NCBI RefSeq assembly: GCF_024498195.1
Contig: NZ_CP101824.1
Span: forward strand, 2,294,001 to 2,358,000
Reading direction: 5' to 3'
Source: Halovivax cerinus
GTDB lineage: Archaea; Halobacteriota; Halobacteria; Halobacteriales; Natrialbaceae
Length of the DNA: 64,000 nucleotides
This document shows positions 1 through 64,000 of the stretch, one piece after another (position 1 is the first letter of the stretch; every line of letters starts with the position of its first letter). A model generated the notes under the pieces. It made no database searches, had not been told where the DNA came from, and saw only the letters and a list, made by a program, of their open reading frames with translations. The position numbers were made by a program, and so were the translations under genes.

Positions 1-115
1 GTGAGTGATCAGTCCCCGACCGTGAGTGCTCAGTTGCTGCCCGCAGTGGGTGATCGGGCGCGGACCACCGGTTTGTCTCGCCGGGTTTGAGTACCCCGTC
101 CCCGAACGGACGGGT

Positions 116-1033
116 ATGCAAACGCACGTCGTCCCGGTCGGCTTCGACTACGATCGGTTGATCGCCCCGCTGGTCCGCGATCAACGAGTCGTCGATCGCG
201 CGATCCTCCTCGAAGGCGCCGTCGGAAGCGAGGCGAACGTCGAGTACTCACGGAACCTCGCTCGCAAACTCGAGACGGACTTCGAGAACCTCCTCGGGGC
301 CGAGACGGACCGATTCGTGCTGGAAGACGTCTACGACTACGACGGGGCGTTCGAGCAGGCGTACGATCTCATCACGGCCGAACTCGACGCCGGCAACGAG
401 GTCTGGGTGAACGTCGCGGCCATGCCCCGAACGGTGAGCTTCGCGTTCGCGAACGCTGCCCACTCGCTCATCGTCGAACGGGAGGACCAGCGCGACCGGA
501 TCCACGCGTACTACACCGCGCCCGAGAAGTACCTGGAGACGGAGCTTGCGGAGGAGTTGCGCGCCCAGCGCGCGTTGCTCGAGACCCTGCGCGAGGAGGG
601 TGCCTCGAGCGCGACCGCACTCGACCAGAATCGGATCACCGAGCGGTTAGAGAGCGCTCGCGACCTCCTCACGGAGTTCGACGAGCGCGGCACCACGATC
701 GGTGCGAAGGAGATCGACGGCAGTCACGTCGTCGAACTGCCTGTCGCCACCTTCACGAACGTCAAACCCTTCGAGGAACTCATCCTCTTCAAACTTGGCG
801 AGGACGGCGAGTTCGAGTCCGTCTCCGAACTCGCCGGCGCGCTCGCCCGAGAGCTGAACGAGGAGTACACCGACAGTTTCCGATCGAAAGTCATCTACAC
901 CGTCGATCGCCTCGGTCCCGGCGGAAAAGGTCTCATCGAACGGGAGAAACGGGGTAACTCCCACCGAACGCGGCTCTCGCCGATCGGCGAACTCTGGGTC
1001 AGAACCCACGCCGATCGGGACTTGGAGTCGTGA
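116..1033 (+). CDS. HFX_2341-family (DUF6293) transcriptional regulator
   Basis: A 305-residue protein that resembles the haloarchaeal HFX_2341 regulators. The start is placed at the ATG before QTHVVPVGFDYDRL because this is the conserved N-terminus of the family; an upstream extension of the frame has no family-like sequence. The N-terminal half (about residues 1-150) alternates strands and helices like a nucleotide-sensing Rossmann/CARF-like fold, with the conserved stretch VNVAAMPRTVSFAFA. The C-terminal 100 residues look like a winged helix (KVIYTVDRLGPGGKGLIER). It probably binds DNA in response to a small ligand; that ligand and the targets are unknown. It converges on the exporter gene downstream. 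Confidence 0.85.
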   Translation: MQTHVVPVGFDYDRLIAPLVRDQRVVDRAILLEGAVGSEANVEYSRNLARKLETDFENLLGAETDRFVLEDVYDYDGAFEQAYDLITAELDAGNEVWVNVAAMPRTVSFAFANAAHSLIVEREDQRDRIHAYYTAPEKYLETELAEELRAQRALLETLREEGASSATALDQNRITERLESARDLLTEFDERGTTIGAKEIDGSHVVELPVATFTNVKPFEELILFKLGEDGEFESVSELAGALARELNEEYTDSFRSKVIYTVDRLGPGGKGLIEREKRGNSHRTRLSPIGELWVRTHADRDLES

Positions 1034-1061
1034 GGCCGTCGGACGATCACGTCTGACCATG

Positions 1062-1169
1062 GAACGCTGCTCCGTCGCTCTCTCACGTCCGACGCTCGAA
1101 GGCTGCCTCGTCGCTCTCTCACGGCCGACACTCGATCGCTGCCTCGTCGCTCGCTCACGCCCGATCGAG
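1062..1169. repeat. 36-bp tandem repeat, three copies
   Basis: Three diverged copies of a 36-bp unit lie between two convergent genes; the third runs a few bases into the 3' end of the exporter gene. Read on the plus strand each copy gives a 12-residue unit ending in LSRPTL or RSRP. The copies share the core ctcgtcgctctctcac. I see no start signal or gene here. Confidence 0.8.
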
Positions 1170-3803
1170 TCGAACCATGGTTCGCTCCCGGATCACCAGC
1201 AGGCTCGGCAACACCAGCAGACACGAGACGAACGCGAACCCGATCGCCAGCCCGGTGACGATCCCGAACCGACGAAGCGGCGGTGCCAGCGCGAGCGCGA
1301 GCACGGCGAACCCGGCCGCCGTGGTCATCGCACTCCCCAGCAACGCCCCGCCCGTTCCGGTGACCGTCGAGCGAAGTGCTGCGTCGACGTCGTCTGACTT
1401 CGTCCCGTCGGTCGCTTCGGTCCCCTCTCGGTGATCCGAGACGCCGTCGGCGTCTCGCCGCTCGCTCACGAACCGTTCACCGAGGTGGATGCTGTAGTCG
1501 ACGCCGAGGCCGATGGCGAGGCTCGTGATGACCGCCGTCTCGCTGTTGAACGGCAGGTCGAGGGCTGCCATCACCCCGAGGAGTAACGCGAGCGCGACGA
1601 CGACGGGCGCCATCGTGATCGGGCCGAGCGAGGGTGCGCCGTGGCGGATCCAGTAGAGGACGGTGAGGAAGACGAGTATGACGACTAGCGTGATCGCCAA
1701 CGCCTGGACCAACGTCTCGAGGAGTGCGTCCTGGACGACGGCCGTCTGGATGGGGCCGCCGGTCGGCGTCGCGCGGACATCCGCCTCGGACTCGATGGCG
1801 GTGGCGAGGGTGTCGACGTCGTCGGCGACGTCCTGTGCGCTCGCATCCCCGCGCACGCTCACGAGCAGGCGGATGGATTCGTACGTCCCGTCGTCCCGTT
1901 CGATCACCGTCTCCGCCCGGTCGGCGTCCGCCTCGTAGAGCGCGTCGTACAGGCCCGCGACGTCCCGGTCCGGAACGCCGTCGCCGTCGGTATCGCGCTC
2001 GTCGAGCGCCTGGCGGACGTCCTCGTCGGTCGCGGCGAGTTCCCGGGCGACCGAGAGTGGTGTCTCCGCGGCGACGTCCCCGTCGGGGGTTCGGTCTATC
2101 GTCTCGAACGTCGCGTCGCTCGTACGGGCCGATTCGATCGCAGCCAGGACTGACGGGTCGGGTATCGAGCCGCCCCCGTCTCCCTCTGGTCGTATCAGTA
2201 TTTCCGCCTCCGATCCCTCGCCACCGGCCCTGAAGCGCTCGTTCAGGTAGGCGACGTCGTCGGTGATCGTGTACGTTCCAGCCGCCAACGGGCCGGGGAG
2301 CGATTTCGCCCACCCGGGCGCGTCGCGCGGGAGGAAGTCGGTCTCGTTGAACTCCGTGTCGATCGTCGTCGCGCCGTAGACACCCGCCGAGGCGAGTACC
2401 AGGGTGACGATCACGACGGCGATCGGTGCGCGCCGGGCGAGCGTCACGCCGATCGACAGCGCCCGGTTGACCGGACCTGGCGTCGACCCGAACGCCGGTT
2501 TCGCCCGGTCGCGATCGAATCGACCTTCGAGAACGCCGTCGACGAGGACTTTCAACGCCGGGACGAAGACGCCGAAGGCGACCAGCGTCGCGAAGATGCC
2601 GCCGCCGGAGAGGATCGCGAAGTCGCGAACCGCGGCCAGCGGACTGACGACGTTCGAGAGGAAGCCGACGCCGGTCGAGAACGTGGCCGCCGCGAGCGCG
2701 AGGATCACGCCGCCGAGACCGAGCGCCATCCCGCCCCGAACGCCGACCCCGTCGGACTCCACGCCGTCCAGAACGCCGGTTCTCGCCTCCCGATACCGCA
2801 TGATGACGTGCAGTGAGTAGTCGATCGACAGGCCGATCAACAGGAAGGGAACCGCGATCAGGAGCTGGCTCGACGGGATCCGGAGCCAACCCATGAGCCC
2901 CGCCAGCCAGGCCATCACGAGGGCGATACCGGCGATCGAGAGGAGGACGTCGACGACGTCCCGGTAGGTGATCGCGAGCGCACCCAGCACGAGGACGAGC
3001 GCGACCGGCGTGATGATCGCGAAGCTGTCCCCGACGGCGTTCGTCGAGGCCTCGTCGGTGATCCCCTGACCGAAGACGAAGCCGTCGTCGAAACGGTCGT
3101 CGAACAGCGATTCGAGTTCAACCTGCGCCTCGTACGCCGCCTGTGGCTCCTCGTCTTCTCCCGTCGGGCCCGTCTGGAACGCGAGGATCAGTCGCGACTC
3201 GGCGTCCGTACTCCCGGATTCGTAGTCGGTCGGTAGGAACGCAGCGGCGTCCGCGCCGGCGGGTCCGGAACCGCCCCCTGGGTGTGTCGTCTCGCCGGAG
3301 AGTACCTCGCCCACGAGCGACTCGACGTCTTCCGGTGAGCGCGCTTCGAGCGCCGCGATCTGCTCGTCTATGGTGGGTTGGCTGGTGTCGGGCTGGCCGT
3401 TCGTTTCGGCGGCACGATCCTCGAAGACGGCGGCGGTGGCGACGACGTTCTCGACGCCCTGGAACCCGGGATCTGCGAGTGTCGACTCGATCGACGCTCG
3501 ATCTCGCGCGTCCGCTTGCAGCCGGAGTCCCTCCAGGAGCGATTCCTTCGTGAGCACGTCGCCGCCTTCGTCACGAACGACGAGCTGGGTGACGATGCGG
3601 TCGTCGCTCTCGTAGTTCGTGTCGACGTAGTCGCCGGCGCGGGTCTCGGGGGAGTCCACGTCGAATTCGCCGATACCGGCACTTCCAGCGTCGCCCACTG
3701 CGGCGCCCGCGGCGACGACGGCCGTGAGTACGACGATCCCGATCACCACGGCCCGGCTGTGGGCGGCGATCCACGTGGCGTACCGTTCGGCGAGGTCGGC
3801 CAT
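1155..3803 (-). CDS. MMPL/RND-family transporter
   Basis: An 882-residue membrane protein with the internal duplication of the RND/MMPL superfamily. Each half has one transmembrane helix (near residues 15-40 and 460-485), a long external loop of roughly 200 residues, then a bundle of about five helices. The two related motifs GLSIDYSLH and GLGVDYSIH mark the proton-relay helices in the two halves. MMPL proteins export lipids or hydrophobic compounds using the ion gradient; the substrate here cannot be told. The second loop carries a DTDGDGVPD stretch like a calcium-binding EF/thrombospondin type 3 repeat. It starts with ATG before ADLAERYATW. Confidence 0.9.
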   Translation of the reverse strand: MADLAERYATWIAAHSRAVVIGIVVLTAVVAAGAAVGDAGSAGIGEFDVDSPETRAGDYVDTNYESDDRIVTQLVVRDEGGDVLTKESLLEGLRLQADARDRASIESTLADPGFQGVENVVATAAVFEDRAAETNGQPDTSQPTIDEQIAALEARSPEDVESLVGEVLSGETTHPGGGSGPAGADAAAFLPTDYESGSTDAESRLILAFQTGPTGEDEEPQAAYEAQVELESLFDDRFDDGFVFGQGITDEASTNAVGDSFAIITPVALVLVLGALAITYRDVVDVLLSIAGIALVMAWLAGLMGWLRIPSSQLLIAVPFLLIGLSIDYSLHVIMRYREARTGVLDGVESDGVGVRGGMALGLGGVILALAAATFSTGVGFLSNVVSPLAAVRDFAILSGGGIFATLVAFGVFVPALKVLVDGVLEGRFDRDRAKPAFGSTPGPVNRALSIGVTLARRAPIAVVIVTLVLASAGVYGATTIDTEFNETDFLPRDAPGWAKSLPGPLAAGTYTITDDVAYLNERFRAGGEGSEAEILIRPEGDGGGSIPDPSVLAAIESARTSDATFETIDRTPDGDVAAETPLSVARELAATDEDVRQALDERDTDGDGVPDRDVAGLYDALYEADADRAETVIERDDGTYESIRLLVSVRGDASAQDVADDVDTLATAIESEADVRATPTGGPIQTAVVQDALLETLVQALAITLVVILVFLTVLYWIRHGAPSLGPITMAPVVVALALLLGVMAALDLPFNSETAVITSLAIGLGVDYSIHLGERFVSERRDADGVSDHREGTEATDGTKSDDVDAALRSTVTGTGGALLGSAMTTAAGFAVLALALAPPLRRFGIVTGLAIGFAFVSCLLVLPSLLVIRERTMVRLDRA

Positions 3804-4187
3804 CCTACCGCCACCTCCGTTCGAACCTGCCGTTCCGACTCGTTCGATGTCGACCGATCATGGCTCGATTCTCGCCGCTACGCGCCCATATAGGTTCGTT
3901 CGTGTCCAGCGACCTGGGACTACCTCGACGCGAAACACCTAACAGGACCGAGCGTGAGGACCACACATGGACGAATCCGTCACCGAATGCCGGTTCGACG
4001 GGTCCCGCGGCGCCGTCCTCGTAGGGGCCGTCTAGGCCCACCACCCTGCCCCGTTTCGACGGATGTATTGTCGCCGACTGAAATACGACGAACAACGACC
4101 AGTATCACCGATGTTCCCACACGATACCGACATCCCGTCGCGATCGATGGAGACGCACCGACGACGCCCACTTCGGGCGGTGAGACC
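3804..4187. other. Divergent promoter region between exporter gene and valS
   Basis: This 384-base spacer separates the divergent exporter and valS genes. It holds an A/T-rich candidate TATA element (catatagg near 3886-3893) for the exporter gene. A 22-codon frame (3967-4035, beginning MDESVTECRFDG) sits upstream of valS. I cannot say whether that short frame is a gene, a leader peptide or chance. Confidence 0.5.
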
Positions 4188-6878
4188 ATGACAGGCACTG
4201 CGGAGGAGCACACGGACGAGGCCGAAGCGCACACGCCCGAACTCGACGGGGAGTACGACGCCGACGCCATCGAATCCCACTGGCAGCGCCGGTGGGTCGA
4301 GACGGACACGTACGCCTACGAGGGCGACCCGGAACAGGATCCCAACACCGTCTATGCGATCGACACGCCGCCACCGACAGTCTCGGGGAGCCTGCACATG
4401 GGCCACCTCTACGGGCACACGTTGCAGGACTTCGCGGCCCGGTTCCAGCGGATGGCCGACGGCGACGTCCTCTTTCCGTTCGGCTACGACGACAACGGTA
4501 TCGCCTCCGAACGGCTGACTGAGGACGAACTCGACATCCGTCACCAGGACTACGAGCGCCAGGAATTCCAGGACCTCTGTCGCGACGTCTGTCAGACGTA
4601 CGAGGCCGAGTTCACCGAGAAGATGCAGGGGCTCGGCACCTCGATCGACTGGAACCGTACCTACAAGACGATCGAGCCGCGCGTCCAACGCATCTCTCAG
4701 CTCTCCTTCCTCGACCTCTACGAGAAGGGCCGAGAGTACCGAAAGAAGGCGCCGGCGATCTGGTGTCCCGAGTGCGAGACGGCGATCTCGCAGGTCGAAG
4801 TCGAGGACGACGAGCGTGGCTCGCACTTCAACGACATCGCGTTCGACATAGCGAGTAGTGGGACAGACCGCGACGAGTTCGTCATCTCGACGACGCGCCC
4901 GGAACTGATTCCGGCCTGCGTCGCGGTCTTCGTCCATCCCGAGGACGATGCTAATCGGGATCTGATCGGCGAGACGGCCCGCGTCCCCATCTTCGGGCAC
5001 GAGGTACCGATCATCGAAGACGAGCGGGTCGACATGGAGAAGGGCAGCGGCGTCGTCATGTGCTGTACCTTCGGCGACCAGAACGACATCGAGTGGTACC
5101 AGGCACACGACCTCCCGCTGCGCGTCGCCATCGACGAGACTGCGACGATGACCGACCTCGCGGACGACTACGAGGGTCTCTCGACCGAGGAAGCGCGCGA
5201 GGCCATCGTCGAGGACCTGGACGAGGCGGGCGCGCTCCGCGATCGGTGGGAGATCACCCACGCCGTCGGCGTCCACGAGCGGTGTGACACGCCCGTCGAG
5301 TACCGCGTCTCCAAGCAGTGGTACGTCGAGATTCTGGATCACAAGGACGAGTACCTAGAGGCCGGCCGGGAGATGGACTGGTACCCCGAGAAGATGTTTA
5401 CGAGGTACAAACACTGGATCGAGGGGCTGGAGTGGGACTGGCTCATCTCCCGCCAGCGCGATTCGGGGATCCCGTTCCCGGTCTGGTACTGTACAGAGTG
5501 CGATCACCCGATCATGGCCGACAAGGCGGACCTGCCGGTCGATCCGCTCTCGGACGACCCACCGGTCGAGGCCTGTCCCGAGTGTGGTAACGAGGAATTC
5601 GAACCAGAAGAGGACGTCTTCGACACGTGGGCGACCTCGTCGCTGACGCCGTTGATCAACGCCGGCTGGGATTGGACGGAAAACGCTAGTGAGGCTGGTG
5701 ATGGCGCCTTCACCATGGACCACCCGGAACTCTACCCGTTCGACCTCCGCCCGCAGGGCCACGATATCATCTCGTTCTGGCTGTTCCACACGGTCATCAA
5801 GTGTTACGAGCACACCGGCGAGGTCCCCTTCGAGGCGACGCTGATCAACGGTCACGTCCTGGACGAGAACCGCGAGAAGATGTCCAAGTCGCGGGGCAAC
5901 GTAGTAGCCCCTGACGAAGTGATCACGGAGTACCCTGTCGACGCCATCCGCTTTTGGGCGGCCAGCGCCGCGGTCGGCGACGACTTCCCGTATCAGGAGC
6001 AGGACCTCCGCGCGGGCGAGAAACTCCTGCGCAAGCTCTGGAACGCCTCGAAGCTCGTCGACAGCCTCGCCCCGGCCGACCCTGACGAGCCGGCGGAACT
6101 CGCACAAATCGACCGCTGGCTGCTGGCCGAGCTCGACGACGCAATCGCGGACCTGACGGCCCACTTCGACGCTCACGAGTACGCGAAGGCCCGCGACCGT
6201 CTGCGGACGTTCTTCTGGAACACGTTCTGTGACGACTACCTGGAAATTGCGAAAGAGCGTGCCGACGATCCCTCTACGCAGTACGCGCTGCGGATGGCCC
6301 ACCGGACCTTCCTCGAGCTGTGGGCGCCGTTCCTCCCGCACCTCACAGAAGAGATCTGGCAGTCGGTGTACGCATCCGAATCGTCGTCGATCGACGAATC
6401 GAGTGTCCACCGCCGCGCGTGGCCCTCGCCGCGTGGCCACGAGGCGGACCTGGACGCCGGCGAAACCGCGATGGCCGTCATCTCCGCGCTCAGGCGCTAC
6501 AAGAGCGAAAACCAACGCCCGCTGAATAGCGAACTCGATCGGGTCTCCGTCCACGGCGCGGTCGACGGGTTCGAAGCGGCGATCGCGAACGTCATGCACG
6601 TCGCGGAACTCGACGTGCTCGAGTCTGCGCCGGAGATCTCGACCGAAATCGCGTCGATCGACCTCGACTACGCCACGCTGGGACCGGCGTACGGCTCGGC
6701 GGTCGGCGATATCGACGCGGCGATCGACGCCGGCGAGTTCGACGTGAGTGACGACGGGCGCCTTCTCGTCGCGGGTGAGGAACTCGCCCCTGACCTGTTC
6801 GAGATCGAACGCGAGCGAGCCTACGACGGTCCCGGCGAGATGCTCGAAGCGGACGAGGCGATCGTCATCGTCGAGTAG
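4188..6878 (+). CDS. valS: Valine-tRNA ligase
   Basis: An 896-residue class Ia aminoacyl-tRNA synthetase that charges tRNA-Val in the cytoplasm. The HIGH-type motif HMGHLYGH lies at about residues 70-77 and the KMSKS motif at 564-568. The central editing domain spans roughly residues 190-390, and zinc-binding pairs appear as CPEC (about 195) and CTEC/CPEC (about 440-465). The C-terminal anticodon-binding domain follows the catalytic core. The start is the ATG before TGTAEEHTDE, which gives the usual acidic haloarchaeal N-terminus; the frame stays open upstream to 3954 with arginine-rich sequence unlike the family. Length and motif order fit archaeal ValRS. Confidence 0.97.
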   Translation: MTGTAEEHTDEAEAHTPELDGEYDADAIESHWQRRWVETDTYAYEGDPEQDPNTVYAIDTPPPTVSGSLHMGHLYGHTLQDFAARFQRMADGDVLFPFGYDDNGIASERLTEDELDIRHQDYERQEFQDLCRDVCQTYEAEFTEKMQGLGTSIDWNRTYKTIEPRVQRISQLSFLDLYEKGREYRKKAPAIWCPECETAISQVEVEDDERGSHFNDIAFDIASSGTDRDEFVISTTRPELIPACVAVFVHPEDDANRDLIGETARVPIFGHEVPIIEDERVDMEKGSGVVMCCTFGDQNDIEWYQAHDLPLRVAIDETATMTDLADDYEGLSTEEAREAIVEDLDEAGALRDRWEITHAVGVHERCDTPVEYRVSKQWYVEILDHKDEYLEAGREMDWYPEKMFTRYKHWIEGLEWDWLISRQRDSGIPFPVWYCTECDHPIMADKADLPVDPLSDDPPVEACPECGNEEFEPEEDVFDTWATSSLTPLINAGWDWTENASEAGDGAFTMDHPELYPFDLRPQGHDIISFWLFHTVIKCYEHTGEVPFEATLINGHVLDENREKMSKSRGNVVAPDEVITEYPVDAIRFWAASAAVGDDFPYQEQDLRAGEKLLRKLWNASKLVDSLAPADPDEPAELAQIDRWLLAELDDAIADLTAHFDAHEYAKARDRLRTFFWNTFCDDYLEIAKERADDPSTQYALRMAHRTFLELWAPFLPHLTEEIWQSVYASESSSIDESSVHRRAWPSPRGHEADLDAGETAMAVISALRRYKSENQRPLNSELDRVSVHGAVDGFEAAIANVMHVAELDVLESAPEISTEIASIDLDYATLGPAYGSAVGDIDAAIDAGEFDVSDDGRLLVAGEELAPDLFEIERERAYDGPGEMLEADEAIVIVE

Positions 6879-7053
6879 CGCCTCCGTCTGTCGTCGACAC
6901 CCCGGGGCCCTCGCGCCGTTCGTATCCGATCTATTATTGAAACCGTTTGTTACATCCGATAGTAATAGTTATACCGTTCCCGTGAGACGTTCGAGTCGTA
7001 CGCGAGCGAACCGTGTACGAACGATACCCGCCGACAGCCGCTCATCCAGGACA

Positions 7054-7410
7054 ATGAACGCTCCCGTCGACCACCGAGGACAGATCAGCATCGACCCCGA
7101 CTTTCCCCTGCCCGTCGCGGTGGACCTCCTCTCGAACCGTCGCCGTCGTCGGGTGATCGAGGTCCTCACGACCCATCCCGAGTCGCTGACGCTCGACGAG
7201 TTGGCCGGTACGCTCGTCGACGACGAGACACTGCCAGTCGACTGCGTCGAGACGCTCCGGATCGAACTGCACCACAGTCACCTTCCGAAACTCGCAGACC
7301 TGGGAGTGATCGGATACGACAGGGAGACACACCGCATCCGGCGCCTCGCCGGTCTCTCGAGCCTCGTTCCACTGCTCGAGGTCGTCATGGCCACCGAGAA
7401 CGGTGGCTGA
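7054..7410 (+). CDS. Small winged-helix protein (DUF7344-like)
   Basis: A 118-residue protein with a single winged-helix domain. The segment VDLLSNRRRRRVIEVLTTHPESLTLDELAGTLV is typical of the haloarchaeal DUF7344 HTH family, followed by LHHSHLPKLADLGVIGYD, the usual recognition-helix and wing region. It is probably a transcription regulator with unknown targets. The start is the ATG before NAPVDHRGQ. Upstream lies an A/T-rich stretch (about 6930-6980) that can serve as its promoter. It converges on the DUF1405 gene 32 bases away. Confidence 0.8.
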   Translation: MNAPVDHRGQISIDPDFPLPVAVDLLSNRRRRRVIEVLTTHPESLTLDELAGTLVDDETLPVDCVETLRIELHHSHLPKLADLGVIGYDRETHRIRRLAGLSSLVPLLEVVMATENGG

Positions 7411-7442
7411 GCCGTTCCCGATCGGGCCAGGGCTTCCCGCAG

Positions 7443-8135
7443 TTAAGACGGCGTTCTCGCCGCGTAGACGTGTATCGAGAGTGCCGTGTAGACGGCAAGC
7501 AGGGTGAGGACCGTGGCTCCGGCGGCCGCGATCCCGTGTGCGTCACCACCGAGAGCGACGGGTTCGTTCGGGGCGACGGGGAGCGCGGTGTGGTGTGGGT
7601 CACCGACGATCGGGACGAAGTAATCGACGAGCAGGTTCGTCCCGTACCAGCCGAGCGCGATCCCGATGCCCCCGATCGAGAAGTCGCTGATCCGGTGGAG
7701 CACCAGCGCCTGGACGGCCATCGCGAGGTGACTCCAGAACAGGAACCCGTACATCAGCGGGTGGAGGTACGAGAAGGAATCGGAAAAGACCAGCAGCGTG
7801 AACGGTGTCCACAGGCCGTAGGTCAGGTTGCCGAAGAACGCGAGCGCGGTGAGCCAGGGGCGTTCCCGGCCGAGTTTCCAGGCGCCGATCGCGAGCGCGA
7901 TCAACAGCGTCGCGACCGGACTGTCGGGGACGAACGGCCACATCACCGCCGGCGTCTCGACGAACTGGTACCGGTAGTACCAGAAGCCGAAGGCCGTCCC
8001 CGCGAGGTTGACCGCGACGATCGGCCAGGCGAGGCGCAGGCCGAGGTCCTCGACTCGCTCCGGCACCGGTGCGAGCCACCGGGGAAGAGACGTCCGGCGC
8101 GACTGTTCGGTGGCGGCTGCCATCGATTCCTGCAT
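7443..8135 (-). CDS. DUF1405 family integral membrane protein
   Basis: A 230-residue hydrophobic protein with about six transmembrane helices. The segments AFGFWYYRYQFVETP, GNLTYGLWTPFTLL and PLMYGFLFWSHLAMAVQALVL match the DUF1405 family of archaeal and firmicute membrane proteins, which has no established function. A soluble N-terminal stretch of about 30 residues precedes the first helix. The start could be either the first ATG (before QES) or the methionine four codons later. It is followed divergently by nothing on its strand; the next gene on the same strand begins well upstream. Confidence 0.8.
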   Translation of the reverse strand: MQESMAAATEQSRRTSLPRWLAPVPERVEDLGLRLAWPIVAVNLAGTAFGFWYYRYQFVETPAVMWPFVPDSPVATLLIALAIGAWKLGRERPWLTALAFFGNLTYGLWTPFTLLVFSDSFSYLHPLMYGFLFWSHLAMAVQALVLHRISDFSIGGIGIALGWYGTNLLVDYFVPIVGDPHHTALPVAPNEPVALGGDAHGIAAAGATVLTLLAVYTALSIHVYAARTPS

Positions 8136-8211
8136 CTCGGCGGATCCGCAAAGAGGTAGCGGTTCGGGCCGATCGAACGTCGGGTGCGGGCCGTCGGCGA
8201 TGGAACCGCCG

Positions 8212-9321
8212 CTACGGGAGTTCGTACCGGCTCACCATCGTTCGCTCCGCTGCGACGACGCCGTCGTCCATCGCGGCGTGGGCGAACTTCGTGTTCGTCC
8301 CGGTCGAGCGGGCACGGAGCGTCCCGTCTCGATCGAGGACCAGGACGGCGTACCCCGACGATCCCACGACGATCCGATCGTCGACGAGCCTCGGATCCGT
8401 GTAGACGGCCCCGCCGAAGTCGTCGCCGTCGGTGTGCCAGAGACGGTCGCCGCTCGTTCGATCGAACGCGTACATGTCCCGGATCGCCGCGACGTAGACC
8501 CGATCGTCGTCGACGGCCGGCGTCGTCCAGGAGTCGAACGCGTCGGTCTCCCACTCGATTCGGCCCGTTTCGAGGTCGAGGGCTGTGACGCCCCTCTCGA
8601 AGACGGGAACGTAGGCCCGGTCGCCGTCGACCGCGGGACGCTCCGCGACGGCCCCGTCGAGGGCGCGCCACAACTGCGTTCCGTCGGTCCGATCGAAACA
8701 CCGGAGTCCGTCCTCACAGGGGACGTACACGCGACCTCCGGTCAGCGCCGGCGACAGGTCCGCGTGCCGGTCGAGCCTGGTCGAACCAGCTGTCCGGATC
8801 GATTTCGACCACGAAATCTCCCCCGTCGCCCGATCGAGGAGGGCGACGGCCTCGTCGGTCTGGATCGCGATCCGGTCGCCGTCGGCGATCGGCGCGAAGG
8901 GGGCGCCGCCGGGGAGTTTCGTCTCCCACTCGACGCCCGCCTCGGGATCGATACTGTACAGCGTCCCCACGCCCGCGAGTTCGGTCGGCACGAGGAGTCG
9001 ACCGGCCAATTCGTCGACGGCCGGGTTCGCCGTGACGTCTCTGGACGGCGGGGAGCCGAGGACCGAATCGAGCAGCGCCCGCCGATCGTCGGGAGTGTCG
9101 ACGGGAATCTCGTGGAGGTCGTGACCGTCGTCGACGTACACCGCATCGCCGAGCACGCGAGGCGCTGTGTTCGGTGACCCGGGAGTTACACTGGCTGTCC
9201 AGCCTGTTTCCAGTTCGGGGACGGTACGAGCAGTGGGCGAATCGGCGATCATCGAGCAGCCGGCGATCAGTGACGATCCGAGCGTGGCCAGCGCCGCCCG
9301 TCGCGATCGGTCGATCGTCAT
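8212..9321 (-). CDS. PQQ-type beta-propeller Tat lipoprotein
   Basis: A 369-residue exported protein. The N-terminus has a twin-arginine signal (RSRRAALATLG) ending in a lipobox LIAGC with the lipidated Cys at residue 22, so it should be anchored on the outer face of the membrane. The rest is a beta-propeller of PQQ-like blades, seen in repeated patterns such as YSIDPEAGVEWETKL, ALLDRATGEISWSKSI, CFDRTDGTQLWRAL, ALDLETGRIEWETD and AFDRTSGDRLWHTD. This resembles BamB-like and quinoprotein-like blades, but no enzyme residues are evident; a binding or scaffold role is more likely. The start is the ATG immediately before TIDRSRR; an upstream extension lacks a signal. Confidence 0.88.
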   Translation of the reverse strand: MTIDRSRRAALATLGSSLIAGCSMIADSPTARTVPELETGWTASVTPGSPNTAPRVLGDAVYVDDGHDLHEIPVDTPDDRRALLDSVLGSPPSRDVTANPAVDELAGRLLVPTELAGVGTLYSIDPEAGVEWETKLPGGAPFAPIADGDRIAIQTDEAVALLDRATGEISWSKSIRTAGSTRLDRHADLSPALTGGRVYVPCEDGLRCFDRTDGTQLWRALDGAVAERPAVDGDRAYVPVFERGVTALDLETGRIEWETDAFDSWTTPAVDDDRVYVAAIRDMYAFDRTSGDRLWHTDGDDFGGAVYTDPRLVDDRIVVGSSGYAVLVLDRDGTLRARSTGTNTKFAHAAMDDGVVAAERTMVSRYELP

Positions 9322-9585
9322 CGTGTACGAGGATGACGCCGCGTGGGTTTCCGGTCGATCATAGCCGTCTGGACGGTACCGGACGTGATTCGGGGGAGGG
9401 CATTTCGTCCAGCCCTCGACTCGCAAAATATATGGCTGTTTCGACGATCGAACACCGACACCGCTCTCTCAATCCCCGCAGTCGCGCTGCCGGTGGTCTC
9501 ACCGCACGTACATCCCGGTGGATTCGCCACACGTCGATTTGACGGAATGGATACGCGTAAGTGAAGCGGGGCCGAACCCCGTCGT

Positions 9586-10497
9586 ATGACCCAGACAGCG
9601 ACCGATCTGGAGGATCTCCGACGGGGAACCGAACTGGTCAAGCGCGGTTTCGCACAGATGCAGAAGGGCGGCGTCATCATGGACGTCGTGAACCCGGAAC
9701 AGGCGCGTATCGCGGAGGACGCGGGCGCCGTCGCGGTGATGGCCCTGGAGGCCGTCCCCGCGGACATCCGAAAGCGCGGCGGCGTCGCGCGCATGGCCGA
9801 CCCCGGCGACGTGACCGAGATCATCGACGAGGTGTCGATCCCGGTGATGGGAAAGGCCCGCATCGGCCACACGAAGGAAGCCCAGATCCTGGAGGCGACG
9901 GGTGTCGACATGATCGACGAGTCGGAGGTACTCACGCCGGCCGACGACGCCTACCACATCGACAAGCGCGACTTCACCGCGCCGTTCGTCTGCGGCGCGC
10001 GCGACCTGGGCGAGGCGCTGCGCCGGATCGACGAGGGCGCGGCGATGATCCGCACGAAGGGCGAGGCCGGCACCGGCGACGTCAACCAGGCCGTCCACCA
10101 CCAGCGGACGATCAAGGGCGCCATCCGCGAACTCGCGGGGATGACCCACGAGGAACGCGAGGCCTACGCCCGGGACATCGAGGCTCCCTCTGACCTCGTC
10201 CACGAGACCGCGGAGATGGGTCGCCTCCCGGTCGTCAACTTCGCCGCCGGCGGCATCGCCACGCCCGCCGACGCGGCGCTCATGATGCACCACGAGTGCG
10301 ACGGTATCTTCGTCGGCAGCGGCATCTTCGGCGCCGAGAACCCGCGGGCGATGGGCGAGGCCATCGTCGAGGCCGTGGCAAACTGGGACGACCCCGAGAC
10401 GCTCGCCGAGATCGCCACGAACGTCGGCGCGGGCATGAAGGGCGACGCCAACGTCGACCTGTCGGAAGAGGAGAAGCTGCAGGGCCGCGGCGTTTGA
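9586..10497 (+). CDS. pdxS: Pyridoxal 5'-phosphate synthase, lyase subunit PdxS
   Basis: A 303-residue (beta/alpha)8-barrel enzyme that makes pyridoxal 5'-phosphate from ribose 5-phosphate, glyceraldehyde 3-phosphate and ammonia delivered by PdxT. Family signatures include [23 protein letters not shown], the catalytic-lysine segment [10 protein letters not shown] and the phosphate-binding [17 protein letters not shown] with FVGSGIF. Length is normal. No pdxT gene is present in the window, so the glutaminase partner must be elsewhere. It converges on thrB with only six bases between the stop codons. Confidence 0.97.
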
Positions 10498-10503
10498 ATC
10501 CGG

Positions 10504-11394
10504 TCACCACGCACTTCTGGTGACGACTTCCGCTCCCCTGCCGACGTTCGTCTGGTACGCTCTACTCTCGATACCCCGATCGGCGAACGCGTCGACCATA
10601 GCCGAGGCCACGGCTCGTCTCGTTCCCTCCCGGCAGACGGCGAGGACGGCAGGACCCGCCCCGCTCACCGTCACGCCCGTCGCTCCGGCGAGACGGGCCG
10701 CTTCGCGGACCTCGTCGTAGCCGTCGATCAACGCGGACCGCGTCGGCGTGACGACGGTGTCGGCCATCCCCTGGCCGACGAGTTCGGGATCGTCCCGTGC
10801 GATACCGGCCGTGAGTGTGGCGGCGGAGCCGACGGTGTCGACGAGGTCGTCGATCGAGAGGGTCGACGGGACGACGGCCCGCGCGTCTCTGGTCGAGACG
10901 ACGATCTCGGGCAGGCAGGCGACGAGCGAGAGCGAGGCCTCGAGCGTCGTGATCCCATCCGGCGTAACGATGGTGAACCCGCCGAGGATCGCGGGGGCGA
11001 CGTTGTCCGCGTGGGCGTCCCCGGAGACGACGGCTTCACCCTCCGCAGCGACGCGGACGAGTTCCTCCGGATCCGTCTGTAGCCCGTACAGTGTATCGAG
11101 CGCGACGGCGGCTCCGGCGGCGCTCGCGGCGGACGACCCCAGCCCAGAGGAGGGTCTGACCCCTTTGTCGATCGTAATCGACGCCGGTGCGTCGAGGGCG
11201 TCCGCGACGGCGCCGACGGTGTTGTCCCGTGGGTCCTCCGGGACGTACTCGCTGCCGACGCCTTCGACCGTGATCGTGGTCTCGTCGGCCGCCTCGACGT
11301 GGATCACGTCGGCCGGTCGACCGAGGGCGAGTCCGAATACGTCGTACCCGCTCCCGAGGTTCGCGCTCGTCGCCGGCGCCCGGACCGTGACCAT
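10504..11394 (-). CDS. thrB: Homoserine kinase
   Basis: A 296-residue GHMP-family kinase that phosphorylates homoserine in threonine synthesis. The N-terminus VRAPATSANLGSGYDVFGLAL and the ATP-binding loop PSSGLGSSAASAAGAA are diagnostic, and the C-terminal motif GVTVSGAGPAVLAVC is the third GHMP motif. The start is the ATG before VTVRAPATSANLG; a longer frame adds 17 residues (MSRAARYLFG...) that precede the strand that opens every family member. Neighbouring threonine genes are not in the window. Confidence 0.95.
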   Translation of the reverse strand: MVTVRAPATSANLGSGYDVFGLALGRPADVIHVEAADETTITVEGVGSEYVPEDPRDNTVGAVADALDAPASITIDKGVRPSSGLGSSAASAAGAAVALDTLYGLQTDPEELVRVAAEGEAVVSGDAHADNVAPAILGGFTIVTPDGITTLEASLSLVACLPEIVVSTRDARAVVPSTLSIDDLVDTVGSAATLTAGIARDDPELVGQGMADTVVTPTRSALIDGYDEVREAARLAGATGVTVSGAGPAVLAVCREGTRRAVASAMVDAFADRGIESRAYQTNVGRGAEVVTRSAW

Positions 11395-11631
11395 GTGAAG
11401 ACTCGTCGCAGGCGTCCCAAAAAGGTAGCGGGCGGCACGTGACACGTCACTGTCCGAACGCAGCCGCCGAACCGGTAATCAGACGCTCGACAGCCTCCCG
11501 CCACTGACGCCGGTGGCTTTCTCCTCGTATCGTCGTACCGAGCGCGTACCGCAGGTGATCCGGCACAGTACTTTGTCCGTCGCCGTCGTCGCCTATCGCG
11601 ACGGACGACGGCTGCGTCCGATCGAATCGAA

Positions 11632-12669
11632 ATGACTTCGCCGCTCGCACCGTCCAGGCGTTCGCCGACCGAGGTAGCGACGCGGTACGCAACGACCGAC
11701 CGATCGACCGATCGCGAGCTCGTCTCCGTCGTGATACCGACACACGACCGTCCCGCACGCCTCCGCCGGGCGATCCGTAGCGTCGCCGCTCAGACCTACG
11801 GACCGATCGAACTGATCGTCGTCGACGACGCCTCCTCGCCACCCGTGTCGGACGATATCGACCGCGTCGCCGCCCGCGTCGATCGGTTCGAACGCCACCG
11901 GTTCGTCACGAACCGGGGCGGCGCGGCCGCCAGAAACGCCGGTATCGAGGAGTCGTCCGGCGAATTCATCGCGTTCCTGGACGACGACGATCGCTGGGAT
12001 CCGGCCAAGCTGGAACGACAGGTTCCCCGGTTGCGCGCCGCACCCGACGACGTCGGCGTGGTCTACACGAGCGTGGTACAACTCGATTCAGACGGCGAGG
12101 TGAACGCCGTGACGGCCGCGACCGAATCGGGTGACCTCACCCACCGATTGCTTCGCCGGAACGTCGTCGGGACGGTTTCGTCAGTACTCCTTCGGTCGGA
12201 CGCCGCAGCCGCAGTCGGCGGGTTCGACGAGCGCTTTCCAAGCTGGCAAGACTGGGCGCTGTACCTCCGCCTCTCGAAGCGATACCGGTTTCTCGCGCTA
12301 GACGAACCGCTCGTCGTCCGTCACAATGCGGGGGCCGGACAGGTAAGCGGCGACTACGAGACCAAGCGTGACGAGACGGCGCCCCTGTTCAGACGAACCT
12401 TTCGACCGCTGGCTGCGCGCGAGGGCACCGACGATGCCAGGCTATTCGACGCCTTCGTCGAGTACCACCTGGGGCAGGCCGCGATCCGGGCGGAGTCCTA
12501 TTCGGCGGCGAGGCGGCACTTCGCCGCCGCGACCCGTCTCGCTCCCCGGTCGCTACTGTTTCCGTTGGCACTGGCGTCGGTCGCCTGCGGGCGGGCCACC
12601 TACGAACCGCTCGAACGGCTCGCGACCGTCCTCCCCCTTCGACGGGCGAAGCGCGCGCTCCAGCGCTGA
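11632..12669 (+). CDS. Family 2 glycosyltransferase
   Basis: A 345-residue GT-A fold glycosyltransferase. The start of the domain (VSVVIPTHDRPARLRRAIRSV, about residues 28-50) and the metal-binding acidic run AFLDDDDRWDPAKL (about 115-128) are clear, and the acceptor-side motif ERFPSWQDWALYLRL follows near residue 205. It transfers a sugar from a nucleotide donor onto a lipid or glycan; which sugar cannot be told. There is no transmembrane helix. It opens a group of glycan genes (two O-antigen ligase-like proteins, a deacetylase and an ATP-grasp ligase), suggesting a role in surface polysaccharide or glycoprotein decoration. Confidence 0.9.
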   Translation: MTSPLAPSRRSPTEVATRYATTDRSTDRELVSVVIPTHDRPARLRRAIRSVAAQTYGPIELIVVDDASSPPVSDDIDRVAARVDRFERHRFVTNRGGAAARNAGIEESSGEFIAFLDDDDRWDPAKLERQVPRLRAAPDDVGVVYTSVVQLDSDGEVNAVTAATESGDLTHRLLRRNVVGTVSSVLLRSDAAAAVGGFDERFPSWQDWALYLRLSKRYRFLALDEPLVVRHNAGAGQVSGDYETKRDETAPLFRRTFRPLAAREGTDDARLFDAFVEYHLGQAAIRAESYSAARRHFAAATRLAPRSLLFPLALASVACGRATYEPLERLATVLPLRRAKRALQR

Positions 12670-12710
12670 ACCGACCGTTCGACGGGTGCTGCGGTTCGCC
12701 GCCCACCGAG

Positions 12711-12846
12711 GGATGTCGACGTTCACCGCTCACCGACGAACGTCGCTGTTCACGACGTATTGACGGATGTCACCGTTCGCCGCTCACCGACGAATGTCGC
12801 TGTTCACGACGTATTGACGGATGTCGACGTTCACTGCTCACCGACG
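12711..12846. repeat. 54-bp tandem repeat, 2.5 copies
   Basis: Two full 54-bp copies (12711-12764 and 12765-12818) and a partial third (to about 12846) fill the spacer behind the glycosyltransferase gene. The copies differ at only a handful of positions. The period is divisible by three, but the plus-strand frame is open with no convincing start or family. The rest of this 300-base spacer shows no gene; an A/T-poor region with a short ggatttact just before the next gene may be its promoter. Confidence 0.85.
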
Positions 12847-12971
12847 GAGGTAGCGGCCTACCACCCACCGACGGCCGAGTACAACCGCCTCGTCTCGCGT
12901 ACACCCTGCCTACTCGCCCACCGAGGGGAAGGATTTACTCGTGGGCCGTGGTAGGGTGGCGGAATCGCTGC

Positions 12972-14306
12972 ATGGACTCGTTTCACGCTGGGCTCGGGCC
13001 GGGGAACGCGTCGCCGAGCGAGACGGCTACCGACCGCCGTCCGTTCCTGGTGATGCTGGTGGCGTTCTCGCTGTTTCCGTCGGTCTACGTCGGTGCCGAT
13101 CGCCTAGCAGTCGTCGAGTCGCTCTCCCCGGTCAATCCGTACTATGTCGTGATCGTCGGCGCGACCGTTGCCGCCGTTCTGGCGTTCTTCCGCGACGGGG
13201 ACCGGTACTCCCTCTCGCTGCTCGTCCTCCTCGCCGCGGTGGCCTTCGTTGCCTGGGCGACTTTGAGTCTCCAGTGGACCGTCGGTACCGGCGCGTACCC
13301 CCGATACAAGCTGGTTCGGATGATCGTCTTCGACACGCTCTTGCTCTGGTTCGGACTCGTCGTGGCACTGTCGCGCCGCCGGCTGGTCGCGTTCGGACTG
13401 GTGATGGGGCTCGTCGGTGCGTGGCTCGCCGCCGAGGCGGTGTACGCGGGGACGATCCTCGAGACGGACGCCTTCGCGACCGTCGGTTCGGAGTCGTACC
13501 TCACCCACGGCCGGGCGATCGGGTTCGCCGTCCCGCTCTGTCTGTACGTTTTCGGTTCGTCTGCTCGGTTCGCCGTTCGGTTGCTCGCCGGCGTCCTGGC
13601 CCTCGCCGGGATCGTCGGCGTGCTCGCGGCCGGCGGCCGTGGTCCGTTCGTCGCGCTAGTCGTCGCCCTCGCCGTATTCGTCGGGATCGAATTCAGTTCG
13701 GCCCTCTTCGATCGACGCACGGACCGTCGGGGCGTCTTCGCCGCGGGCGGGGCGACCGCCACCGTGACCGTCGCGGCCGTCCTCGTCGTACGTGCCGCCG
13801 GATGGACTCCGTGGACGATCCGGCGACTCGTGATCGTCTTCCGCGATTCGGCGACGGAGACGCGCCTGTTCATGCTCCGAGAGGCGTTCGGTTTCTGGCT
13901 CGAGCGCCCCCTCGTCGGCCACGGCATCGGGAGCTACGCGGTGCTGACCGAGACCGTCCACGAGTACCCACACAACGTCGTCGTCGAGACGCTCGCCGAG
14001 CTCGGTCTCGTCGGCTTCGCGCTCGCGTGTCTGGTCGTCGTTCCCCCCGTCGTCGTCACTGTCCTCGCCAGATTTCGAGGTGGCGACGCGCTGTACAGCG
14101 CTGCCCTCGCCGTCTTCGTCTTCGCCTTCGTCAACGCCTGCTTCTCGTTCGACCTCCAGTCGAATCGGCAACTCTTCTTCGCGATCGGCCTGCTGTCGAT
14201 CGCGTGGACGGACTCGATGCGGGAGCCCCACACGGGGGTAGCCGATGTGATGCAGGGCGTGACACACACGATGGCGGCGGCATCGAACCGACTACGCGAC
14301 CGGTGA
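12972..14306 (+). CDS. O-antigen ligase/polymerase-type membrane protein (copy 1)
   Basis: A 444-residue protein with about ten to twelve transmembrane helices, of the WaaL/Wzy (O-antigen ligase, PF04932-type) superfamily. The long outer loop and its signature EYPHNVVVETLAELGLVGFAL near residues 325-345 carry the conserved His and the LAELGLVG helix start. These proteins join or polymerise lipid-linked glycans on the outer face of the membrane. I chose the ATG before DSFHAGLG; a GTG 24 bases upstream is possible. A second, distinct member of the same superfamily lies at 16848-18203. A large antisense-like frame in another phase over this gene is an artefact of G+C bias. Confidence 0.85.
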   Translation: MDSFHAGLGPGNASPSETATDRRPFLVMLVAFSLFPSVYVGADRLAVVESLSPVNPYYVVIVGATVAAVLAFFRDGDRYSLSLLVLLAAVAFVAWATLSLQWTVGTGAYPRYKLVRMIVFDTLLLWFGLVVALSRRRLVAFGLVMGLVGAWLAAEAVYAGTILETDAFATVGSESYLTHGRAIGFAVPLCLYVFGSSARFAVRLLAGVLALAGIVGVLAAGGRGPFVALVVALAVFVGIEFSSALFDRRTDRRGVFAAGGATATVTVAAVLVVRAAGWTPWTIRRLVIVFRDSATETRLFMLREAFGFWLERPLVGHGIGSYAVLTETVHEYPHNVVVETLAELGLVGFALACLVVVPPVVVTVLARFRGGDALYSAALAVFVFAFVNACFSFDLQSNRQLFFAIGLLSIAWTDSMREPHTGVADVMQGVTHTMAAASNRLRDR

Positions 14307-14355
14307 CAGTGTCTCGGTGACGGCCCTGTGTTCGTCGGCTTCGATCGACTCGCCG

Positions 14356-14970
14356 TCACCAGGTGTCGATAGACCGGACGACCGCGAACCCCTCGGCGAA
14401 CGACCGATTCGCCTGGCGCCCACGCACCCGGGCGAGCCCCCTGATCGTCCCGTCGTTTATGTACGTCTTGTCCGTCTGGCTCTCGTGAACGCGGATGGCG
14501 TCGAGTTTCGCCTCGAGGTGTGACTCCGTCAGCGGAACCACGTGTCTCGGCGTGAACGTCGGTCGCGTCGAGTACGTTTCGTACGCGTAGACACTCCCCT
14601 CGCGTCTCGTCGCCGAGAGGGTCGCCCGCGCGCAATTTCGATGATCCTGATGGGTATCTTCTCGCGCGTGGACGTACACGCGATCCGCGTCGAGATCGGT
14701 CACGTGGCGTTCGATCGCATCGACGACCCGGCCGTCGTCGGTCAGTCCGGTGTCGGTGAACTCGAGAAACCGGACGTCTTCGACGCCGAGCGTTCGCGCC
14801 GACTCGACGGCTTCGTCGCGTCTCGCGTCTGCGGGATCCCGACAGCCGGCGGCACCGTCGGTGGCGATCAGGTGCGTCACGTCGTCTCCACGTTCGACGT
14901 GGCGAGCGATCGTTCCCCCGACCCCAATCTCGACGTCGTCGGGATGGGCCCCGATCGCGAGCACGCGCAT
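14356..14970 (-). CDS. PIG-L/LmbE family N-acetylglucosaminyl deacetylase
   Basis: A 204-residue zinc-dependent deacetylase of the PIG-L family. The N-terminus VLAIGAHPDDVEIGVGG holds the metal-binding HPDD motif (residues about 8-11), and the second metal ligand is in THQDHRNC. Relatives remove the acetyl group from GlcNAc-containing lipids or metabolites. In this neighbourhood a glycan or glycolipid substrate is the natural guess. The start is the ATG directly before RVLAIGAHPDD; the longer frame adds 17 unrelated residues. It is transcribed towards the O-antigen ligase-like gene and faces the HAD gene upstream on the same strand by 60 bases, so the two may be one operon. Confidence 0.92.
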   Translation of the reverse strand: MRVLAIGAHPDDVEIGVGGTIARHVERGDDVTHLIATDGAAGCRDPADARRDEAVESARTLGVEDVRFLEFTDTGLTDDGRVVDAIERHVTDLDADRVYVHAREDTHQDHRNCARATLSATRREGSVYAYETYSTRPTFTPRHVVPLTESHLEAKLDAIRVHESQTDKTYINDGTIRGLARVRGRQANRSFAEGFAVVRSIDTW

Positions 14971-15030
14971 ACCTGGCACGCGGTGGCTCGGACCGTAAAT
15001 TTGCCCGGTCGTTCGCCCCATAGTGCGTCG

Positions 15031-15705
15031 TTACTCGCGAGCCCGGGGAATCGCCCCGATCGATTCGAGCACCTCCGGGAGCCGGCGGAGTTCGTCGACG
15101 ACCGCCGTCGGCTCGTGCGTCGGCGAATTCACAGGGCGGGACCGATCCGTCCCGCGAATCCACACCGTCAGCGCGCCGAGTTCGGCTGGCCATCGTAGAT
15201 CCAGTTCCGGTCTGTCACCCACGAAGATACTCTCGTGGGGCTCGACGCCCAGTTCGTCGTAGAACACGGAGAACGCCTCGCGCTGACGTTTCGACAGGTC
15301 CCGATCGGGCGTGACGACGACCGCGTCCACGAACGTGTCGAGACCAAGCCGTTCGAGTTTCGAGCGACCCCGACGGCCGCCGGTGAGCACCCCAATCCGA
15401 CAGATTCGTCCGAGCGACTGCAGGACAGATTCGGCTCCCGGGGCTGGGTCAAGCGGAGCGGTCGACCCGTGATACGCTTCGATCAGCGCTGGCACGTACG
15501 CAGGGTCCAGGCCCTGTTCTCGACAGACGACATCGAACGTCCGGTCCGTAATTCCACGTTCGAAATACGCGTCAGCGAACGCGTCCCGAAGGTCGCGGCC
15601 CGTCTCCCGTGCGAGGTACGACGCCGCGGCGTCGAATCCCTGCCGGACGTACTGGCGATCGTCGAACAGCGTTCCGTCGAGATCGAACCCGATCGCCCGG
15701 CGCAT
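15031..15705 (-). CDS. HAD-superfamily hydrolase
   Basis: A 224-residue HAD phosphatase. Motif I is FDLDGTLFDD at the N-terminus (nucleophile Asp8, acid Asp10), motif II is the VLTGG strand end, the conserved lysine region follows in SKLERLGLDTFVD, and motif IV is FVGDRPELDLR. The helical cap between motifs I and II fits the C1 type. Substrates of this family are small phosphate esters; here a sugar phosphate is plausible because of the glycan genes around it. The start is the ATG before RRAIGFDLDG; the frame remains open upstream but without family sequence. It is probably co-transcribed with the deacetylase gene. Confidence 0.88.
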   Translation of the reverse strand: MRRAIGFDLDGTLFDDRQYVRQGFDAAASYLARETGRDLRDAFADAYFERGITDRTFDVVCREQGLDPAYVPALIEAYHGSTAPLDPAPGAESVLQSLGRICRIGVLTGGRRGRSKLERLGLDTFVDAVVVTPDRDLSKRQREAFSVFYDELGVEPHESIFVGDRPELDLRWPAELGALTVWIRGTDRSRPVNSPTHEPTAVVDELRRLPEVLESIGAIPRARE

Positions 15706-15891
15706 GGCGATGGACACCCCGACGAACCCGATACGGTTCCGGCTTGCACGTGCAGGACTGGTATAGACGATCGGATCCGATGCCCCCATCCGGAGTAGCT
15801 GCGGCCTACGGAACGCCATCGGAAACGACTGAATCCGACGGCGCGTCGACGGTCCACACGCTAATGGTCGTCGGCGTGGTGGCCCGTCACC

Positions 15892-16971
15892 ATGGCGAGG
15901 GTACTCGTGACCGGCGTCGGGGGTGTCGGCGGTGCATCGACGGCCCGCTGGTTTCGCGACCGGACCGGACACACGCCCGTCGGTGTGGATATGGATCCAC
16001 GGGCGAGGGGCTTCCTGGACCTGGCGGAGTGGACGACGGTCCCGCCCGCAGCCGACGACGACTGGCCCGGAACGGTCGCGTCGGTCGTCGCGCGTCGCGA
16101 CGTGGACGTCGTGGTTCCACTCGTCGACGAGGAACTGACCCGGCACTCCGACCTGCGAGCCGCCCTTCCGTCCGCGGTTCCGATCGTCGCACCGACCGTT
16201 TCGACCATCGAGCGGACGCTCGACAAGCGACGATTCGCCCGCTGGATCGACGGGACCGACCTCCCAGCGCCGCGGACCGTCTGCCCGACGAGCAGCACGG
16301 ATCTCTCGGCACTCGACGTCGCGTATCCCGCCGTGGTCAAGCCCCGCCTGGGCCACGGCAGCCGAGGCGTCTCCAGGGTCGCCTCACTCGACGACCTCAG
16401 GACGTCCCTCGCCTACCACGACTTCGATCCGGCAGACGTCGTGGTGCAGGAAGCCATCGAGGGTCGGGAGTTCACGACCAGTGTCGTCGCGACGACCGGA
16501 GGGGACTGCCTGTCGATCGTCACGAAGGAGGCCGTAGAGAAGGACGGCAACACCACCTGGGGCGTCACCCGGTCGAACGACGCCGTCGCAAGCGCGTGCC
16601 GCGACCTTCACGACCGTCTCGATCCCCGGGGACCGATCAACGTCCAGCAACTCGTCGACGCCCGAACAGGCGAGGCCTACATCGTCGAGGTCAACCCCCG
16701 ATTCTCGTCGACGGCCATACTCACGGCTCGCGCCGGCGTCGACGAACTGGACCTGCTCGTCCGGGACGCCCTCGACGAATCGATCTCACCACCACCGTCG
16801 CCACGTCCGGGCGTCCACCTCATCCGTACGAACCGGGATCACCTCGTTCAGGAGGAGTGTACAACGCCGTCCGAATCGACGGGGTGGGTCGCCAACTCCG
16901 ATGCGACCCCGGCCGATCTGGTCGACGGCGGACGACGAGCGCCGTCTTCGTCCGACGCCGATACTGCGTGA
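15892..16971 (+). CDS. ATP-grasp carboxylate-amine/thiol ligase-like protein
   Basis: A 359-residue ATP-grasp enzyme. A pre-ATP-grasp domain (about residues 1-100) starts with RVLVTGVGGVGGASTARWF; the ATP-grasp core has VVKPRLGHGSRGVSRV, the VVQEAIEGREFTTSVV strand and the metal site IVEVNPRFSSTA. It resembles the CarB-like ligases found in polysaccharide and modified-amino-acid gene groups; the product is unknown. The C-terminal 60 residues are low in structure. Its last 124 bases overlap the tail of the convergent membrane protein gene, which is unusual. It could attach an amino acid to a sugar or peptide. Confidence 0.85.
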   Translation: MARVLVTGVGGVGGASTARWFRDRTGHTPVGVDMDPRARGFLDLAEWTTVPPAADDDWPGTVASVVARRDVDVVVPLVDEELTRHSDLRAALPSAVPIVAPTVSTIERTLDKRRFARWIDGTDLPAPRTVCPTSSTDLSALDVAYPAVVKPRLGHGSRGVSRVASLDDLRTSLAYHDFDPADVVVQEAIEGREFTTSVVATTGGDCLSIVTKEAVEKDGNTTWGVTRSNDAVASACRDLHDRLDPRGPINVQQLVDARTGEAYIVEVNPRFSSTAILTARAGVDELDLLVRDALDESISPPPSPRPGVHLIRTNRDHLVQEECTTPSESTGWVANSDATPADLVDGGRRAPSSSDADTA

Positions 16972-18203
16972 GAACGGGGCTCCACCGACCCACCACCGGC
17001 CTGCGAACGGGTCACCCTCACGGGGTCGGTCTCGGCCGGCATCTCGTGTGCGGCGACGACCAGGACGAGCACGAGCCAGTTCATCGGATTGTTGTAGAGC
17101 ATCGCGACCGGGCCGAATACGGCAAAGACGCCGAGAACGGCGGCGGACGCGACCGTCGGGCCGGGGTTTCTGGCCACCGTCACCACCAGAACAGAAACGA
17201 CGAGGCCCGCGACGAGTAGCCCAATCGTGCCGAGCTCGACGGCGACACCGACGATCGCGCTGTGCGGATCGGCCCCCATCGGCGGTTCGGTGACTGCGCC
17301 GAACGCGCCGGCTCCGACGCCGAGTAGCGGCCGCTCGCGAAACGCCGCCAGGCCGACCGCCCAGATCGCGGTCCGGCCACCGGCAGTTCCGAGTTCGCTG
17401 TCCACGACCGGCAGCCGGTATCCCAGAAGTCCGATCGAGGCGACCGTCCGGACGACGGCGACGACCGACCCGACGACGAGTACGCCGACGATCGCCTGAC
17501 CCCTATCGAGTGGCACGTCCCACTCGCGTCGCGCCAGCCCGATCAGACCGACCACCACGAGCACGAGAGACCCGATCAGTCCCTGGCGGGATCCAGTCGC
17601 GAGCACCACGAACGGAACGACCGAAAGGTACGCGACGTTGACGGAGCCGAGGACGCCGGTGCGAAACCGGGTCGAGGAGCACAGCAGGCCGCCGGCGAAG
17701 GGGACGGCCACGAGGACCCACCGAGCGAGCTCGTTCGCGTTGATCCCCGCGAGCTCGCGTCGACTGTATTCTGTCCCCTGCTGCAGCAAGTCGACCAGCC
17801 CGGCACCGCCGACGACGAACGTGCCGAGGACGAGCGCCTGAGCGACGAGAGCCAGCCGGCGCCGCGTATCGAGCAGGTTCCAGGCCACGACGACGAGCGC
17901 GAGCGTGTACCCGAGCGTCGCGAGCCGCCGAAGGGTGCGCCCCCCGTCGATCGTCCACGCCAGACTCGACGCCGACAGCGCCACGAAGAGACCGAACGCG
18001 AGGTGAAACGGGTGGACCCGCCTGACCGACCGGGACGAGACGGTCAGCACCACCCAGGACCCGATCAGCCCGACGCCGAGCACCGACCCGACCGACACCC
18101 CGGGCGCCACCGTCAGCGCGTGTCGCCACGGCTGAACGAACACGAACCCGACGAGGAGCGCGAAGACGGGCGATTCACCGCGTCGACGCTCTTCGGCTGC
18201 CAT
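16848..18203 (-). CDS. O-antigen ligase/polymerase-type membrane protein (copy 2)
   Basis: A 451-residue polytopic membrane protein of the O-antigen ligase superfamily with about eleven transmembrane helices. Family features are ATGSRQGLIGSLV (about residues 208-220) and the late outer-loop signature DPHSAIVGVAVELGTIGLLV. It is diverged from the copy at 12972. The final 65 residues (from about ETDPVRVTRSQ) are hydrophilic and overlap the 3' end of the ATP-grasp gene by 124 bases, so one of the two tails may be an extension created by loss of an earlier stop. Two ligase-type proteins in one group may act as polymerase and ligase respectively; this is inference. Confidence 0.85.
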   Translation of the reverse strand: MAAEERRRGESPVFALLVGFVFVQPWRHALTVAPGVSVGSVLGVGLIGSWVVLTVSSRSVRRVHPFHLAFGLFVALSASSLAWTIDGGRTLRRLATLGYTLALVVVAWNLLDTRRRLALVAQALVLGTFVVGGAGLVDLLQQGTEYSRRELAGINANELARWVLVAVPFAGGLLCSSTRFRTGVLGSVNVAYLSVVPFVVLATGSRQGLIGSLVLVVVGLIGLARREWDVPLDRGQAIVGVLVVGSVVAVVRTVASIGLLGYRLPVVDSELGTAGGRTAIWAVGLAAFRERPLLGVGAGAFGAVTEPPMGADPHSAIVGVAVELGTIGLLVAGLVVSVLVVTVARNPGPTVASAAVLGVFAVFGPVAMLYNNPMNWLVLVLVVAAHEMPAETDPVRVTRSQAGGGSVEPRSHAVSASDEDGARRPPSTRSAGVASELATHPVDSDGVVHSS

Positions 18204-18473
18204 GCCGTGGACTCACCACCACCGGGGAGAAAAAAGCCCCCGACCGATCGACTCGTCCAGCGGAGTCGCTCGCGTGGACGAACCGTCTGCTGCCCAGCAC
18301 GACGTCGACCCTCGCGATCGGTGCCGGGACCGGCGTCGACGCAGGTCGCCTCGCCGCGAGTCGGTGTCTGTTTGTGCGGCCAGGACGCGACCAACTGCCG
18401 CGCCGCACCGTCGGACTGCGGCCGATATCGGCGCCGATCTGGCGGTTCCCTGTGGTGTCCGTCGACACAGATC
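18204..18473. other. Gene-free spacer upstream of the membrane protein gene
   Basis: Together with the 18-bp repeat array next to it this makes a 550-base stretch between genes transcribed in the same direction. It should hold the promoter of the O-antigen ligase-like gene. I see a short A-run (gagaaaaaagcccc near 18227) just upstream of that start, but no recognisable gene or RNA. Confidence 0.4.
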
Positions 18474-18653
18474 GGCGCCGTAGCAGACATCGGTACCGTC
18501 CCGGCCACCGGTACCGTCCCATACATCGGTACAATCCCGGCCTCCGGTACCGTCCCAGCCACCGGTACCGTCCCATACATCGGTACAATCCCAGCCTCCG
18601 GTACCGTCCCAGCCACCGGTACGGTCCTATACAGCGCCACCGTCCCAGCCATC
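18474..18653. repeat. 18-bp minisatellite, ten units, with 54-bp higher-order order
   Basis: Ten consecutive 18-bp units can be laid out from 18474 to 18653; the best ones start ggtaccgtccc. Units alternate in a three-step pattern (ending agccacc, atacatc, gcctcc), giving a 54-bp higher-order period. The first and last two units are degraded. Both strands stay open in one frame (GTVPATGTVPYI on plus, GTVPEAGIVPMY on minus), which follows automatically from a stop-free 18-bp unit. The array sits between an O-antigen ligase-like gene and the HerA-like gene. Confidence 0.92.
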
Positions 18654-18755
18654 GACTTCCGATACCAGGTATCGGCTACGTACCCGTCGAATCTGTATTG
18701 CAGTGACCCACTCGGTCGCTAGAACAACCCGGAACCGACTCGTGCCGAACCGCCG

Positions 18756-20321
18756 TCACATGGTTCGGTACTGATTCAACCCCAGCAGAATCGCGACCCC
18801 GAGGAGCACGTACAGCAAGACCACGGTGCCCATCGCGAGTCCAGTACCGACCCGTCGTTCGACCCGACCCGGCGATCCTCGTCGATAGGTTCCGAACGCC
18901 GTCTGTCGGACCCGAACGCACACGGCCGTGTATCGCCGTCGCAACGACCCGTAGAGGACGGCGTTCGCGTCCGCGAGGAGTCCGTACGCGTAGACGATGA
19001 ACTGACCGACCTCCCAGAGCGGATCGTACTCGTCCGGGTCGTCGAGGGCCGCCCGTCGACGCCGGGAGGCGGTCTCGCCCCCGGTGGAGTCGTCCGTCAC
19101 CGGTTCCGATCGATCGGGCGTCGCTCTCTGGGCTGAGTCGGTCGTCGTTCCGGCCTGCCCGGCGCCCTCGACAGTCCCCGTCGCCTGGACGGTCGCCGGA
19201 TCCACATCCAGCGGTTCGACCGTCCGCTCGGCCGCTTCGGATCCACTGTCGCGCTCCTCGTCGAACGTCTCCGATGCCTCCTGGAGCGACGGCTGTCGCG
19301 GCTCGATATCGACGTCGCTCAGGTCCCAGTTACTCGATCGGTCCTGCGGCGTCCCCTCGTCCCGCTCACGGTCGCCGGCCTCACCGTCGTCGGCACCCGA
19401 CCCGACGTCGGGATCGTCGGTCGGATCTGCGGACTCATCGGCCGTCTCGGAGCTCCCCTCCGGGTCGTCGGGTGCATCCGCCCCATCGTCAGTCACGTGA
19501 TCTTCGCGTGCGGACGGCGGGCCGTAGGCATCCTCGAGCGTGGGGGTCGACCCCTTGTCGATCGTCTTCTTCCGACGGAACTGCACGCGGGAGATCTTCT
19601 CGTCCCAGTCGGTCATGACGAGGGCTTCTCCGTCGTCCAGCGACTGGACGCTCTCCGAGGCGTCGCCGCCCAGGATTCGACCCGCTACCTTCGTGTCGTT
19701 CTCCCAGGTGAGGCGGTGCCAGACCAGCCAGTCACACTGGGTGATGTAATCCTTCGCGACCGCCGCCGGTCGCTGGGACATGGCGACGATGCCGAGTCCG
19801 CGCTTGCGACCGCGCTTTGCGATCCGGACGAGCATCTTGTGGACGTCGTCGCCACCGCCCCGTTCGGGGATGAACTCGTGGGCCTCCTCGACGAACAGCA
19901 AGAACGGCTTCTGGTGTTGCTTCTCCGCGACGAAGAGCTCCCTGACCACCGCGTGGATCACGTCCTCGGCCACTTCCTCGTCCATGTAGCCAGAGACGTC
20001 GAGGATGATCGGGACGTTCTCCTCCAGTGCGAGGTCGGCGATCAACGGCGCGTCCTCGGCCGTGATCTCGCGGTCGCACTGGTCGTCGCCACCGACCTGG
20101 AGCAGTTCGTAGCGCTCTTTGAGCGCCGCGTACTCGCCGTCCGTGTCGATTATCAGCAGTCCGAGCCCCCGATCGAGCAGTTCCTCGGCGACGACGCTCG
20201 CCGTGTTGGACTTGCCGCTGCCGGACTTCCCGGTGACGAACCCGCGGCCCGTCAGGACCTCGTTGATGGGCAGCGAGTAGCCCTTCTCCGAGACGGGGAA
20301 CCGCTCGATCGATTCGGCCAT
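18756..20321 (-). CDS. HerA-like (DUF87) ATPase with C-terminal membrane helix
   Basis: A 521-residue ATPase of the HerA/FtsK-like class. The Walker A motif is GKSGSGKSNTA (about residues 31-41), Walker B is FLLFVEEAHEF (about 140-150), followed by the sensor-like IVAMSQRPAAVAKDY. The core ends near residue 285. A disordered, very acidic, Ser/Thr/Asp-rich linker of about 140 residues follows, then a C-terminal module ending in one transmembrane helix (MGTVVLLYVLLGVAILLGL). HerA proteins move DNA; the helix suggests this one is tethered to the membrane. A TATA-like ccatatatg 30 bases before the start indicates a leaderless transcript. Confidence 0.85.
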   Translation of the reverse strand: MAESIERFPVSEKGYSLPINEVLTGRGFVTGKSGSGKSNTASVVAEELLDRGLGLLIIDTDGEYAALKERYELLQVGGDDQCDREITAEDAPLIADLALEENVPIILDVSGYMDEEVAEDVIHAVVRELFVAEKQHQKPFLLFVEEAHEFIPERGGGDDVHKMLVRIAKRGRKRGLGIVAMSQRPAAVAKDYITQCDWLVWHRLTWENDTKVAGRILGGDASESVQSLDDGEALVMTDWDEKISRVQFRRKKTIDKGSTPTLEDAYGPPSAREDHVTDDGADAPDDPEGSSETADESADPTDDPDVGSGADDGEAGDRERDEGTPQDRSSNWDLSDVDIEPRQPSLQEASETFDEERDSGSEAAERTVEPLDVDPATVQATGTVEGAGQAGTTTDSAQRATPDRSEPVTDDSTGGETASRRRRAALDDPDEYDPLWEVGQFIVYAYGLLADANAVLYGSLRRRYTAVCVRVRQTAFGTYRRGSPGRVERRVGTGLAMGTVVLLYVLLGVAILLGLNQYRTM

Positions 20322-20444
20322 ACCTATCGGTTCTCGCTATGTAGCCACCCCATATATGTTTCCCGTCCGATCGTCGACCGGTCGCTACGATCGACTGTCA
20401 CCACTTCCTCAACGTTTTTGGGGGAGTACCGTCGTGAGTAGGGC

Positions 20445-20927
20445 ATGAACACGGATCGCATCGCCGACCTCCTGGCTAGCCGGGCCGTTCTCACCGTCGC
20501 GTCGTCGACGGTCCTCCTCACGCTCGCGTTCGTCGGCGTCGCCGTCGTCGTCGAGGGGCAGATCGTCGGCGACGTCTCGACCCGTCTCCCGGTATACGTC
20601 CTCGTCTTCGCCCTCGGCTTCATCGTCTCCCTGTTGAAACTCGACAACCGCAACCGCGACGGTATGCAGATCCTCATCGCCACCGCAGGGATCGGTACCG
20701 TCGCCGCCCTGCTGGTCGGTCTCGCCACCGAAGGCGCCGTCTACCTCGTCGATAGCCCCGAAGCGCTCCTCCACCGCGGCCTGATCGTCGTCTTCCTCGC
20801 CGCCGGCATCATCTGCACCGGTCTCGGTATCTGGGGCGTCCGCCACTGGCGCGAGTTCGTCGGCCCCAACGCCTACACTCGATCGAAACCCGCCAACGAC
20901 GGCGGGATGAACGACGCGTACAAGTGA
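20445..20927 (+). CDS. Small four-helix membrane protein, unknown function
   Basis: A 160-residue protein with four predicted transmembrane helices (about residues 15-37, 47-62, 74-92 and 107-128) and a short hydrophilic C-terminus ending SKPANDGGMNDAYK. I do not recognise the family. It is transcribed away from the HerA-like gene; the spacer of 123 bases holds promoters for both. Codon use is like the neighbouring genes, so it is very likely real. Confidence 0.75.
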   Translation: MNTDRIADLLASRAVLTVASSTVLLTLAFVGVAVVVEGQIVGDVSTRLPVYVLVFALGFIVSLLKLDNRNRDGMQILIATAGIGTVAALLVGLATEGAVYLVDSPEALLHRGLIVVFLAAGIICTGLGIWGVRHWREFVGPNAYTRSKPANDGGMNDAYK

Positions 20928-21001
20928 CGACTCCGAACGGCCGATACGACACCCTCTGAATCGGGCTCCTCGCGACTCACTCCGTTCCCCGCTCGTACAC
21001 C

Positions 21002-21265
21002 CGCGGTTCTCGCTCGCTACGCTTGTTCCGAACCGCGCTACTCCTTCACGGCTCACTGCGTTCGCCGTTCCGGTACGAGGGTTTCGCTCCCGTTGGTCGC
21101 TCAACCCTCGCTACTCACGGTTCGCTCCGCTCACCGTTCGTCAAATCGCGGTTCTCGCTCGCTACGCTTGTTCCGAACCGCGCTACTCCTTCACGGCTCA
21201 CTGCGTTCGCTGTTCCGGTACGAGGGTTTCGCTCCCGTTGGTCGCTCAACCCTCGCTACTCGCGG
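21002..21265. repeat. 119-bp direct repeat, two copies
   Basis: Two nearly identical 119-bp copies (21002-21120 and 21147-21265, offset 145) occupy the gene-free spacer downstream of the membrane protein gene. They contain many shorter words such as ctcgctacgc and tcactgcgttcgc. The same kind of word (reverse complement gaacggagtga) occurs next to the tRNA gene at 25.1-25.4 kb, so this belongs to a dispersed low-complexity family. Nothing else is seen in the spacer 20928-21310. Confidence 0.9.
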
Positions 21266-21310
21266 CTTCGCCGCTCGTCTATCCGAGGCTCTCACTACGT
21301 TCGACCCTCG

Positions 21311-23563
21311 CTACTCTTGCGCATCGACAACCGCAACCCCGGCCAGGTTGACGATATCCTTGACCTCGTCGCCACGTTGCAACACGTGAACGGGCTCGTC
21401 CATTCCGACCAGCATCGGCCCGATCGCGTCGGCGCCGCCCAGGCGCTGGAGGAGTTTGTACCCGATGTTACTCGCCTCCAGGTTGGGGAAGACGAGGACG
21501 TTCGCGGGTTCGTCTAGCTCCGAAAAGCCGTAGGTCCCTTCGAGGATGTCCTCGACGACGGCCGTGTCTGCCTGCATCTCGCCGTCGACGGGGAAGTCGA
21601 CGTCGGGATCGTCGCGGAGCATTCGGGCCGCGTGTCGCGGTTTTCGGGTCCCCTCGTTGTCGACGCTGCCGAAGTTGGAGTACGACAGCAAGGCGGCGCG
21701 CGGTTCGACGTTGAACCGGCGGGCGAGGTTGGCGGTCTGCTGGGTGACCTCGGCGAGGACCTCGGCGTCGGGGTCCATGTTCACCGTCGCGTCGGCGATG
21801 AAGATCACGCGGTTCTTGAACGTGAGGAGGTAGACACCGGCGACGTGGTCGACGTCGTCGGCCGTCCCGATCACCTGCAGCGGCGGGCGCAGTGCGGACG
21901 GGTAGTGGTGCATGAGGCCCGTGAGGAGCGCGTCGGCGTCTCCCTCTTCGACCATCACGCTGCCGAAGAAGTTCGTATCGCGACGGATGCGATCCTCGGC
22001 CTCGGAGCGAGTCAGCCCCTTGCGCTTTCTGAGTTCGTAGAGCCGATCGACGTACGCCTCGTAGTCTCCCGCCATCGGATCGGCGACGGTCGGCTCGAAG
22101 TCGAGGCCGAGATCGGCCGCCGTCTCGGTGATCGCTCCCTCCTCTCCGATGAGGATCGGCTCGGCGATCCCCTGTTCTGCGAGCTGGTAGGCCGCGCGAA
22201 TCATCTTCTCGTCGTCGCCCTCTGCGAGCGCGACCCGTTTGGGATCGCTCTTGGCCTTGTTGAGGACGACGCGCATCATCTCACGAGACTTGCCGAGGCG
22301 GGCCTCGAGTTCGGCCTCGTACTCGTCGAGATCGATATCGACGCGGGCGGCGCCGGAGGCGACGGCCGCTTCGGCGACAGCCGGGGCGACCCGGAAGAGC
22401 ACCCGCGGATCGACCGGCTTCGGGATGATGTACTCGGGGCCGAACTGAAGCGGTTCGTCGCCGTAGGCCTTGACGACCGCGTCGGGGACGTCCTCGCGCG
22501 CCAGATCGGCCAGCGCGCGGGCGGCGGCGACCTTCATTTGCTCGTTGATGTCCGTCGCGCGCACGTCGAGCGCGCCGCGGAAGATGAACGGGAAGCCAAG
22601 CACGTTGTTGACCTGATTGGGGTAGTCAGAGCGCCCGGTCGCCATGATGACCGAGTCGTCTCGAGCGTCCTTCGCGTCGGGATACGTGATCTCGGGATCC
22701 GGATTGGCCATCGCGAAGATGATGGGGTTCGCGGCCATGGATCGGACCATCTCCTGACTCACGATGCCAGCGACCGAGAGGCCGACCAGGACGTCCGCGC
22801 CGTCCACTGCGTCTGCGAGCCCTCCCTCCGGTGTATCGCGCGCGAACTGTCGCTTGTACCCGTTGACGTCGCCGCTCTCTGCGCGCGCCTCGGTGATGAT
22901 CCCCGAGGAGTCACACATCGTGATGTTCGCTTCCTTGCAGCCGAGCGAGACGTAGAAGCGCGCCGTCGCTATCGCGCTCGCGCCCGCGCCCGAAAAGACG
23001 ATCTCTAAGTCTTCGAGATCCTTCCCGGCAACGTCGGCTGCGTTGAGCAGCGCCGCACCGGAGATGATCGCCGTTCCGTGCTGGTCGTCGTGGAAGACGG
23101 GGACGTCCATCCCCTCGCGGAGGCGCTCCTCGATCGTGAAACACTCGGGCGCGGCGATGTCCTCTAAGTTGATCCCGCCGAACGTCGGTTCCATCATCGC
23201 GACGGCCTCGACGAACCGATCGGGGTCGTCGGTGTCGAGTTCGAGATCGAAGACGTCGATGTCGGCGAATCGCTTGAAGAGGACCCCTTTCCCTTCCATC
23301 ACGGGTTTGGACGCCTGGGCACCGATGTCACCGAGTCCGAGTACGGCCGAGCCGTTCGAGACGACGCCGACGAGATTGCCCTTCGCAGTGTAGGTGTAGG
23401 CGTCGGTTTCGTCCTCGTGGATATCCATACACGGTGCCGCGACGCCGGGCGAGTACGCGAGCGAGAGATCTCGCTGCGTGTTCGTCGGCTTCGTCGTGGA
23501 GATCTCTATCTTTCCCGGAGGGTCCAGTCGGTGATAGTCGAGTGCGTCCTCGTCGAGTCCCAT
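21311..23563 (-). CDS. maeB: NADP-dependent malic enzyme fused to a phosphotransacetylase-like domain
   Basis: A 750-residue fusion of the MaeB type. Residues about 1-425 form malic enzyme, with [11 protein letters not shown], the metal/NADP region [20 protein letters not shown], the nucleotide-binding [15 protein letters not shown] and [14 protein letters not shown]. Residues about 430-750 match phosphate acetyltransferase ([39 protein letters not shown]), which in this family usually regulates rather than catalyses. The enzyme decarboxylates malate to pyruvate with NADP. Length and order are normal for the family. Confidence 0.95.
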
Positions 23564-23727
23564 ACCCCGACACTGACGCGGCCACGTACAAATGTGTGAG
23601 GATCAGGACGGACGAGACGTCGCCTTCTCTAGGTGTCCCGACCCGCTCGATCCGTCATCTCCCGGCGCACGCGGAACGCGGGGACCCGTTTCGACTCTTT
23701 TATACTCGCGGGCCCGAAGGAGCGGGT

Positions 23728-24231
23728 ATGCAGGTCGCGCTCGGTGGCACGTTCGATCCAGTCCACGACGGCCACCGTCGGCTGTTCGAACGGGCGTTCG
23801 AACTCGGTGACGTGACCGTCGGGCTGACGAGCGACGACCTCGCGCCGGCGACACGCCACGTCGACCGGTACGTCCGGCCGTACGACGATCGCGAACGTGA
23901 CCTCCGAACCGAACTCGAACACCTCGCCGACCCGCGCGGGCGCGACTTCGAGATACGGGAACTCGACGAACCGACCGGTATCGCGACCGAACCGCAGTTC
24001 GACGCCCTCGTCGTCTCGCCGGAGACGGTCGAGGGCGGCAAACGGATCAACGAGCTCCGTCGTGAGCGCGGTCACGACGCCCTGGAACTCATCGTCGTCC
24101 CGCACGCCAGGGCCGACGACGGCGACATCATCTCGAGTACACGCATCGTCAACGGCGAGATAGACGAACACGGCGCACTGACGCCCGACCGGGACGGGTT
24201 GGATCGATCGCGTGACTCGTCCCCTCGTTGA
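23728..24231 (+). CDS. coaD: Phosphopantetheine adenylyltransferase, archaeal type
   Basis: A 167-residue nucleotidyltransferase of the cytidylyltransferase superfamily. The signature ALGGTFDPVHDGHRRLFERAF holds the T/HxGH motif, and GDIISSTRIVNGEID near the C-terminus contains the ISSTRI motif. It converts 4'-phosphopantetheine and ATP to dephospho-CoA in CoA synthesis. The start is the ATG before QVALGGTFDP. A TATA element cttttatac ends 24 bases before it, so the mRNA is probably leaderless. It converges on the small TFB-like gene. Confidence 0.93.
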   Translation: MQVALGGTFDPVHDGHRRLFERAFELGDVTVGLTSDDLAPATRHVDRYVRPYDDRERDLRTELEHLADPRGRDFEIRELDEPTGIATEPQFDALVVSPETVEGGKRINELRRERGHDALELIVVPHARADDGDIISSTRIVNGEIDEHGALTPDRDGLDRSRDSSPR

Positions 24232-24327
24232 ACCGGCCATCCACGGGTTATCGATCAGTCCGTTGTTCGAAGCCGACAGACCGGTCGGAGCGCCATCGAC
24301 CGGCTGGACCGAGTGCCGTCGAACGAG

Positions 24328-24636
24328 TTACCAGCTCGGCGGTTCGAGGCCGGCCGCTTCGAGTTGCGCTTTCCAGCGCGATTGGATCGACAGCCGGGAG
24401 ACCTCCATCGCCTCGGCGACGGCGCCCTGGGTCCGTCCGTCGCCGGCGATCAGCGACCCGGCGTAGAGGCTCGAGGCGACGACCGCCCGTTTCGACCGAT
24501 CGGACTCCGGCACGTCGGAGAGAAAGAGGTCGATCGCGGTCGACCGTGCGTCCTCGGAGAGGCTGAGCGCGTCGGCCGCCCGTTCGAGCTCTTCGATCCA
24601 CTCCCGCTGGGCCAACCGCTCGCGCGCGTTGTACAT
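24328..24636 (-). CDS. Single-domain TFIIB (cyclin-fold)-like protein
   Basis: A 102-residue helical protein resembling one cyclin-like repeat of transcription factor B. KRAVVASSLYAGSLIAGDGRTQGAVAEAMEVSRLSIQSRWK matches the end of a TFB core repeat, where a helix-turn-helix contacts the BRE element. The zinc ribbon and second repeat are absent. It could modulate TFB-dependent transcription, but that is inference. A gatttaag TATA element (minus strand, near 24663-24670) 25 bases upstream suggests a leaderless transcript. It sits next to coaD in convergent orientation. Confidence 0.8.
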   Translation of the reverse strand: MYNARERLAQREWIEELERAADALSLSEDARSTAIDLFLSDVPESDRSKRAVVASSLYAGSLIAGDGRTQGAVAEAMEVSRLSIQSRWKAQLEAAGLEPPSW

Positions 24637-24845
24637 CCGTACCGGCCGTTAGACCGACGGCGGCTTAAATCCGCCCCCGGAGACAGGTCGCGCATCGTCG
24701 TCGCATCAGGGGTCGATACACGATATCCAACGGTATACTACCGATAGCCGTCGAATCCGGTGATTCAGGATCCCGTTGGCTACGAGGCTCTTACTTAGGA
24801 CCCTGCACCCACACTCTTCGCCATCGCCTCACGGCGCGGTGTTCG

Positions 24846-25019
24846 ATGACCGAACCGACGTGCAAACTCGTCTGTACCGGTTGCGGGCTCGAGATGGGCT
24901 ATCGAGAGCGCTCGCTGGCCGAGCAGGCGGCCGAACACCACCAGCGCCGGGACGACGAACACGTCACGTTCATCGTCCCGCCGGACTGGACGCCCGAGGA
25001 ACCCGTCACGCACCGATGA
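24846..25019 (+). CDS. CxxC microprotein
   Basis: A 57-residue frame starting MTEPTCKLVCTGCGLEM. It has Cys6, Cys10 and Cys13 plus a His-His pair (AAEHHQRRDDEH), consistent with a small zinc-binding protein of the kind common in haloarchaea. Its acidic/Glu-Asp-rich composition resembles real haloarchaeal proteins. A TATA-like cttactta lies about 60 bases upstream. No family is recognised. It directly precedes the tRNA-Leu gene. Confidence 0.6.
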   Translation: MTEPTCKLVCTGCGLEMGYRERSLAEQAAEHHQRRDDEHVTFIVPPDWTPEEPVTHR

Positions 25020-25060
25020 TCGACAGGTTCTTACTCGACTCGGGAACTACACTCAGTCGC

Positions 25061-25143
25061 GCGCGGGTAGCCAAGTGGCCAATGGCGCAGCGCTTAGGAC
25101 GCTGTGGTGTAGACCTCCGCAGGTTCGAATCCTGTCCCGCGCA
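25061..25143 (+). tRNA. tRNA-Leu (anticodon UAG)
   Basis: The acceptor stem pairs GCGCGGG (25061-25067) with CCCGCGC (25136-25142), followed by discriminator A. The anticodon arm is CAGCG-CTTAGGA-CGCTG, so the anticodon is UAG (Leu). A long variable arm (TGGTGTAGACCTCCGC region) and the T arm with GGTTCGAATCC complete a class II tRNA. There is no intron. CCA is not encoded. The 3' part of this gene is duplicated 178 bases downstream. Confidence 0.95.
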
Positions 25144-25378
25144 TGCGAGGATCGAACGGAGTGAGATCCTCGGAACGCGAACGGTGAGCGGAGCGAACCG
25201 AGAGCCGCGAACGACTGTGAGCGGCGTGTATGCGAAAAAAGGGATTCGAAGAAGACGAGCCGCAGCGACCGAACGGAGTGAGGTCGACCGTCTCGGCGTG
25301 GTTCGAATCCTGTCCCGCGCATGCGAGGATCGAACGGAGTGAGATCTTCGGAACGCGAACGGTGAGCGGAGTGAGCCG
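25122..25378. repeat. Duplicated tRNA-Leu 3' end plus flank (direct repeat)
   Basis: About 79 bases starting ggttcgaatcctgtcccgcg (25122-25200) recur at 25300-25378 with only a few mismatches. The repeat covers the 3' 22 bases of tRNA-Leu and about 57 bases of following sequence. The spacer between the copies has no gene. The pattern looks like an attachment-site scar or a local tandem duplication. Confidence 0.85.
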
Positions 25379-25399
25379 TGAGCGGCGATTGGCCCACGA

Positions 25400-25867
25400 T
25401 CAGCCGGTGTATGTGGAGCGATTCAGTTGGTCGAGGCCGTCGTGAGCCGCTGCGTGCCAGTTTGTGAGTACCCCTCTGACGACTACCGGCGGCCGATGGA
25501 CGGTAAAACACGACGGCTCGACGTCGTTCGGATGACTCGTCGCGTTCGGCGGGGGATGAAAATGCGCGTCGCCTCGAACGTCGTAGTCGCCGCCGTGGGG
25601 GTGGTGACCCCATCGGAAGTCTATGTCGCCCTCAGTGTAGTGGAATTTGTAGTCGCCAGCGGTCGTCCACTGGACGTCGAACCGACCCGTCGAGCCCTCC
25701 CGGAGACCCGTGGTGAGGTCGACTTCTAGGATTGTCGGGCTCACGATGTCGTCGACTGTCGCCGTCGCCAGTGGCGCCTGCCGCGCGAACTCGTCGCGAA
25801 TCGTGAACAGCGCGTCGCCGTCGATCGGCCCGCGAAGTCGATGGGCCACGTCGTCGGTGCCGTCCAT
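25400..25867 (-). CDS. TumE-like (DUF6516-type) putative toxin
   Basis: A 155-residue protein whose second half (YKFHYTEGDIDFRWGHHPHGG followed by GDAHFHPPP) resembles the TumE/DUF6516 group, which has a beta-sheet fold with conserved Tyr, Arg/Trp and His residues. It begins four bases after the stop of a wHTH gene on the same strand, so the two are surely co-transcribed. This matches the wHTH antitoxin plus small toxin arrangement seen in archaea. Toxicity is inferred from context only. The start is the ATG before DGTDDVAHRL. The location next to a tRNA-Leu repeat fits an acquired element. Confidence 0.55.
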   Translation of the reverse strand: MDGTDDVAHRLRGPIDGDALFTIRDEFARQAPLATATVDDIVSPTILEVDLTTGLREGSTGRFDVQWTTAGDYKFHYTEGDIDFRWGHHPHGGDYDVRGDAHFHPPPNATSHPNDVEPSCFTVHRPPVVVRGVLTNWHAAAHDGLDQLNRSTYTG

Positions 25868-25871
25868 CGTG

Positions 25872-26459
25872 TTATCGCGAATCGTCGGCGGGCACAGATG
25901 GAGATCGGTCTCCGGTGATGTGCTCTGTCGCTTCGGCGATCGAGATGGCGGCGTTTGCGAACGCGACGTTACGACGTGTGGTTTGCCACTCCGTTACGAC
26001 GCTCCCGTCAGTGCGGGTATCGGCTCCAGTGTCGTCGAGCGTCTCGCGTCCGAGCTGGACGGCGAGTTCTTCGGGTGATTCGACGCCGTACGTCTCACGA
26101 TACTCGTTGATTTGTGCTCGTAGTTCTGTGACACGCTCGGCGAGCTCCTCGGCGGACTGTTCGGCGAGGAGCCGATTCGCGCGTTCGGTGATCAGGGATT
26201 CGTCCGACCGCCGGTAGAGTGTCGCCCCGTGGGCTCCGGCCGTCGTGGTGACGAAGCCGTCTTCGGCTAGCGATGTCAGGTGCTTTCGAGCGGTTTTTGG
26301 ACTCGTCTGCGCTCCGTCAGCGATATCGGCTGCGCTCGTCGGTGTGTACGTGTGTCGGATCACGGATTTGACGCGCTCTGACGGCGTCGTCTCTGCCTTC
26401 CAGTCTCGCTCCACGGCCTCGTTGATGTCGTCGTACGGATCTGGCCGGGACTCGTCCAT
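25872..26459 (-). CDS. Winged-helix regulator (DUF7342-like), putative antitoxin
   Basis: A 195-residue protein. Residues about 25-80 form an HTH domain (SAADIADGAQTSPKTARKHLTSLAEDGFVTTT), the usual N-terminus of DUF7342 proteins. Residues about 88-125 are a coiled-coil-like helix (NRLLAEQSAEELAERVTELRAQINEY). The C-terminal part ends in a stretch (AFANAAISIAEATEHI) typical of this family. It is followed at four bases by the TumE-like gene and probably represses their shared promoter just upstream of 26459. Confidence 0.75.
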   Translation of the reverse strand: MDESRPDPYDDINEAVERDWKAETTPSERVKSVIRHTYTPTSAADIADGAQTSPKTARKHLTSLAEDGFVTTTAGAHGATLYRRSDESLITERANRLLAEQSAEELAERVTELRAQINEYRETYGVESPEELAVQLGRETLDDTGADTRTDGSVVTEWQTTRRNVAFANAAISIAEATEHITGDRSPSVPADDSR

Positions 26460-26705
26460 ACGGGGCGTTCGATCTGTGGGAGTATAACGTCTTTGGGGAG
26501 AATCTATACGTAAGCCGACGCGCTCCAGGAGTCTGTTTCAGTTCCAATCGAACGATCTGACGGTGTCGGAATGGACGGTACGAAACGAACTTAGCTGTCC
26601 ATCGATCATCCAAGGGACGAATATCATGTAATTATATATCCGTTCACGTATTCTACCAACACGGAAGCCGCTCTCCACGATTGCGCGGGGACATGCGCTC
26701 AGCTA
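26460..26705. other. A/T-enriched spacer, no gene seen
   Basis: This 246-base stretch lies upstream of the wHTH/TumE-like unit and should hold its promoter. It is richer in A and T than the surroundings (for example atcatgtaattatatatcc near 26622-26640). No supportable gene is seen. Confidence 0.5.
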
Positions 26706-26857
26706 CGAAAGAGTCTTCGACTCTTTCGAGCATCGCGGGAACTTCGTTCCCGCTCAAAAATGTCCCGGGTGGACCTAGCACCCGAGACGCGGTTTCCAAA
26801 CTGCGGATGCAGTTCGTCAACCATGTTACGCAACACACCAGCGAGATATAAAAGTCT
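26706..26857 (-). ncRNA. Candidate structured small RNA with four hairpins
   Basis: Four hairpins follow one another: 26706-26728 (10-bp stem, 3-base loop), 26735-26753 (8-bp stem, 3-base loop), 26762-26788 (10-bp stem with one mismatch) and 26799-26814 (6-bp stem, 4-base loop). On the minus strand a TATA-like cttttatat (about 26848-26856) would start transcription near 26826. A run of five T residues (minus strand, 26756-26760) right after the 26762-26788 stem could end a transcript of about 70 bases. A 41-codon frame (MVDELHPQFGNR...) also starts here on the minus strand and is an alternative. No RNA family is recognised. Confidence 0.4.
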
Positions 26858-26967
26858 CGCACGCCTGCAGTATCGACAGCGAACGCTCTGTCCAGACTTC
26901 GTCTGGGATTCCAAAGCCGGACTCGACGTGCTCGTCCGCCGACTCGGCTCCCTGAAGGTGAACTGAG

Positions 26968-27190
26968 ATGGCCAGGTACGACTACGAGGGGCCGACGCCG
27001 CCGGGATCCCTGCCCGCGGTGCAACGCGGATCTGCGGACGCGCCACTGGGCGCGGGTCGTGGCGAAACACGATGGCCCGCTCGCGTACCGGTACGCAAAG
27101 GGCGAACGTCGCCTCTGCGTGGATTGCGTCGCCGCGCTGGGATTGCTGGAGTTCGCGGGACACGAACCGGAGGTCGGGTCGAGCCGGTAA
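26968..27190 (+). pseudogene. Zinc-ribbon microprotein gene with a one-base frameshift
   Basis: The frame from ATG 26968 reads MARYDYEGPTPP and then loses sense. If one G of the ggg at about 27003-27005 is removed, the reading continues DPCPRCNADLRTRHWARVV and ends at the stop 27188-27190, with a second pair CVDC and a total of about 73 residues. The shifted frame alone has no start upstream. CPRC plus CVDC is a typical small zinc ribbon. It is either a recent frameshift mutation or a base-call error. Confidence 0.65.
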
Positions 27191-27544
27191 GCCCACCGAT
27201 CTCGGGAGGGTTTTCCGTGGGAGTTGGGTGGCGGAATATAAGTCAGATGATTCGATGCCAGGCCGGGATGATTCTGGCCGAGTAAGTATTTAGATTACGC
27301 GCGAACGTGTGCGTGTGTTTGGATCGGTCACAGTCGCTGCGCATTCGGTACGGGTGTTTCGGGGGAGCGATTCTCAGGTAACGGAGCAGTACCGCGACGC
27401 CCGGTTCGACTCCGGTACGGGTGGGGTCATAAATACCCACTTACGTGCGACTCTCTCCGTAGTCGAAAACGGCCGATAGGAGCGGCTATACTCGCGTATT
27501 TCTGGATTACTGCGCAATCTGAAACTCAATCTGAAACTAGAAGA
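27191..27544. other. Gene-free region upstream of the S-layer gene
   Basis: This stretch is less G+C-rich than average. It contains a repeated 12-base word cggtacgggtg (near 27348 and 27414) and a T-arm-like ggttcgactcc (27400s) that does not fold into a tRNA. I see no supportable gene. Confidence 0.5.
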
Positions 27545-27688
27545 CTTATTACGGATACCTTGTAACAACGCAGATACCCCTACCCGGGAGGCCGATACGC
27601 CACACCGTCTGCGCCGGGCAGACGGGAGGTGAACGATCCCGGCGCATCGATCGCTATCGAAGCGAACCAACACGACACAACATACAAC
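27545..27688 (+). promoter_or_regulatory. S-layer gene promoter and structured leader
   Basis: A TATA-like cttattacgg (27547-27556) would start transcription near 27575, leaving a leader of roughly 115 bases before the ATG. The leader has a perfect 8-bp hairpin, ccgtctgc (27605-27612) pairing with gcagacgg (27618-27625), with a 5-base loop. A full Shine-Dalgarno sequence GGAGGTGA (27625-27632) begins at the last stem base but lies 57 bases before the ATG. Long leaders are known for haloarchaeal S-layer mRNAs; the arrangement here suggests control of translation or stability, which is inference. Confidence 0.55.
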
Positions 27689-30019
27689 ATGACAGAAAAC
27701 ACGACATCATACCGCGCGAAGGGACGTGCAGTCGTCCTGGCGGCGCTTATGGTGCTTTCCGTCGTCGCGATGGGCGCAGCGTTTGCCGCCCCCGCGGCCG
27801 CGGATCACGCTAACGAAGAAGCAGTTATCGGTGACGGAGATAGTGTTGTGCAGGGTCAGACGGCGATTGTCGATGTTAGTGGACTGACCACTACCACCGA
27901 CGATCAGGTCACCCTGTACAAAAGTGCAAGCGAAGGTGCCGACGAGCGGATCTACAACGTTGACGTAGATGACTCGGGTACGACCGCTAACGCCACCTTC
28001 ACGACGAGTAACCTGGACGCCGGGTCCTACTACCTCGAAGGAACCCAAGGCAACAACGTCTCGTTCGACGTGACCGTCCTCGACCTCGAGAACGGTCCGG
28101 ACGGCGGGACCATGTTCCTGTCGGGATCGGTCGAACAGGGCGACAACGCTAGCCTTCAACTCGACTCCAACGAAGGCGACTTCGTCGCGGAGATCAGTTC
28201 CGACTCCTTCAGCGCGAACAAGCTGGCGGAAATGATCGACGGCGCGACCGCGACCGACCACGATGGTAACTTCGTGGAAGTCAACGGCGACGCGACGCTC
28301 AACGTCACATTCGCGGGCGTCGATCCAGGCACGTACAACTTCACCGTTGCCGGTGCCGGGACGACGGCTGAGACGACTGCCTCCATCGAGGTAACCGAGC
28401 CTGGCGAAACGACTGTTGGCTTCGAGGAGACCGTTCCGTCCACCACGCTCGGTGATCACAACACGATCACCGTCAACATGGAGGAGACCAACAGTGCGGA
28501 ACTCGATATCACCTGGGGTGCCGAGGGTCTTACCATCCTGAACGGGACTGTCGACGCACCTAATTCGGATCAGGTGACCTTCGACATCAACACGCACGAG
28601 CTTCTCCGAGGCGATACCGGGAACATCGTTGCGAATGAAGACGGTGGCAGCTTCACCGTCAACCACGCGATGGACATGGCCAACTACGGCGATAACACGC
28701 GCATGGACGTCTTCGACAGGACGAGTTCGTTCAACATGGAACTCACCGTCGACGACGAGCGCGAGGATCGCGGTACGTTCAAGGTCACCGACCGTTCCAC
28801 GGAGAGCATGAGCACGTACAAGGTCTCCGGTTCTCTCGTCGATGAGCTCACGGAGAGCAACCTGGAGTCGGTGGCTGAAGACGGCGGCGCCACTGATGGT
28901 GCGATCGCCGCTGGCGATTACCTTGCCGTAGTCGTCGAGGGAGACGGCTTCTTCGGCTACGACGACAGCCTACAGACGCTCGCGGAAGAGGGCGTCTATC
29001 TCAACGCCACCCACACCAACCCCGGATTCGGTGGCCAGCCGGACGAGCTAGATCACGAGACGCTGATCACCAACGAAAGCACGAGTACGCTCGTCTCGGT
29101 CTATCAGGTCCCTGATGACCAGGTTGATAACGGCTACAACGTGTCCTTCAACGCCTACGCGGCCGGAACCGCGGCCGATGGCACTCACAACTACGACAAC
29201 CCGTACACGAGCGAGACCGAGTCGTTCTACTCGTCCTTCGCGGTCGAGGAACCGTCGCTCTCGTTCGACTCGGACATGTACGACGTGAGTGCTGCCGAGG
29301 GGCAGCCGATCACTGGAACGACCAACATCGCTCCCGGTAACGTCATCTCCGTCGTCGCAGAAGCCGGCGGTGACAATGCGTTCCTCGAGGATGGCGAAGG
29401 TGTCGTCCAGGCCGACGGAACGTGGACTGCCGAAATCGACCTCTCGGAAGAGGTTCAGGATGTCGAGTTCGACCTGAAGGCCGACAACCCTGACTACATT
29501 GTCGACGGTGAAGCGATCTCGGCGACCTCCGAGGGTATCATTGGCGGCGGCTCCGGTGCTGCGCCGTTCCTCTCGATCTCGGCAGACGCGCCGTCCTCTG
29601 TCACTGTCGATGAGGGAGCAACGCTGTCGGTCGCCGTGGAGAACGGTGGCAACAGCCCTGTCTCCGGGACGGTCACCGTCACCGTGAACGGTGAGACCGT
29701 CGTCGACGGGCAGGAAGTCTCCGATCTCGCTGCTGACGGCTCCGAGGACATCGTCGAACACGACCTCGACACCAGTTCCACTGGCGACATCTCCTACTCC
29801 ATCACCACCACTGGTGACGATGGTGAGGAAGATGACTCCGTGGAGGGAACCGTTACCGTCGAGGAGGAGTCCTCCGGCAGCGGTAGCGAATCCGGCGGTA
29901 GCGAAACCGACGGCTCCGACGGTGACGACGGCGACGACGCGACGCCCGGATTCGGTGTCGCGATCGCCCTCGTGGCCCTGCTGAGCGCGGCGATGCTGGC
30001 GCTCCGCCGTCAGGACTAA
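27689..30019 (+). CDS. csg: S-layer/major cell-surface glycoprotein with PGF-type C-terminus
   Basis: A 776-residue exported protein. A signal peptide (KGRAVVLAALMVLSVVAMGAAFA, cleavage expected near APAAA-DH) starts the protein and the body is made of beta-rich, very acidic domains with many N-glycosylation sequons (for example NTT, NVS, NST). A linker rich in Ser, Gly, Glu and Asp (about residues 720-750) precedes the C-terminal TPGFGVAIALVALLSAAMLALRRQ, which is the PGF-CTERM signal for archaeosortase ArtA and lipid attachment. The start is the ATG before TENTTSYRAK. G+C content is lower than in neighbouring genes, as for other highly expressed surface proteins. It should form the cell envelope lattice. 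Confidence 0.88.
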   Translation: MTENTTSYRAKGRAVVLAALMVLSVVAMGAAFAAPAAADHANEEAVIGDGDSVVQGQTAIVDVSGLTTTTDDQVTLYKSASEGADERIYNVDVDDSGTTANATFTTSNLDAGSYYLEGTQGNNVSFDVTVLDLENGPDGGTMFLSGSVEQGDNASLQLDSNEGDFVAEISSDSFSANKLAEMIDGATATDHDGNFVEVNGDATLNVTFAGVDPGTYNFTVAGAGTTAETTASIEVTEPGETTVGFEETVPSTTLGDHNTITVNMEETNSAELDITWGAEGLTILNGTVDAPNSDQVTFDINTHELLRGDTGNIVANEDGGSFTVNHAMDMANYGDNTRMDVFDRTSSFNMELTVDDEREDRGTFKVTDRSTESMSTYKVSGSLVDELTESNLESVAEDGGATDGAIAAGDYLAVVVEGDGFFGYDDSLQTLAEEGVYLNATHTNPGFGGQPDELDHETLITNESTSTLVSVYQVPDDQVDNGYNVSFNAYAAGTAADGTHNYDNPYTSETESFYSSFAVEEPSLSFDSDMYDVSAAEGQPITGTTNIAPGNVISVVAEAGGDNAFLEDGEGVVQADGTWTAEIDLSEEVQDVEFDLKADNPDYIVDGEAISATSEGIIGGGSGAAPFLSISADAPSSVTVDEGATLSVAVENGGNSPVSGTVTVTVNGETVVDGQEVSDLAADGSEDIVEHDLDTSSTGDISYSITTTGDDGEEDDSVEGTVTVEEESSGSGSESGGSETDGSDGDDGDDATPGFGVAIALVALLSAAMLALRRQD

Positions 30020-30221
30020 CGACCACAAACCACTCGGAACTCGCTTCCGAGCCTTCGATTTCACTTTTATCGACGTCACGTCGGATAGCGGCCGCGCTGC
30101 GTCGATGGTTCCGTTCGGATGCGAAACGTCGGTCGCTGGCTCCGACTCCCACCGACGGCGTCTGCCAGGCGTCGGACACACTCCCAAACGCTTATTCGAG
30201 CGCACGCGGGTTGTACGCACG

Positions 30222-31040
30222 ATGGCTGGTCTCGACGACGTGTTCGGAGATATCTACGACGACGTCGACGCGCTCGTACTCTTCTCACCGAGCGGGTCGT
30301 ACTACGAGCGCTTTTCGGCGATCGACGACGACGCCCTCGACATCGTCGTCGTTGGGACGGAGAACGCGATCGGCGCCGATCCATTCGTCGAACTTCCGAT
30401 CGAGTTCACGGACGTCACCGAGCGGGTTCGCTTCGGGCTCGAAGGCGCGCTGGAGCAGGGCGTCATCGAGGATGGCGACGTCCTGGCGTGTGCGACGAGC
30501 GTGTTCGACGGCGGTATCGACACGGTGTCGCGCGTTCGCGCTAACGCGGAGGATCAGCTGGGGCTGTACGATCTGTTCTCGAAGTCGCGGGCGGACGCGG
30601 ACGTGATCAAGGCCGTTCTCGAGGTGGCGATCAACCTGGGGAAGAAAGGACAGAAGGGCAAGCCGGTGGGCGCCCTGTTCGTCGTCGGCGACGCGGGCAA
30701 CGTGATGAACAAGTCGCGCCCGCTGTCGTACAATCCCTTCGAGAAGTCCCACGTCCACGTCGGCGACCCGATCGTCACGGTCATGCTGAAGGAGTTCTCG
30801 CGGCTGGACGGCGCGTTCGTCATCTCCGATTCGGGGAAGATCGTCTCGGCCTACCGGTACCTCGAACCGGCCGCGGAGGGCGTCGACATCCCGAAGGGGC
30901 TCGGTGCCAGGCACATGGCGGCGGGGGCGATCACGCGCGATACGAACTCGATCGCCGTCGTCCTCTCCGAGAGCGACGGGCTGGTGCGCGCGTTCAAGGG
31001 CGGTGAACTGATCCTGGAGGTCGACCCGGAGGCGTACTGA
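30222..31040 (+). CDS. dacZ: Diadenylate cyclase DacZ
   Basis: A 272-residue protein with a DisA_N-type diadenylate cyclase domain in its C-terminal half. The catalytic motifs are LDGAFVIS (DGA) and GLGARHMAAGAIT (RHxxA) near residues 205-240. The N-terminal domain (residues 1-110) is the archaeal DacZ extension. It makes the second messenger c-di-AMP from two ATP. A TATA-like cgcttattc about 30 bases upstream suggests a leaderless mRNA. The next gene, a mechanosensitive channel, starts one base after its stop, so they are one operon. Link to osmotic control is consistent with known c-di-AMP roles. Confidence 0.93.
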   Translation: MAGLDDVFGDIYDDVDALVLFSPSGSYYERFSAIDDDALDIVVVGTENAIGADPFVELPIEFTDVTERVRFGLEGALEQGVIEDGDVLACATSVFDGGIDTVSRVRANAEDQLGLYDLFSKSRADADVIKAVLEVAINLGKKGQKGKPVGALFVVGDAGNVMNKSRPLSYNPFEKSHVHVGDPIVTVMLKEFSRLDGAFVISDSGKIVSAYRYLEPAAEGVDIPKGLGARHMAAGAITRDTNSIAVVLSESDGLVRAFKGGELILEVDPEAY

Positions 31041-31041
31041 T

Positions 31042-31806
31042 ATGGACGTACAGGCGTTCCTCGAGGAGCCGGCAGTCATCGCCGTGGCGGTCCTGGCACT
31101 CGGGATCGTCGTCGGCTATCTCGTCGGTCGACTGAACGAGGAACTGCTCACGGCCGCGGGGGTCCCGTCGGCTGTCGAGGGGACGCCGTTCGAACGAAGC
31201 GCCCGGAGTCTCGGCACCTCGACCGTCCAGATCGTCGCCCGATTGAGTTCGTGGTTCGTCTACGGTATCGCGGCGCTCACGGCGATTCACATCGCCCAGC
31301 TGGTCGACACCGACCGGTTCTGGGCGGACGTGACACTCTTTCTCCCGCAGGTGTTCGTCGCCGTGCTGGTCTTCGTCGTCGGCTTCATCGTCGCTGACAA
31401 GGCGGAGTTGATGGTCGGTGAGTACCTCCGGAGCGTAAAACTGCCGGAGGCGTCGCTCATCCCGCGCGTCGTGAAGTACTCGATCCTCTACGTCGTCATC
31501 CTCATCGCCCTGGCGCAGGTGAACGTGAACGTCCTCGCGCTCTTGATCTTGCTCACGGTCTACACCGCCGGACTCGTCATCGTCGGCGCGTTCGCGTTCA
31601 AAGACTTTCTCGTCTCGAGCGCCGTGGGTATCTACCTGCTGCTCAACCAGCCCTACGGTATCGGCGACCGAATCCGGGTCGGAGAGCGCTCGGGTATCGT
31701 CCAGGAGGTCACCATCTTCGTGACGACCGTCGAGAACGACGACGAGGAGTACGTGATCCCCAACCGCCAGGTGTTCGAGGCCGGGATCGTGAAGATTCGA
31801 GAGTGA
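31042..31806 (+). CDS. MscS-type mechanosensitive ion channel
   Basis: A 254-residue membrane protein with four predicted transmembrane helices (the first at residues 10-30, the pore helix near 160-195) and a short soluble MscS beta-domain (GIGDRIRVGERSGIVQEVTIFVTTVENDDEEYVIPNR). It should open under membrane tension to release solutes during hypo-osmotic shock. It is shorter than typical MscS proteins because the cytoplasmic cage is nearly absent. It overlaps functionally with dacZ upstream, with a one-base gap that indicates coupled translation. Confidence 0.88.
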   Translation: MDVQAFLEEPAVIAVAVLALGIVVGYLVGRLNEELLTAAGVPSAVEGTPFERSARSLGTSTVQIVARLSSWFVYGIAALTAIHIAQLVDTDRFWADVTLFLPQVFVAVLVFVVGFIVADKAELMVGEYLRSVKLPEASLIPRVVKYSILYVVILIALAQVNVNVLALLILLTVYTAGLVIVGAFAFKDFLVSSAVGIYLLLNQPYGIGDRIRVGERSGIVQEVTIFVTTVENDDEEYVIPNRQVFEAGIVKIRE

Positions 31807-31833
31807 GGCCGGTCCGGTGGTCGGCCGCGGTGC

Positions 31834-32661
31834 TCAGTCGATCGAGAGGCCGGCGTGCCAGCGGTCGACACCGGCCTCGGCTTTCCGTTCGTCCATCTTC
31901 GCGAGCAGGTGTGCGGCGAGTGACGCGGTCTCGGCGGCTCGCGACTCGCCGGTGACCCGAAACTCGCCGCCATCGCGATCCGCGTAGACGGTACAGACGG
32001 CGCCGCCGCGGAGCCCGTAGACGGTCGCGAGGGTGAGGATCGCGCTGGCTTCCATCTCGACGTTCGTGACGTTCGCGTTCCGGAGTTCCGCTAGCAGGTC
32101 GTCGGCACCGGCGGCTTCGAACCCATCGTACCCGGGTCGTCCCTGACCGGCGTAGAACGAGTCGGTGGACGCGGTGAGTCCGGTGTGGTAGTCGTATCCC
32201 AGTTTCTCGGCGGCGGCGACGAGGGCGCTCACCACCTCGTAGTCGGCCACGGCGGGGTAGTCCTCGCGAACGTACTCGTCGCTCGTCCCCTCCTGCCTGA
32301 CGGCGCCAGTCGTGATGACGAGGTCGCCGACGGAAACCCCGGGTTCTATCGCGCCACAGGACCCGACGCGGATGAACGTCTCGCAGCCGAGGCGGGCGAG
32401 TTCTTCGACGGCGATGGCGGCCGATGGACTGCCGATACCCGTCGAGGTGACCGAGAGTGGCGCCCCGTCGTACCGACCCGTCGCCGTCCGGTACTCGCGA
32501 TGGTGGGCGATCTCGTCGTACCCGTCCCAGCACTCGACGATCCGGTCGATCCGTTCGGGATTGCCCGGCAGGAGCACCGTCTCGGCCACGCCGTCGGGAC
32601 CGACATCCAGATGATACTGCGTCTCCGCGTTCGGATCTTCGCTGTCGGGGCGGTGTGTCAT
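31834..32661 (-). CDS. udp: Nucleoside phosphorylase (uridine phosphorylase type)
   Basis: A 275-residue PNP/UDP-family phosphorylase. Signatures are VLLPGNPERIDRI, the phosphate-binding VTSTGIGSPSAAIAVEEL, FIRVGSCGAIEPGVSVGDLVI, and the nucleoside-binding VTNVEMEASAILTLA. It splits uridine to uracil and ribose 1-phosphate. The start is the ATG before THRPDSED; a longer frame adds unrelated sequence. A palindromic gtatatac (32687-32694) about 26-33 bases upstream can serve as TATA, so the transcript is likely leaderless. Nearby cytidine deaminase and mutase genes make up a nucleoside catabolic group. Confidence 0.92.
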   Translation of the reverse strand: MTHRPDSEDPNAETQYHLDVGPDGVAETVLLPGNPERIDRIVECWDGYDEIAHHREYRTATGRYDGAPLSVTSTGIGSPSAAIAVEELARLGCETFIRVGSCGAIEPGVSVGDLVITTGAVRQEGTSDEYVREDYPAVADYEVVSALVAAAEKLGYDYHTGLTASTDSFYAGQGRPGYDGFEAAGADDLLAELRNANVTNVEMEASAILTLATVYGLRGGAVCTVYADRDGGEFRVTGESRAAETASLAAHLLAKMDERKAEAGVDRWHAGLSID

Positions 32662-32708
32662 CTGTCGCTCGATTCGTGGGCCCGAAGTATATACCTGATC
32701 CGACCCAA

Positions 32709-33176
32709 ATGCGGGCGATGACGGATTCGGGCTCGACTCTCGGCTCGCTCTCCGACACGTACGTCGCGGCGATCCAGCACGACCTGGCCTCGTTGGCGCC
32801 GGACGAGACGCTGGTCGGCGTGGTGCGCCGCCCGACCGGCTGGTTCCACGGCGCCGTCGACGAGAACGTCCCGGCGCTGGCGCCGCCGGCGGACCTGCTG
32901 GAGGAGACGAAACGAGCCGAGACGGACCTGAAACGACGCGGTATCTGCGACGAGGAAGCGCACAACGCCGCCTGGGACCAGGTCGGATTCTCGTCCCGAT
33001 ACGAAGCTCACCTCGACGACTCGGCCGACGCACGGGCGGCGATCGACGCCCTCGTGGATCGACTCCACGACGGCGAGTCGATCACATTGGTCTGCTTCGA
33101 GAACACGGCGAAGAAACGCTGTCACCGGACGACGCTCCGTGAGCGTATCGAAGATAGACTCGAACGAACTGCGTAG
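32709..33176 (+). CDS. DUF5809/DUF488-like small protein, unknown function
   Basis: A 155-residue acidic protein. It has no transmembrane segment. The C-terminus SITLVCFENTAKKRCHRTTLRERI, with a cysteine before the CHR motif, resembles the end of DUF488 proteins, and the middle EAHNAAWDQVGFSSRYEAHL is helical. I am not sure of the family. A second ATG is nine bases downstream. It is divergent from the phosphorylase gene, sharing the 47-base promoter between them. Confidence 0.65.
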   Translation: MRAMTDSGSTLGSLSDTYVAAIQHDLASLAPDETLVGVVRRPTGWFHGAVDENVPALAPPADLLEETKRAETDLKRRGICDEEAHNAAWDQVGFSSRYEAHLDDSADARAAIDALVDRLHDGESITLVCFENTAKKRCHRTTLRERIEDRLERTA

Positions 33177-33223
33177 TCCGGTACCGCACTCGGCGTCGGC
33201 GCGCGAATCGGCCCGGCTGCCTC

Positions 33224-33655
33224 CTAGTCGAGGTCGGATTCGCTCATCGCGGCCGGGAGCAACTCGCCGAGCGTGTAGGTCGTCACGATCGGCGTTCCCG
33301 ACTCGTCGTCACCCTCGTCGCAGGCGATCACGAGGTCGTCGTCGCAGAATTCGGCGAGGGTCTGGCGACACATCCCGCAGGGGGTGACGCCGTCACGACG
33401 ACTAGAACTCACGGCCAGCCGAGCGAACTCGTTGAAGCCGTTCTTGACGGCCTCGGCGATCGCCACCTCTTCGGCGTGGAGACTGTTCGAGAAGTTCACG
33501 TTCTCGAGATTGCACCCCGTGACGACGGTGCCGTCGGTGGTCTCGAGGGCGGCACCCACGCGATACTCGGAGTAGGGGACGTGCGAGGCAGACTGGACCT
33601 CCCTGGCTTCGGCGATCAACTCCTCCATGTCTCCGCGTTCGGACGGCAGGGTCAT
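33224..33655 (-). CDS. cdd: Cytidine deaminase
   Basis: A 143-residue zinc enzyme that converts cytidine to uridine. The zinc-site motifs HAEEVAI (His/Glu) and TPCGMCRQTL (two Cys) are both intact, along with the substrate-binding VPYSEYRVGAAL and CNLENVNFSNSLHAEE. Length is normal. It begins 44 bases after the end of the mutase gene on the same strand and is likely co-transcribed. Translation may begin at the ATG before TLPSERGD or at a methionine nine codons later. Confidence 0.95.
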   Translation of the reverse strand: MTLPSERGDMEELIAEAREVQSASHVPYSEYRVGAALETTDGTVVTGCNLENVNFSNSLHAEEVAIAEAVKNGFNEFARLAVSSSRRDGVTPCGMCRQTLAEFCDDDLVIACDEGDDESGTPIVTTYTLGELLPAAMSESDLD

Positions 33656-33699
33656 GTACGCGTCGGCACTGATCGAACCGACCGTGGCGCGACGGGTCC

Positions 33700-35139
33700 T
33701 TACGCCGCGTCGACCGCGGCCTCGATCACCGTTCTGGCTTCGTCGACGAGCGCGTCGACGTCCTCACTCTCCGCGTACAATCGAACGTACGGCTCGGTTC
33801 CGCTCGGGCGGACCAGCAGCCAGGAAGCGTCCGGAAACGCGAGCCTGATTCCGTAGTCGGTGTCGAGTGCTCCCTCGGGGAAGGCGTCCGGAAGACTCGA
33901 TTCGAGCCGTGCCATCACGTTCGCCTTCGCGTCGTCCGGACAGGGAACGCTCACCTTTCGGTACGGTCGTTCGGTCACGGGCTGGCGCAGGGTTGCGACG
34001 TCGCCGGCCGCGGCGACGAGCGCGGCGACGACGGCGGCGCTCGCGACGCCGTCGATCCAGCCGCCGAACGACGGGTGGATGTGCTTCCAGGGTTCGGCCG
34101 CGAAGACGACGGTCGTGTCCGCGCCCGGATCGGCGGCGGCGCGGACCCGGGCGATCCCCTCGTGGAGTGCGCCCAGGTGCACCCGTTCGACGCGGCCGCC
34201 GGCGGCGTCCACCAGCTCGTCGATCCGAGCCGACGCGTTCGGCGTCGTCACGACGACGGGGTCGCCGGCGCTCGACGCCTCGACGTAGTGGGCTGCGACG
34301 ACGGCGAGGATCGTGTCCTCGTGGACGACGTCGCCGTCCGGACCGCAGACGACGAGGCGGTCCGCGTCCCCGTCGTGAGCGAGGCCGAGGGCGACGTCGC
34401 CGTCGGCGAGGAACGCACGCAAATCGGACAGGGTTTCCGGCGTCGGTTTGCTCTCTCTGGCCGGGAAGTGGCCGTCGACGTTCGCGTTGAGCGCGGTCAC
34501 GTCGGCGCCGAGGCGATCTAGCACCTGCGGGGTGACATCCCCGCCGACGCCGCTTCCACAGTCCACCGCGATCGACAGCCCGGCGAGAGGCTGTGTGTCG
34601 ACTCGATCTGCCTGAGTGTCCCTTCGGCCGTGCCCGCCGAACCGGTCGCGTACGTAGGCACAAACCGCGTCACGGTAGGTCGCGAGAACCTCGGCGCGTT
34701 CGATCGTGCCCCATCGATCCCAGTTCGCCGTCTCAGCGGTCTCCACGGCACCCTCGATCTCGCGCTCGGCGTCCCGATCGAACTCGACGCCGTCGTCGAA
34801 GAGTTTGATCCCGTTGTCGGCCGGCGGATTGTGGCTCGCGGTGATCATGACGCCGAATCGGCCACGTGAGGCGTACGCCAACGCTGGTGTCGGAACGCGA
34901 CCGATTCGTCGCACCGCCGCGCCGCCACTCGCGAGCCCTGCGGCCATCGCCGCAGCGAGAGACTCACTCGTCTCCCGGCCGTCGTATCCGAGTACGACGG
35001 TCGGCGAGTCGGATCTTCCTTCGGACTCACCCGTGCCGTCGAGCGTCCGCCCGACGGCCTGACCCACCGAGAGGGCGAGTGCGGGCGTAACCTCGGTCGA
35101 AACCGGTCCGCGGATTCCCGCGGTCCCGAACAGCGTCAT
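33700..35139 (-). CDS. Phosphohexomutase-family protein, candidate phosphopentomutase
   Basis: A 479-residue member of the phosphoglucomutase/phosphomannomutase superfamily. The phosphoserine loop TASHNPPADNG, the metal site GLAHDGDADRLVV and the C-terminal phosphate loop RPSGTEPYVRLY are present. The sugar-specificity loop, usually GEESGH or GEPSGH, reads FAAEPWKHIHPSFGGW, which lacks the normal SGH pattern. Together with the uridine phosphorylase and cytidine deaminase genes this suggests that the substrate is ribose 1-phosphate (phosphopentomutase) rather than a hexose phosphate; that is inference. The start is the ATG before TLFGTAGIRG. Confidence 0.85.
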   Translation of the reverse strand: MTLFGTAGIRGPVSTEVTPALALSVGQAVGRTLDGTGESEGRSDSPTVVLGYDGRETSESLAAAMAAGLASGGAAVRRIGRVPTPALAYASRGRFGVMITASHNPPADNGIKLFDDGVEFDRDAEREIEGAVETAETANWDRWGTIERAEVLATYRDAVCAYVRDRFGGHGRRDTQADRVDTQPLAGLSIAVDCGSGVGGDVTPQVLDRLGADVTALNANVDGHFPARESKPTPETLSDLRAFLADGDVALGLAHDGDADRLVVCGPDGDVVHEDTILAVVAAHYVEASSAGDPVVVTTPNASARIDELVDAAGGRVERVHLGALHEGIARVRAAADPGADTTVVFAAEPWKHIHPSFGGWIDGVASAAVVAALVAAAGDVATLRQPVTERPYRKVSVPCPDDAKANVMARLESSLPDAFPEGALDTDYGIRLAFPDASWLLVRPSGTEPYVRLYAESEDVDALVDEARTVIEAAVDAA

Positions 35140-35247
35140 GCGACCGGGTTGCGCGAGCACGTACTTAGACCCACTGACCCTCCTGCGCCGGGCCTCCGAC
35201 CGATATCGCCGGGGCGGGCCTGCCGCGATCGTTCGTTCCTGCCGCCG

Positions 35248-35265
35248 GCTAAAATATATTTTAGC
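35248..35265. promoter_or_regulatory. Perfect 18-bp palindrome in the psmB promoter
   Basis: The sequence gctaaaatatattttagc is its own reverse complement. Its A/T-rich centre reads as a TATA box, about 44 bases before the psmB start and 109 bases before the divergent mutase start. Such a site can be a two-way TATA box or an operator for a dimeric repressor. Confidence 0.7.
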
Positions 35266-35299
35266 TAACACATAATGGGCGCGGGGCCGTCCTGCAGGT

Positions 35300-36007
35300 A
35301 TGATCGAGCAATCGGGTGAGAGTCCCGCAGGGACAGCGCACGAATCGGCTGACGAGTTCTCCACGGGGACGACGATCGTCGCCCTCGCCGGCGACGACGG
35401 GGTCGTTCTCGGTGCGGACGCTCGTGTGAGTCTGGGCGGGCGCTTCGTGACCAATCGGTCGGCGCGGAAGGTCGAACCGATCGGAGAGCGGGCCGCCGTC
35501 GCCTTTTCCGGCGGTGTCAGCGACGCGCAGTCGGTGGTTGGGCAGTTGCGGACGGAACGCCGCCTCTACGAACTCGATCACGGGCGGCCGATGCCGACGG
35601 ACGCGCTCGCGACGGTGGCGGGGCGACTGATCCGCGACGGACAGTTCCGTTCGATCGGCCTGTTGCTCGGCGGGGTCGACGAGTCGGCCGTCTACTGGAT
35701 CGACGGCGGTGGCGGCGTCATGCGTGACACGTACGCGGCCAGCGGCAGCGGGATGCAACTGGCCTACGGCGCCCTCGAAGGCGCGTACGAACCGGATCGG
35801 CCGGTCGCCGACCTGCGACCGCTCGCCGCCGACGCCCTCGCGGCCGCCGCCGAGCGGGACGTCGCCAGCGGCGACGGGATGACGATCACGACGATCACCG
35901 ACGAGGGCCTCTCCGAGCGACGGACGAACACTCTCGGCCGGGAGGCACTCGCCGGAGCGGAGGGCGAGAGACCGACTCCCAAAACCGCGGACGAGGAGGT
36001 GGCCTGA
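35300..36007 (+). CDS. psmB: Proteasome beta subunit
   Basis: A 235-residue 20S beta subunit. The processing site is STG-TTIVALAG, giving nucleophile Thr24 after removal of a 23-residue propeptide; Asp40 (GADARVS) and Lys57 (ARKVEPI) correspond to the catalytic Asp17 and Lys33 of the family, and SGSGMQLAYGALEG is conserved. So the subunit should be active. The sequence is diverged from the usual haloarchaeal TTTVG start (here TTIVA). The next gene encodes an alpha subunit, starting one base after this stop. Confidence 0.93.
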   Translation: MIEQSGESPAGTAHESADEFSTGTTIVALAGDDGVVLGADARVSLGGRFVTNRSARKVEPIGERAAVAFSGGVSDAQSVVGQLRTERRLYELDHGRPMPTDALATVAGRLIRDGQFRSIGLLLGGVDESAVYWIDGGGGVMRDTYAASGSGMQLAYGALEGAYEPDRPVADLRPLAADALAAAAERDVASGDGMTITTITDEGLSERRTNTLGREALAGAEGERPTPKTADEEVA

Positions 36008-36008
36008 G

Positions 36009-36779
36009 ATGGATACCTCTCGCAGACAGGCCTACGACCGCGGTCAGACGATCTTCTCGCCGGATGGTCGTCTGTACCAGGTGGAGTACGCCCGTGAAGC
36101 GGTCGAACGTGGATCACCCGCCGTCGGCGTTCGCACGGCCGACGGCGTCGTCCTCGCTGCCAGAAAGCGACGCGCCTCGCCGTTGCTCGAACCGGACTCG
36201 GTGGCGAAACTCCACCGGATCGACGATCACATCGCGATCGCCTCGGCGGGTCACGCCGCCGACGCGCGCCAACTCGTCGATCGTGCCCGGGTCGCCGCCC
36301 AGCGTCACCGCCTCCAGTACGGGGAGCCGGCGCCCGTCGAGTCGGTGACGACGTCCCTCGCGGATCACATCCAGGAGTCCACCCAGACTGGCGGGACACG
36401 CCCCTACGGTACGGCGCTCCTGATCGCGGGCATCGACCCGAACGGTGCTGGGATTTCGTCCGGACAGTCTGCCGACGGCTCGTTCGGGCAGCTCTTCGAA
36501 CTCGACCCGAGCGGAACGCCGTACGGCTGGCGTGCCGTCGGGATCGGCGAGGGCTCGTCGACGATCAGAGAGACGTTCGAGTCCTCGCTCGACCCGGCGA
36601 CAGCGGACATCGAAACCACGGTCGCGGACGCCGTGACCACGGCGATCGATGGACTCGCTGCGGACGACGACGAACCCGACCCGGACGCTTACGAGTGCCT
36701 GACGATCGAACCGGGACCGACGGTGACGACCCGATCGACGGACGAAATTGCGACGGTTCTCGAAGAGACGGTGTCGTAG
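36009..36779 (+). CDS. psmA: Proteasome alpha subunit
   Basis: A 256-residue 20S alpha subunit. The N-terminal gate helix region DRGQTIFSPDGRLYQVEYAREAVERGSPAVGVRT is the family signature, and HIAIASAGHAADARQLVDRAR and GGTRPYGTALLIAGID are also conserved. A stretch around residues 141-155 (GAGISSGQSADGS) is longer than in canonical alpha subunits, and the C-terminus is shortened and acidic. It is translated right after psmB, so the two subunits likely form one dedicated 20S particle. Four-to-six base overlaps are absent; the spacing is one base. Confidence 0.92.
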   Translation: MDTSRRQAYDRGQTIFSPDGRLYQVEYAREAVERGSPAVGVRTADGVVLAARKRRASPLLEPDSVAKLHRIDDHIAIASAGHAADARQLVDRARVAAQRHRLQYGEPAPVESVTTSLADHIQESTQTGGTRPYGTALLIAGIDPNGAGISSGQSADGSFGQLFELDPSGTPYGWRAVGIGEGSSTIRETFESSLDPATADIETTVADAVTTAIDGLAADDDEPDPDAYECLTIEPGPTVTTRSTDEIATVLEETVS

Positions 36780-36841
36780 CGGTTCTCTCGACGAACGCAG
36801 GCTGCGGGTTCGTCCCAGTGTTTGACACGACGGTGGGTTCC

Positions 36842-37888
36842 TTACGCGACGTCGGCTTCCGCTGCCACGTCCGACCCGGCCCTCGTCGTACCGCACTCGC
36901 TCTGTTCGGTGTCTGCCGCCTCCGCACGGATCCGGCGAGAGGCGACGACGGTACACTCGCCGTCTACGTAGCACTCGACGGTCTCGTCGTCCAGCGTGAC
37001 TGCGACGCGGACGGCCATCGGGTCGTGCGACAGCGGCGTCTCGGTCCACTCGCGCCCGACGTTCCAGATCGGGCGCTGGTCGATCGACTCGTCGTGGTCG
37101 TGGTAGAACGATACGAGTTCGGGGTGATCGAGCAGCGTCAGCGCGACTGGACAGCGGAGCCCGTATCCACACGCCTCACAGGTGAACGACGCCTGGACCG
37201 GGTCCGGGACGGACTCGCGGGCCAGCTCGTCGCCGGGGTCGGGGCGAACCACGACGAGACGCGACTCGACGGGGCCACCACACTCGGGACAGACGCCGTC
37301 GCCGAGGTGGGAGATACGGTGTCGGTGGTGGCGATCGAACGCGGCGGGGAGGTCGTCGTCGTGGGCTTCGAGACCGGCCGGCGGGAAGTCCATCCGGAGG
37401 ATAGACCGCTCACACGCCCCGCACGTTATGGCCACCTCGTTGTCGTCGGCGGCGGCGCCGAGCTCCTGGGCCCCACAGAACGGGCACGGATCGCCGATGG
37501 CGACCGACTGGCGGTCGACCTGGTGCGTGTACGTGCCGGATTCGATGGCGCGGGCGGCGCGCCTGCCGGTCGCGGTCAGCGCGTACCCCTCCTCCGTCTT
37601 CGAGAGGTACGGGCCGACCAGTTCGTCGATGTGGTAGGCGAAGCCGGCCGTCGTGTCGACGTCCGCGGCCTCGAAGAGCGTCGAGAACGAGACGCGACCC
37701 GCTTCGGCTGTGTCTTCGGACCGATCGCGCATCGCCCGGAGAATCCCAGTCCGGACGTCGTTTCCAAGCGCCTGGAACGCCGCACTCGGCTCGGTGACGT
37801 GGACGGATTCGCCGACCGTGTCGGGCGTTGCTGGCAACGCTTCGTCACCACCTGCTCCCGCGTCGGCCTCGGAGTCCACGTCTGTCAT
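36842..37888 (-). CDS. Winged-helix regulator with two zinc ribbons
   Basis: A 348-residue protein. A winged-helix domain of the ArsR-like type spans about residues 35-115 (FQALGNDVRTGILRAM, then FAYHIDELVGPYLSKTEEGYALTATGRRAARAI). Two zinc ribbons follow: CPFC/CGAC (about 134-160) and CPECG/CEACGYG (about 200-238). The C-terminal 100 residues are acidic. It resembles the haloarchaeal DUF7351-type regulators; targets are unknown. It converges on psmA. Confidence 0.8.
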   Translation of the reverse strand: MTDVDSEADAGAGGDEALPATPDTVGESVHVTEPSAAFQALGNDVRTGILRAMRDRSEDTAEAGRVSFSTLFEAADVDTTAGFAYHIDELVGPYLSKTEEGYALTATGRRAARAIESGTYTHQVDRQSVAIGDPCPFCGAQELGAAADDNEVAITCGACERSILRMDFPPAGLEAHDDDLPAAFDRHHRHRISHLGDGVCPECGGPVESRLVVVRPDPGDELARESVPDPVQASFTCEACGYGLRCPVALTLLDHPELVSFYHDHDESIDQRPIWNVGREWTETPLSHDPMAVRVAVTLDDETVECYVDGECTVVASRRIRAEAADTEQSECGTTRAGSDVAAEADVA

Positions 37889-37978
37889 GCCCGTCGTTAC
37901 GTGTGGGCGAAAAAGTACCTTCTGCCCGTGGACGTGCAGGCGCTACCGTGGTCAGGGTGTGCTGTCGCACGATCACGG

Positions 37979-38983
37979 CTACTGGCCGGCCGGAAGCGAG
38001 GCGATTGTGGCCGCCGTCTCCGTGACGAGTTCGCTGACGATAGCGCCAGCCGGTTGACGTCGATCGACGAGGCCGGTACTCTGCCCGGCGTACAGTGCCA
38101 TCTCGTCGATGGTCCCATCGACCGCTGGTGTCGCAAGCGCCTCGTCGTACCGTTCGATCGGTTCGTCCTCGTCGTCCGTCGCGATCACGTCGGATTCGCC
38201 CGGGCGCTCGCCAGGAGGTGGCCGACCCGCCGCGTCCCACCGCTCGATCGTTTCGGACTGCAGCACCCGGTGGCTCGTTCCAGGCCAGCCTTTGTCGTAG
38301 AGTGTCGTCAGTCGCGTCTCGGTTTCGGTGGCATCGAACACCCGTCTTCGATACCGGTCGTGAACGTTCGCCTCCGCCGCACCGAGAAACCGGGTCCCCA
38401 GCCAGGCCCCGTCGGCACCGAGCGCCAGAACGCCGGCGATTCCACGGCCGTCTGCGATACCGCCGGCCGCGACGATCGGGGCGTCGACGGCGTCGGCCAC
38501 CCGTGGGACGAGTGCGGTCGTCGCGACCTCGCTCTGGACGTGACCGCCTGCCTCGATACCCTGCGTCGCGACGACGTCGACGCCGCCGTCGACCGCCCGA
38601 CGTGCTGCCTCCTGACTCCCGACGGTCTGGATCGCCAGCGCACCGGCGTCGTGTACCTGCTCGACGAACGGTGTCGCGTCGCCGAAGGAGAACGAGACGA
38701 TGGGTGCACCGGCGGCGAGCGCCGTTTCCAGGTGTGCTGCGGTCGGCCGGTCGGTCGCTGCGTCGTCGAGAACGACGTTGACCGCGAACGGCGCGTCCGT
38801 CCGGGCTGTAGTTTCCTCGATGACACGTCGCGTTTCGTCGTGATCGCGCCACGTGACGGCGAGGTGACCGAGGCCGCCCTCGTTCGAGACGGCGGCGGCG
38901 AGTGCCGGCGTGGTTGCACTGCCGATCGGGGCCTGGACGATCGGCGCTTCGATGCCGAGTTCCTCGGTGAGCGCGGTCTCCAT
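37979..38983 (-). CDS. Nitronate monooxygenase-family FMN protein
   Basis: A 334-residue TIM-barrel flavoprotein of the 2-nitropropane dioxygenase/nitronate monooxygenase and enoyl-reductase II type. The FMN-binding start APIVQAPIGSATTPALAAAVS, the VVATQGIEAGGHVQ segment (with the conserved glycine-rich EAGGH) and VPRVADAVDAPIVAAGGIADGRGIAGVLALGADGAWLGTRFL are clear. The family oxidises nitronates or acts on fatty-acid intermediates; substrate not known here. It starts with METALTEELGIEAP and is upstream of no other gene on the same strand within 50 bases; moaC lies 57 bases before its start on the same strand. Confidence 0.9.
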   Translation of the reverse strand: METALTEELGIEAPIVQAPIGSATTPALAAAVSNEGGLGHLAVTWRDHDETRRVIEETTARTDAPFAVNVVLDDAATDRPTAAHLETALAAGAPIVSFSFGDATPFVEQVHDAGALAIQTVGSQEAARRAVDGGVDVVATQGIEAGGHVQSEVATTALVPRVADAVDAPIVAAGGIADGRGIAGVLALGADGAWLGTRFLGAAEANVHDRYRRRVFDATETETRLTTLYDKGWPGTSHRVLQSETIERWDAAGRPPPGERPGESDVIATDDEDEPIERYDEALATPAVDGTIDEMALYAGQSTGLVDRRQPAGAIVSELVTETAATIASLPAGQ

Positions 38984-39039
38984 GTCCCGTCAGATTCCGC
39001 CGTCGATACGAAGGTTTCGCTCTCGCGATTCGACGCTCG

Positions 39040-39573
39040 TCAGTCCCGGTCGACTTGCTCCGTCTGTTTTTCGACGACGCGGACGTCCTCGATCCGCGCC
39101 TCCGGGTACTGTCCGTCATCGTCTTTCTCGGCGGCCTTGACCATGTCCCAGACGACCGTCAGTCCGGTCGTCACGCCCTGGAGGGCCTCCATCTCGCAAC
39201 CGGTCGTGCCGGTCGTCTCCACGGCGACGGTGAGCGTAACGGCGTCGTCGGTCAGGTCGATATCCGTCTTCACGTTCGTGATCGGAATCTGGTGGCACAT
39301 GGGGACCGTCTCCCAGGTGTGCTTGACCGCCTGGATCGCCCCGACGCGCGCGGTCGAGAGCACGTCACCCTTGTCGACGTCGTCCGCTCGAACTGCCTCG
39401 ACCGTGGACGGCCGAAGCAGGATCCGTCCAGTGGCGACTGCCCGACGCTTCGACGCCGGCTTCGCGCCCACGTCGACCATCTGGACGTCTCCGCCCGCCG
39501 TCGTGTGTGTGAGATCCGTCGACGCGGGCTCGGCTTCGGTGTGACGGGCCTGGTCCGGTTCCTCGTCAGTCAC
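39040..39573 (-). CDS. moaC: Cyclic pyranopterin monophosphate synthase
   Basis: A 177-residue MoaC protein for molybdopterin synthesis. Motifs VQMVDVGAKPASKRRAVATG, VPMCHQIPI and TTGCEMEALQGVTTGLTVVWDMVKA are all present, including the catalytic Asp and Lys of WDMVK. I chose the GTG at 39573 because it overlaps the nnr stop by eight bases (gtgactga), a usual coupling; a GTG nine bases upstream is possible. It is the last gene of an nnr-moaC pair. Confidence 0.93.
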   Translation of the reverse strand: MTDEEPDQARHTEAEPASTDLTHTTAGGDVQMVDVGAKPASKRRAVATGRILLRPSTVEAVRADDVDKGDVLSTARVGAIQAVKHTWETVPMCHQIPITNVKTDIDLTDDAVTLTVAVETTGTTGCEMEALQGVTTGLTVVWDMVKAAEKDDDGQYPEARIEDVRVVEKQTEQVDRD

Positions 39574-41050
39574 TACTCTCACCCCACAGGACGCCGGGGA
39601 TCTCGGTCAGCAGGTCCGAGGCCGTGATTCCGAGCCCGTCGCCGGCGCCCCATCGCTCCGCGAGGACCTCGCCGGCGCGGCCGTTGACGTACGCTGCGCC
39701 ACAGGCCGCTTCGAACGGATCGGCGTGTTCGAGCAATCCGGCGGCGATCCCGGCGAGCAGGTCGCCCGTGCCGCCCACGGCCATACCGGGGACGCCGACC
39801 CGGGAGATCCGCGTTCGCTCGCCGTCCGTGATCACGTCGTCTTCGCCCTTCGCGAGGACGACGTGACCGAGGTCTGCCGCGAACGACTCGATCTCGTCGG
39901 CCGCCGCTCGCAGATCGTCGGTCTCTGGACCGCCCAGCCGGGCGAGTTCCCGTCGGTTCGGCGTGCAGACGAGCGTGGCGTCCGTCCCGAGGCCCGGCAC
40001 GACCGAGAGCGCCTCCGCGTCGACGACGGCGGGCCCGGTGTACGATTCGAGGAACTCGCGAGCGGCCGCGAGACTCTCCTCGGCACTCCCGAGGCCCGGG
40101 CCGAGTACGACCACGTCGTCGTATCGTTCGGCGGTCTCGACGAGGTCGGGCACCTGATCGGTCGTCAGGCGATCGCCCGCGTACGGCTGGACGATGAGGT
40201 CTTCGGCGTAGCCCTGAATCTCGTCTGCGACCCTGTCGGGGGCGGCGACGAAGGAGAGTTCCATCCCGCTCCGAAGCGCCGCCTGCGACGCGAGCGCCGG
40301 CGCACCGGTGTAGGGACCGCCGCCGATCACGTACGCGCGACCGGTGCGCGCGCTCGGACGAGCGAGCCCCAGATCGCCGGGGCCGACGAACCGTTCGGCG
40401 GCCGCCGGGATACCGATGTCTACGACCCGGATATCGGCCTCGAGGGCGTCGAGGCCGGGCTTTTCGTCGTGGAACGTGACGACGTGATCCGCGTCGACCG
40501 GGTTCGCGTTCGAGTGGGGATCGCTCGCGTCGAAGCCCGACGGGACGTCGACCGAGACGACCGTCGCGTCCGACGCGGCCATCGCGTCGGCCGCGGTGGC
40601 GATCGGTTCTCTGAGATCTCCGCTGATGCCCGTTCCGAGCATCGCGTCGACGACGACGTCGGCGTCGGGGAGCGAGAACGCGGACGAGTCGGTCACCTCG
40701 CGGACGTCGGCATCGCCAGCGACGAGGGCGTCCCAGTTGCGACGGGCGATGTCCGTACCGATCCGCTCGGCCCGACCAAGCAGGATCGTCTCGACGTCGA
40801 CAGCCGGCGCCCCGTCACCGTCAGCAACCACGTCGGACCCACCGGTTCCCCCGAGGAACCGGGCCGCGACGAAGCCGTCACCGCCGTTGTTGCCGCGGCC
40901 GGCGACGACCGCGATGGAACCGCCGTCGGGAGCGACCTCGCGTGCGACGCGTGCGACGGCGTTCCCACTCGATTCCATCAACTGGGCTCGCGGGACGCCA
41001 AGCGCCGCGGCGTTCGCGTCGACCGCGGCCATGCGTTCGCCGGTGATCAT
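39566..41050 (-). CDS. nnr: Bifunctional NAD(P)HX epimerase/ADP-dependent dehydratase
   Basis: A 494-residue fusion. The YjeF N-terminal epimerase domain (about residues 1-210) has the SGNAVARVA and IAVVAGRGNNGGDGFVAARFL motifs and the conserved VDAMLGTGISGDLREPI. The ribokinase-like NAD(P)HX dehydratase domain (about 215-494) includes YVIGGGPYTGAPALASQAALRSG and the ATP/phosphate region VPGMAVGGTGDLLAGIAAGLL. It repairs hydrated NADH and NADPH. The ATG at 41050 starts the protein. It overlaps moaC by eight bases. Confidence 0.95.
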   Translation of the reverse strand: MITGERMAAVDANAAALGVPRAQLMESSGNAVARVAREVAPDGGSIAVVAGRGNNGGDGFVAARFLGGTGGSDVVADGDGAPAVDVETILLGRAERIGTDIARRNWDALVAGDADVREVTDSSAFSLPDADVVVDAMLGTGISGDLREPIATAADAMAASDATVVSVDVPSGFDASDPHSNANPVDADHVVTFHDEKPGLDALEADIRVVDIGIPAAAERFVGPGDLGLARPSARTGRAYVIGGGPYTGAPALASQAALRSGMELSFVAAPDRVADEIQGYAEDLIVQPYAGDRLTTDQVPDLVETAERYDDVVVLGPGLGSAEESLAAAREFLESYTGPAVVDAEALSVVPGLGTDATLVCTPNRRELARLGGPETDDLRAAADEIESFAADLGHVVLAKGEDDVITDGERTRISRVGVPGMAVGGTGDLLAGIAAGLLEHADPFEAACGAAYVNGRAGEVLAERWGAGDGLGITASDLLTEIPGVLWGESSD

Positions 41051-41160
41051 ACCAGCCGGTTCGGTCGGGGCAGCGAAAAACGTGCGGGATCACTCGATTG
41101 GTTGCGGAATCGATCCGAATCGCCGAAACCCTTTGGCGCGTGCGGACCGCCCTACCCGGT

Positions 41161-41691
41161 GTGAACGTCTTCTGGCTGGACGAGGAGCCGCGACTCGCCG
41201 CTCGGTACCACTGCGACCAGCACGTGAACAAGATGTTGCTGGAGGCGGCGCAGGTGTTGTGTACGGCCGCTCGCGAGAACGGGTACGAGCGGGACTTCCT
41301 CTATCGCGCCACGCACGCGGACCACCCAGTCACCCGGTGGGCCACGGAGTCACGAGCAAACTGGCTCGAACTACGCGAGCACGCGAGGGCACTGGACGCG
41401 GAGTTTCGAGAGCGGTACGACCACGACGACCACCACGCCAGCTGGGAGGTGATCGCCCGCATCGACCCGGACGCGATCGAGTTCCCGCGGGAGGATTCGA
41501 CGGCGAAACCGCAGGCGATGCCCGAGCGATACCGCGACCCCGACGATCCCGTCGCGGCTTATCGTGCCTACTATGCGGGTGAGAAGGCCGAGTGGGCCGA
41601 GTGGGCCCACACCGACGAACCGCCGTGGCTCGACTCGTATCGACCCGGCGAGGAGACTGGCGCGGCCGCGGAGCGTGGGACCGACCGGTGA
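41161..41691 (+). CDS. Small protein similar to phage-type DNA repair/hypothetical proteins
   Basis: A 176-residue protein starting at GTG 41161 (VNVFWLDEEPRLAARYHCDQHVNKMLLEAAQVL). This N-terminus, including the CDQHVNKMLLE helix, is like uncharacterised proteins common in marine phages and some bacteria, sometimes labelled pyrimidine-dimer glycosylase-like. The middle contains DDHHASWEVI. I do not claim an activity. The chosen start is supported by the family match beginning exactly there; an ATG-started extension of 21 residues is not. Confidence 0.7.
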   Translation: MNVFWLDEEPRLAARYHCDQHVNKMLLEAAQVLCTAARENGYERDFLYRATHADHPVTRWATESRANWLELREHARALDAEFRERYDHDDHHASWEVIARIDPDAIEFPREDSTAKPQAMPERYRDPDDPVAAYRAYYAGEKAEWAEWAHTDEPPWLDSYRPGEETGAAAERGTDR

Positions 41692-41790
41692 CGGCGTCGC
41701 CTCGCGTGCGATCCGGTCCGCGTTCTCGCTGCCGGGTGTGGGGCGGATTTCGGCGGGTGTGGGCCGGCCTCCAGCGGATGTGAACGGCTC

Positions 41791-41950
41791 CGACGTGTGC
41801 ACTGGTTCACGCCTGTCTCCGACGTCTACACCGGCTCACGCCTGTCTCCGACGTGTGCACTGGTTCACGCCTGTCCCCGACGTGTGCACTGGTTCACGCC
41901 TTTCCCCGACGCAGGCACCGGTCACGCCTGTACCCGACGTGTGCGCTCGT
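41791..41950. repeat. 29-bp tandem repeat, five full copies plus a partial one
   Basis: Units of 29 bp beginning cgacgtgtgcactggttcacgc repeat at 41791, 41820, 41849, 41878 and 41907 (the fifth is one base short), with a broken sixth copy. Copies 1, 3 and 4 differ at one to three positions. Because 29 is not divisible by three the reading frame rotates through all phases, so the array is not protein-coding. It fills the spacer 41692-42011; nothing else is seen there but a short cacttttgatacg just before the reductase gene, a possible promoter. Confidence 0.92.
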
Positions 41951-42011
41951 CACTCGGTCGGATTGCGCATCCGCACTTTTGATACGTCCGCGTTCCGTGC
42001 TGCTACACGGT

Positions 42012-42977
42012 ATGGAAGCCGTCAGACTCGCGGAGCACGGCGGGCCGGACGTACTGTCGGTGGAAGATGTTCCGCGCCCGGACCCAGGGCCGAACGAGGT
42101 ACTCGTCTATGTGGCGTCGGCGGGCGTCAATCCGGTCGACACGTACTTCCGAGACGGGTCGTACGAGCCCGTCGACCTGCCGTTCACCCCGGGCGTGGAC
42201 GTCGCCGGGACGGTGGAAGCTGTTGGGTCTGCCGTGGATGGGTTCCAACCGGGCGATCGCGTCTTCGGCACGGGGATCGGTAACGGGTCGGCACAGGGTG
42301 CCTACGCCGAGTACGCGGTCGTTCCCGACGACCGACTCGTTCACCTCCCGGACGGCGTCGATCTCGTCGAAGGGGGCGCCGCGGGCGTCGTCGCCTGCAC
42401 CGCCTGGCGGGCGCTCGTGCACCACGCGAACCTCCGCCCAGCGGAGACCTGTCTGATCCACGGCGGTTCCGGGGGCGTGGGCCACGCGGCCGTCCAACTG
42501 GCCGACGCCGTGAGCGCGAAGCCGATAACGACCGCCGCCCCTGCCTACCACGACGACGTCACGGCCCTGGGGGCGGATCGCGTCCTGGACTACAGCCGGG
42601 ACGATTTGGCCGACGCGGTCCTCGACGCGTCGGGCGGCGGTGTCGACGTCGTGCTCGACCATCGGCTCGACGACTATCTCCAGTTCGACGCCGACGTCGC
42701 CGCGCAGAACGCTCGTGTCGTCGGGATCGGCGAGAACAGCCCCGACCCCGGGTTCTCGAACGACGGGGCCGCTCGCTCGAAGGACGTCACCTACCACTTC
42801 ATGATTCTGTTCAACGCGCCCGACCTCCACGTCCCGCTGCGCGGCGTGGCCCACCTCATGGATATCGGTGCGCTCGACGTCGAGATCGCTCGGTCGTACG
42901 ATCTGTCGGAGGCGGGCGAGGCCCAGCGGGCCGTCGTGGAAGACAGCGTCTTTGGCAAACTCGTAATCGAACCCTGA
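42012..42977 (+). CDS. Zinc-independent quinone oxidoreductase (MDR family)
   Basis: A 321-residue NADPH:quinone oxidoreductase of the medium-chain dehydrogenase/reductase superfamily. The N-terminal GroES-like domain (VRLAEHGGPDVLSVEDVPRPDPG, then VASAGVNPVDTYFRDG) is followed by the Rossmann dinucleotide-binding domain with IHGGSGGVGHAAVQLA. No zinc-ligand cysteines are present, as expected for the QOR branch. The start is the ATG before EAVRLAEHG. Physiological substrate unknown. Confidence 0.92.
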   Translation: MEAVRLAEHGGPDVLSVEDVPRPDPGPNEVLVYVASAGVNPVDTYFRDGSYEPVDLPFTPGVDVAGTVEAVGSAVDGFQPGDRVFGTGIGNGSAQGAYAEYAVVPDDRLVHLPDGVDLVEGGAAGVVACTAWRALVHHANLRPAETCLIHGGSGGVGHAAVQLADAVSAKPITTAAPAYHDDVTALGADRVLDYSRDDLADAVLDASGGGVDVVLDHRLDDYLQFDADVAAQNARVVGIGENSPDPGFSNDGAARSKDVTYHFMILFNAPDLHVPLRGVAHLMDIGALDVEIARSYDLSEAGEAQRAVVEDSVFGKLVIEP

Positions 42978-43016
42978 ACCGGTGCGCACGCCCACGGCCG
43001 TCCTCCGCGTCGGCGG

Positions 43017-43295
43017 TCAGTATCGGATCTCGAACCCGTCTACTCCCTGGGGCTCACCGTACTCGACGACGACACCATCGACCTCCGCGGCTGGACTGCC
43101 CTCGTGACACCACTCGACCAGGTCGGAGACCGCGTCCACCGGTCCCTCGAAGATGGCCTCGACGCGGCCATCGTCGAGATTTCGGACCCAGCCGTCGACG
43201 CCCGCTTCGATGGCGGTATCTCTCGTATTCGCCCGGAAGTAGACGCCCTGTACCGTCCCGGAGACGAAGACGTGAGCGCGAGTGCGATTGCTCAT
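43017..43295 (-). CDS. acyP: Acylphosphatase
   Basis: A 92-residue enzyme that hydrolyses acyl phosphates. The motif VSGTVQGVYFRANTRDTAIEAGVDGWVRNLDDGRVE is diagnostic, with the catalytic Arg and Asn (VYFR and VRNL). The start is the ATG before SNRTRAHVFV; the frame continues upstream but without family sequence. Length is normal for the family. It converges on the quinone reductase gene. Confidence 0.95.
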   Translation of the reverse strand: MSNRTRAHVFVSGTVQGVYFRANTRDTAIEAGVDGWVRNLDDGRVEAIFEGPVDAVSDLVEWCHEGSPAAEVDGVVVEYGEPQGVDGFEIRY

Positions 43296-43490
43296 ATAGT
43301 AGCGGTATACACGCGGGACGAAAAACCGGTTGGCGTCGGTGACGGACCGAGTCGGTGTGATGGATCCCGGTACTCGTCCGCACGTCGAACTTTTCACTCG
43401 ATAGCATCGTGGTATTCGATCGTCACCAGGTTGCTCGACCCTCGGCCGACGGCTCGAACCGCCGATTTCCCCGGTCTATCGATCACGGTG

Positions 43491-43540
43491 TTCAGAATAT
43501 ATAATTTAGATATGGCTAGTGATAACAATTATATATGGGG
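43491..43540 (+). promoter_or_regulatory. A/T-rich promoter of the cysteine-rich peptide gene
   Basis: In a G+C-rich region the stretch upstream of 43561 is nearly all A and T in blocks (agaatatataatttagatat and aattatatat). The second block is centred about 29 bases before the ATG, the normal distance for a leaderless haloarchaeal gene; the first lies about 60 bases upstream and may be an operator or second TATA. Confidence 0.65.
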
Positions 43541-43560
43541 GTTGTGGTACGGACGGACGC

Positions 43561-43887
43561 ATGTCCAACGATACTGCACCGGTGTCGCGACGGCGCATGA
43601 TGCGAGCGGCCGCACTCGGTTCGGCGCTCGGACTCGGCGGAATCGTCGGGTCCGACTCGGCCACCGCGGAGGCACCCCGTCGACTCAGCCGCGACGAATT
43701 GCTCCGCCACGACGGCGTGACGAAACTGGACGAACGGACGTCGACCGACTGTGATCCCTTCGCGATGTGTACGGGGAACACCTGCTCGATAAGCCCGATC
43801 CGGAACTATCGGCACATCTACGAGTGTTGCGACGACGGCTGCGAACTCGTCACGACGCGGTGTGAGTGCCCGGCGCAGATTCCGTAG
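43561..43887 (+). CDS. Tat-exported eight-cysteine peptide precursor
   Basis: A 108-residue protein starting MSNDTAPVSRRRMMRAAALG. The SRRRMMR motif and hydrophobic GSALGLGGIVG form a Tat signal, with cleavage expected near residue 36-38 (TAEA). The remaining 70 residues contain eight cysteines (64, 70, 75, 89, 90, 94, 101, 103), enough for four disulfides, in the pattern C-x5-C-x4-C-x13-CC-x3-C-x6-C-x-C. No family is recognised. Folded, disulfide-rich export by Tat fits an extracellular peptide such as a halocin-like toxin or a binding protein, but no function is claimed. No immunity or maturation gene is obvious next to it. Confidence 0.7.
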   Translation: MSNDTAPVSRRRMMRAAALGSALGLGGIVGSDSATAEAPRRLSRDELLRHDGVTKLDERTSTDCDPFAMCTGNTCSISPIRNYRHIYECCDDGCELVTTRCECPAQIP

Positions 43888-44085
43888 TATCGCGGACGTC
43901 GACGTTCGATCTTAGGGGCCCGTTCGGATTGATTCGCCGGTTGAAACGGTGGCCCGACGCGGATCCGATCGGTCGACGGTCGGACGGTGGCTGGCCTGAC
44001 GACCATCGACGATCGGCCCCTCGACGCGTGCCGGGTCGATGTATGGACCGACAGGCCGACAACGATTCGGCCCCTACGCCGGGTA

Positions 44086-45093
44086 GTGACACGTCGCGTC
44101 ACGCACCGGGACGGCATTCACTTCGCCCTCGACCGACACGTCGTCGCCGACGCCCGCAGCTCTACAGGCGACGTCAACGTCGTGAGCCACGCCCACGCCG
44201 ATCACACGTTCAGTTCGAGCCCCGGGACCGTGGTCTGCTCGGCCGAGACGGCGGCCATCGCGACGGCCAGGACCGGCGTCGACTTCGAGTTCGTCGAATC
44301 CGTTCCCAGCATCGACCTCGTCCCCGCGGGCCACGTCGTCGGATCGCGTGCAGCCCTCCTCGAGGACGCCGACGGCACGCGATACTGTTACACGGGCGAC
44401 TTTTCGATCCGCGACCGGGCGTACCTCGAGGGCTTCGATCCCGCTTCCGTCGACGCGGATGTCCTGGTGATGGAGACCACCTACGGAAGCCCCCGGTATC
44501 GGTTTCCGTCGCAGGACGAACTCGAAACGTCGATCCGTGCCTGGATCCGCGAGCACGACGACCGACCGCTCTTCCTGTTCGGCTACTCGCTCGGTCGCGC
44601 CCAGAAGTTACAGAAACTGGCCGAGTCGGTCGGGGGTCGACGAATCCTCGTTTCGGAGACGATCGCCGCGGTGAACGCGGCGATCGAGGCCACGACTGAC
44701 GTCTCCTTCGGCGGCGAGCGGGCCGAGGATGGACCGCTGTCCGACCTGCGACCCGCGGACCTCTCCGACGAGATCGTCGTCGTCCCGTCGAACCAGTCAC
44801 GACGCGAGTGGATCGACGCGATCGCCGCGGAGACGGGCGCCCTGAAGGCGGGCTTCTCCGGCTGGGCTGTCGACGACTCGTACCTGTATCGCGGCGACTA
44901 CGACGTCACGTTCGCGCTGACCGACCACTGCGACTACGACGAACTGATCGAGACCGTCCTCACGATCGACCCCGACGTCGTCTACACCCACCACGGGTTC
45001 GACGAGACGTTCGCCGACGTCCTGGCGACCGAGTACGGGTACGTGGCCAGACCCCTCAAACGTGATCAGACGGCCCTCAGCGACTTCCAGTGA
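44086..45093 (+). CDS. MBL-fold RNA/DNA processing exonuclease-like protein
   Basis: A 335-residue metallo-beta-lactamase-fold protein of the CPSF73/SNM1-like group. Metal-site motifs are VVSHAHADHTF (HxHxDH), GHVVGSRAALLEDADGTRYCYTGDFS and the later ETTYGSPRYRFPS and THHGFDETF. It lacks the separate KH domains of the large archaeal CPSF proteins, so it is closer to the small haloarchaeal RNA exonuclease-like proteins. The start is a GTG (VTRRVTHRDGI) where family similarity begins; the ATG at 43987 would add 33 residues of non-family sequence. Confidence 0.85.
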   Translation: MTRRVTHRDGIHFALDRHVVADARSSTGDVNVVSHAHADHTFSSSPGTVVCSAETAAIATARTGVDFEFVESVPSIDLVPAGHVVGSRAALLEDADGTRYCYTGDFSIRDRAYLEGFDPASVDADVLVMETTYGSPRYRFPSQDELETSIRAWIREHDDRPLFLFGYSLGRAQKLQKLAESVGGRRILVSETIAAVNAAIEATTDVSFGGERAEDGPLSDLRPADLSDEIVVVPSNQSRREWIDAIAAETGALKAGFSGWAVDDSYLYRGDYDVTFALTDHCDYDELIETVLTIDPDVVYTHHGFDETFADVLATEYGYVARPLKRDQTALSDFQ

Positions 45094-45205
45094 ATCGAGG
45101 ACGGTCGGAGCGACTGCGGAGGGTGAGAGTGTGCACTCTCGATCGGCACTCGGTTTTTCTCCTTTCCCGACGCTGTATGTCGACGTCTCCAGTATCTTCG
45201 ATCGA

Positions 45206-45523
45206 TCAGTTCGACGGCCTCGTGTCGTACCGTCTCGCACCGCGTATCGCACGGGCCGCGAACACGATGGTTCCGACGGTGAAGACGAGCCAGCTCACAG
45301 TCGAGACCGCCGGATCGGCGGCCCCAACGACGCCGCAGACGATCCCCAGCACGCCGATGGCGAGGACGTTCGACCCGACCACGTTCGCGAGCGCCTCGTC
45401 GTCGGTGACGGACTCCGGATCGTAGCCGGCGACGAGTTCGACCATCCCGGCGTATTTAATCAGGCCACCGAGGACGGGGGGGAACACACCGGTCCCGGCG
45501 AGTCCGAGCGCTGCACTGCCCAT
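45206..45523 (-). CDS. Small membrane protein (DUF3784-like)
   Basis: A 105-residue protein with about three transmembrane helices: one near residues 1-25, one near 48-68 (VVGSNVLAIGVLGIVCGVVG) and one near 75-92. The pattern of a short loop (ESVTDDEALANVVG) before the second helix resembles the DUF3784 family. Function unknown. It converges on the MBL-fold gene and is transcribed in the same direction as, but downstream of, no other gene. Confidence 0.7.
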   Translation of the reverse strand: MGSAALGLAGTGVFPPVLGGLIKYAGMVELVAGYDPESVTDDEALANVVGSNVLAIGVLGIVCGVVGAADPAVSTVSWLVFTVGTIVFAARAIRGARRYDTRPSN

Positions 45524-45574
45524 ACGTGTCAGTGTGTATTCCAGTCCGAAATGCCTGTCGCTCGCGCAGCCGTG

Positions 45575-46465
45575 TCACACGCTGAGTGTCCCGGTTCGCA
45601 ACGCGTGAAAGACGTACGTCTGGACGTATCCCGCGTACTCGCCGCCGAAGCGGTCTCTGATGGCTCGCGAGGTCTCCGCGTAGGAGCCGCGATCGCACTC
45701 CGGGTACGTTGCGGCGATGGCCTTACGGATCCAGGTGTCGAGCGGGACGGCCTCGTCGAACCCGAGCGAGAAGAGCAAGACGCAGTCGGCGACCTTCTCG
45801 CCGACGCCGACGAACCGGGTGAGGTACTCACGGGCCTCCTCGTAGGGTAACTCCGCGGCGTCGGCTGGGTGTGCCTCGCCGTCGGCGACCATCCGCGCGG
45901 TGTCGACGACGTACGGTGCCCGATAGCCGAGGCCGAGGTCGCGGAGATCGGATTCGGTCGCCGTGGCGAGCTGGTCCGGCGTGGGGAAGTCGTGGTGGGT
46001 TCGACCGTCGAATTCGATCGCGGTCCCGTACTCTCGGGCGAGCGTCGAGACCATCGTGTTGATGCGCTCGACGCGCATCTGGGCGGAGCAGATGAAGGAG
46101 ATCAGCGTGTCGAACGGCGGGTCCCTGACCAGGCGCAGCCCGCGGTGGGCCTCGTAGGCCGCCTGGATCAGGGGGTCGTCCGGCGCGGCGTCGACGATCC
46201 GTTCGAGATCGTCGTCGAGCCGAAGTGCGCGCCGGATGATGGGGTCCGCGTCGGTCGTCGACCGCCACTCGAGGCCGTCGCCGGTCGGTCGGACGCGGAT
46301 CACCTCGCCGTCGATCGCGAGCTCGTACCAGGCGTCCGCGCTCGGGTCCGCCGCGTACAACCGACCGTCGCTACGGGTCCAGCGATAGGTCTGGCCGCTC
46401 TCGATCGTCAGGTACGCGTCGAACCCGCCGGTGAGGTCCCCGTCCGGAATCGCGCCCGTTTCCAT
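45575..46465 (-). CDS. ogg: 8-oxoguanine DNA glycosylase/AP lyase-like protein
   Basis: A 296-residue HhH-GPD glycosylase of the OGG1/AlkA group. The helix-hairpin-helix with catalytic lysine is RFVGVGEKVADCVLLFSLGF and the aspartate follows in AVPLDTWIRKAI. The N-terminal domain (about residues 1-110) is the AlkA/OGG beta domain (TIESGQTYRWTRSDGRLY). It removes oxidised guanine from DNA. The start is the ATG before ETGAIPDGD; the upstream extension is not family-like. Confidence 0.9.
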   Translation of the reverse strand: METGAIPDGDLTGGFDAYLTIESGQTYRWTRSDGRLYAADPSADAWYELAIDGEVIRVRPTGDGLEWRSTTDADPIIRRALRLDDDLERIVDAAPDDPLIQAAYEAHRGLRLVRDPPFDTLISFICSAQMRVERINTMVSTLAREYGTAIEFDGRTHHDFPTPDQLATATESDLRDLGLGYRAPYVVDTARMVADGEAHPADAAELPYEEAREYLTRFVGVGEKVADCVLLFSLGFDEAVPLDTWIRKAIAATYPECDRGSYAETSRAIRDRFGGEYAGYVQTYVFHALRTGTLSV

Positions 46466-46590
46466 CGACTCGAGGCAACGGAGGCGCGGCCTTTTGCCTT
46501 TCGAGATGGCCCGTCGATCGGGCCACGAGGTCGTGGCGTGAGTCGACAACGGGGCGAACCTTCATACTGCATGCGGCCGAACCACATGGC

Positions 46591-47082
46591 ATGGATTGCA
46601 GGGTCGTCGTCGAGGCTGCCGTGCCGGTGTTCGACGTGAACACACCGGACGAAGCGATCCGGATCGCGATTTCGAAGACGGGTGAGATGCTGAACCCTGA
46701 TCTCAACTACGTCGAAATCAACATGGGCGAACGGACGTCACCAGCGGGAGAGGACCTGCCACCCGCGTTCATCGCCGCCGACGAGGCCCTCGTCGCACTC
46801 GAACTGGAGATGACCGTGTTCAACGTCGAACGAGACGAACACGCCGCTCGCATCGCCCGCAAGGAGATCGGCCAGCGACTCGAAAACATCCCGCTCGAAG
46901 TGCTCGAGGTCGAAGAACTCCCCGACGAATCCACGGAGACGGCGGACGAGCCGACGGGGGAGTCTGGCGACACCGATCTGGACGAACGCGACGGCGATAC
47001 CCGCGACGAGACGGCCGAACGCAACTCGACGGCCGGCGACGACGAGGACGTCTTGCCGGAGTTCGAGGACTTGCTCGAGTGA
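46591..47082 (+). CDS. UPF0212 (DUF555) family protein
   Basis: A 163-residue protein. Residues 1-112 (VVVEAAVPVFDVNTPDEAIRIAISKTGEMLNPDLNYVEI) match the archaeal DUF555/UPF0212 family, which has no known function. A disordered, acidic tail rich in Glu, Asp and Thr follows and is longer than in many relatives. It starts with ATG at 46591 and is divergent from the glycosylase gene, sharing a short promoter region. Confidence 0.85.
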   Translation: MDCRVVVEAAVPVFDVNTPDEAIRIAISKTGEMLNPDLNYVEINMGERTSPAGEDLPPAFIAADEALVALELEMTVFNVERDEHAARIARKEIGQRLENIPLEVLEVEELPDESTETADEPTGESGDTDLDERDGDTRDETAERNSTAGDDEDVLPEFEDLLE

Positions 47083-47333
47083 TCCGTTTCCCCGTCCTGG
47101 CTGAATCGAGGCGGAGTGTATACCGGACCTTCGGTGAAACGACGAGTTGCCAGTACCGACCTCGAGATTCGAGACGTGGTAGATCCCGTCGCCCCGTCGA
47201 TCTGTGGGTGCCCGAGTGTGCGTGACGAGCGACTCCGAACGCCGGACGAGCGATTGGAGACGAATCGGAGAACGTGACGTGTCCGCGTGAGTACGTAGCC
47301 ACTAGGTGTCTATCGAGACGCCGCAGGAAGTAC

Positions 47334-47573
47334 TTAATCCGCAGTCGCAGTGACCGTCTCGGTCTCTTCCGATTCGGTCATGTGTTCCGTAATTCCGTTC
47401 GCAATCGCAAAAACAGCGTCCTTGTGATCAGTTTTCGATTTGTGGATCGATGTGGGTCGAATCCCAAGTGACTCGTACTCTGTGAGGTCGATTGTACAAT
47501 TGTCCCACGCTCGGCACTGGTTCGATACCTCGGCAAGAAGCCCGTGAAGGTGGATGAGTTCCTGCTTCTTCAT
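47334..47573 (-). CDS. UPF0058 family protein
   Basis: A 79-residue protein. The start MKKQELIHLHGLLAEVSNQC is the signature of the haloarchaeal UPF0058 family, which shows a helical fold of unknown role. The second half is acidic with KSKTDHKDAVFAIANGITEHM. A second methionine six bases upstream is possible. A TATA-like aataatataac (about 47600-47611 on the minus strand) lies 27-38 bases before the start. Confidence 0.9.
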   Translation of the reverse strand: MKKQELIHLHGLLAEVSNQCRAWDNCTIDLTEYESLGIRPTSIHKSKTDHKDAVFAIANGITEHMTESEETETVTATAD

Positions 47574-48270
47574 AACCACCCGAGTCTACCAACTGCAGGG
47601 TTATATTATTATCCTGAGCCTCGTTACCACGGACCGCTGGCTTGAAACCCCGATAGTCACGCGGTAGAATCTATTTTCATTTCTACGGATCGGTCTCGTA
47701 TCGCGTGACTGTGGCGTGGTAACGTGGACTTATCTCGGTAAATTCGAGATTTCCACGTCCGTAGCTCACCCGAACGCTCCAACGCGTGCCAGTTCATCGA
47801 CGGCGTCTGGGCGAGTCGTCCGTGCGCGGGGGCAATCAGTGCGCGTACGGGGGTAACCGGTTTGCACGCCAGGGTGGTTCGGTGCGCGTACGGGGGCAAC
47901 CGATTCGCATACGGCGGAACCGATTCGCATACGGCAGGGTAGACCAGTACGCGTACGGGAGGGCCGATCGGTTGTGAGTGCATGTGTCGGGCAGTTCGCG
48001 GTCTGGGTGGTGAGCGGCTCGTTGGGGAGGGCGAATCTGCCAGCGAGCGGTGGTGATCGAATCTCGAGTGGTGACGGTCGCGCGAGCGTGGATTCGAAGC
48101 TACGCAGTCCGTGAGGTATCGGACGAACGGGCGTGCTACCGGGGTAAACTCGGCAGACGGGGGATACGACGGTCCGTCATCGGTGGAAGTGACGTGGTGT
48201 CTGCACTGCTCTCGACCGATAGCGTCCACCCGTCGACGGTGGGTGCCCAGGCGATACACTGCTCGACGGC
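47574..48270. other. Gene-free 700-base region
   Basis: Between the UPF0058 and zinc-ribbon genes I find no supportable gene. The first 100 bases hold the UPF0058 promoter and the middle holds a degenerate tandem repeat. Long open frames here on both strands lack start signals and have an arginine-rich composition typical of chance frames. Confidence 0.6.
47822..47975. repeat. Degenerate ~21-bp tandem repeat
   Basis: About seven units of 17-25 bp built on the words gtgcgcgtacgggggcaaccg and attcgcatacgg repeat along this stretch. The copies are poorly conserved, more than in the other arrays of the window. Confidence 0.7.
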
Positions 48271-48450
48271 TCAACCGAGCGTCTTCAGCGTCCGAAGGTC
48301 CCGGTCGGTCCGGGTGAACTCCGCCGTCCGTCGACTCGCGTGGCAGTTCGGACAGTGAAACAGGTCGGCCGGGTCGGGAAGATCGGTCGGTGGCACCTGC
48401 CAGTCCTTCGCACATTCCGGACAGAGTAACTGCACGCTCGTCTCGTCCAT
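48271..48450 (-). CDS. Zinc-ribbon microprotein (DUF7836-like)
   Basis: A 59-residue protein beginning MDETSVQLLCPECAKDW. Two CxxC pairs (CPEC and CPNC) about 24 residues apart form a zinc ribbon, and the C-terminus TAEFTRTDRDLRTLKTLG is charged. This is a common haloarchaeal microprotein family with no assigned role. The start is the methionine before DETSVQ; a short upstream extension exists. The TATA-like tttataggt (minus strand, near 48470) lies about 20-25 bases upstream, favouring this start. Confidence 0.8.
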   Translation of the reverse strand: MDETSVQLLCPECAKDWQVPPTDLPDPADLFHCPNCHASRRTAEFTRTDRDLRTLKTLG

Positions 48451-48580
48451 GTCACCAATGTACACACTGCGACCTATAAACGTTAGTGTCGGCCTCCTGG
48501 TTCGTGAGGGAGCGTATCGTCGTGAAAATCGATATCGGTTGCCGTGAAACCGGGGCGCGAAGAATCGAGAACGGTCGTCA

Positions 48581-49552
48581 TCAGGCGGGTGCGGCCATGT
48601 CCGAGGCCTCGAGCAGCTCCTTGTAGCGGTTTCGGATGGTCACCTCGGAGATGTTGGCCACCTCGCTGACCTCGTTCTGCGTCACCTTCTCGTTGGTGAG
48701 CAACGCGGCGGCGTAGACGGCCGCGGCCGCCAGGCCGACCGGGGACTTGCCCGAGTGGACGCCGTCACCGCGGGCGGATTCGAGTAGTTCGCGGGAGGTG
48801 CGTTCGGTCTCGTCCGAGAGGTCGAGCCCGCTGATGAACCGGGGTACGTAGTGTTCCGGATCGGCGGGCTTGACCTCGAGCGAGAGTTCGCGGACGACGT
48901 AGCGGTAGGTGCGAGTGAGCTCCATCCGGTCGACGCGGCTGACCTGCGAAATCTCGTCGAGGCTCCGCGGCGTGCCGGCCTGTCGGGCAGCGGCGTACAG
49001 CGAGGCCGTCGCGACGCCCTCGATCGATCGGCCGGGCAGCAGGTCCTCCTCTAGTGCGCGGCGGTAGATGACCGACGCGGTCTCGCGAACGTTCTCGGGC
49101 AGACCGAGTGCACTCGCCATGCGGTCGATCTCGCCGAGTGCCTGCTTCAGGTTGCGTTCTTTGGAGTCGCGCGTGCGGAATCGCTCGTTCCAGGTGCGGA
49201 GGCGCTGCATCTTCTGGCGCTGGCGGCTCGACAGCGACTTCCCGTAGGCGTCTTTGTCCTGCCAACCGATGTTGGTCGACAGGCCCTGGTCGTGCATCAT
49301 CTTCGTGGTCGGCGCACCGACCCGGGACTTCTGGTCGCGCTCTGCCGAGTCGAACGCGCGCCACTCGGGCCCGCGATCGATCTCGTCCTCCTCGACGACG
49401 AGCCCGCAGTCTGTGCAGACGGTCTCCGCGTGCTCTTCGTCCGAGACGAGTCGACCGCCACACTCGGGACAGTGTTCTGTCTCGTCGCTCCGTTCGCTCG
49501 TCTCTTCCCGGTGCGTCTCGTCCGTGTAGGTTCTGATTCGTGTTTCTGTCAT
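48581..49552 (-). CDS. tfb: Transcription initiation factor B (TFB)
   Basis: A 323-residue full-length TFB. The N-terminal zinc ribbon is CPECGG...CTDCG (about residues 28-48), the B-finger region follows (PEWRAFDSAERDQKSRVGAP), and two cyclin-fold repeats cover residues about 125-320, with the second-repeat end NEVSEVANISEVTIRNRYKELLEAS contacting the BRE. It recruits RNA polymerase to promoters. It is one of the several TFBs usually present in haloarchaea. Its upstream region contains two palindromes, described separately. Confidence 0.96.
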   Translation of the reverse strand: MTETRIRTYTDETHREETSERSDETEHCPECGGRLVSDEEHAETVCTDCGLVVEEDEIDRGPEWRAFDSAERDQKSRVGAPTTKMMHDQGLSTNIGWQDKDAYGKSLSSRQRQKMQRLRTWNERFRTRDSKERNLKQALGEIDRMASALGLPENVRETASVIYRRALEEDLLPGRSIEGVATASLYAAARQAGTPRSLDEISQVSRVDRMELTRTYRYVVRELSLEVKPADPEHYVPRFISGLDLSDETERTSRELLESARGDGVHSGKSPVGLAAAAVYAAALLTNEKVTQNEVSEVANISEVTIRNRYKELLEASDMAAPA

Positions 49553-49642
49553 GATTCGGGGGGTGCGTTACTCGGGGGCTCCCGGGTGGGGAAACCAGAA
49601 GAAACCCGGTCACCTCAGCTAACATAGGGTAAGGGCGAAACG

Positions 49643-49674
49643 CACTTAAGTGTTACGCCTAGCTTATAAGCTAG
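49643..49674. promoter_or_regulatory. Two palindromes upstream of tfb
   Basis: cacttaagtg (49643-49652) and ctagcttataagctag (49659-49674) are both perfect inverted repeats, about 90 and 107 bases before the tfb start. The second has the TATA-like ttataag in its centre. They are candidates for operator sites or a TATA box with dyad symmetry. Confidence 0.6.
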
Positions 49675-49743
49675 TCGGATATTGATTAAGTAGCTTTCGC
49701 ATATATGGTGATCGATCGTTATCGACCTGGCGCGTCCGTTCGC

Positions 49744-50028
49744 TCAGACCGTAAAGAGGTGTCCCTCGGTCGGGACGGTGAAGAGACCGATTCGCGCCCC
49801 GGCATCGAGCCAGGCGTGGCCGTAGGAGAAGGAGGCGAGCGCGTTCACGAGATCACCATCGTCCCGAAAGTGGCGGCCGTCTTCCAGGTACGACTGGGCC
49901 ATCTCGCGACACTCCGTCGCCGACTCCGACAACGGAGTGTCGGGCGGCGGCGCAATCTCAGCAGCGTCCAGTGCCTCCGCGAGGAGGCGTTCGTAGCGAT
50001 CCGTCTTCTCGTGGATGTCGGCGGTCAT
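49744..50028 (-). CDS. DUF357-type helical protein
   Basis: A 94-residue all-helical protein. The repeated helical segments YERLLAEALDAAE, ATECREMAQSYLEDGRHFRDDGDLVNALASFSYGHAWLDAGARIGLF match the archaeal DUF357 family, a TPR-like three-helix fold. The role is unknown. It starts with ATG before TADIHEKTDR. The plus-strand upstream region of the TrxR gene begins about 200 bases further on. Confidence 0.82.
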   Translation of the reverse strand: MTADIHEKTDRYERLLAEALDAAEIAPPPDTPLSESATECREMAQSYLEDGRHFRDDGDLVNALASFSYGHAWLDAGARIGLFTVPTEGHLFTV

Positions 50029-50224
50029 ATGTACACCTCACCGCTGTCCGTGGTAAACGCGTCGGGTTCGTATCCGCAGGATCGTCCGTCTCGCGGGACC
50101 CGCCGGTAACCGATCGGGTCGCTGCCGTGGTGTCGGCGCGGCCGGTCGCTTCCCGCGATCGACGGACTACGGGGGGACGGCCCCGAACGCAAGGCGTTTA
50201 GGATTCCCGCTCGAATAGCTGTCC

Positions 50225-51547
50225 ATGACCGAGCAGCCGCGCGTCGAGATCTACACGAAAGACGTCTGCCCGTACTGTGAGAAGGCGACGGACCTCTTCG
50301 ACGAGAAGGGAGTCGAGTACGTCACCTACAACGTGACTGGTGACGACGACCGATTCGAGGAGATGGTAGACCGGGCCGACGGCCGACAGACTGCACCCGA
50401 GGTGTTCGTCGACGACGAGCTGATCGGCGGGTGGGACGAAACTAGCGCACTCGAAGAGACGGGCGAACTCGACGAGAAACTCGGTCTCGTCACCGACGGG
50501 GGCAGCGACGACGTCGTCGACCACCGACGGCTCATCGTCGCCGGTACTGGCATCGCCGGACTCACGGCGGCGATCTACGCGGCCCGTTCGAACAACGAGC
50601 CGCTGGTCATCGAGGGCGACGAACCCGGCGGGCAACTCACCCTGACGACCGACGTGGCGAACTATCCAGGGTTCCCCGACGGCATCAACGGGACGGAACT
50701 GGTGAACAACATGAAAGAGCAGGCCCGCCAGTTCGGCGCCGAGATGAGAAACGGGATCGTCGACTCGGTCGACGCGAGCGAGCGACCGTTCCGCGTCGAA
50801 CTCACGAACGGCGACGCCTACACGGCAGACGCCATCATCGCCGCCTCCGGTGCGAGCGCCCGAACGCTCGGCATTCCCGGCGAGGACGAACTCATGGGCT
50901 ACGGACTGTCGACGTGTGCGACCTGCGACGGTGCCTTCTTCCGCGGCGAGGACATGCTCGTCGTCGGCGGCGGCGACGCCGCGATGGAGGAGGCGACCTT
51001 CCTCACGAAGTTCGCCGACACCGTCTACATCGTCCACCGCCGCGAGGGCTTTCGCGCGGAGGATTACTGGATCGACCGCGTCGAGGAACAGGTCGAGGCC
51101 GGCGACATCGAGATCATGAAAAACACGGAACTGATAGAGATCCACGGCTCTCAGGCCGACGGCGTCGACCACGTCACGCTGGTCGAACACCCCGACGGCC
51201 ACCCGACGGACAAACTAGAGGATCCCGAGACCGAGGAGTTCGACTTCGACGTCGGCGCCGTGTTCTTCGCCATCGGTCACACGCCCAACACCGACTACCT
51301 GTCGGGCACCGGGGTCGAAACCGACGACGAGGGCTACCTGAAGACTCGAGGCGGCGACGGCGGCGGACAAACCGAGACCGCCGTGTCCGGGATCTTCGGT
51401 GCCGGCGACGTCGTCGACTACCACTACCAGCAGGCCGTGACCGCCGCGGGGATGGGCTCGAAGGCGGCTATCGACGCCGACGAGTACCTGGAGGAACTCG
51501 ATCGGGCGGCGGCGGACGAGGTCGAGGCGGCTGCCGCGGACGACTAA
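50225..51547 (+). CDS. trxB: Glutaredoxin-thioredoxin reductase fusion
   Basis: A 440-residue fusion protein. The N-terminal 85 residues form a glutaredoxin with active site CPYC (residues 15-18) and the cis-Pro of TAPEVFVDDELIGG. From about residue 100 the protein is a thioredoxin reductase: FAD site VAGTGIAGLTAAIYAA, redox disulfide CATC (residues 231-234), NADPH site VVGGGDAAMEEATFL with HRREGFRAEDYW, and C-terminal FAD motif FGAGDVVDYHYQQAVTAAG. The FAD motif reads GTGIAG rather than GSGPAG. The reductase module may pass electrons directly to its own glutaredoxin domain. Confidence 0.93.
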   Translation: MTEQPRVEIYTKDVCPYCEKATDLFDEKGVEYVTYNVTGDDDRFEEMVDRADGRQTAPEVFVDDELIGGWDETSALEETGELDEKLGLVTDGGSDDVVDHRRLIVAGTGIAGLTAAIYAARSNNEPLVIEGDEPGGQLTLTTDVANYPGFPDGINGTELVNNMKEQARQFGAEMRNGIVDSVDASERPFRVELTNGDAYTADAIIAASGASARTLGIPGEDELMGYGLSTCATCDGAFFRGEDMLVVGGGDAAMEEATFLTKFADTVYIVHRREGFRAEDYWIDRVEEQVEAGDIEIMKNTELIEIHGSQADGVDHVTLVEHPDGHPTDKLEDPETEEFDFDVGAVFFAIGHTPNTDYLSGTGVETDDEGYLKTRGGDGGGQTETAVSGIFGAGDVVDYHYQQAVTAAGMGSKAAIDADEYLEELDRAAADEVEAAAADD

Positions 51548-51688
51548 CCCGACCATACGCTCGTTTTCAGTTACTCGAGCCGAGCCGTCGTGTCCCACGA
51601 CACCTACCCGCGTCTGTGTCCGCTGTTTGTATCTGGTTGTGATGAAAACAATTTTTACCACTTTGGGTGAAACTGGTGTCTGCCGACA

Positions 51689-52789
51689 ATGGTCTTCCGA
51701 CGAACACTCCTCGTCTGTACTGTCACAGCCCTCCTGGTCTCGGCCGGTTGTCTGGGGGCGTTTCCCCCTGATGACGCGAGCGAGACCGAACCGGGAACGG
51801 ACCCTCTCGACGCGGCAGAACTGGTCGAACGGTCCCAGTCGTTGAACGTCACGTCAGCATCGTATCACGCCACGGTGACGACGTCGGTGAGTGACGGGAC
51901 TAAGACGGGGTCGACTACGTACGAGGTCTGGCGGCGTTCGCTCTTCGAGGAGCGCCAGGAAGTCGTCGACGCCGACCAGGAACCGATCGACCCGGATGTG
52001 ATGGTCAACGACGGATCGTCCATCTGGCTGTCCGACGACGGGACAGATCGCATTGTCCGTATGGAGACGAGTTCGATCCCGAGCCAGCTCACGACGTACA
52101 GGCAGCAATTCAACGCGATCGATTTCGACGCGATGGCGGCCGAGCGCGTCGGGACCGACACCGTCGCCGACCGGTCGGTGACGATAGTCGAACTCACCGG
52201 TTCCGAACCCGAATCACCGTCAGACGACGTGACGCTGTGGATCGACGACGAGACCGGCGTTCCGCTGAAACAGGAGATGGCGAAGCCCGGCTATCCCGGC
52301 CTCACGATGACGATAACCTACGAATCGTTCACCCCGGATGCGGAGATCGCGGACGATCGATTCACCTTCGACCCGCCGGCGGACGTCGAGGTTCTCGACT
52401 ACGACGAACTGCCGACGGAGACCCACGACGACGTGGATTCAGCCGACGAGACCGTCCCGTTCGACCTCCCCGACCCGACCGTTCCCGAGGCGTATTCGCA
52501 CAACAGGACGATAACGTCACAGACTCTCCAGGGGTGGATGGCCTCGCTCCAGTACGTCGACGAATCGGCCGATCAACTCACCCTTCTCGTCACCGACGAG
52601 CCGAGCGGCCCCAGTACCGACATGGGCGGTGAGCCGGTCGACCTCGGTTCCGTGGAGGCGAGGCAAACGAGTGTTGATTCGTTGAACAGAACGTCTCTCA
52701 CGTGGACCGCCGGCGAGTTGACCTACTGGATAAGCGGGTACACCGACGAGGAGACGCTGCGTAGCGTCGCCGAATCGATCGTCGAGTAA
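51689..52789 (+). CDS. LolA-like outer-face lipoprotein
   Basis: A 366-residue lipoprotein. The signal (RRTLLVCTVTALLVSAGC) ends in a lipobox VSAGC, giving lipidated Cys21. The body resembles LolA/RseB-like proteins: ASYHATVTTSVSDGTKTGSTTYEVWRR, then VTLWIDDETGVPLKQEM and TITYESFTPDAEIADDRFTFDPPADVEV. The last 120 residues (TVPEAYSHNRTITSQTLQGW onwards) form a second similar module of the DUF4367 kind. It probably binds lipids or surface polymers; no partner is known. A second lipoprotein of the propeller type is at 8212. Confidence 0.85.
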   Translation: MVFRRTLLVCTVTALLVSAGCLGAFPPDDASETEPGTDPLDAAELVERSQSLNVTSASYHATVTTSVSDGTKTGSTTYEVWRRSLFEERQEVVDADQEPIDPDVMVNDGSSIWLSDDGTDRIVRMETSSIPSQLTTYRQQFNAIDFDAMAAERVGTDTVADRSVTIVELTGSEPESPSDDVTLWIDDETGVPLKQEMAKPGYPGLTMTITYESFTPDAEIADDRFTFDPPADVEVLDYDELPTETHDDVDSADETVPFDLPDPTVPEAYSHNRTITSQTLQGWMASLQYVDESADQLTLLVTDEPSGPSTDMGGEPVDLGSVEARQTSVDSLNRTSLTWTAGELTYWISGYTDEETLRSVAESIVE

Positions 52790-52835
52790 CGACATCGACG
52801 CACGGCTGGCTACTTATTCTGCCCCTGGCGCGACC

Positions 52836-53633
52836 TTAGAACGGAAAGAGCGAGTCGGCCGCCGGGTCGCGTTCGAGCAGTTCGATCTCGTGGCCGTCTT
52901 GATCGCGCGTGAAGGCGTACAGGTGGTCGCAGTCGGCAGGCTCGCGGTAGTCGTCGGCCTCCCGCGTCTGCAGCTGGTCCCAGTCGTCGTGGAGGTCGTC
53001 GACGCGGACGCAGAGGTGGCCCCAGCCGTCGCCCTGGGTGTACGAGCGCCCGTCGTAGTTGTAGGTGAGTTCGACGGCCATGGCCTCGTCGGCGGCGTCG
53101 CGGGGTTCGACGAAGTAGTTCGCGAAGGAGTCGGACTCCCAGCGGCCGACCTCGTCGTACTCGAACTTGCGGGTCCAGAAGCCGAGTGCCGAGTCGGCGT
53201 CCTCGACACGGATCATGGTGTGGTCGATCGACCACAGCGCGCCGTCGTCGGGGGATCGCTGGACGATCTCGATCTCGTGACCGTCGGGGTCCTTGACGAA
53301 GGCGTAGTGACCGCCGCACGATTCGGGATCGCGGTAGTCGTCGACGCCCTCGTCCATCAGCTGGTCGTAGTGATCCTCTAGTTCGCCCTCAGGGACGCGA
53401 ACCGCGATGTGGCCCCACGCGTCGCCGATTTCGACCTCGTCGGTGCCGTGGTTGTGCGTGAGTTCGAGCATCGCGCCGTCGTCGTGCACGTCCTCGGGCC
53501 CGAGGTAGACGAGTGTGAAGTCGTCACCCTCGTGGCGGTCTTTCTCCTCGTAGTCGAGGTGTGTTCGGTACCACTCGAGTGATTCTTCGAGATCCGAGAC
53601 GCGGATCATGGCGTGGTCGACGATGCCGTCCAT
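52836..53633 (-). CDS. Double-domain VOC (glyoxalase-fold) protein
   Basis: A 265-residue protein with two VOC modules. Module 1 (residues 4-125) begins DHAMIRVSDLEESLEWYRTHLDY; module 2 (137-262) begins DHTMIRVEDADSALGFWTRKF. Each has the metal-binding set seen in glyoxalase-type enzymes (DH at the start, MLELTHN/AVELTYN, GHIAVRV/GHLCVRV, and HEIEI/HEIEL). It resembles lactoylglutathione lyase-like proteins, but no substrate can be assigned. It is convergent with the lipoprotein gene. Confidence 0.9.
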   Translation of the reverse strand: MDGIVDHAMIRVSDLEESLEWYRTHLDYEEKDRHEGDDFTLVYLGPEDVHDDGAMLELTHNHGTDEVEIGDAWGHIAVRVPEGELEDHYDQLMDEGVDDYRDPESCGGHYAFVKDPDGHEIEIVQRSPDDGALWSIDHTMIRVEDADSALGFWTRKFEYDEVGRWESDSFANYFVEPRDAADEAMAVELTYNYDGRSYTQGDGWGHLCVRVDDLHDDWDQLQTREADDYREPADCDHLYAFTRDQDGHEIELLERDPAADSLFPF

Positions 53634-53743
53634 ACGCCCGAATACGTGGGCGGGGTGAAAAAGCGTGCCGAAGGCGGAAGGGACGCAATCGCGGTGCAGA
53701 CGGCCGAGCCCGGGCCCGTCAGGCGGGGACTCGGCCGGCGGAT

Positions 53744-55537
53744 CTACTCGCTCTCTGCGGGGCCGCCGTCGGACGCCACGTCCCCATCGGATCCGGGACC
53801 GATCGGTCCGTCAGCGTGCTCTCCGTCGTTCGCGGCGACGGGATCGACGCCCTTGCGTCGCGCGTCGAACTCTGAGAGCCCGTACAGGAGCCCGACCAGG
53901 AGGACCGCTCCGATCGCCAGGAGGACGATCGGCGTGATGCGGGTGATCCCCCAGACGGTGATCATCAGCGTGGCTACCCCGCCAACGGTCAGCGCGTAGG
54001 GAATTTGGGTCCGAACGTGGTCGACGAGGTCGGCACCGGTGAACGTCGCCGAGAGGACGGTGGTGTCGGATATCGGCGAGCTGTGGTCGCCGAAGATGGC
54101 CCCCGAGAAGACCATGCCGACGACGGCGGCGCTCATCGTGTGGTCGCCGGTCATCGTCCAGGCGACGGGAATAGCGATGGGGGTGATGATACCCATCGTT
54201 CCCCAGGCGGTACCGGTGGAGAACGCGATGAACGCGGCCGTCACGAGGACGACGGCGGGGAGAAGTGCGATCGGCAGCGAGTCGCCGATGGCGCTCGCGA
54301 CGTACTCCCCGGTACCGAGCTGGCCGACGGTCGTCCCGATCCCCCAGGCGAGGACGAGGATGGTCACGGCCGTCAGCATGATTCCGAACCCGTCGATCGT
54401 CACGTCCGTGGCCTCCCGGAGGTCCATGCTACCCTGGAGGTGGCCAAGCACGAAGCCGGTGGCAACCATGGCGAACGAGCCGTAGATCAACGCCGACGCG
54501 AAACTCGCCTCGATGACCATCGTATACAGCGTGTCGAACGGTGCGTCGAGGACCGTTTCGATCGTTAGATCCGACGGTGTGCCGGTCCAGAGCGCTGTGC
54601 CGAGCGTCACGACGAGTAGGACGGCGATGGGTGCGAAGAAGTTCACCAACCGGGGATCGTCCGTGTGCGGCTCGCCGAGCGTCCCCTGGACGTCCTGCAT
54701 CGGCTGTGCGTCGTCACGGAACACGTCTCCGGTACTCGTCGCTCGTCGCTCCGCGTCGAGCATCTCGCCGTAATCGCGCTTCGTCCAGACGACGAGAAAG
54801 ACCATGACGATCGCCAGGACCGCGTACATGTTGAACGGGATCGACTGGAGGAAGATCTCCATCGCGCTCGGATGTGTTTCGAGCCCGAGACTGTCGTACG
54901 CGTTCTCGATCTGATCCAGCTGGAACGCGATCCAGGACGAAATCGCGAGCGTTGCGACTGGCGCAGCGGTCGAGTCGACGATGTACGAGAGTTTCTCTCG
55001 GGACACACCGAGCTGGTCAGAGACGTCCTTGATGGTCGAACCGACGATGGCCGTGTTGGCGTAGTCGTCGAAGAAGATGACCAGTCCGAGGGCCATCGCG
55101 GCCAGGGACCCCCCTCTGCGGGTCTGTAGTCGCTCCAGCGCCCAGTCTCTGACCGCGTAGGACCCGCCGAGGTTCCAGATCATCGCCACGCCCGATCCGA
55201 GCAGTAACGTGAACACGAGGATTTGCGCCTGGAACGAGTCGGCGACGGCGCCGGTTATCCACTCGAACGCCGTGAAGAGGCCGAACCCGTTCGCCACGAC
55301 GTCGTATCCCCACCCGAGCGGATCACCGAAGAACGCCGTCTGGGGCGTGAGCGTGCGCTCTCTCAGCACCTCGCGGAACCAGCCGTTCGGGTCGCCAAAG
55401 AGCGTTGGCCCGCCGGCGTACAGGATTGCCCCCGACCAGATGCCGAGAAACAGTGCGGGCACGGCTTTCCGCGTCCGGATCGCCAGGCCGATCGCCAGCA
55501 GCGGCGGTACGAGTGTTAACGCGCCATAACCTGCCAT
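53744..55537 (-). CDS. nhaC: NhaC-family Na+/H+ antiporter
   Basis: A 597-residue polytopic membrane protein with about eleven to twelve transmembrane helices. The NhaC motifs LGLVIFFDDYANTAIVGSTIKDVSDQ, SWIAFQLDQIENAY and SGAIFGDHSSPISDTTVLSATF are present. It should exchange sodium and protons (or act as a related carboxylate exchanger). The C-terminus is a soluble tail rich in Asp and Gly. I start at the ATG before AGYGALTLVPP; an upstream ATG adds five residues. Confidence 0.93.
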   Translation of the reverse strand: MAGYGALTLVPPLLAIGLAIRTRKAVPALFLGIWSGAILYAGGPTLFGDPNGWFREVLRERTLTPQTAFFGDPLGWGYDVVANGFGLFTAFEWITGAVADSFQAQILVFTLLLGSGVAMIWNLGGSYAVRDWALERLQTRRGGSLAAMALGLVIFFDDYANTAIVGSTIKDVSDQLGVSREKLSYIVDSTAAPVATLAISSWIAFQLDQIENAYDSLGLETHPSAMEIFLQSIPFNMYAVLAIVMVFLVVWTKRDYGEMLDAERRATSTGDVFRDDAQPMQDVQGTLGEPHTDDPRLVNFFAPIAVLLVVTLGTALWTGTPSDLTIETVLDAPFDTLYTMVIEASFASALIYGSFAMVATGFVLGHLQGSMDLREATDVTIDGFGIMLTAVTILVLAWGIGTTVGQLGTGEYVASAIGDSLPIALLPAVVLVTAAFIAFSTGTAWGTMGIITPIAIPVAWTMTGDHTMSAAVVGMVFSGAIFGDHSSPISDTTVLSATFTGADLVDHVRTQIPYALTVGGVATLMITVWGITRITPIVLLAIGAVLLVGLLYGLSEFDARRKGVDPVAANDGEHADGPIGPGSDGDVASDGGPAESE

Positions 55538-55559
55538 GGTGGGTGTGTACACTCAACCG

Positions 55560-55573
55560 TCATAAAATTATGT
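55560..55573 (-). promoter_or_regulatory. TATA element of the NhaC gene
   Basis: The minus-strand sequence cataattttatga lies about 25-35 bases before the NhaC ATG, the spacing of a leaderless haloarchaeal gene. Confidence 0.55.
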
Positions 55574-55759
55574 CCCATGACAGATAATGTCGGTGACCGA
55601 TCAGTCCGTACGCTTACCTCACCCCGGAGTCACCGCCCGATGACGACCACCTCGGAGTCACCGCCCGTAGACGAACCGTTCGCGGCCGATGCACTCGGAC
55701 GCGACACACTCGAATCAGAGAGGCGTCTCTTCGTCGTTTCGAACGGGGTGTTCGTCGGC

Positions 55760-56872
55760 CTACCGCCGGAGAATCAGCTTCAGGACGTCCTCGTCTTCGA
55801 GGACGTGATCGGTGCCGACCTGCTGTTCGTCGTGGGTGGCGCTCGGTCCGGAGATGCGGGCGAAGCGGAAGCGTTCTTCCATCTCGCCGCCGAGTTTCTC
55901 GATGGCTTCGCCGATGGTCGTCCCCGCCTCGACCACGAGGGGTTCCTCCCAGTCGACGCCGCGGCCGGGTTTGTCCATGTAGACGCGGATGAGCCCCAGC
56001 CGCTCCCAGATGCGGTCTTTGAGGGCGTCGAGGCCTTTCTCGGCTGCTGCGCTGATGAACGTCACTTCCTCCGGGTCCAGGTCGCGTTCGCGGAGGCGGC
56101 CGTCGACGGTCTCCTTGTAGTCGGGATCGATGAGGTCGACCTTGTTCACGCAGGTGATCGAGGGAATGTACTCTCGATTCTCCATGAGGCCGTCGATGAG
56201 CCGATCGATCGTGACGGTCTCCTGGAGATTGAGAACGGCGTTGACGTAGCCCTGGTCGCGCAGGACGTCTTTGATCGTCTCCTCGTCGAGTTCCTGGTCG
56301 GCACTCGAGGTGATCTTGATGCCGTCTTTGATCTTCGGGCGGACGGTCACCCGTGGCGGCTCCTCGTCGACGCGGATGTTGATGTCGTACAGCTCCTCCT
56401 GGAGGCGGTCGTACTGGTCGATCTCGAACACCGAGAGGACGAAGACGATCAGGTCCGCGTTTCGCACGACTGCGAGCACCTGCTTGCCGTCGCCCTTCCC
56501 GGTCGCCGCGCCCTCGATGAGGCCGGGCACGTCGAGCAGCTGGATGTTCGCCCCGCGGTGGTTCAACATCCCCGGATTGACGTCCAGCGTCGTGAACTCG
56601 TACGATCCCGTCTCACTCTCTGCGTTGGTCAGGGAGTTGAGCAGCGAGGACTTGCCGACGCTCGGGAAGCCGACAAGCGCGACGGTCGCGTCGCCGTGTT
56701 TCTCGACGGAGTATCCGCCGCCTCCGCCGGAGCCGGATTGCTGCTTCTCGAGTTTCTCCTTCTTCTCCGCGAGCTTCGACTTCAGCCGACCGATGTGGGC
56801 CTCCGTCGACTTGTTGTAGGGCGTATTGGCGATTTCGTCTTCGATCTCGCGGATCTCCTCCTCGAGCCCCAT
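55760..56872 (-). CDS. DRG-family OBG-type GTPase
   Basis: A 370-residue GTPase of the archaeal/eukaryotic developmentally-regulated GTP-binding (DRG) group. G1 is GFPSVGKSS, G3 DVPGLIEGAA, G4 NKVDLI. Coiled-coil LEEEIREIEDEIANTPYNKSTEAHIGRLKSKLAEKKEKL precedes the G domain and a TGS-like domain (VYMDKPGRGVDWEEPLVVEAGTTIGEAI) closes the protein. It is linked to ribosomes in its family. Start chosen at the ATG before GLEEEIREIE; upstream frame not family-like. Confidence 0.93.
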   Translation of the reverse strand: MGLEEEIREIEDEIANTPYNKSTEAHIGRLKSKLAEKKEKLEKQQSGSGGGGGYSVEKHGDATVALVGFPSVGKSSLLNSLTNAESETGSYEFTTLDVNPGMLNHRGANIQLLDVPGLIEGAATGKGDGKQVLAVVRNADLIVFVLSVFEIDQYDRLQEELYDINIRVDEEPPRVTVRPKIKDGIKITSSADQELDEETIKDVLRDQGYVNAVLNLQETVTIDRLIDGLMENREYIPSITCVNKVDLIDPDYKETVDGRLRERDLDPEEVTFISAAAEKGLDALKDRIWERLGLIRVYMDKPGRGVDWEEPLVVEAGTTIGEAIEKLGGEMEERFRFARISGPSATHDEQQVGTDHVLEDEDVLKLILRR

Positions 56873-57088
56873 GTACCCGAACGGAACCGGTCGTATCGAA
56901 AAACCCTTTCCATGCGCGCCGGCGTCGGTCTCACCGCAGGTCCCCGTCCACATCGTCGTACTACGTGACTGTCACTACTGTACGGGAGTGTACACTACCA
57001 CACATCGAAACTCACGTTCACACACCGGTCCCTTCCACTGGAAACTGCTTTCGGTACGTATAAGCAGTCCGTTCGAAAAGTGCTGCGT

Positions 57089-57292
57089 ATGCCCAGCGCG
57101 TCGATGCTGCGCGACAGCACGCAAATCGTCGTCGGCAGGGCGACCCTCGACGAGCTGGATGTGCAGCTCGACGAACGCTTCACTGTCACCGTCGTCTCGG
57201 AACCGGGCGATCGGTACCGCATCATCGGCAGCCCGGTCGAGATCAAGGACGTGTCCGAATTCCTCTCGACACGAGGCGTCAACCTCCGGTAA
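57089..57292 (+). CDS. Small conserved-looking protein upstream of radB
   Basis: A 67-residue acidic protein (MPSASMLRDSTQIVVGRATLDELDVQLDERFTVTVVSEPGD...). The two-strand repeat pattern VTVVSEP...YRIIGSPVEIKDV is beta-rich. No family is recognised with certainty. It lies 92 bases before the radB start on the same strand and may be co-transcribed with it. Five bases before the ATG an alternative GTG exists. Confidence 0.7.
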   Translation: MPSASMLRDSTQIVVGRATLDELDVQLDERFTVTVVSEPGDRYRIIGSPVEIKDVSEFLSTRGVNLR

Positions 57293-57384
57293 CGACGGGG
57301 CGAGACGCTTCGTCGGGACCGTCGTCTCGCGTGCTCGGACAGTGGTTCCGGGGACTTTTTGCCGGTGTGTTTCGAAGGAAGCGC

Positions 57385-58101
57385 GTGAACGATGCCGCGA
57401 TCTCGACCGGGTGTCCCCCGGTCGACGACCTTCTGGGTGGCGGGTTCGAGCGCGGGACCGTCACGCAACTGTACGGACCACCCGCGGCGGGGAAGACGAA
57501 CCTCGCCCTCTCCGGCGCCGTCGAGGCCGCCGCGGCGGGCGGGATGGCCGTCTACGTGGACACGGAAGGGCTCTCTGTCGAGCGCTTCGAACAACTGCTC
57601 GACGCGCGCGTCGACGGTGACGCGGACGAACTGGCCAACGCGGAGTCGATCGCCTCGCGGATCGTCATCGAGGAGGCGCTCGACTTCGACGAGCAGGCCG
57701 AAGCCGTCCGGGACGTCGAAGAGTTCGCGGATCGTGCCGACCTGATCGTCCTGGACAGTGCGACGGGCTTCTATCGCCTCGAACGCGCCGACGACGCCCA
57801 GGCCGGCGACGCGCTTCGGCAGGTGACGAGCCAGGTGACCCACCTCCTCTCGCTCGCCAGAAAGCACGACGTCGCCGTCGTGGTCACGAACCAGGTCTTC
57901 TCCGACCCCGACTCCGACCGGACGCGTCCCCTCGGCGGCAACACGCTCGAACACTGGACCGGAACGATCATCCGGATCGACCGGTTCCGCGGCGGCAACC
58001 GACGGGCAACCCTGGAGAAACACCGGTCGAAACCGGCAGGCGAGTCCGTCCAGTTCGCGATCACGAACGAGGGTCTCCGAGGGAGCGACCGCCAGCCGTG
58101 A
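57385..58101 (+). CDS. radB: DNA repair and recombination protein RadB
   Basis: A 238-residue RecA-fold protein lacking the N-terminal domain of RadA. Walker A is GPPAAGKTNL, Walker B LIVLDSATG, and VNDAAISTGCPPVDDLLGGGFERGTVTQLYG opens the core. The C-terminal half has VVVTNQVFSDPDSDRTRPLGGN. RadB modulates RadA in recombination. The start is GTG 57385 because the family begins there; an ATG-started 18-residue extension exists. Confidence 0.93.
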   Translation: MNDAAISTGCPPVDDLLGGGFERGTVTQLYGPPAAGKTNLALSGAVEAAAAGGMAVYVDTEGLSVERFEQLLDARVDGDADELANAESIASRIVIEEALDFDEQAEAVRDVEEFADRADLIVLDSATGFYRLERADDAQAGDALRQVTSQVTHLLSLARKHDVAVVVTNQVFSDPDSDRTRPLGGNTLEHWTGTIIRIDRFRGGNRRATLEKHRSKPAGESVQFAITNEGLRGSDRQP

Positions 58102-58124
58102 CTGACGTCACAGACTCTTTCTCG

Positions 58125-58230
58125 CGTACTGGCCGAGATCCTCGTCGATTTCCACTCACGCGTGCCGGCAGATCTCCTCGTCGACTCCCTTCACGTTTGC
58201 CGGCCGAGCCCCTCGTCGCCGACACACGTC
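58125..58230. repeat. Degenerate ~35-bp tandem repeat, three copies
   Basis: Three poorly conserved units, each containing ggcc/gccggc followed by cctcgtcg, lie just downstream of radB. The remainder of the spacer to 58338 shows no gene. Confidence 0.6.
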
Positions 58231-58338
58231 GCGCTCGTCGAAATCGAGCCGTGCCGACCGTCCCGGTCGTCGCCGTCGGGTCCTGATCCAAGCCGACCGA
58301 CCAACCGAGTGGAGGCGGATCGAAACCGGTCGGCCCCG

Positions 58339-59496
58339 CTATATCTCGTTTAACTTCCGGAGGAGCTGGCCGCGATACTCCTCGTCGCTGGTGATCCCCT
58401 TCAGTTCGAGGACGTTGCGCTCGAGTTTGTCGAGCGCGACGCGGAACGCGTTCTCGGCCCCGTAGCCTTCGCCGGAGCCGGCGACCTGCCCTTTGTTCGT
58501 CCGCAGCCGGATCTGACACCGGATCAGCGGCTGCCCGCGGAGTTTCTCCTTGTGTTCGTGAAAGCGGACGTGGGCGTGCTGGACCTGCATCTTCGCGTAC
58601 TTGTCGACGACGGTCGTGATGCTCTCGACGACGTCGGCGCGACTCATCGCTCCGAGTTGTGAGATGTTCGTGATCTGTACGTCCATCTGTTCTTCCTCGG
58701 TGTAGGTGAGCGCGCGGAGGACGTCCGTCTTGGTGACCACGCCGAGGATCTCGCGGTCGTCACCGTCCGGCGTCACCGCGAGACCAGCGTAGTCGAACTC
58801 GAGCATCGTCTCGACGGCCTCGCGAACGGTCGCCTCCGCCGTCGTGGTCTCGACGGGGCTGTTCATGATGTCGTAGACCGGGACGTCGAGCATGCGCTCG
58901 TTGTCGCCGACGCGGTCGCCCTGGGTCATCCGGTCGTTCTCCCGGATGACGAAATCGGCGATGTCGTGGGTGGTGACCATGCCCGTCAGGTACCCGTTCT
59001 CGTTTCGGACCGGCAACCGGGAGATGCCGTGTTCGCGCAGGTGGTTGATCGCCTTTCCGATCCCGTCGTCCTCCTCGACGGTGATGGGATCGACGGTGTA
59101 GACGTCGGCGACGGTGATGGCCGTGAGGTTGTCGATGACGGCCTCCAGGACGGCGTCGTCGGTGACGATCCCCCAGAGCTCGCCGTCTTCGAAGACGGGG
59201 GCGATCTTCGCGTTGCCCTCGATGAGGATGCGCGCGGTTTCGCGCACGTCCTCGTCGCGCTCGACCGTCGGGGCCGGCGCCGATCGACTCGGTTTGAGTA
59301 GCGCAGCGACCTTCGCGTCGTCCTCGACGTGACTCTGGAGTACCTGGCGCTCGCTGATGACGCCCTCGTACTCGCCGTCGTCGGTGACGATCAGTCCCTT
59401 GGGGTTGCCGTTTTCGAACTCGGCTCGAACCTTCCCCATTCGCGTCCCGACGTCTATCTCGAGGTGGTCACGGGTCGCAATGTCAGCAATATTCAT
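58339..59496 (-). CDS. Four-CBS protein with ribosome-hibernation-like C-terminus
   Basis: A 385-residue protein. Four CBS repeats occupy residues about 1-290; clear ones are DIATRDHLEIDVGTRMGKVRAEFE, KPSRSAPAPTVERDEDVRETA, VDPITVEEDDGIGKAINHLREHG and MNSPVETTTAEATVREAVETM. The final 95 residues (VQITNISQLGAMSRADVVESITTVVDKYAKM, then YGAENAFRVALDKLERNVLELKG) resemble the HPF/RaiA (YfiA) ribosome-binding fold. CBS modules sense adenine nucleotides. The combination suggests nucleotide-controlled binding to ribosomes; this is inference. It starts with MNIADIATRD; a longer frame adds 13 residues. Confidence 0.88.
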   Translation of the reverse strand: MNIADIATRDHLEIDVGTRMGKVRAEFENGNPKGLIVTDDGEYEGVISERQVLQSHVEDDAKVAALLKPSRSAPAPTVERDEDVRETARILIEGNAKIAPVFEDGELWGIVTDDAVLEAVIDNLTAITVADVYTVDPITVEEDDGIGKAINHLREHGISRLPVRNENGYLTGMVTTHDIADFVIRENDRMTQGDRVGDNERMLDVPVYDIMNSPVETTTAEATVREAVETMLEFDYAGLAVTPDGDDREILGVVTKTDVLRALTYTEEEQMDVQITNISQLGAMSRADVVESITTVVDKYAKMQVQHAHVRFHEHKEKLRGQPLIRCQIRLRTNKGQVAGSGEGYGAENAFRVALDKLERNVLELKGITSDEEYRGQLLRKLNEI

Positions 59497-59765
59497 CGCT
59501 CTGGTCGCACGTTCTGTCCCGACCGTAATCAACATATTGCCCGTGTTGTGTGTTAGCTATGATCGTATTGCACGTCGGTACGTCGACGCTATCGCCGCCG
59601 AAGGCGGTCCCGATCGGCTGATTCCTGGCAGTGCCGTTCGGTTGCGCGTCCGCTACTCGACTCATCGTCGACTCGACAAATCCCGTCTCGGTGCCGTCCG
59701 TGTCCGACAGACGGATCCGCCGTCGCCGGGCCCGACTTTTTCGGCCGCGAACGTGTACGAGACGT
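59497..59765. other. Spacer between CBS gene and cyclase gene
   Basis: This 269-base spacer separates divergent genes. It holds a candidate TATA (gtgttagctatgatcg region near 59550) but I see no gene. Confidence 0.4.
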
Positions 59766-60140
59766 ATGCGTTGTGCTCGATCCCAGCCCGGTACGCGCGA
59801 CCGGACTCACGCGCTCTCGTCGGTCGCCGACCGGGTCCCTGGAATAGACGCGTTCGGCCGATACACCTACCTCGTCACCGAAATCTTCTGGGGGATCGTC
59901 GCGTTCTCGTTACTCAGGCGTGCCGACGCGCTTCGAGCCGCGGCCCGGACGATCGTCGTGCTCTACCCGATCGCGTACGTGTGGGATCGGTACACGCTGG
60001 CGGTCGGCGTCTTCAGCATCGACTTGCGAACGGGCGTGGACGTCCTCGGCATCCCCGTCGAGGAGCACGTCTTCATGATCGTCGTTCCGGGACTCGTCGT
60101 CGGGATTCACGATACGATCCACGGACGAGTTCGCCCTTGA
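59766..60140 (+). CDS. Half-size lycopene cyclase domain protein
   Basis: A 124-residue protein with about three transmembrane helices. The core FGRYTYLVTEIFWGIVAFSLL ... LGIPVEEHVFMIVVPGLVVG carries the PxEE motif of the CrtYc/CrtYd lycopene beta-cyclase fold. Bacterial cyclases of this type need two such halves; haloarchaeal CrtY usually fuses them. Only one is present here. The N-terminal 25 residues are basic. The start at ATG 59766 is likely but not certain. It may be a carotenoid-related protein, not necessarily an active cyclase. Confidence 0.75.
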   Translation: MRCARSQPGTRDRTHALSSVADRVPGIDAFGRYTYLVTEIFWGIVAFSLLRRADALRAAARTIVVLYPIAYVWDRYTLAVGVFSIDLRTGVDVLGIPVEEHVFMIVVPGLVVGIHDTIHGRVRP

Positions 60141-60371
60141 GCTCGTCGTCGACTCGGTACGCGCGTGCGCGGATTCGGATGCGTGATTGGCCGACGCGAA
60201 CGATCGACCGACGAGCGACGCGACGACTCCGACGGAGGTGTCTAGTCGCGTCATACGAGTCCATCGCGTCTGCTCCACTCGTACTATCGATTTCGTACGC
60301 GACACGTACGCGCTGTAGGGTCGGGAGAAAACCCACAGGTCAATATGGCCGGCGGTGCAAGGACCGTAGCG
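60141..60371. other. Spacer before CAP gene
   Basis: The spacer has an open frame on the minus strand with an arginine-rich composition and no credible start. A GTG/ATG pair (60345 and 60372) start the CAP gene. Nothing else seen. Confidence 0.4.
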
Positions 60372-61121
60372 ATGAACACGCGGTCGCCCCCGGCTGGCGA
60401 ATCCGACGACGGAGCGGGCGACGAGACGGCCACCGGCGGGCCGCGAACGGAGCGTGGACTCGTCGGCGTCGTTCGGTACTTCGTCGCCGTGTGCATCCTC
60501 GCTACGCTCGTTCTCGCGACCGTCACCGTCGTTCCACAGGTGTTCGACGAGGTCGTCTATCAGGCGAGTTCGATCGAGACCGACACCCCGCCCGCGGCGG
60601 GGGCTCACAACCCCTCGTTGCAACACCCGGACAATCCGGGCAATTCGTCCTACGAAGGTGTAGCGACGGTTCGGAGCGAGCACGTCGAAGATTACGTCCA
60701 CTTCACGGTGAACGACATCCGCGCCGAACGCGGGCTCGACCCGCTCGTCTGGGACGGGACGATCGCGTCCGTCGCGCGAGCCCACAGCGAAGACATGGCC
60801 GATCGCGCGTACTTCGCACACACTAATCCCGACGGGCAGAGTCCGATGGATCGATACGAGACGACCGCGAACTACTGTCACATCTACGGTGAGAACATCG
60901 CGCAAAACTGGGCTGACAGGCGCGTTCAGGGATCGGACGGCGAAACGAGGCAGTACCGGACCGCCGAAGAACTGGCCGAGGGGCTCGTTGACCAGTGGAT
61001 GCACTCCGAACCCCATCGGGAGGCGATACTCACCGAGGACTGGGACCGCGGCGGCGTCGGCGTCTACATCACCGAGGAGGGGAAGGTCTTTGCCACGCAC
61101 AATTTCTGTACCGAACGCTAA
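60372..61121 (+). CDS. CAP-domain secreted protein
   Basis: A 249-residue protein from ATG 60372 (MNTRSPPAGESDDG). One transmembrane helix or uncleaved signal lies at about residues 33-55 (YFVAVCILATLVLATVTVV). The CAP/SCP domain (about 95-249) has VNDIRAERGLDPLVWDGTIASVARAHSEDMADRAYFAH, YGENIAQNW and VYITEEGKVFATHNFCTER. It is displayed outside the cell with an unknown role. An ATG nine residues upstream (60345) is an alternative start. Confidence 0.9.
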   Translation: MNTRSPPAGESDDGAGDETATGGPRTERGLVGVVRYFVAVCILATLVLATVTVVPQVFDEVVYQASSIETDTPPAAGAHNPSLQHPDNPGNSSYEGVATVRSEHVEDYVHFTVNDIRAERGLDPLVWDGTIASVARAHSEDMADRAYFAHTNPDGQSPMDRYETTANYCHIYGENIAQNWADRRVQGSDGETRQYRTAEELAEGLVDQWMHSEPHREAILTEDWDRGGVGVYITEEGKVFATHNFCTER

Positions 61122-61253
61122 GCGGGTTCCGTCGCCGATTCGGTGGCGTCGCGTCGACCGGGCGACGCCTGGCCGCCGCGCCTGCACGACATCGGACGAC
61201 GGAACCGACGTTTCGGTCCGTCCGGCGATCGAACCGACCGGAGCGGGACGACC

Positions 61254-62099
61254 GTGAACGGGCGCACTCTCAGACGCACTGCGATCGACGTCTACCGGAT
61301 CGCGTCCGAACACGAGGTCACGATACTCGCGGCGGCGTTCGCGTACTACGCGTTCGTCTCGATCGTTCCGACGGTGGTCCTCGCGCTAGTGGTGGGCTCG
61401 CTCGTCGGTGGCGAACAAACCGCCGCCGAGATCGTCGCCGTCGCGGGCGACGCCATGCCCGACGTCGGCGCCGTCCTGCTAACCGAGGTTCTGACGGCCG
61501 AATCCGGTCGAACGCAGGCGACGGTTATCGCCCTCGTCGTCGCCGCCTGGGGGGCCCTGAAGGTCTTTCGCGGACTCTCAATCTCGTTCGACCGGATCTA
61601 CGGAACCGCCGTGGAGAAATCCTTCGTCGATCACCTCGTCGACGCCCTCGTCGCGCTGGTCGCCGTCGCCGGCGGACTCGCCGCGATGATCGGTCTCGGC
61701 TTCTTCCTCGGTATCGCCGCCGCGTACGTCCCGTTCGGGTACGTCCTCGGGTGGACCGGACTGGTCGCGAGTCTCGTACTCGTCTTCCTGCCGGTCTACT
61801 ACGTGCTGCCACCGATCGACGTCTCGCTTCGCGAGGTCGTCCCCGGCGCCCTCTTCGCCGCCGTCGGCTGGAGCGTCCTCCAGATCGCCTTCCAGTTTTA
61901 CGCTGCAAGAGCCGGCCAGTACGACGCCTACGGCGCCGTCGGTGGTATCCTCCTGCTCGTCACCTGGCTCTACCTGGCGGGGATCGTCATCCTGTTCGGC
62001 GCCGTCCTCAACGTGGTCCTGGCGGAGCGGGTCACCGAGGATGGAACCGACGAACTGGTCGCACGCACCGGCGATGGCTCTACCGATACGGACCGTTAA
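61254..62099 (+). CDS. YihY/BrkB-family membrane protein
   Basis: A 281-residue protein of the YihY family (formerly labelled RNase BN). Six transmembrane helices include EVTILAAAFAYYAFVSIVPTVVLAL, ATVIALVVAAWGALKVFRGLSISFDRIYG and the later GGILLLVTWLYLAGIVILFGAVLN. Family role is unclear, possibly envelope related. The start is GTG 61254 (VNGRTLRRTAIDVYRIA); upstream frame sequence is not family-like. Confidence 0.88.
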   Translation: MNGRTLRRTAIDVYRIASEHEVTILAAAFAYYAFVSIVPTVVLALVVGSLVGGEQTAAEIVAVAGDAMPDVGAVLLTEVLTAESGRTQATVIALVVAAWGALKVFRGLSISFDRIYGTAVEKSFVDHLVDALVALVAVAGGLAAMIGLGFFLGIAAAYVPFGYVLGWTGLVASLVLVFLPVYYVLPPIDVSLREVVPGALFAAVGWSVLQIAFQFYAARAGQYDAYGAVGGILLLVTWLYLAGIVILFGAVLNVVLAERVTEDGTDELVARTGDGSTDTDR

Positions 62100-62124
62100 G
62101 CGGGTGGCAGTCGAACCGGCGTCT

Positions 62125-63066
62125 ATGTCCGCGCCCTCGACCGACCAACTGATCGTGCTGAACAAGGACGAGGACACCGTGTCGTTCGTCGACGCGGCGG
62201 CCGGCGACACGATCGACGTCGTCGAAACCGAGTTCAATCCCCACGAGGTGGCCGTCTCTCCGGACGGTTCGCGAGCGTACGTGACCTGCTCGCTCGGCGG
62301 CTCGGTGGTCGCTATCGACACGGCCGACCGTACCGTCGTCGACCGGTTCGAACACGACCTGTTCGACTTCCCGCACGGGCTCGCCGTCCGCGAATCCGCC
62401 GACGAACTCTGGCTCGCCTCGACGTACAGTAGCCAGCTCTTCGTCTTCGACGTCGACACCTTGGCACTCCTGGAGAGGATCCCGACGCACCAGGACAAGT
62501 CGCACATGGTCACGTTCTCGCCCGACGAGGAAACGGCCTACGTGGCCAACATCGGGAGCGACACCGTCACAGTCGTCGACTGCGACACTCGCCGCGTCGT
62601 CGCGGATCCGCCGGTCGGTGAGGGCCCCGAGGGGATCGGCGTCGACCCGGATACCGGCGAGGTACTCGTCGCCAACCAGGACGACGGCACGCTCTCGGTC
62701 CTGGATCCGGACACGTACGAGGAAACGAGCGAGGCCCTGCTCGGCGAGACGCCCATCCGCGTGATGCTCTCGCCCGACGGCCGGTACGCGTTCGTCCCGA
62801 ACCGCGAATCGGACAGCGTCTCGGTGATCGACACCGAACACGTTCGGAACGGCGAGCGGAAACCGTGGGAGATCGCCCGAATTCCAGTCGGCATCTGGCC
62901 CGGCGGCACCGTCTTCGCGCCGGACGGCTCGCGAGCCTTCGTCGCGAACAACAAGACGAACGACGTCTCCGTGATCGACGTCGATTCGTTCGAAGAAGTG
63001 ACACGGTACGACGCCGGCATCCATCCCGACGGCATCGCGTATCTAGCGGACCCCGACGCATCGTAA
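62125..63066 (+). CDS. YVTN/YncE-like beta-propeller protein
   Basis: A 313-residue propeller protein without signal peptide. YVTN-type blades recur: FVDAAAGDTIDVVET, AIDTADRTVVDRFEH, VFDVDTLALLERI, YVANIGSDTVTVVDC, LVANQDDGTLSVLD, FVPNRESDSVSVID and FVANNKTNDVSVIDVDSFE. It starts 25 bases after the YihY stop; the ATG is before SAPSTDQL. Role unknown; relatives bind metals or partners. Confidence 0.85.
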   Translation: MSAPSTDQLIVLNKDEDTVSFVDAAAGDTIDVVETEFNPHEVAVSPDGSRAYVTCSLGGSVVAIDTADRTVVDRFEHDLFDFPHGLAVRESADELWLASTYSSQLFVFDVDTLALLERIPTHQDKSHMVTFSPDEETAYVANIGSDTVTVVDCDTRRVVADPPVGEGPEGIGVDPDTGEVLVANQDDGTLSVLDPDTYEETSEALLGETPIRVMLSPDGRYAFVPNRESDSVSVIDTEHVRNGERKPWEIARIPVGIWPGGTVFAPDGSRAFVANNKTNDVSVIDVDSFEEVTRYDAGIHPDGIAYLADPDAS

Positions 63067-63092
63067 CCAGCGTCTGGGCCGCCTCTCGACGC

Positions 63093-64000
63093 TCACTCGT
63101 ACGCCGGGAGGATCAGGTCGCGTCGGATCGCGACACTCGCTCCGACGAGGCCCACCCCGACGACGAGTAACCCGATCGATTGCCAGGTGAGCAGGCCGAC
63201 CAATCCGTCTACGAGGAGCTGGACGAACCGCATCGCCGCTTCCGGGCCGTTAGCGGATTCGATCGCGGATTCGACCGCACCTGAAGCGAACTGCGCGCCG
63301 ACGAGACTCGCGAGACCGACCATCGCCGTCGCGCTGCCGACGAGGCGAGCGGCGCTCGACGGCGGACCGATCCAGGTGAGAAGTGCGGCGAGCCCGAGTG
63401 CGAGCAGCGGGAGGACGATGGCCAGCGTCGACGCCGTCGTGGTCGCGGTCTGTGCTGTCTCCATCGTGCTGCGTTCCTGCGCCCCGAACTCCTCCGTTAC
63501 GTTCACCGATTCCGGCGCCTCGGCGCGGATAGTGTCCTCGGCTTCGGTGAGTGCGGCGGATCGGAGTTCGGCCATTCCCGTCTCCACCGTCTCGCTGTAG
63601 GTGTCGTAGCCGATCGCGCCGGTGAGCGCTTCGACCCTGGCGTCCACGATGGTCTCGACCGGATCGGCGACGGACGCGGGGATCGTGCCATCGTCGACCG
63701 CCGCCTGGATCTGGCGCTCTTGCTCGTCGAGTAGGTCCGCTCGAATGTCGCCGCGACGCCGTTCGTACCTACGGTCAAGTTCCTCGTCGCTCAGGTGTCT
63801 CGGCGTCTCGTCCTGGATCTGCTGTTTGATGCGCGCTTCGAACGAGGCCCGGTGCTCGTCGAACGAGGACTGACTCTCGGCCATCTCCTCGATCGCCGTC
63901 CCGGGTGCCGTCTCTCCGGTTCCGGTCGCCAGCCCTGAGAGCGTCTCGTCGAAATCGGACGGCGAGACTCCCTGAAGTTCGGCTTCGAGTTCTGTGACGG
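63093..64000 (-). CDS. Acidic membrane protein, 5' end beyond the window
   Basis: The frame stays open from the stop at 63093 through the right edge of the window, with no stop upstream of the internal ATG at 63884 (the extra segment reads VTELEAELQGVSPSDF and onwards). So the start lies outside. The visible 302 residues have a long charged, coiled-coil-like region (HRASFEARIKQQIQDETPRHLSDEELDRRYERR) and four transmembrane helices near the C-terminus (about residues 170-190, 200-218, 235-250 and 270-290 of the visible part). No family is recognised. Confidence 0.75.
   Translation of the reverse strand, partial: VTELEAELQGVSPSDFDETLSGLATGTGETAPGTAIEEMAESQSSFDEHRASFEARIKQQIQDETPRHLSDEELDRRYERRRGDIRADLLDEQERQIQAAVDDGTIPASVADPVETIVDARVEALTGAIGYDTYSETVETGMAELRSAALTEAEDTIRAEAPESVNVTEEFGAQERSTMETAQTATTTASTLAIVLPLLALGLAALLTWIGPPSSAARLVGSATAMVGLASLVGAQFASGAVESAIESANGPEAAMRFVQLLVDGLVGLLTWQSIGLLVVGVGLVGASVAIRRDLILPAYE

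Follow-up and report, generated by a model that had tools for sequence, protein, structure and literature searches.

Among the described systems, the bacterial capsule, EPS and O-antigen loci of the Wzx/Wzy type with a WaaL-type ligase are the closest to the locus analysed here, with which they share a PF02397 initiator, glycosyltransferases (GTs), Wzx, Wzy_C proteins and island-like gain and loss. For E. coli WaaL, the residues used in the comparison below are R215, R288 and H338 (PMC3643930). For haloarchaea, the available part of a study of Haloarcula hispanica (PMC9943897) describes clusters for an acidic EPS, a surface polysaccharide found beside AglB N-glycosylation as is proposed below, terms its biosynthetic pathway unknown, and states that the S-layer also bears an O-linked disaccharide. 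The excerpts of the literature searched contained nothing on archaeal Wzy/WaaL proteins or on a PIG-L/HAD/ATP-grasp trio, and no paper there united O-antigen ligase, haloarchaea and AglB; both results concern that literature and are silent on the wider one. We know of no enzyme to which the attachment of such O-glycans in archaea has been assigned.

We analysed a window of 64,000 nucleotides from the chromosome of Halovivax cerinus (genome G000). The initial annotation had placed six genes within 6.6 kb of it, coding for a GT2 transferase, two O-antigen ligase-type proteins, a PIG-L deacetylase, a HAD phosphatase and an ATP-grasp ligase, and all six assignments were confirmed by Pfam (Table 1). 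With a probability of about 0.6, we propose that this block is half of a Wzx/Wzy-type locus producing a lipid-linked, polymerised and amide-modified surface glycan beside AglB N-glycosylation.

The gene block and its distant partner island

Table 1. Features of the gene block and its flanks, numbered from the first nucleotide of the window
Feature	Coordinates	Strand	Evidence
Glycan island 1	11433..18763		blastn synteny; in own genome (G000), absent from G002 and G003
Left backbone flank, homoserine kinase-like	10504..11445	-	collinear in G002 and G003
GT2 glycosyltransferase	11632..12669	+	Pfam PF00535, 1.1e-29
Tandem repeat array, ~54-bp unit, GT2/Wzy1 interval	12680..12874
Wzy1, candidate polymerase; a polytopic Wzy_C protein carrying HNVVVETLAELGLVG	12948..14306	+	PF04932, 50.1 bits
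PIG-L family de-N-acetylase	14356..15021 (codon-model start 14970)	-	PF02585, 3.5e-27
HAD-family phosphatase, divergent from ATP-grasp gene	15031..~15705	-	PF00702, 8.4e-16
Predicted ATP-grasp carboxylate-amine ligase	15892..16971	+	PF02655, 4.8e-15
Wzy2, candidate ligase or en bloc transferase; the other Wzy_C protein, carrying HSAIVGVAVELGTIG and convergent to Wzy1	16848..18203	-	PF04932, 59.8 bits
Tandem repeat array, units of 18/36/54 bp, Wzy2/HerA-like interval	18484..18651
Right backbone flank, HerA/DUF87 ATPase	18756..20321	-	PF01935; collinear in G002 and G003

The six genes (strand order + + - - + -) do not form a single operon, and there is a tail-to-tail overlap of 124 bp between the ATP-grasp and Wzy2 genes. 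The PIG-L (HPDD and HQDH), HAD (DLDGT), ATP-grasp (VKPR and VEVNPR) and GT2 (DDDD) proteins all retain intact active-site motifs. A PADLOC scan gave no match but the flanking HerA-like gene. The repeat array between GT2 and Wzy1 has no counterpart reported at the equivalent place in the congeners G001 or G004.

Island 1 (7.3 kb) is cleanly set between the HerA-like gene and the left flank gene, which we take to be thrB; these two genes are only about 80 bp apart in G002 and G003. A second island of 26.5 kb lies about 123 kb away on the same chromosome, and contains GT4 genes, flippases (Wzx families PF01943/PF13440 in two proteins) and, outside the block in the window, a PF02397 polyprenyl-phosphate sugar transferase as initiating transferase (7.9e-56). 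It also codes for a weakly supported O-antigen-polymerase-like protein (PF01901, 23.9 bits, just under the cut-off of 24.2), and no Wzz-type chain-length regulator was found in the scan of 17 of the 19 island-2 reading frames and the six island-1 genes. In G001 and G004 the counterparts of the two islands are contiguous: Wzy2 is followed by a flippase in G001, a GT4 in both and a PF02397 transferase in G004, all with relatives in island 2 of G000, while the PF02397 gene of G001 is a partial tblastn match only, at the far end. The block is thus one half of a larger, strain-variable Wzx/Wzy-type glycan locus whose other half is now distant.

Two histories, each of three events, account equally for this arrangement: two gains and one inversion joining the islands in G001 and G004, or a single gain of the complete cluster followed by two inversions, the later of which strands island 1 in G000. 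Under either history, G001 needs a further rearrangement near tRNA-Leu. An inversion derived in G000 was dropped because its backbone order is common to G002 and G003, and the tandem repeats were rejected as the cause of inversion, since the breakpoint in the window and the other breakpoint share no stretch longer than 15 bp.

A recurrent core and a separate trio

Genes in relative genomes were called with a codon-score script. Relatives of Wzy1 were found in 8 of 61 genomes, and orthologues of Wzy2 in only 3. A GT2 gene stands directly upstream of the Wzy1 relative in six of these eight genomes (E<=1e-20), or in seven when a weaker match in G005 is counted; the GT2 orthologues of G001 and G004 are 62-63% identical to ours. 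Convergent Wzy_C pairs occur in 6 of the 13 genomes that have at least two Wzy_C matches (61 examined), and three genera share the arrangement of GT2-Wzy1 with a second, convergent Wzy_C gene. The annotation had expected the six genes to be inherited as one group, and this was not supported. G004 keeps GT2-Wzy1-Wzy2, with the stops of Wzy1 and Wzy2 59 bp apart, and lacks the PIG-L, HAD and ATP-grasp genes; this trio occurs at loci of six other haloarchaeal genomes where no Wzy1 or Wzy2 relative was found. The group is a composite of a core and a separate optional trio.

The trio is found within glycan clusters of three other haloarchaeal families, and its members stand together in 8 of the 10 genomes having a close ATP-grasp; the 392-genome search scored only two candidates per genome, and its absences are not true absences. 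Pairwise identities of the trio genes correlate with r of 0.94-0.98 without locus L115 and 0.63-0.97 with it. The AlphaFold2 model of the ATP-grasp protein (pLDDT 85.2, pTM 0.83; below 50 at residues 323-359) has chain 2pn1 as its best match (VIA Z 31.3, rmsd 2.1, 282 aligned); the fold and the Mg/ATP motifs both agree with the carboxylate-amine ligase class, a predicted assignment in which the fold does not give the substrate and product.

The trio, missing from G004, could serve another product, and it is possible, though not probable, that it serves a different metabolite, for example a nonulosonic-acid derivative, as independent cargo placed between Wzy1 and Wzy2 incidentally. The empty interval between these genes in G004 is consistent with this, as are the ATP-grasp relatives near NeuB at bacterial (L060, L061, L068) and archaeal (L121, L122, L125) loci; bacterial relatives pair the ATP-grasp with another, inositol-phosphatase-like phosphatase (PF00459), in places together with PIG-L and NeuB. 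Against it, the other trio loci examined sit among glycan genes, encoding flippases, GTs, heparinase II/III-like and UDP-sugar dehydrogenase proteins, and no tblastn match to NeuB appeared within the 231 kb of G000 searched.

Two Wzy_C proteins, AglB and the proposed pathway

Both Wzy proteins exceed the curated PF04932 cut-off of 31.7 bits, and they are strongly diverged (25-30% identity), as had been noted at the outset. The Wzy_C / WaaL-PglL superfamily has about 10-12 membrane segments; a simple hydropathy scan gave 10 for Wzy1 and 7 for Wzy2. Among six aligned proteins (these two and four from congeners), three residues are invariant: an Arg in GGRGP/GSRQG, an Arg in ETR/GGR and the His in PH[NS]. 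They were matched by eye to R215, R288 and H338 of E. coli WaaL, whose sequence is outside the alignment. AlphaFold2 on Wzy1 and Wzy2 reached a pLDDT of 38 and the model was set aside, and a PDB profile search with Wzy2 returned nothing at E<=1.

From sequence, a polymerase and a ligase role cannot be told apart for either protein. We consider it unlikely that there is no such split and that both are en bloc transferases, i.e., O-ligases acting on proteins or lipids, each on an acceptor of its own. Such a reading would accord with the R/R/H residues and with the motif H[NSQ]x9Gxx[GTY], which both proteins carry; with the O-linking transferase TfpM as the only NCBIfam match of either (weak: 27.1 and 21.7 bits, where the cut-off is 600); and with the polymerase-like protein already present in island 2. 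However, neither protein has a match to the PglL_A model (PF15864) at E<=0.01, and the PF04932 family includes polymerases as well.

That AglB was absent, as the annotation had stated, is true of the window and of the gene group; the genome itself does contain AglB, as an intact frame (G000:C1:3685909-3688512) found with the G001 protein as query and matching AglB_core and AglB_L1. This is its only AglB match, at 3.69 Mb and about 1.37 Mb from the block, and absence from the block is therefore no argument. A PF02516 search of our genome and 60 relatives was blank for G000, the sole case among 50 good-quality genomes; loss of AglB was rejected, the open frame marking the blank as a false negative. 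Degeneration was likewise rejected: G000 departs from 7 of the 164 otherwise invariant columns, G020 and G022 also from 7 each and G029 from 11, so that G000 shows no excess. The G000 protein is unusual only in its WWDFG motif and a shorter C-terminal part.

The intact AglB frame would allow the locus to supply AglB with lipid-linked glycan for N-glycosylation, which is very unlikely in view of the distance, of AglB in G002 and G003 without island 1, and of a WaaL-type ligase that would be redundant. Partner genes lying apart in G000 and tandem repeats in the intergenic gaps might suggest that island 1 is a decaying, non-working remnant; this is equally improbable against six open frames, 51-68% identical to their G001 orthologues, with intact motifs.

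A polymerised, modified glycan distinct from the AglB path remains the best reading, since the locus of the two Wzy_C genes provides PF02397, Wzx and GT4 proteins in its other part and since the GT2-Wzy1 pair is accompanied by a convergent Wzy_C gene in three genera; what the annotation drew from the missing AglB cannot be used. Beyond the observed gene families, motifs, islands and their linkage, conservation of core and module, and AglB, we infer all enzymatic roles, the split between the Wzy proteins, the substrates and the acceptor. Synthesis would be initiated on a lipid phosphate by the island-2 PF02397 transferase, the glycan would be extended by GT4 enzymes and GT2, and an island-2 Wzx flippase would turn it outward, where Wzy1 may join repeat units and Wzy2 may pass the product to a final acceptor, either the S-layer or another protein, or a lipid. 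PIG-L would deacetylate an N-acetylated sugar and so expose an amine, to which the ATP-grasp enzyme would couple a carboxylic or amino acid, spending ATP, and the HAD enzyme would strip phosphate from a precursor, all alongside AglB N-glycosylation. Island 2 may not need Wzy1, because it has its own polymerase-like protein and a second flippase, and co-expression of the islands, which are separate in G000, is an assumption. More speculatively, and rather improbably at present, Wzy2 and the Wzy_C partners of Wzy1-type genes may be archaeal en bloc transferases of the WaaL/PglL kind, attaching O-linked or lipid-linked surface glycans beside AglB, with Wzy1 as the partner polymerase and the trio adding an amide-linked acid.

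Significance and comparison with known systems

The GT2-Wzy1-Wzy_C core of three genera provides defined candidates for archaeal polymerisation and en bloc transfer, and AglB in the same species makes the two glycan routes separable by mutation. The trio offers a short pathway, open to test, by which surface sugars may be amide-modified; its bacterial relatives use another phosphatase. Congeners with and without each island allow a straightforward comparison of surface glycans.

The locus differs from the bacterial Wzx/Wzy loci in its archaeal host, in the lack of Wzz among the scanned genes, and in having two convergent Wzy_C genes and two islands. The O-linking oligosaccharyltransferases PglL/TfpM (PF04932) have the Wzy_C domain with R/R/H in common with our proteins, whereas here PglL_A is unmatched, the TfpM score is far under the cut-off, and no target protein was recognised beside the genes. 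The NeuB-associated groups L060, L061 and L068 likewise have related ATP-grasp and PIG-L genes beside a phosphatase, which is HAD here instead of PF00459, and no NeuB was found nearby (231 kb). The Shewanella sfmABCDE flagellin-modification operon, likened by its description in the available part of the source, also serves sugar modification and encodes both NeuB-like and ATP-grasp proteins; unlike in the block here, neither PIG-L nor Wzy is mentioned for it in that part (PMC3765264). The available part of the Haloarcula hispanica study assigns no Wzy/Wzx role to the EPS clusters (PMC9943897). The best reading is that the kind of system is already known, and that the form found here is new in archaea.

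Gene content and genomic setting of the block

The block in the window is a real, composite, strain-variable glycan island. All six genes placed here by the initial annotation were borne out by Pfam (see table), and a motif check of the sequences found their catalytic motifs intact; NCBIfam models, including those for the HAD superfamily, gave sub-cut-off matches only. The strand order + + - - + - means that the block is not a single operon, and the 3' ends of the ATP-grasp and Wzy2 genes overlap.

Genes of the block, in window coordinates
Gene	Position	Strand	Basis
GT2	11632-12669	+	Pfam
Wzy_C (Wzy1)	12948-14306	+	Pfam
PIG-L	14356-15021	-	Pfam
HAD	15031-15705	-	Pfam; start set by codon score
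ATP-grasp	15892-16971	+	Pfam
Second Wzy_C (Wzy2)	16848-18203	-	Pfam

The genome (G000; 3.90 Mb, single contig, haloarchaeal, 99.91% complete) is collinear over about 2295.9 to 2484.2 kb with two comparison congeners without Wzy1 and Wzy2, G002 and G003, and carries two relevant islands there. Island 1 (2305433-2312763; window 11433-18763) corresponds to about 80 bp in G002, from thrB to a HerA-like gene, and island 2 (2435711-2462254) to about 100 bp in G002 and 1.5 kb in G003. Because this collinear backbone lacks it, the block is a clean presence/absence island. Two tandem repeat arrays with periods of about 54 bp (window 12680-12874 and 18484-18651) flank the Wzy genes, and none was reported at these places in the congeners G001 or G004. 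The interval from pdxS to thrB holds no gene in the window; in G001 it carries an HTTM-domain protein and in G004 a predicted protein of 2124 residues that contains long internal repeats (L043 551-6925 -). Elsewhere in the window are a 145-bp direct repeat of about two copies, 97% alike (21002-21271, between the gene at 20445 and a maeB-like gene), and a 29-bp tandem repeat of 5.4 copies (41790-41944).

Recurrence of the core and of the enzyme trio

Relatives of Wzy1 and Wzy2 occur in 8 and 3 of 61 genomes, respectively, G000 counted. In six of the eight (G000, G001, G004, G030, G033, G035), a GT2 gene (E<=1e-20) on the strand of Wzy1 immediately precedes it; G005 has a weaker match upstream, and none was found directly upstream in G008. 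Convergent Wzy_C pairs within 4 kb were found in 6 of 13 genomes having at least two Wzy_C matches (G000, G001, G004, G033, G035 and G006, the last counted with one partner sub-cut-off). The second protein of G033 and G035, from other genera, scores below the 15-bit reporting level against either Wzy profile; the architecture is therefore shared, and the second protein need not belong to the same subfamily.

The idea that the six genes form one unit does not hold: in G004, Wzy1 and Wzy2 converge, their stops 59 bp apart, and searches for ATP-grasp and PIG-L gave nothing at E<=1e-20. Close ATP-grasp relatives occur in 10 genomes: G000, G001 and eight from a 392-genome search (E<=1e-68, then a gap to 1e-26). 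HAD and PIG-L stand beside ATP-grasp in eight (G000, G001, G092, G285, G313, G309, G384, G371) and not in G360 and G094, which have NeuB relatives 3.3 and 1.4 kb off. HAD and ATP-grasp are divergent in seven of the eight trio loci and tandem in L117, and the PIG-L at locus L115 differs from the rest and is bacterial-like (43% to bacterial L068, 28-34% to the others). The ATP-grasp structure model is good (pLDDT 85, pTM 0.83) except for residues 323-359; its likeness to 2pn1, biotin carboxylases, PurK and PylC fixes the enzyme class, not the substrate.

The second island and AglB

After Wzy2, G001 has flippase, FkbM methyltransferase and GT4 genes and, farther along, GT4 and a PF02397-like match; G004 has GT4, kinase-like, unassigned, methyltransferase-like, GT4 and PF02397 genes. 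Their G000 relatives (flippase 72%, GT4 62%, PF02397 51% identity) lie within island 2 at 2451.6-2462.2 kb, in reverse orientation. In G001 and G004, the HerA-like gene adjoins the sequence found after the flippase in G000; an inversion whose ends fall at Wzy2|HerA and flippase|next gene would give this arrangement. Among 17 of 19 ORFs scanned, island 2 also holds two sulfatases, more GT4 enzymes, an epimerase/dehydratase, a second flippase, a pectate-lyase-like protein and a weak O-antigen-polymerase-like protein. Visual inspection of a further sugar region, L052 (G000:C1:1422500-1442499), picks out frames resembling dehydrogenase, GT2, sulfatase and epimerase genes; a long part of the region is left empty by the codon model.

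The whole-genome family search (PF02516) gave no AglB match in G000, and the G001 protein as query located the gene at 3685909-3688512, as an open frame some 875 residues long (L056 7889-10513 -; G000:C1:3685889-3688512). PF02516 misses this protein and matches its four congeners at 1e-19 to 1e-23. Among 25 compared sequences it is the shortest (874 versus 926-1022 aa) and uniquely has WWDFGH, versus WWDYGH in the other 24. The proposed contrast with N-glycosylation remains as a proposal, and absence of AglB is no argument for it, since an open frame exists elsewhere in the genome.

Proposed role and comparison with known systems

The general idea of the initial annotation holds, and we give a probability of roughly 60% that the block serves a Wzx/Wzy-type surface glycan. 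Such a glycan would be synthesised lipid-linked, flipped, polymerised by Wzy1 and transferred by Wzy2, a division of labour whose chances appear about evenly balanced, and the trio may amidate a sugar; we infer every enzymatic step from family membership. NeuB relatives lie near related ATP-grasp genes in haloarchaeal loci L121, L122 and L125, and the comparison suggests that nonulosonic-acid genes are present in these archaea. Of 29 bacterial loci, 22 have an inositol-monophosphatase-like gene close to ATP-grasp, no more than 1.7 kb downstream, and NeuB and PIG-L accompany the two in L060, L061 and L068. The system is of a known kind, here in a new archaeal variant.

What the first reader, a model, noticed from the sequence alone, without database searches (positions are those of the whole stretch)
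35248..36779. Separate psmB-psmA operon with diverged subunits
Model haloarchaea keep proteasome alpha and beta genes apart. Here a beta with intact active site and an alpha with an extra loop near residues 141-155 are translated as a pair. They look like a paralogous 20S particle, perhaps for special conditions.
Basis: partly seen in the sequence, partly recalled or inferred. Interest (0 to 1): 0.6.

Follow-up and report, generated by a model that had tools for sequence, protein, structure and literature searches.

The report
Second archaeal proteasome with private switch
This salt-loving archaeon carries, besides its normal proteasome, a complete second set of proteasome core genes with its own conserved DNA control site and its own probable regulator gene, a package found across many haloarchaeal families, suggesting that these cells can switch on a differently tuned protein shredder.

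Summary
In detail: psmB2 (35300-36007) and psmA2 (36009-36779) are intact, 1 nt apart, and additional to canonical alpha1 and beta1 elsewhere in the genome. They are not a lone oddity. The pair belongs to a module that recurs in at least seven haloarchaeal families: a 16-bp palindrome CTAAAATATATTTTAG, then psmB2 and psmA2, then a convergent winged-helix/zinc-ribbon gene (DUF7347+DUF7351; 36842-37888). The palindrome precedes 52/52 beta-alpha operons (44 exact) and none of about 195 other psm genes at <=3 mismatches. It is unique in this genome. In the regions fetched order-wide all 35 exact sites sit on psmB2. beta2, the regulator and nearly all alpha2 form well-supported clades apart from canonical copies, evolve about 4-5 times faster, and track each other after the canonical subunits are controlled for. 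The active site is intact; a classical S1-pocket position is changed to Phe in 45/52. The orphan alpha2 of Haloferax falls in the same clade. Best reading: an alternative, separately regulated 20S particle. Assembly, activity, regulator binding and inducing condition are inferred, not shown.

The parts
35249..35264 (.). 16-bp perfect palindrome CTAAAATATATTTTAG, proposed binding site of the module's regulator
   Evidence: Upstream of 52/52 beta-alpha operons at <=3 mismatches (44 exact), 0 of about 195 other psm genes; the only site in the 3.9 Mb genome; 35/35 exact sites in the order-wide regions fetched are on psmB2
35265..35277 (+). Conserved core-promoter stretch (BRE-like CTAACA followed by an AT-rich TATA-like element)
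   Evidence: Positions +16 to +28 conserved in 67 aligned promoters; haloarchaeal TATA = TTWT and BRE = CGAAA per PMC4983044
35300..36007 (+). psmB2, 20S beta subunit paralog; 23-aa propeptide, mature Thr1 at 35369
   Evidence: PF00227 E=5.2e-40; below the TIGR03634 equivalog cut-off, 169.5 vs 224 bits; catalytic residues intact and F in place of L/M at S1 residue 45-equivalent
35993..36001 (+). Shine-Dalgarno-like GAGGAGGTG inside the end of psmB2, for psmA2
   Evidence: Motif present in 40/49 relatives vs 10% of random 22-mers
36009..36779 (+). psmA2, 20S alpha subunit paralog with N-terminal gate motif YDRG..FSPDGRLYQVEYA
   Evidence: PF00227 + PF10584; below the TIGR03633 cut-off, 246.8 vs 287.35 bits; clade placement
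36435..36485 (+). alpha2 residues 143-159: extra, variable, poorly ordered loop between strands 135-142 and 160-165
   Evidence: AlphaFold2 model; alignment of relatives
36842..37888 (-). Candidate dedicated regulator: winged helix (DUF7347) + DUF7351 with two four-Cys zinc ribbons, 348 aa
   Evidence: Pfam; adjacent in 16/16 named loci and 49/52 further loci; neighbours form one clade 100/99 apart from the 7 other DUF7351 proteins of this genome; eight Cys invariant; N-terminal part resembles wHTH proteins, C-terminal part without close solved fold

Best explanation
The locus is a self-contained, ancient haloarchaeal module for an alternative 20S proteasome. psmB2 and psmA2 are co-transcribed and translationally coupled and make a catalytically active beta2 and a gated alpha2, which assemble preferentially with each other into a particle with an altered S1 pocket. 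The convergent DUF7347/DUF7351 winged-helix zinc-ribbon protein binds the palindrome CTAAAATATATTTTAG directly upstream of the BRE/TATA and sets when the operon is expressed. The site sits where archaeal activators usually bind (centre about -44 from the ATG), so activation is slightly favoured over repression (about 60:40). Shown: genes, site, linkage, clades, co-variation, intact catalytic residues. Inferred: co-transcription, assembly, activity, binding, direction of regulation, signal.
For: Four psm genes in the genome. beta2 clade of 52 rows 99/96, with canonical beta1 outside it. alpha2 clade 100/96 including Haloferacaceae alpha2. Palindrome on all beta-alpha operons and on no other psm gene, one site per genome, and 81/392 genomes order-wide against about 10 with the backward control pattern. 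Regulator gene adjacent in 16/16 and 49/52 loci, also where no other window gene is syntenic; one clade. Partial distance correlations given alpha1 and beta1: alpha2-beta2 0.71, alpha2-regulator 0.82, beta2-regulator 0.61, none of 2000 permutations as high; cross pairs alpha1-beta2 0.29 and beta1-alpha2 -0.19. Catalytic residues intact in all 51 complete beta2; Phe at S1 residue 45-equivalent in 45/52 beta2 and 0/122 other beta. Strict spacing of palindrome to ATG, 34-39 nt in most, fits leaderless transcription, common in haloarchaea (PMC4983044).
Against: No expression, binding or purification data. In most Haloferacaceae sampled the alpha2 ortholog exists without beta2, and Haloferax volcanii alpha2 assembles with the only beta there (PMC6267482), so alpha2 is not strictly bound to beta2. 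One congener, G001, has an out-of-frame internal deletion joining beta2 to alpha2, so the module is dispensable. The regulator gene was not seen within 5 kb in 3 of 52 loci and is shorter in family f12. Whether regulator orthologs occur in genomes without the module was not tested.
Confidence: 0.65

Rival explanations
1. The products are not a separate particle: alpha2 and beta2 are incorporated into mixed 20S particles with alpha1 and beta1, tuning gate and specificity in the way of immunoproteasome subunits.
For: Haloferax volcanii forms alpha1-beta, alpha2-beta and alpha1-alpha2-beta particles (PMC6267482); Haloferacaceae keep alpha2 without beta2; all subunits share one fold.
Against: alpha2 and beta2 co-vary with each other and hardly with the canonical partners; the genes are coupled 1:1 in an operon in nearly all genomes that have them.
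Confidence: 0.22
2. The palindrome is only an unusual core promoter (symmetric TATA element), and the neighbouring winged-helix gene is unrelated but stably linked.
For: The site is AT-rich and contains ATATAT; the neighbour is convergent and has no such site of its own.
Against: A separate BRE/TATA-like stretch is conserved just downstream of it at the distance expected for the ATG; no other gene in the genome has the site; the neighbour stays linked where all other synteny is lost.
Confidence: 0.15
3. A fast-evolving duplicate on its way to loss, without a function of its own.
For: 4-5 times faster evolution; patchy presence (37 of 125 family genomes with the site); deletion in G001.
Against: All catalytic residues kept in 51/51 complete copies; promoter site exact in 44/52 across families.
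Confidence: 0.07

Closest known systems
Haloferax volcanii alpha2 (PsmC/PsmA2), the alternative alpha subunit
   Same: Falls in the same alpha2 clade through Haloferacaceae relatives (100/96); its published peptide GTSLFSPDGR, residues 12-21 (PMC2910475), is identical to that stretch of the Haloferacaceae alpha2 in L424 and L425.
   Different: There alpha2 is a lone gene and works with the only beta; here it is paired with its own beta2, control site and regulator gene. H. volcanii alpha2 and PAN-B proteins rise in stationary phase (PMC2910475) and psmA2 transcripts rise under perchlorate (PMC12175516).
Canonical haloarchaeal 20S core (alpha1, beta1)
   Same: Same fold, catalytic residues and gate motif.
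   Different: Separate genes without the palindrome; slower evolution; different S1 residue; no long loop in alpha.
Haloarchaeal alpha-beta operons (Natrinema, Halorhabdus, Natronomonas, Halosimplex)
   Same: Also adjacent second psm genes.
   Different: Opposite gene order, another lineage in the trees, no palindrome upstream.
Vertebrate immunoproteasome (analogy only)
   Same: Inducible alternative catalytic subunits with altered S1 pocket would be the same principle.
   Different: No relation as a system; here alpha is exchanged too and the candidate regulator is an archaeal winged-helix protein.

Membership tests
Archaeal 20S proteasome beta subunit | Ntn-hydrolase catalytic set T1, D17, K33, S129, D166, S169 and Gly-Thr processing site | tested here: met
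   51/51 complete copies
Archaeal 20S proteasome beta subunit | NCBIfam TIGR03634 equivalog cut-off (224 bits) | tested here: not met
   169.5 bits: a diverged paralog, not the equivalog
Archaeal 20S proteasome alpha subunit | N-terminal alpha signature PF10584 and PF00227 | tested here: met
Archaeal 20S proteasome alpha subunit | NCBIfam TIGR03633 equivalog cut-off (287.35 bits); subfamily NF003075 (219 bits) | tested here: inconclusive
   246.8 bits (below) and 266 bits (above)
20S proteasome particle | Four stacked heptameric rings with peptidase activity | not testable with these tools
   Needs purification
Orthologs of Haloferax alpha2 | Common clade that excludes alpha1 | tested here: met
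   100/96; identity of the Haloferax peptide from PMC2910475
Site-specific archaeal transcription factor (DUF7347/DUF7351 gene) | Winged-helix DNA-binding domain | tested here: met
   Model m679014058571: about 75 N-terminal residues resemble MntR, Sso10a and MarR-type domains at probability 0.99-1.00, though no match reaches E<=0.001; DUF7347. Fold-level support only
Site-specific archaeal transcription factor (DUF7347/DUF7351 gene) | Binds the palindrome | not testable with these tools
   Only co-occurrence was shown

The most novel reading that the evidence does not exclude
Haloarchaea ancestrally possessed a second, inducible proteasome system with a private operator and regulator; the well-studied Haloferax alpha2 is the orphaned remnant of it, left after beta2 and the regulator were lost in most Haloferacaceae.
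Probability: 0.55. Interest if true: 0.75.

Novelty: new variant of a known kind. Interest (0 to 1): 0.62.

Why it matters
Extra proteasome subunits in haloarchaea are known, but why they exist and how they are controlled is open. This gives a concrete handle: one 16-bp site per genome, one candidate regulator from an uncharacterised protein family (no paper in the library names DUF7351), and a co-evolving alpha-beta pair with a changed specificity pocket. It also offers an origin for the Haloferax alpha2 subunit.

Tried and rejected
SLGG[RQ]FVTN as a beta2 signature: rejected, beta1 has the same insertion. The alpha-beta operons as the same system: rejected by gene order, trees and lack of the palindrome. 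The quick beta tree joined divergent PF00227 singles to the module through long branches; these were left out of the careful tree. The '2 changes' printed for the palindrome group came from a truncated row name; the collapsed tree shows one clade. Eight palindrome sites without psm genes, all with one mismatch, are at the level of the backward control. A Haloferax volcanii sequence could not be fetched by name; a published peptide was used instead. A PDB sequence search gave no haloarchaeal 20S structure that could be recognised.

Full report
Observation. The two ORFs are at the stated place: psmB2 35300-36007 and psmA2 36009-36779 on the + strand, with Pfam PF00227 in both and PF10584 in the alpha. 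The window lies in a single 3.90 Mb contig; a named near relative is Halovivax asiaticus. The genome holds four PF00227 genes: alpha1 near 2721470, beta1 near 2968788, and this pair.

Spread and phylogeny. All five genomes of the genus hold the pair, in G001 broken. 125 family genomes were searched, and at least 32 hold a clearly related alpha2. Psm genes from the family, the order and the phylum were fetched and sorted by arrangement: 54 beta-alpha, 27 alpha-beta, the rest single (some genomes counted more than once). In the trees the beta-alpha alphas and betas lie apart from the canonical subunits of the same genomes. In the careful trees the 52 module betas form one clade (99/96). The module alphas form a clade (100/96) that also takes in all sampled Haloferacaceae alpha2 proteins. 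The family code f5 was identified as Haloferacaceae by inference from plasmid matches to Halopenitus persicus and Haloprofundus. The published Haloferax volcanii alpha2 peptide GTSLFSPDGR, residues 12-21 (PMC2910475), is identical to the same stretch of L424 and L425.

The control site. A perfect 16-bp palindrome, CTAAAATATATTTTAG, lies at 35249-35264. It is found upstream of 52/52 beta-alpha operons at three mismatches or fewer (44 exact), and at that level upstream of none of about 195 other psm genes; shuffled upstream sequences gave no match at three or fewer. Some of the 52 are the same genome fetched twice. In the own genome it occurs only here. In the family 37 of 125 genomes have it, one site each; in the order 81 of 392, against about 10 for the backward control pattern. 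Sixty regions were fetched. All 35 with an exact site have psmB2; of 22 with one mismatch 14 have psmB2 and 8 have no psm gene. The aligned promoters show the palindrome followed at once by CTAACA and an AT-rich element, and an ATG mostly 34-39 nt after the palindrome. With the haloarchaeal consensus and the high share of leaderless transcripts in Haloferax (72%; PMC4983044), the second element is the likely BRE/TATA and the palindrome an upstream regulator site.

The regulator. The convergent gene 36842-37888 encodes DUF7347 + DUF7351. It is next to the operon in 16/16 named loci, including Haladaptatus, QS_1_68_20 and Halopiger goleimassiliensis where no other window gene is syntenic, and within 5 kb in 49/52 further loci. 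These neighbours form one clade (100/99) that excludes the seven other DUF7351 proteins of the own genome. Eight cysteines in two CxxC...CxxC pairs are invariant. The model has a winged-helix N-terminal part; the C-terminal part has no close solved relative. No paper in the library names DUF7351.

Co-evolution and active site. In 12 genomes with all five proteins the mean distances are alpha1 0.15, beta1 0.12, alpha2 0.58, beta2 0.62, regulator 0.79. With alpha1 and beta1 held constant, alpha2-beta2, alpha2-regulator and beta2-regulator correlate at 0.71, 0.82 and 0.61. This is a small set of genomes. All catalytic residues of beta2 are kept. The residue that corresponds to Met45 of eukaryotic beta5 (numbering from established knowledge of the family) is Phe in 45/52 module betas and in none of 122 others, which predicts a changed S1 preference. 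The alpha2 loop at about 143-159 is poorly ordered in the model. In Haloferax alpha1 this hairpin carries a phosphosite, Thr147 (PMC2910475); whether the alpha2 loop is modified is unknown.

Variants. In four Haloferacaceae genomes the site, psmB2 and the regulator gene stand without an adjacent alpha; in three of them the alpha2 gene lies 14-16 kb away. Other Haloferacaceae have alpha2 but no beta2. The simplest history is an ancestral module from which alpha2 was separated and beta2 plus regulator later lost; this is inference. In G001 a deletion joins beta2 to alpha2 out of frame while the palindrome and regulator gene remain; an assembly error is not excluded.

Mechanism. Best reading: the DUF7351 protein responds to an unknown signal, binds the palindrome, and controls a coupled pair that makes an alternative 20S particle. 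Both PAN-like ATPases of the genome could serve it. Activation is slightly favoured because the site lies upstream of the BRE. None of the biochemical steps has been tested.

Noticed in passing
L050, L051, L048, L108 and others: A second, unrelated type of psm operon, alpha before beta, in Natrinema, Halorhabdus, Natronomonas and Halosimplex, with closely spaced genes and no palindrome.
   Followed up: partly
L197, L199-L204, L224: Very divergent single PF00227 proteins in several haloarchaea, many beginning MGT and lacking the usual lysine; possibly a third, inactive or differently acting proteasome-like family.
   Followed up: partly
L374 (G001): Internal deletion fuses psmB2 to psmA2 out of frame while the palindrome and the regulator gene remain.
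   Followed up: yes
L347, L349, L351, L352: In family f12 the neighbouring regulator matches over only about 125 residues, as if shorter or strongly diverged.
   Followed up: no
L420, L421, L422: alpha2 lies 14-16 kb from psmB2 in three Haloferacaceae genomes, which suggests an ancestral adjacency broken by rearrangement or insertion.
   Followed up: partly
L252, L253: Two PAN-like ATPase genes in the own genome, both slightly below the TIGR01242 cut-off.
   Followed up: no
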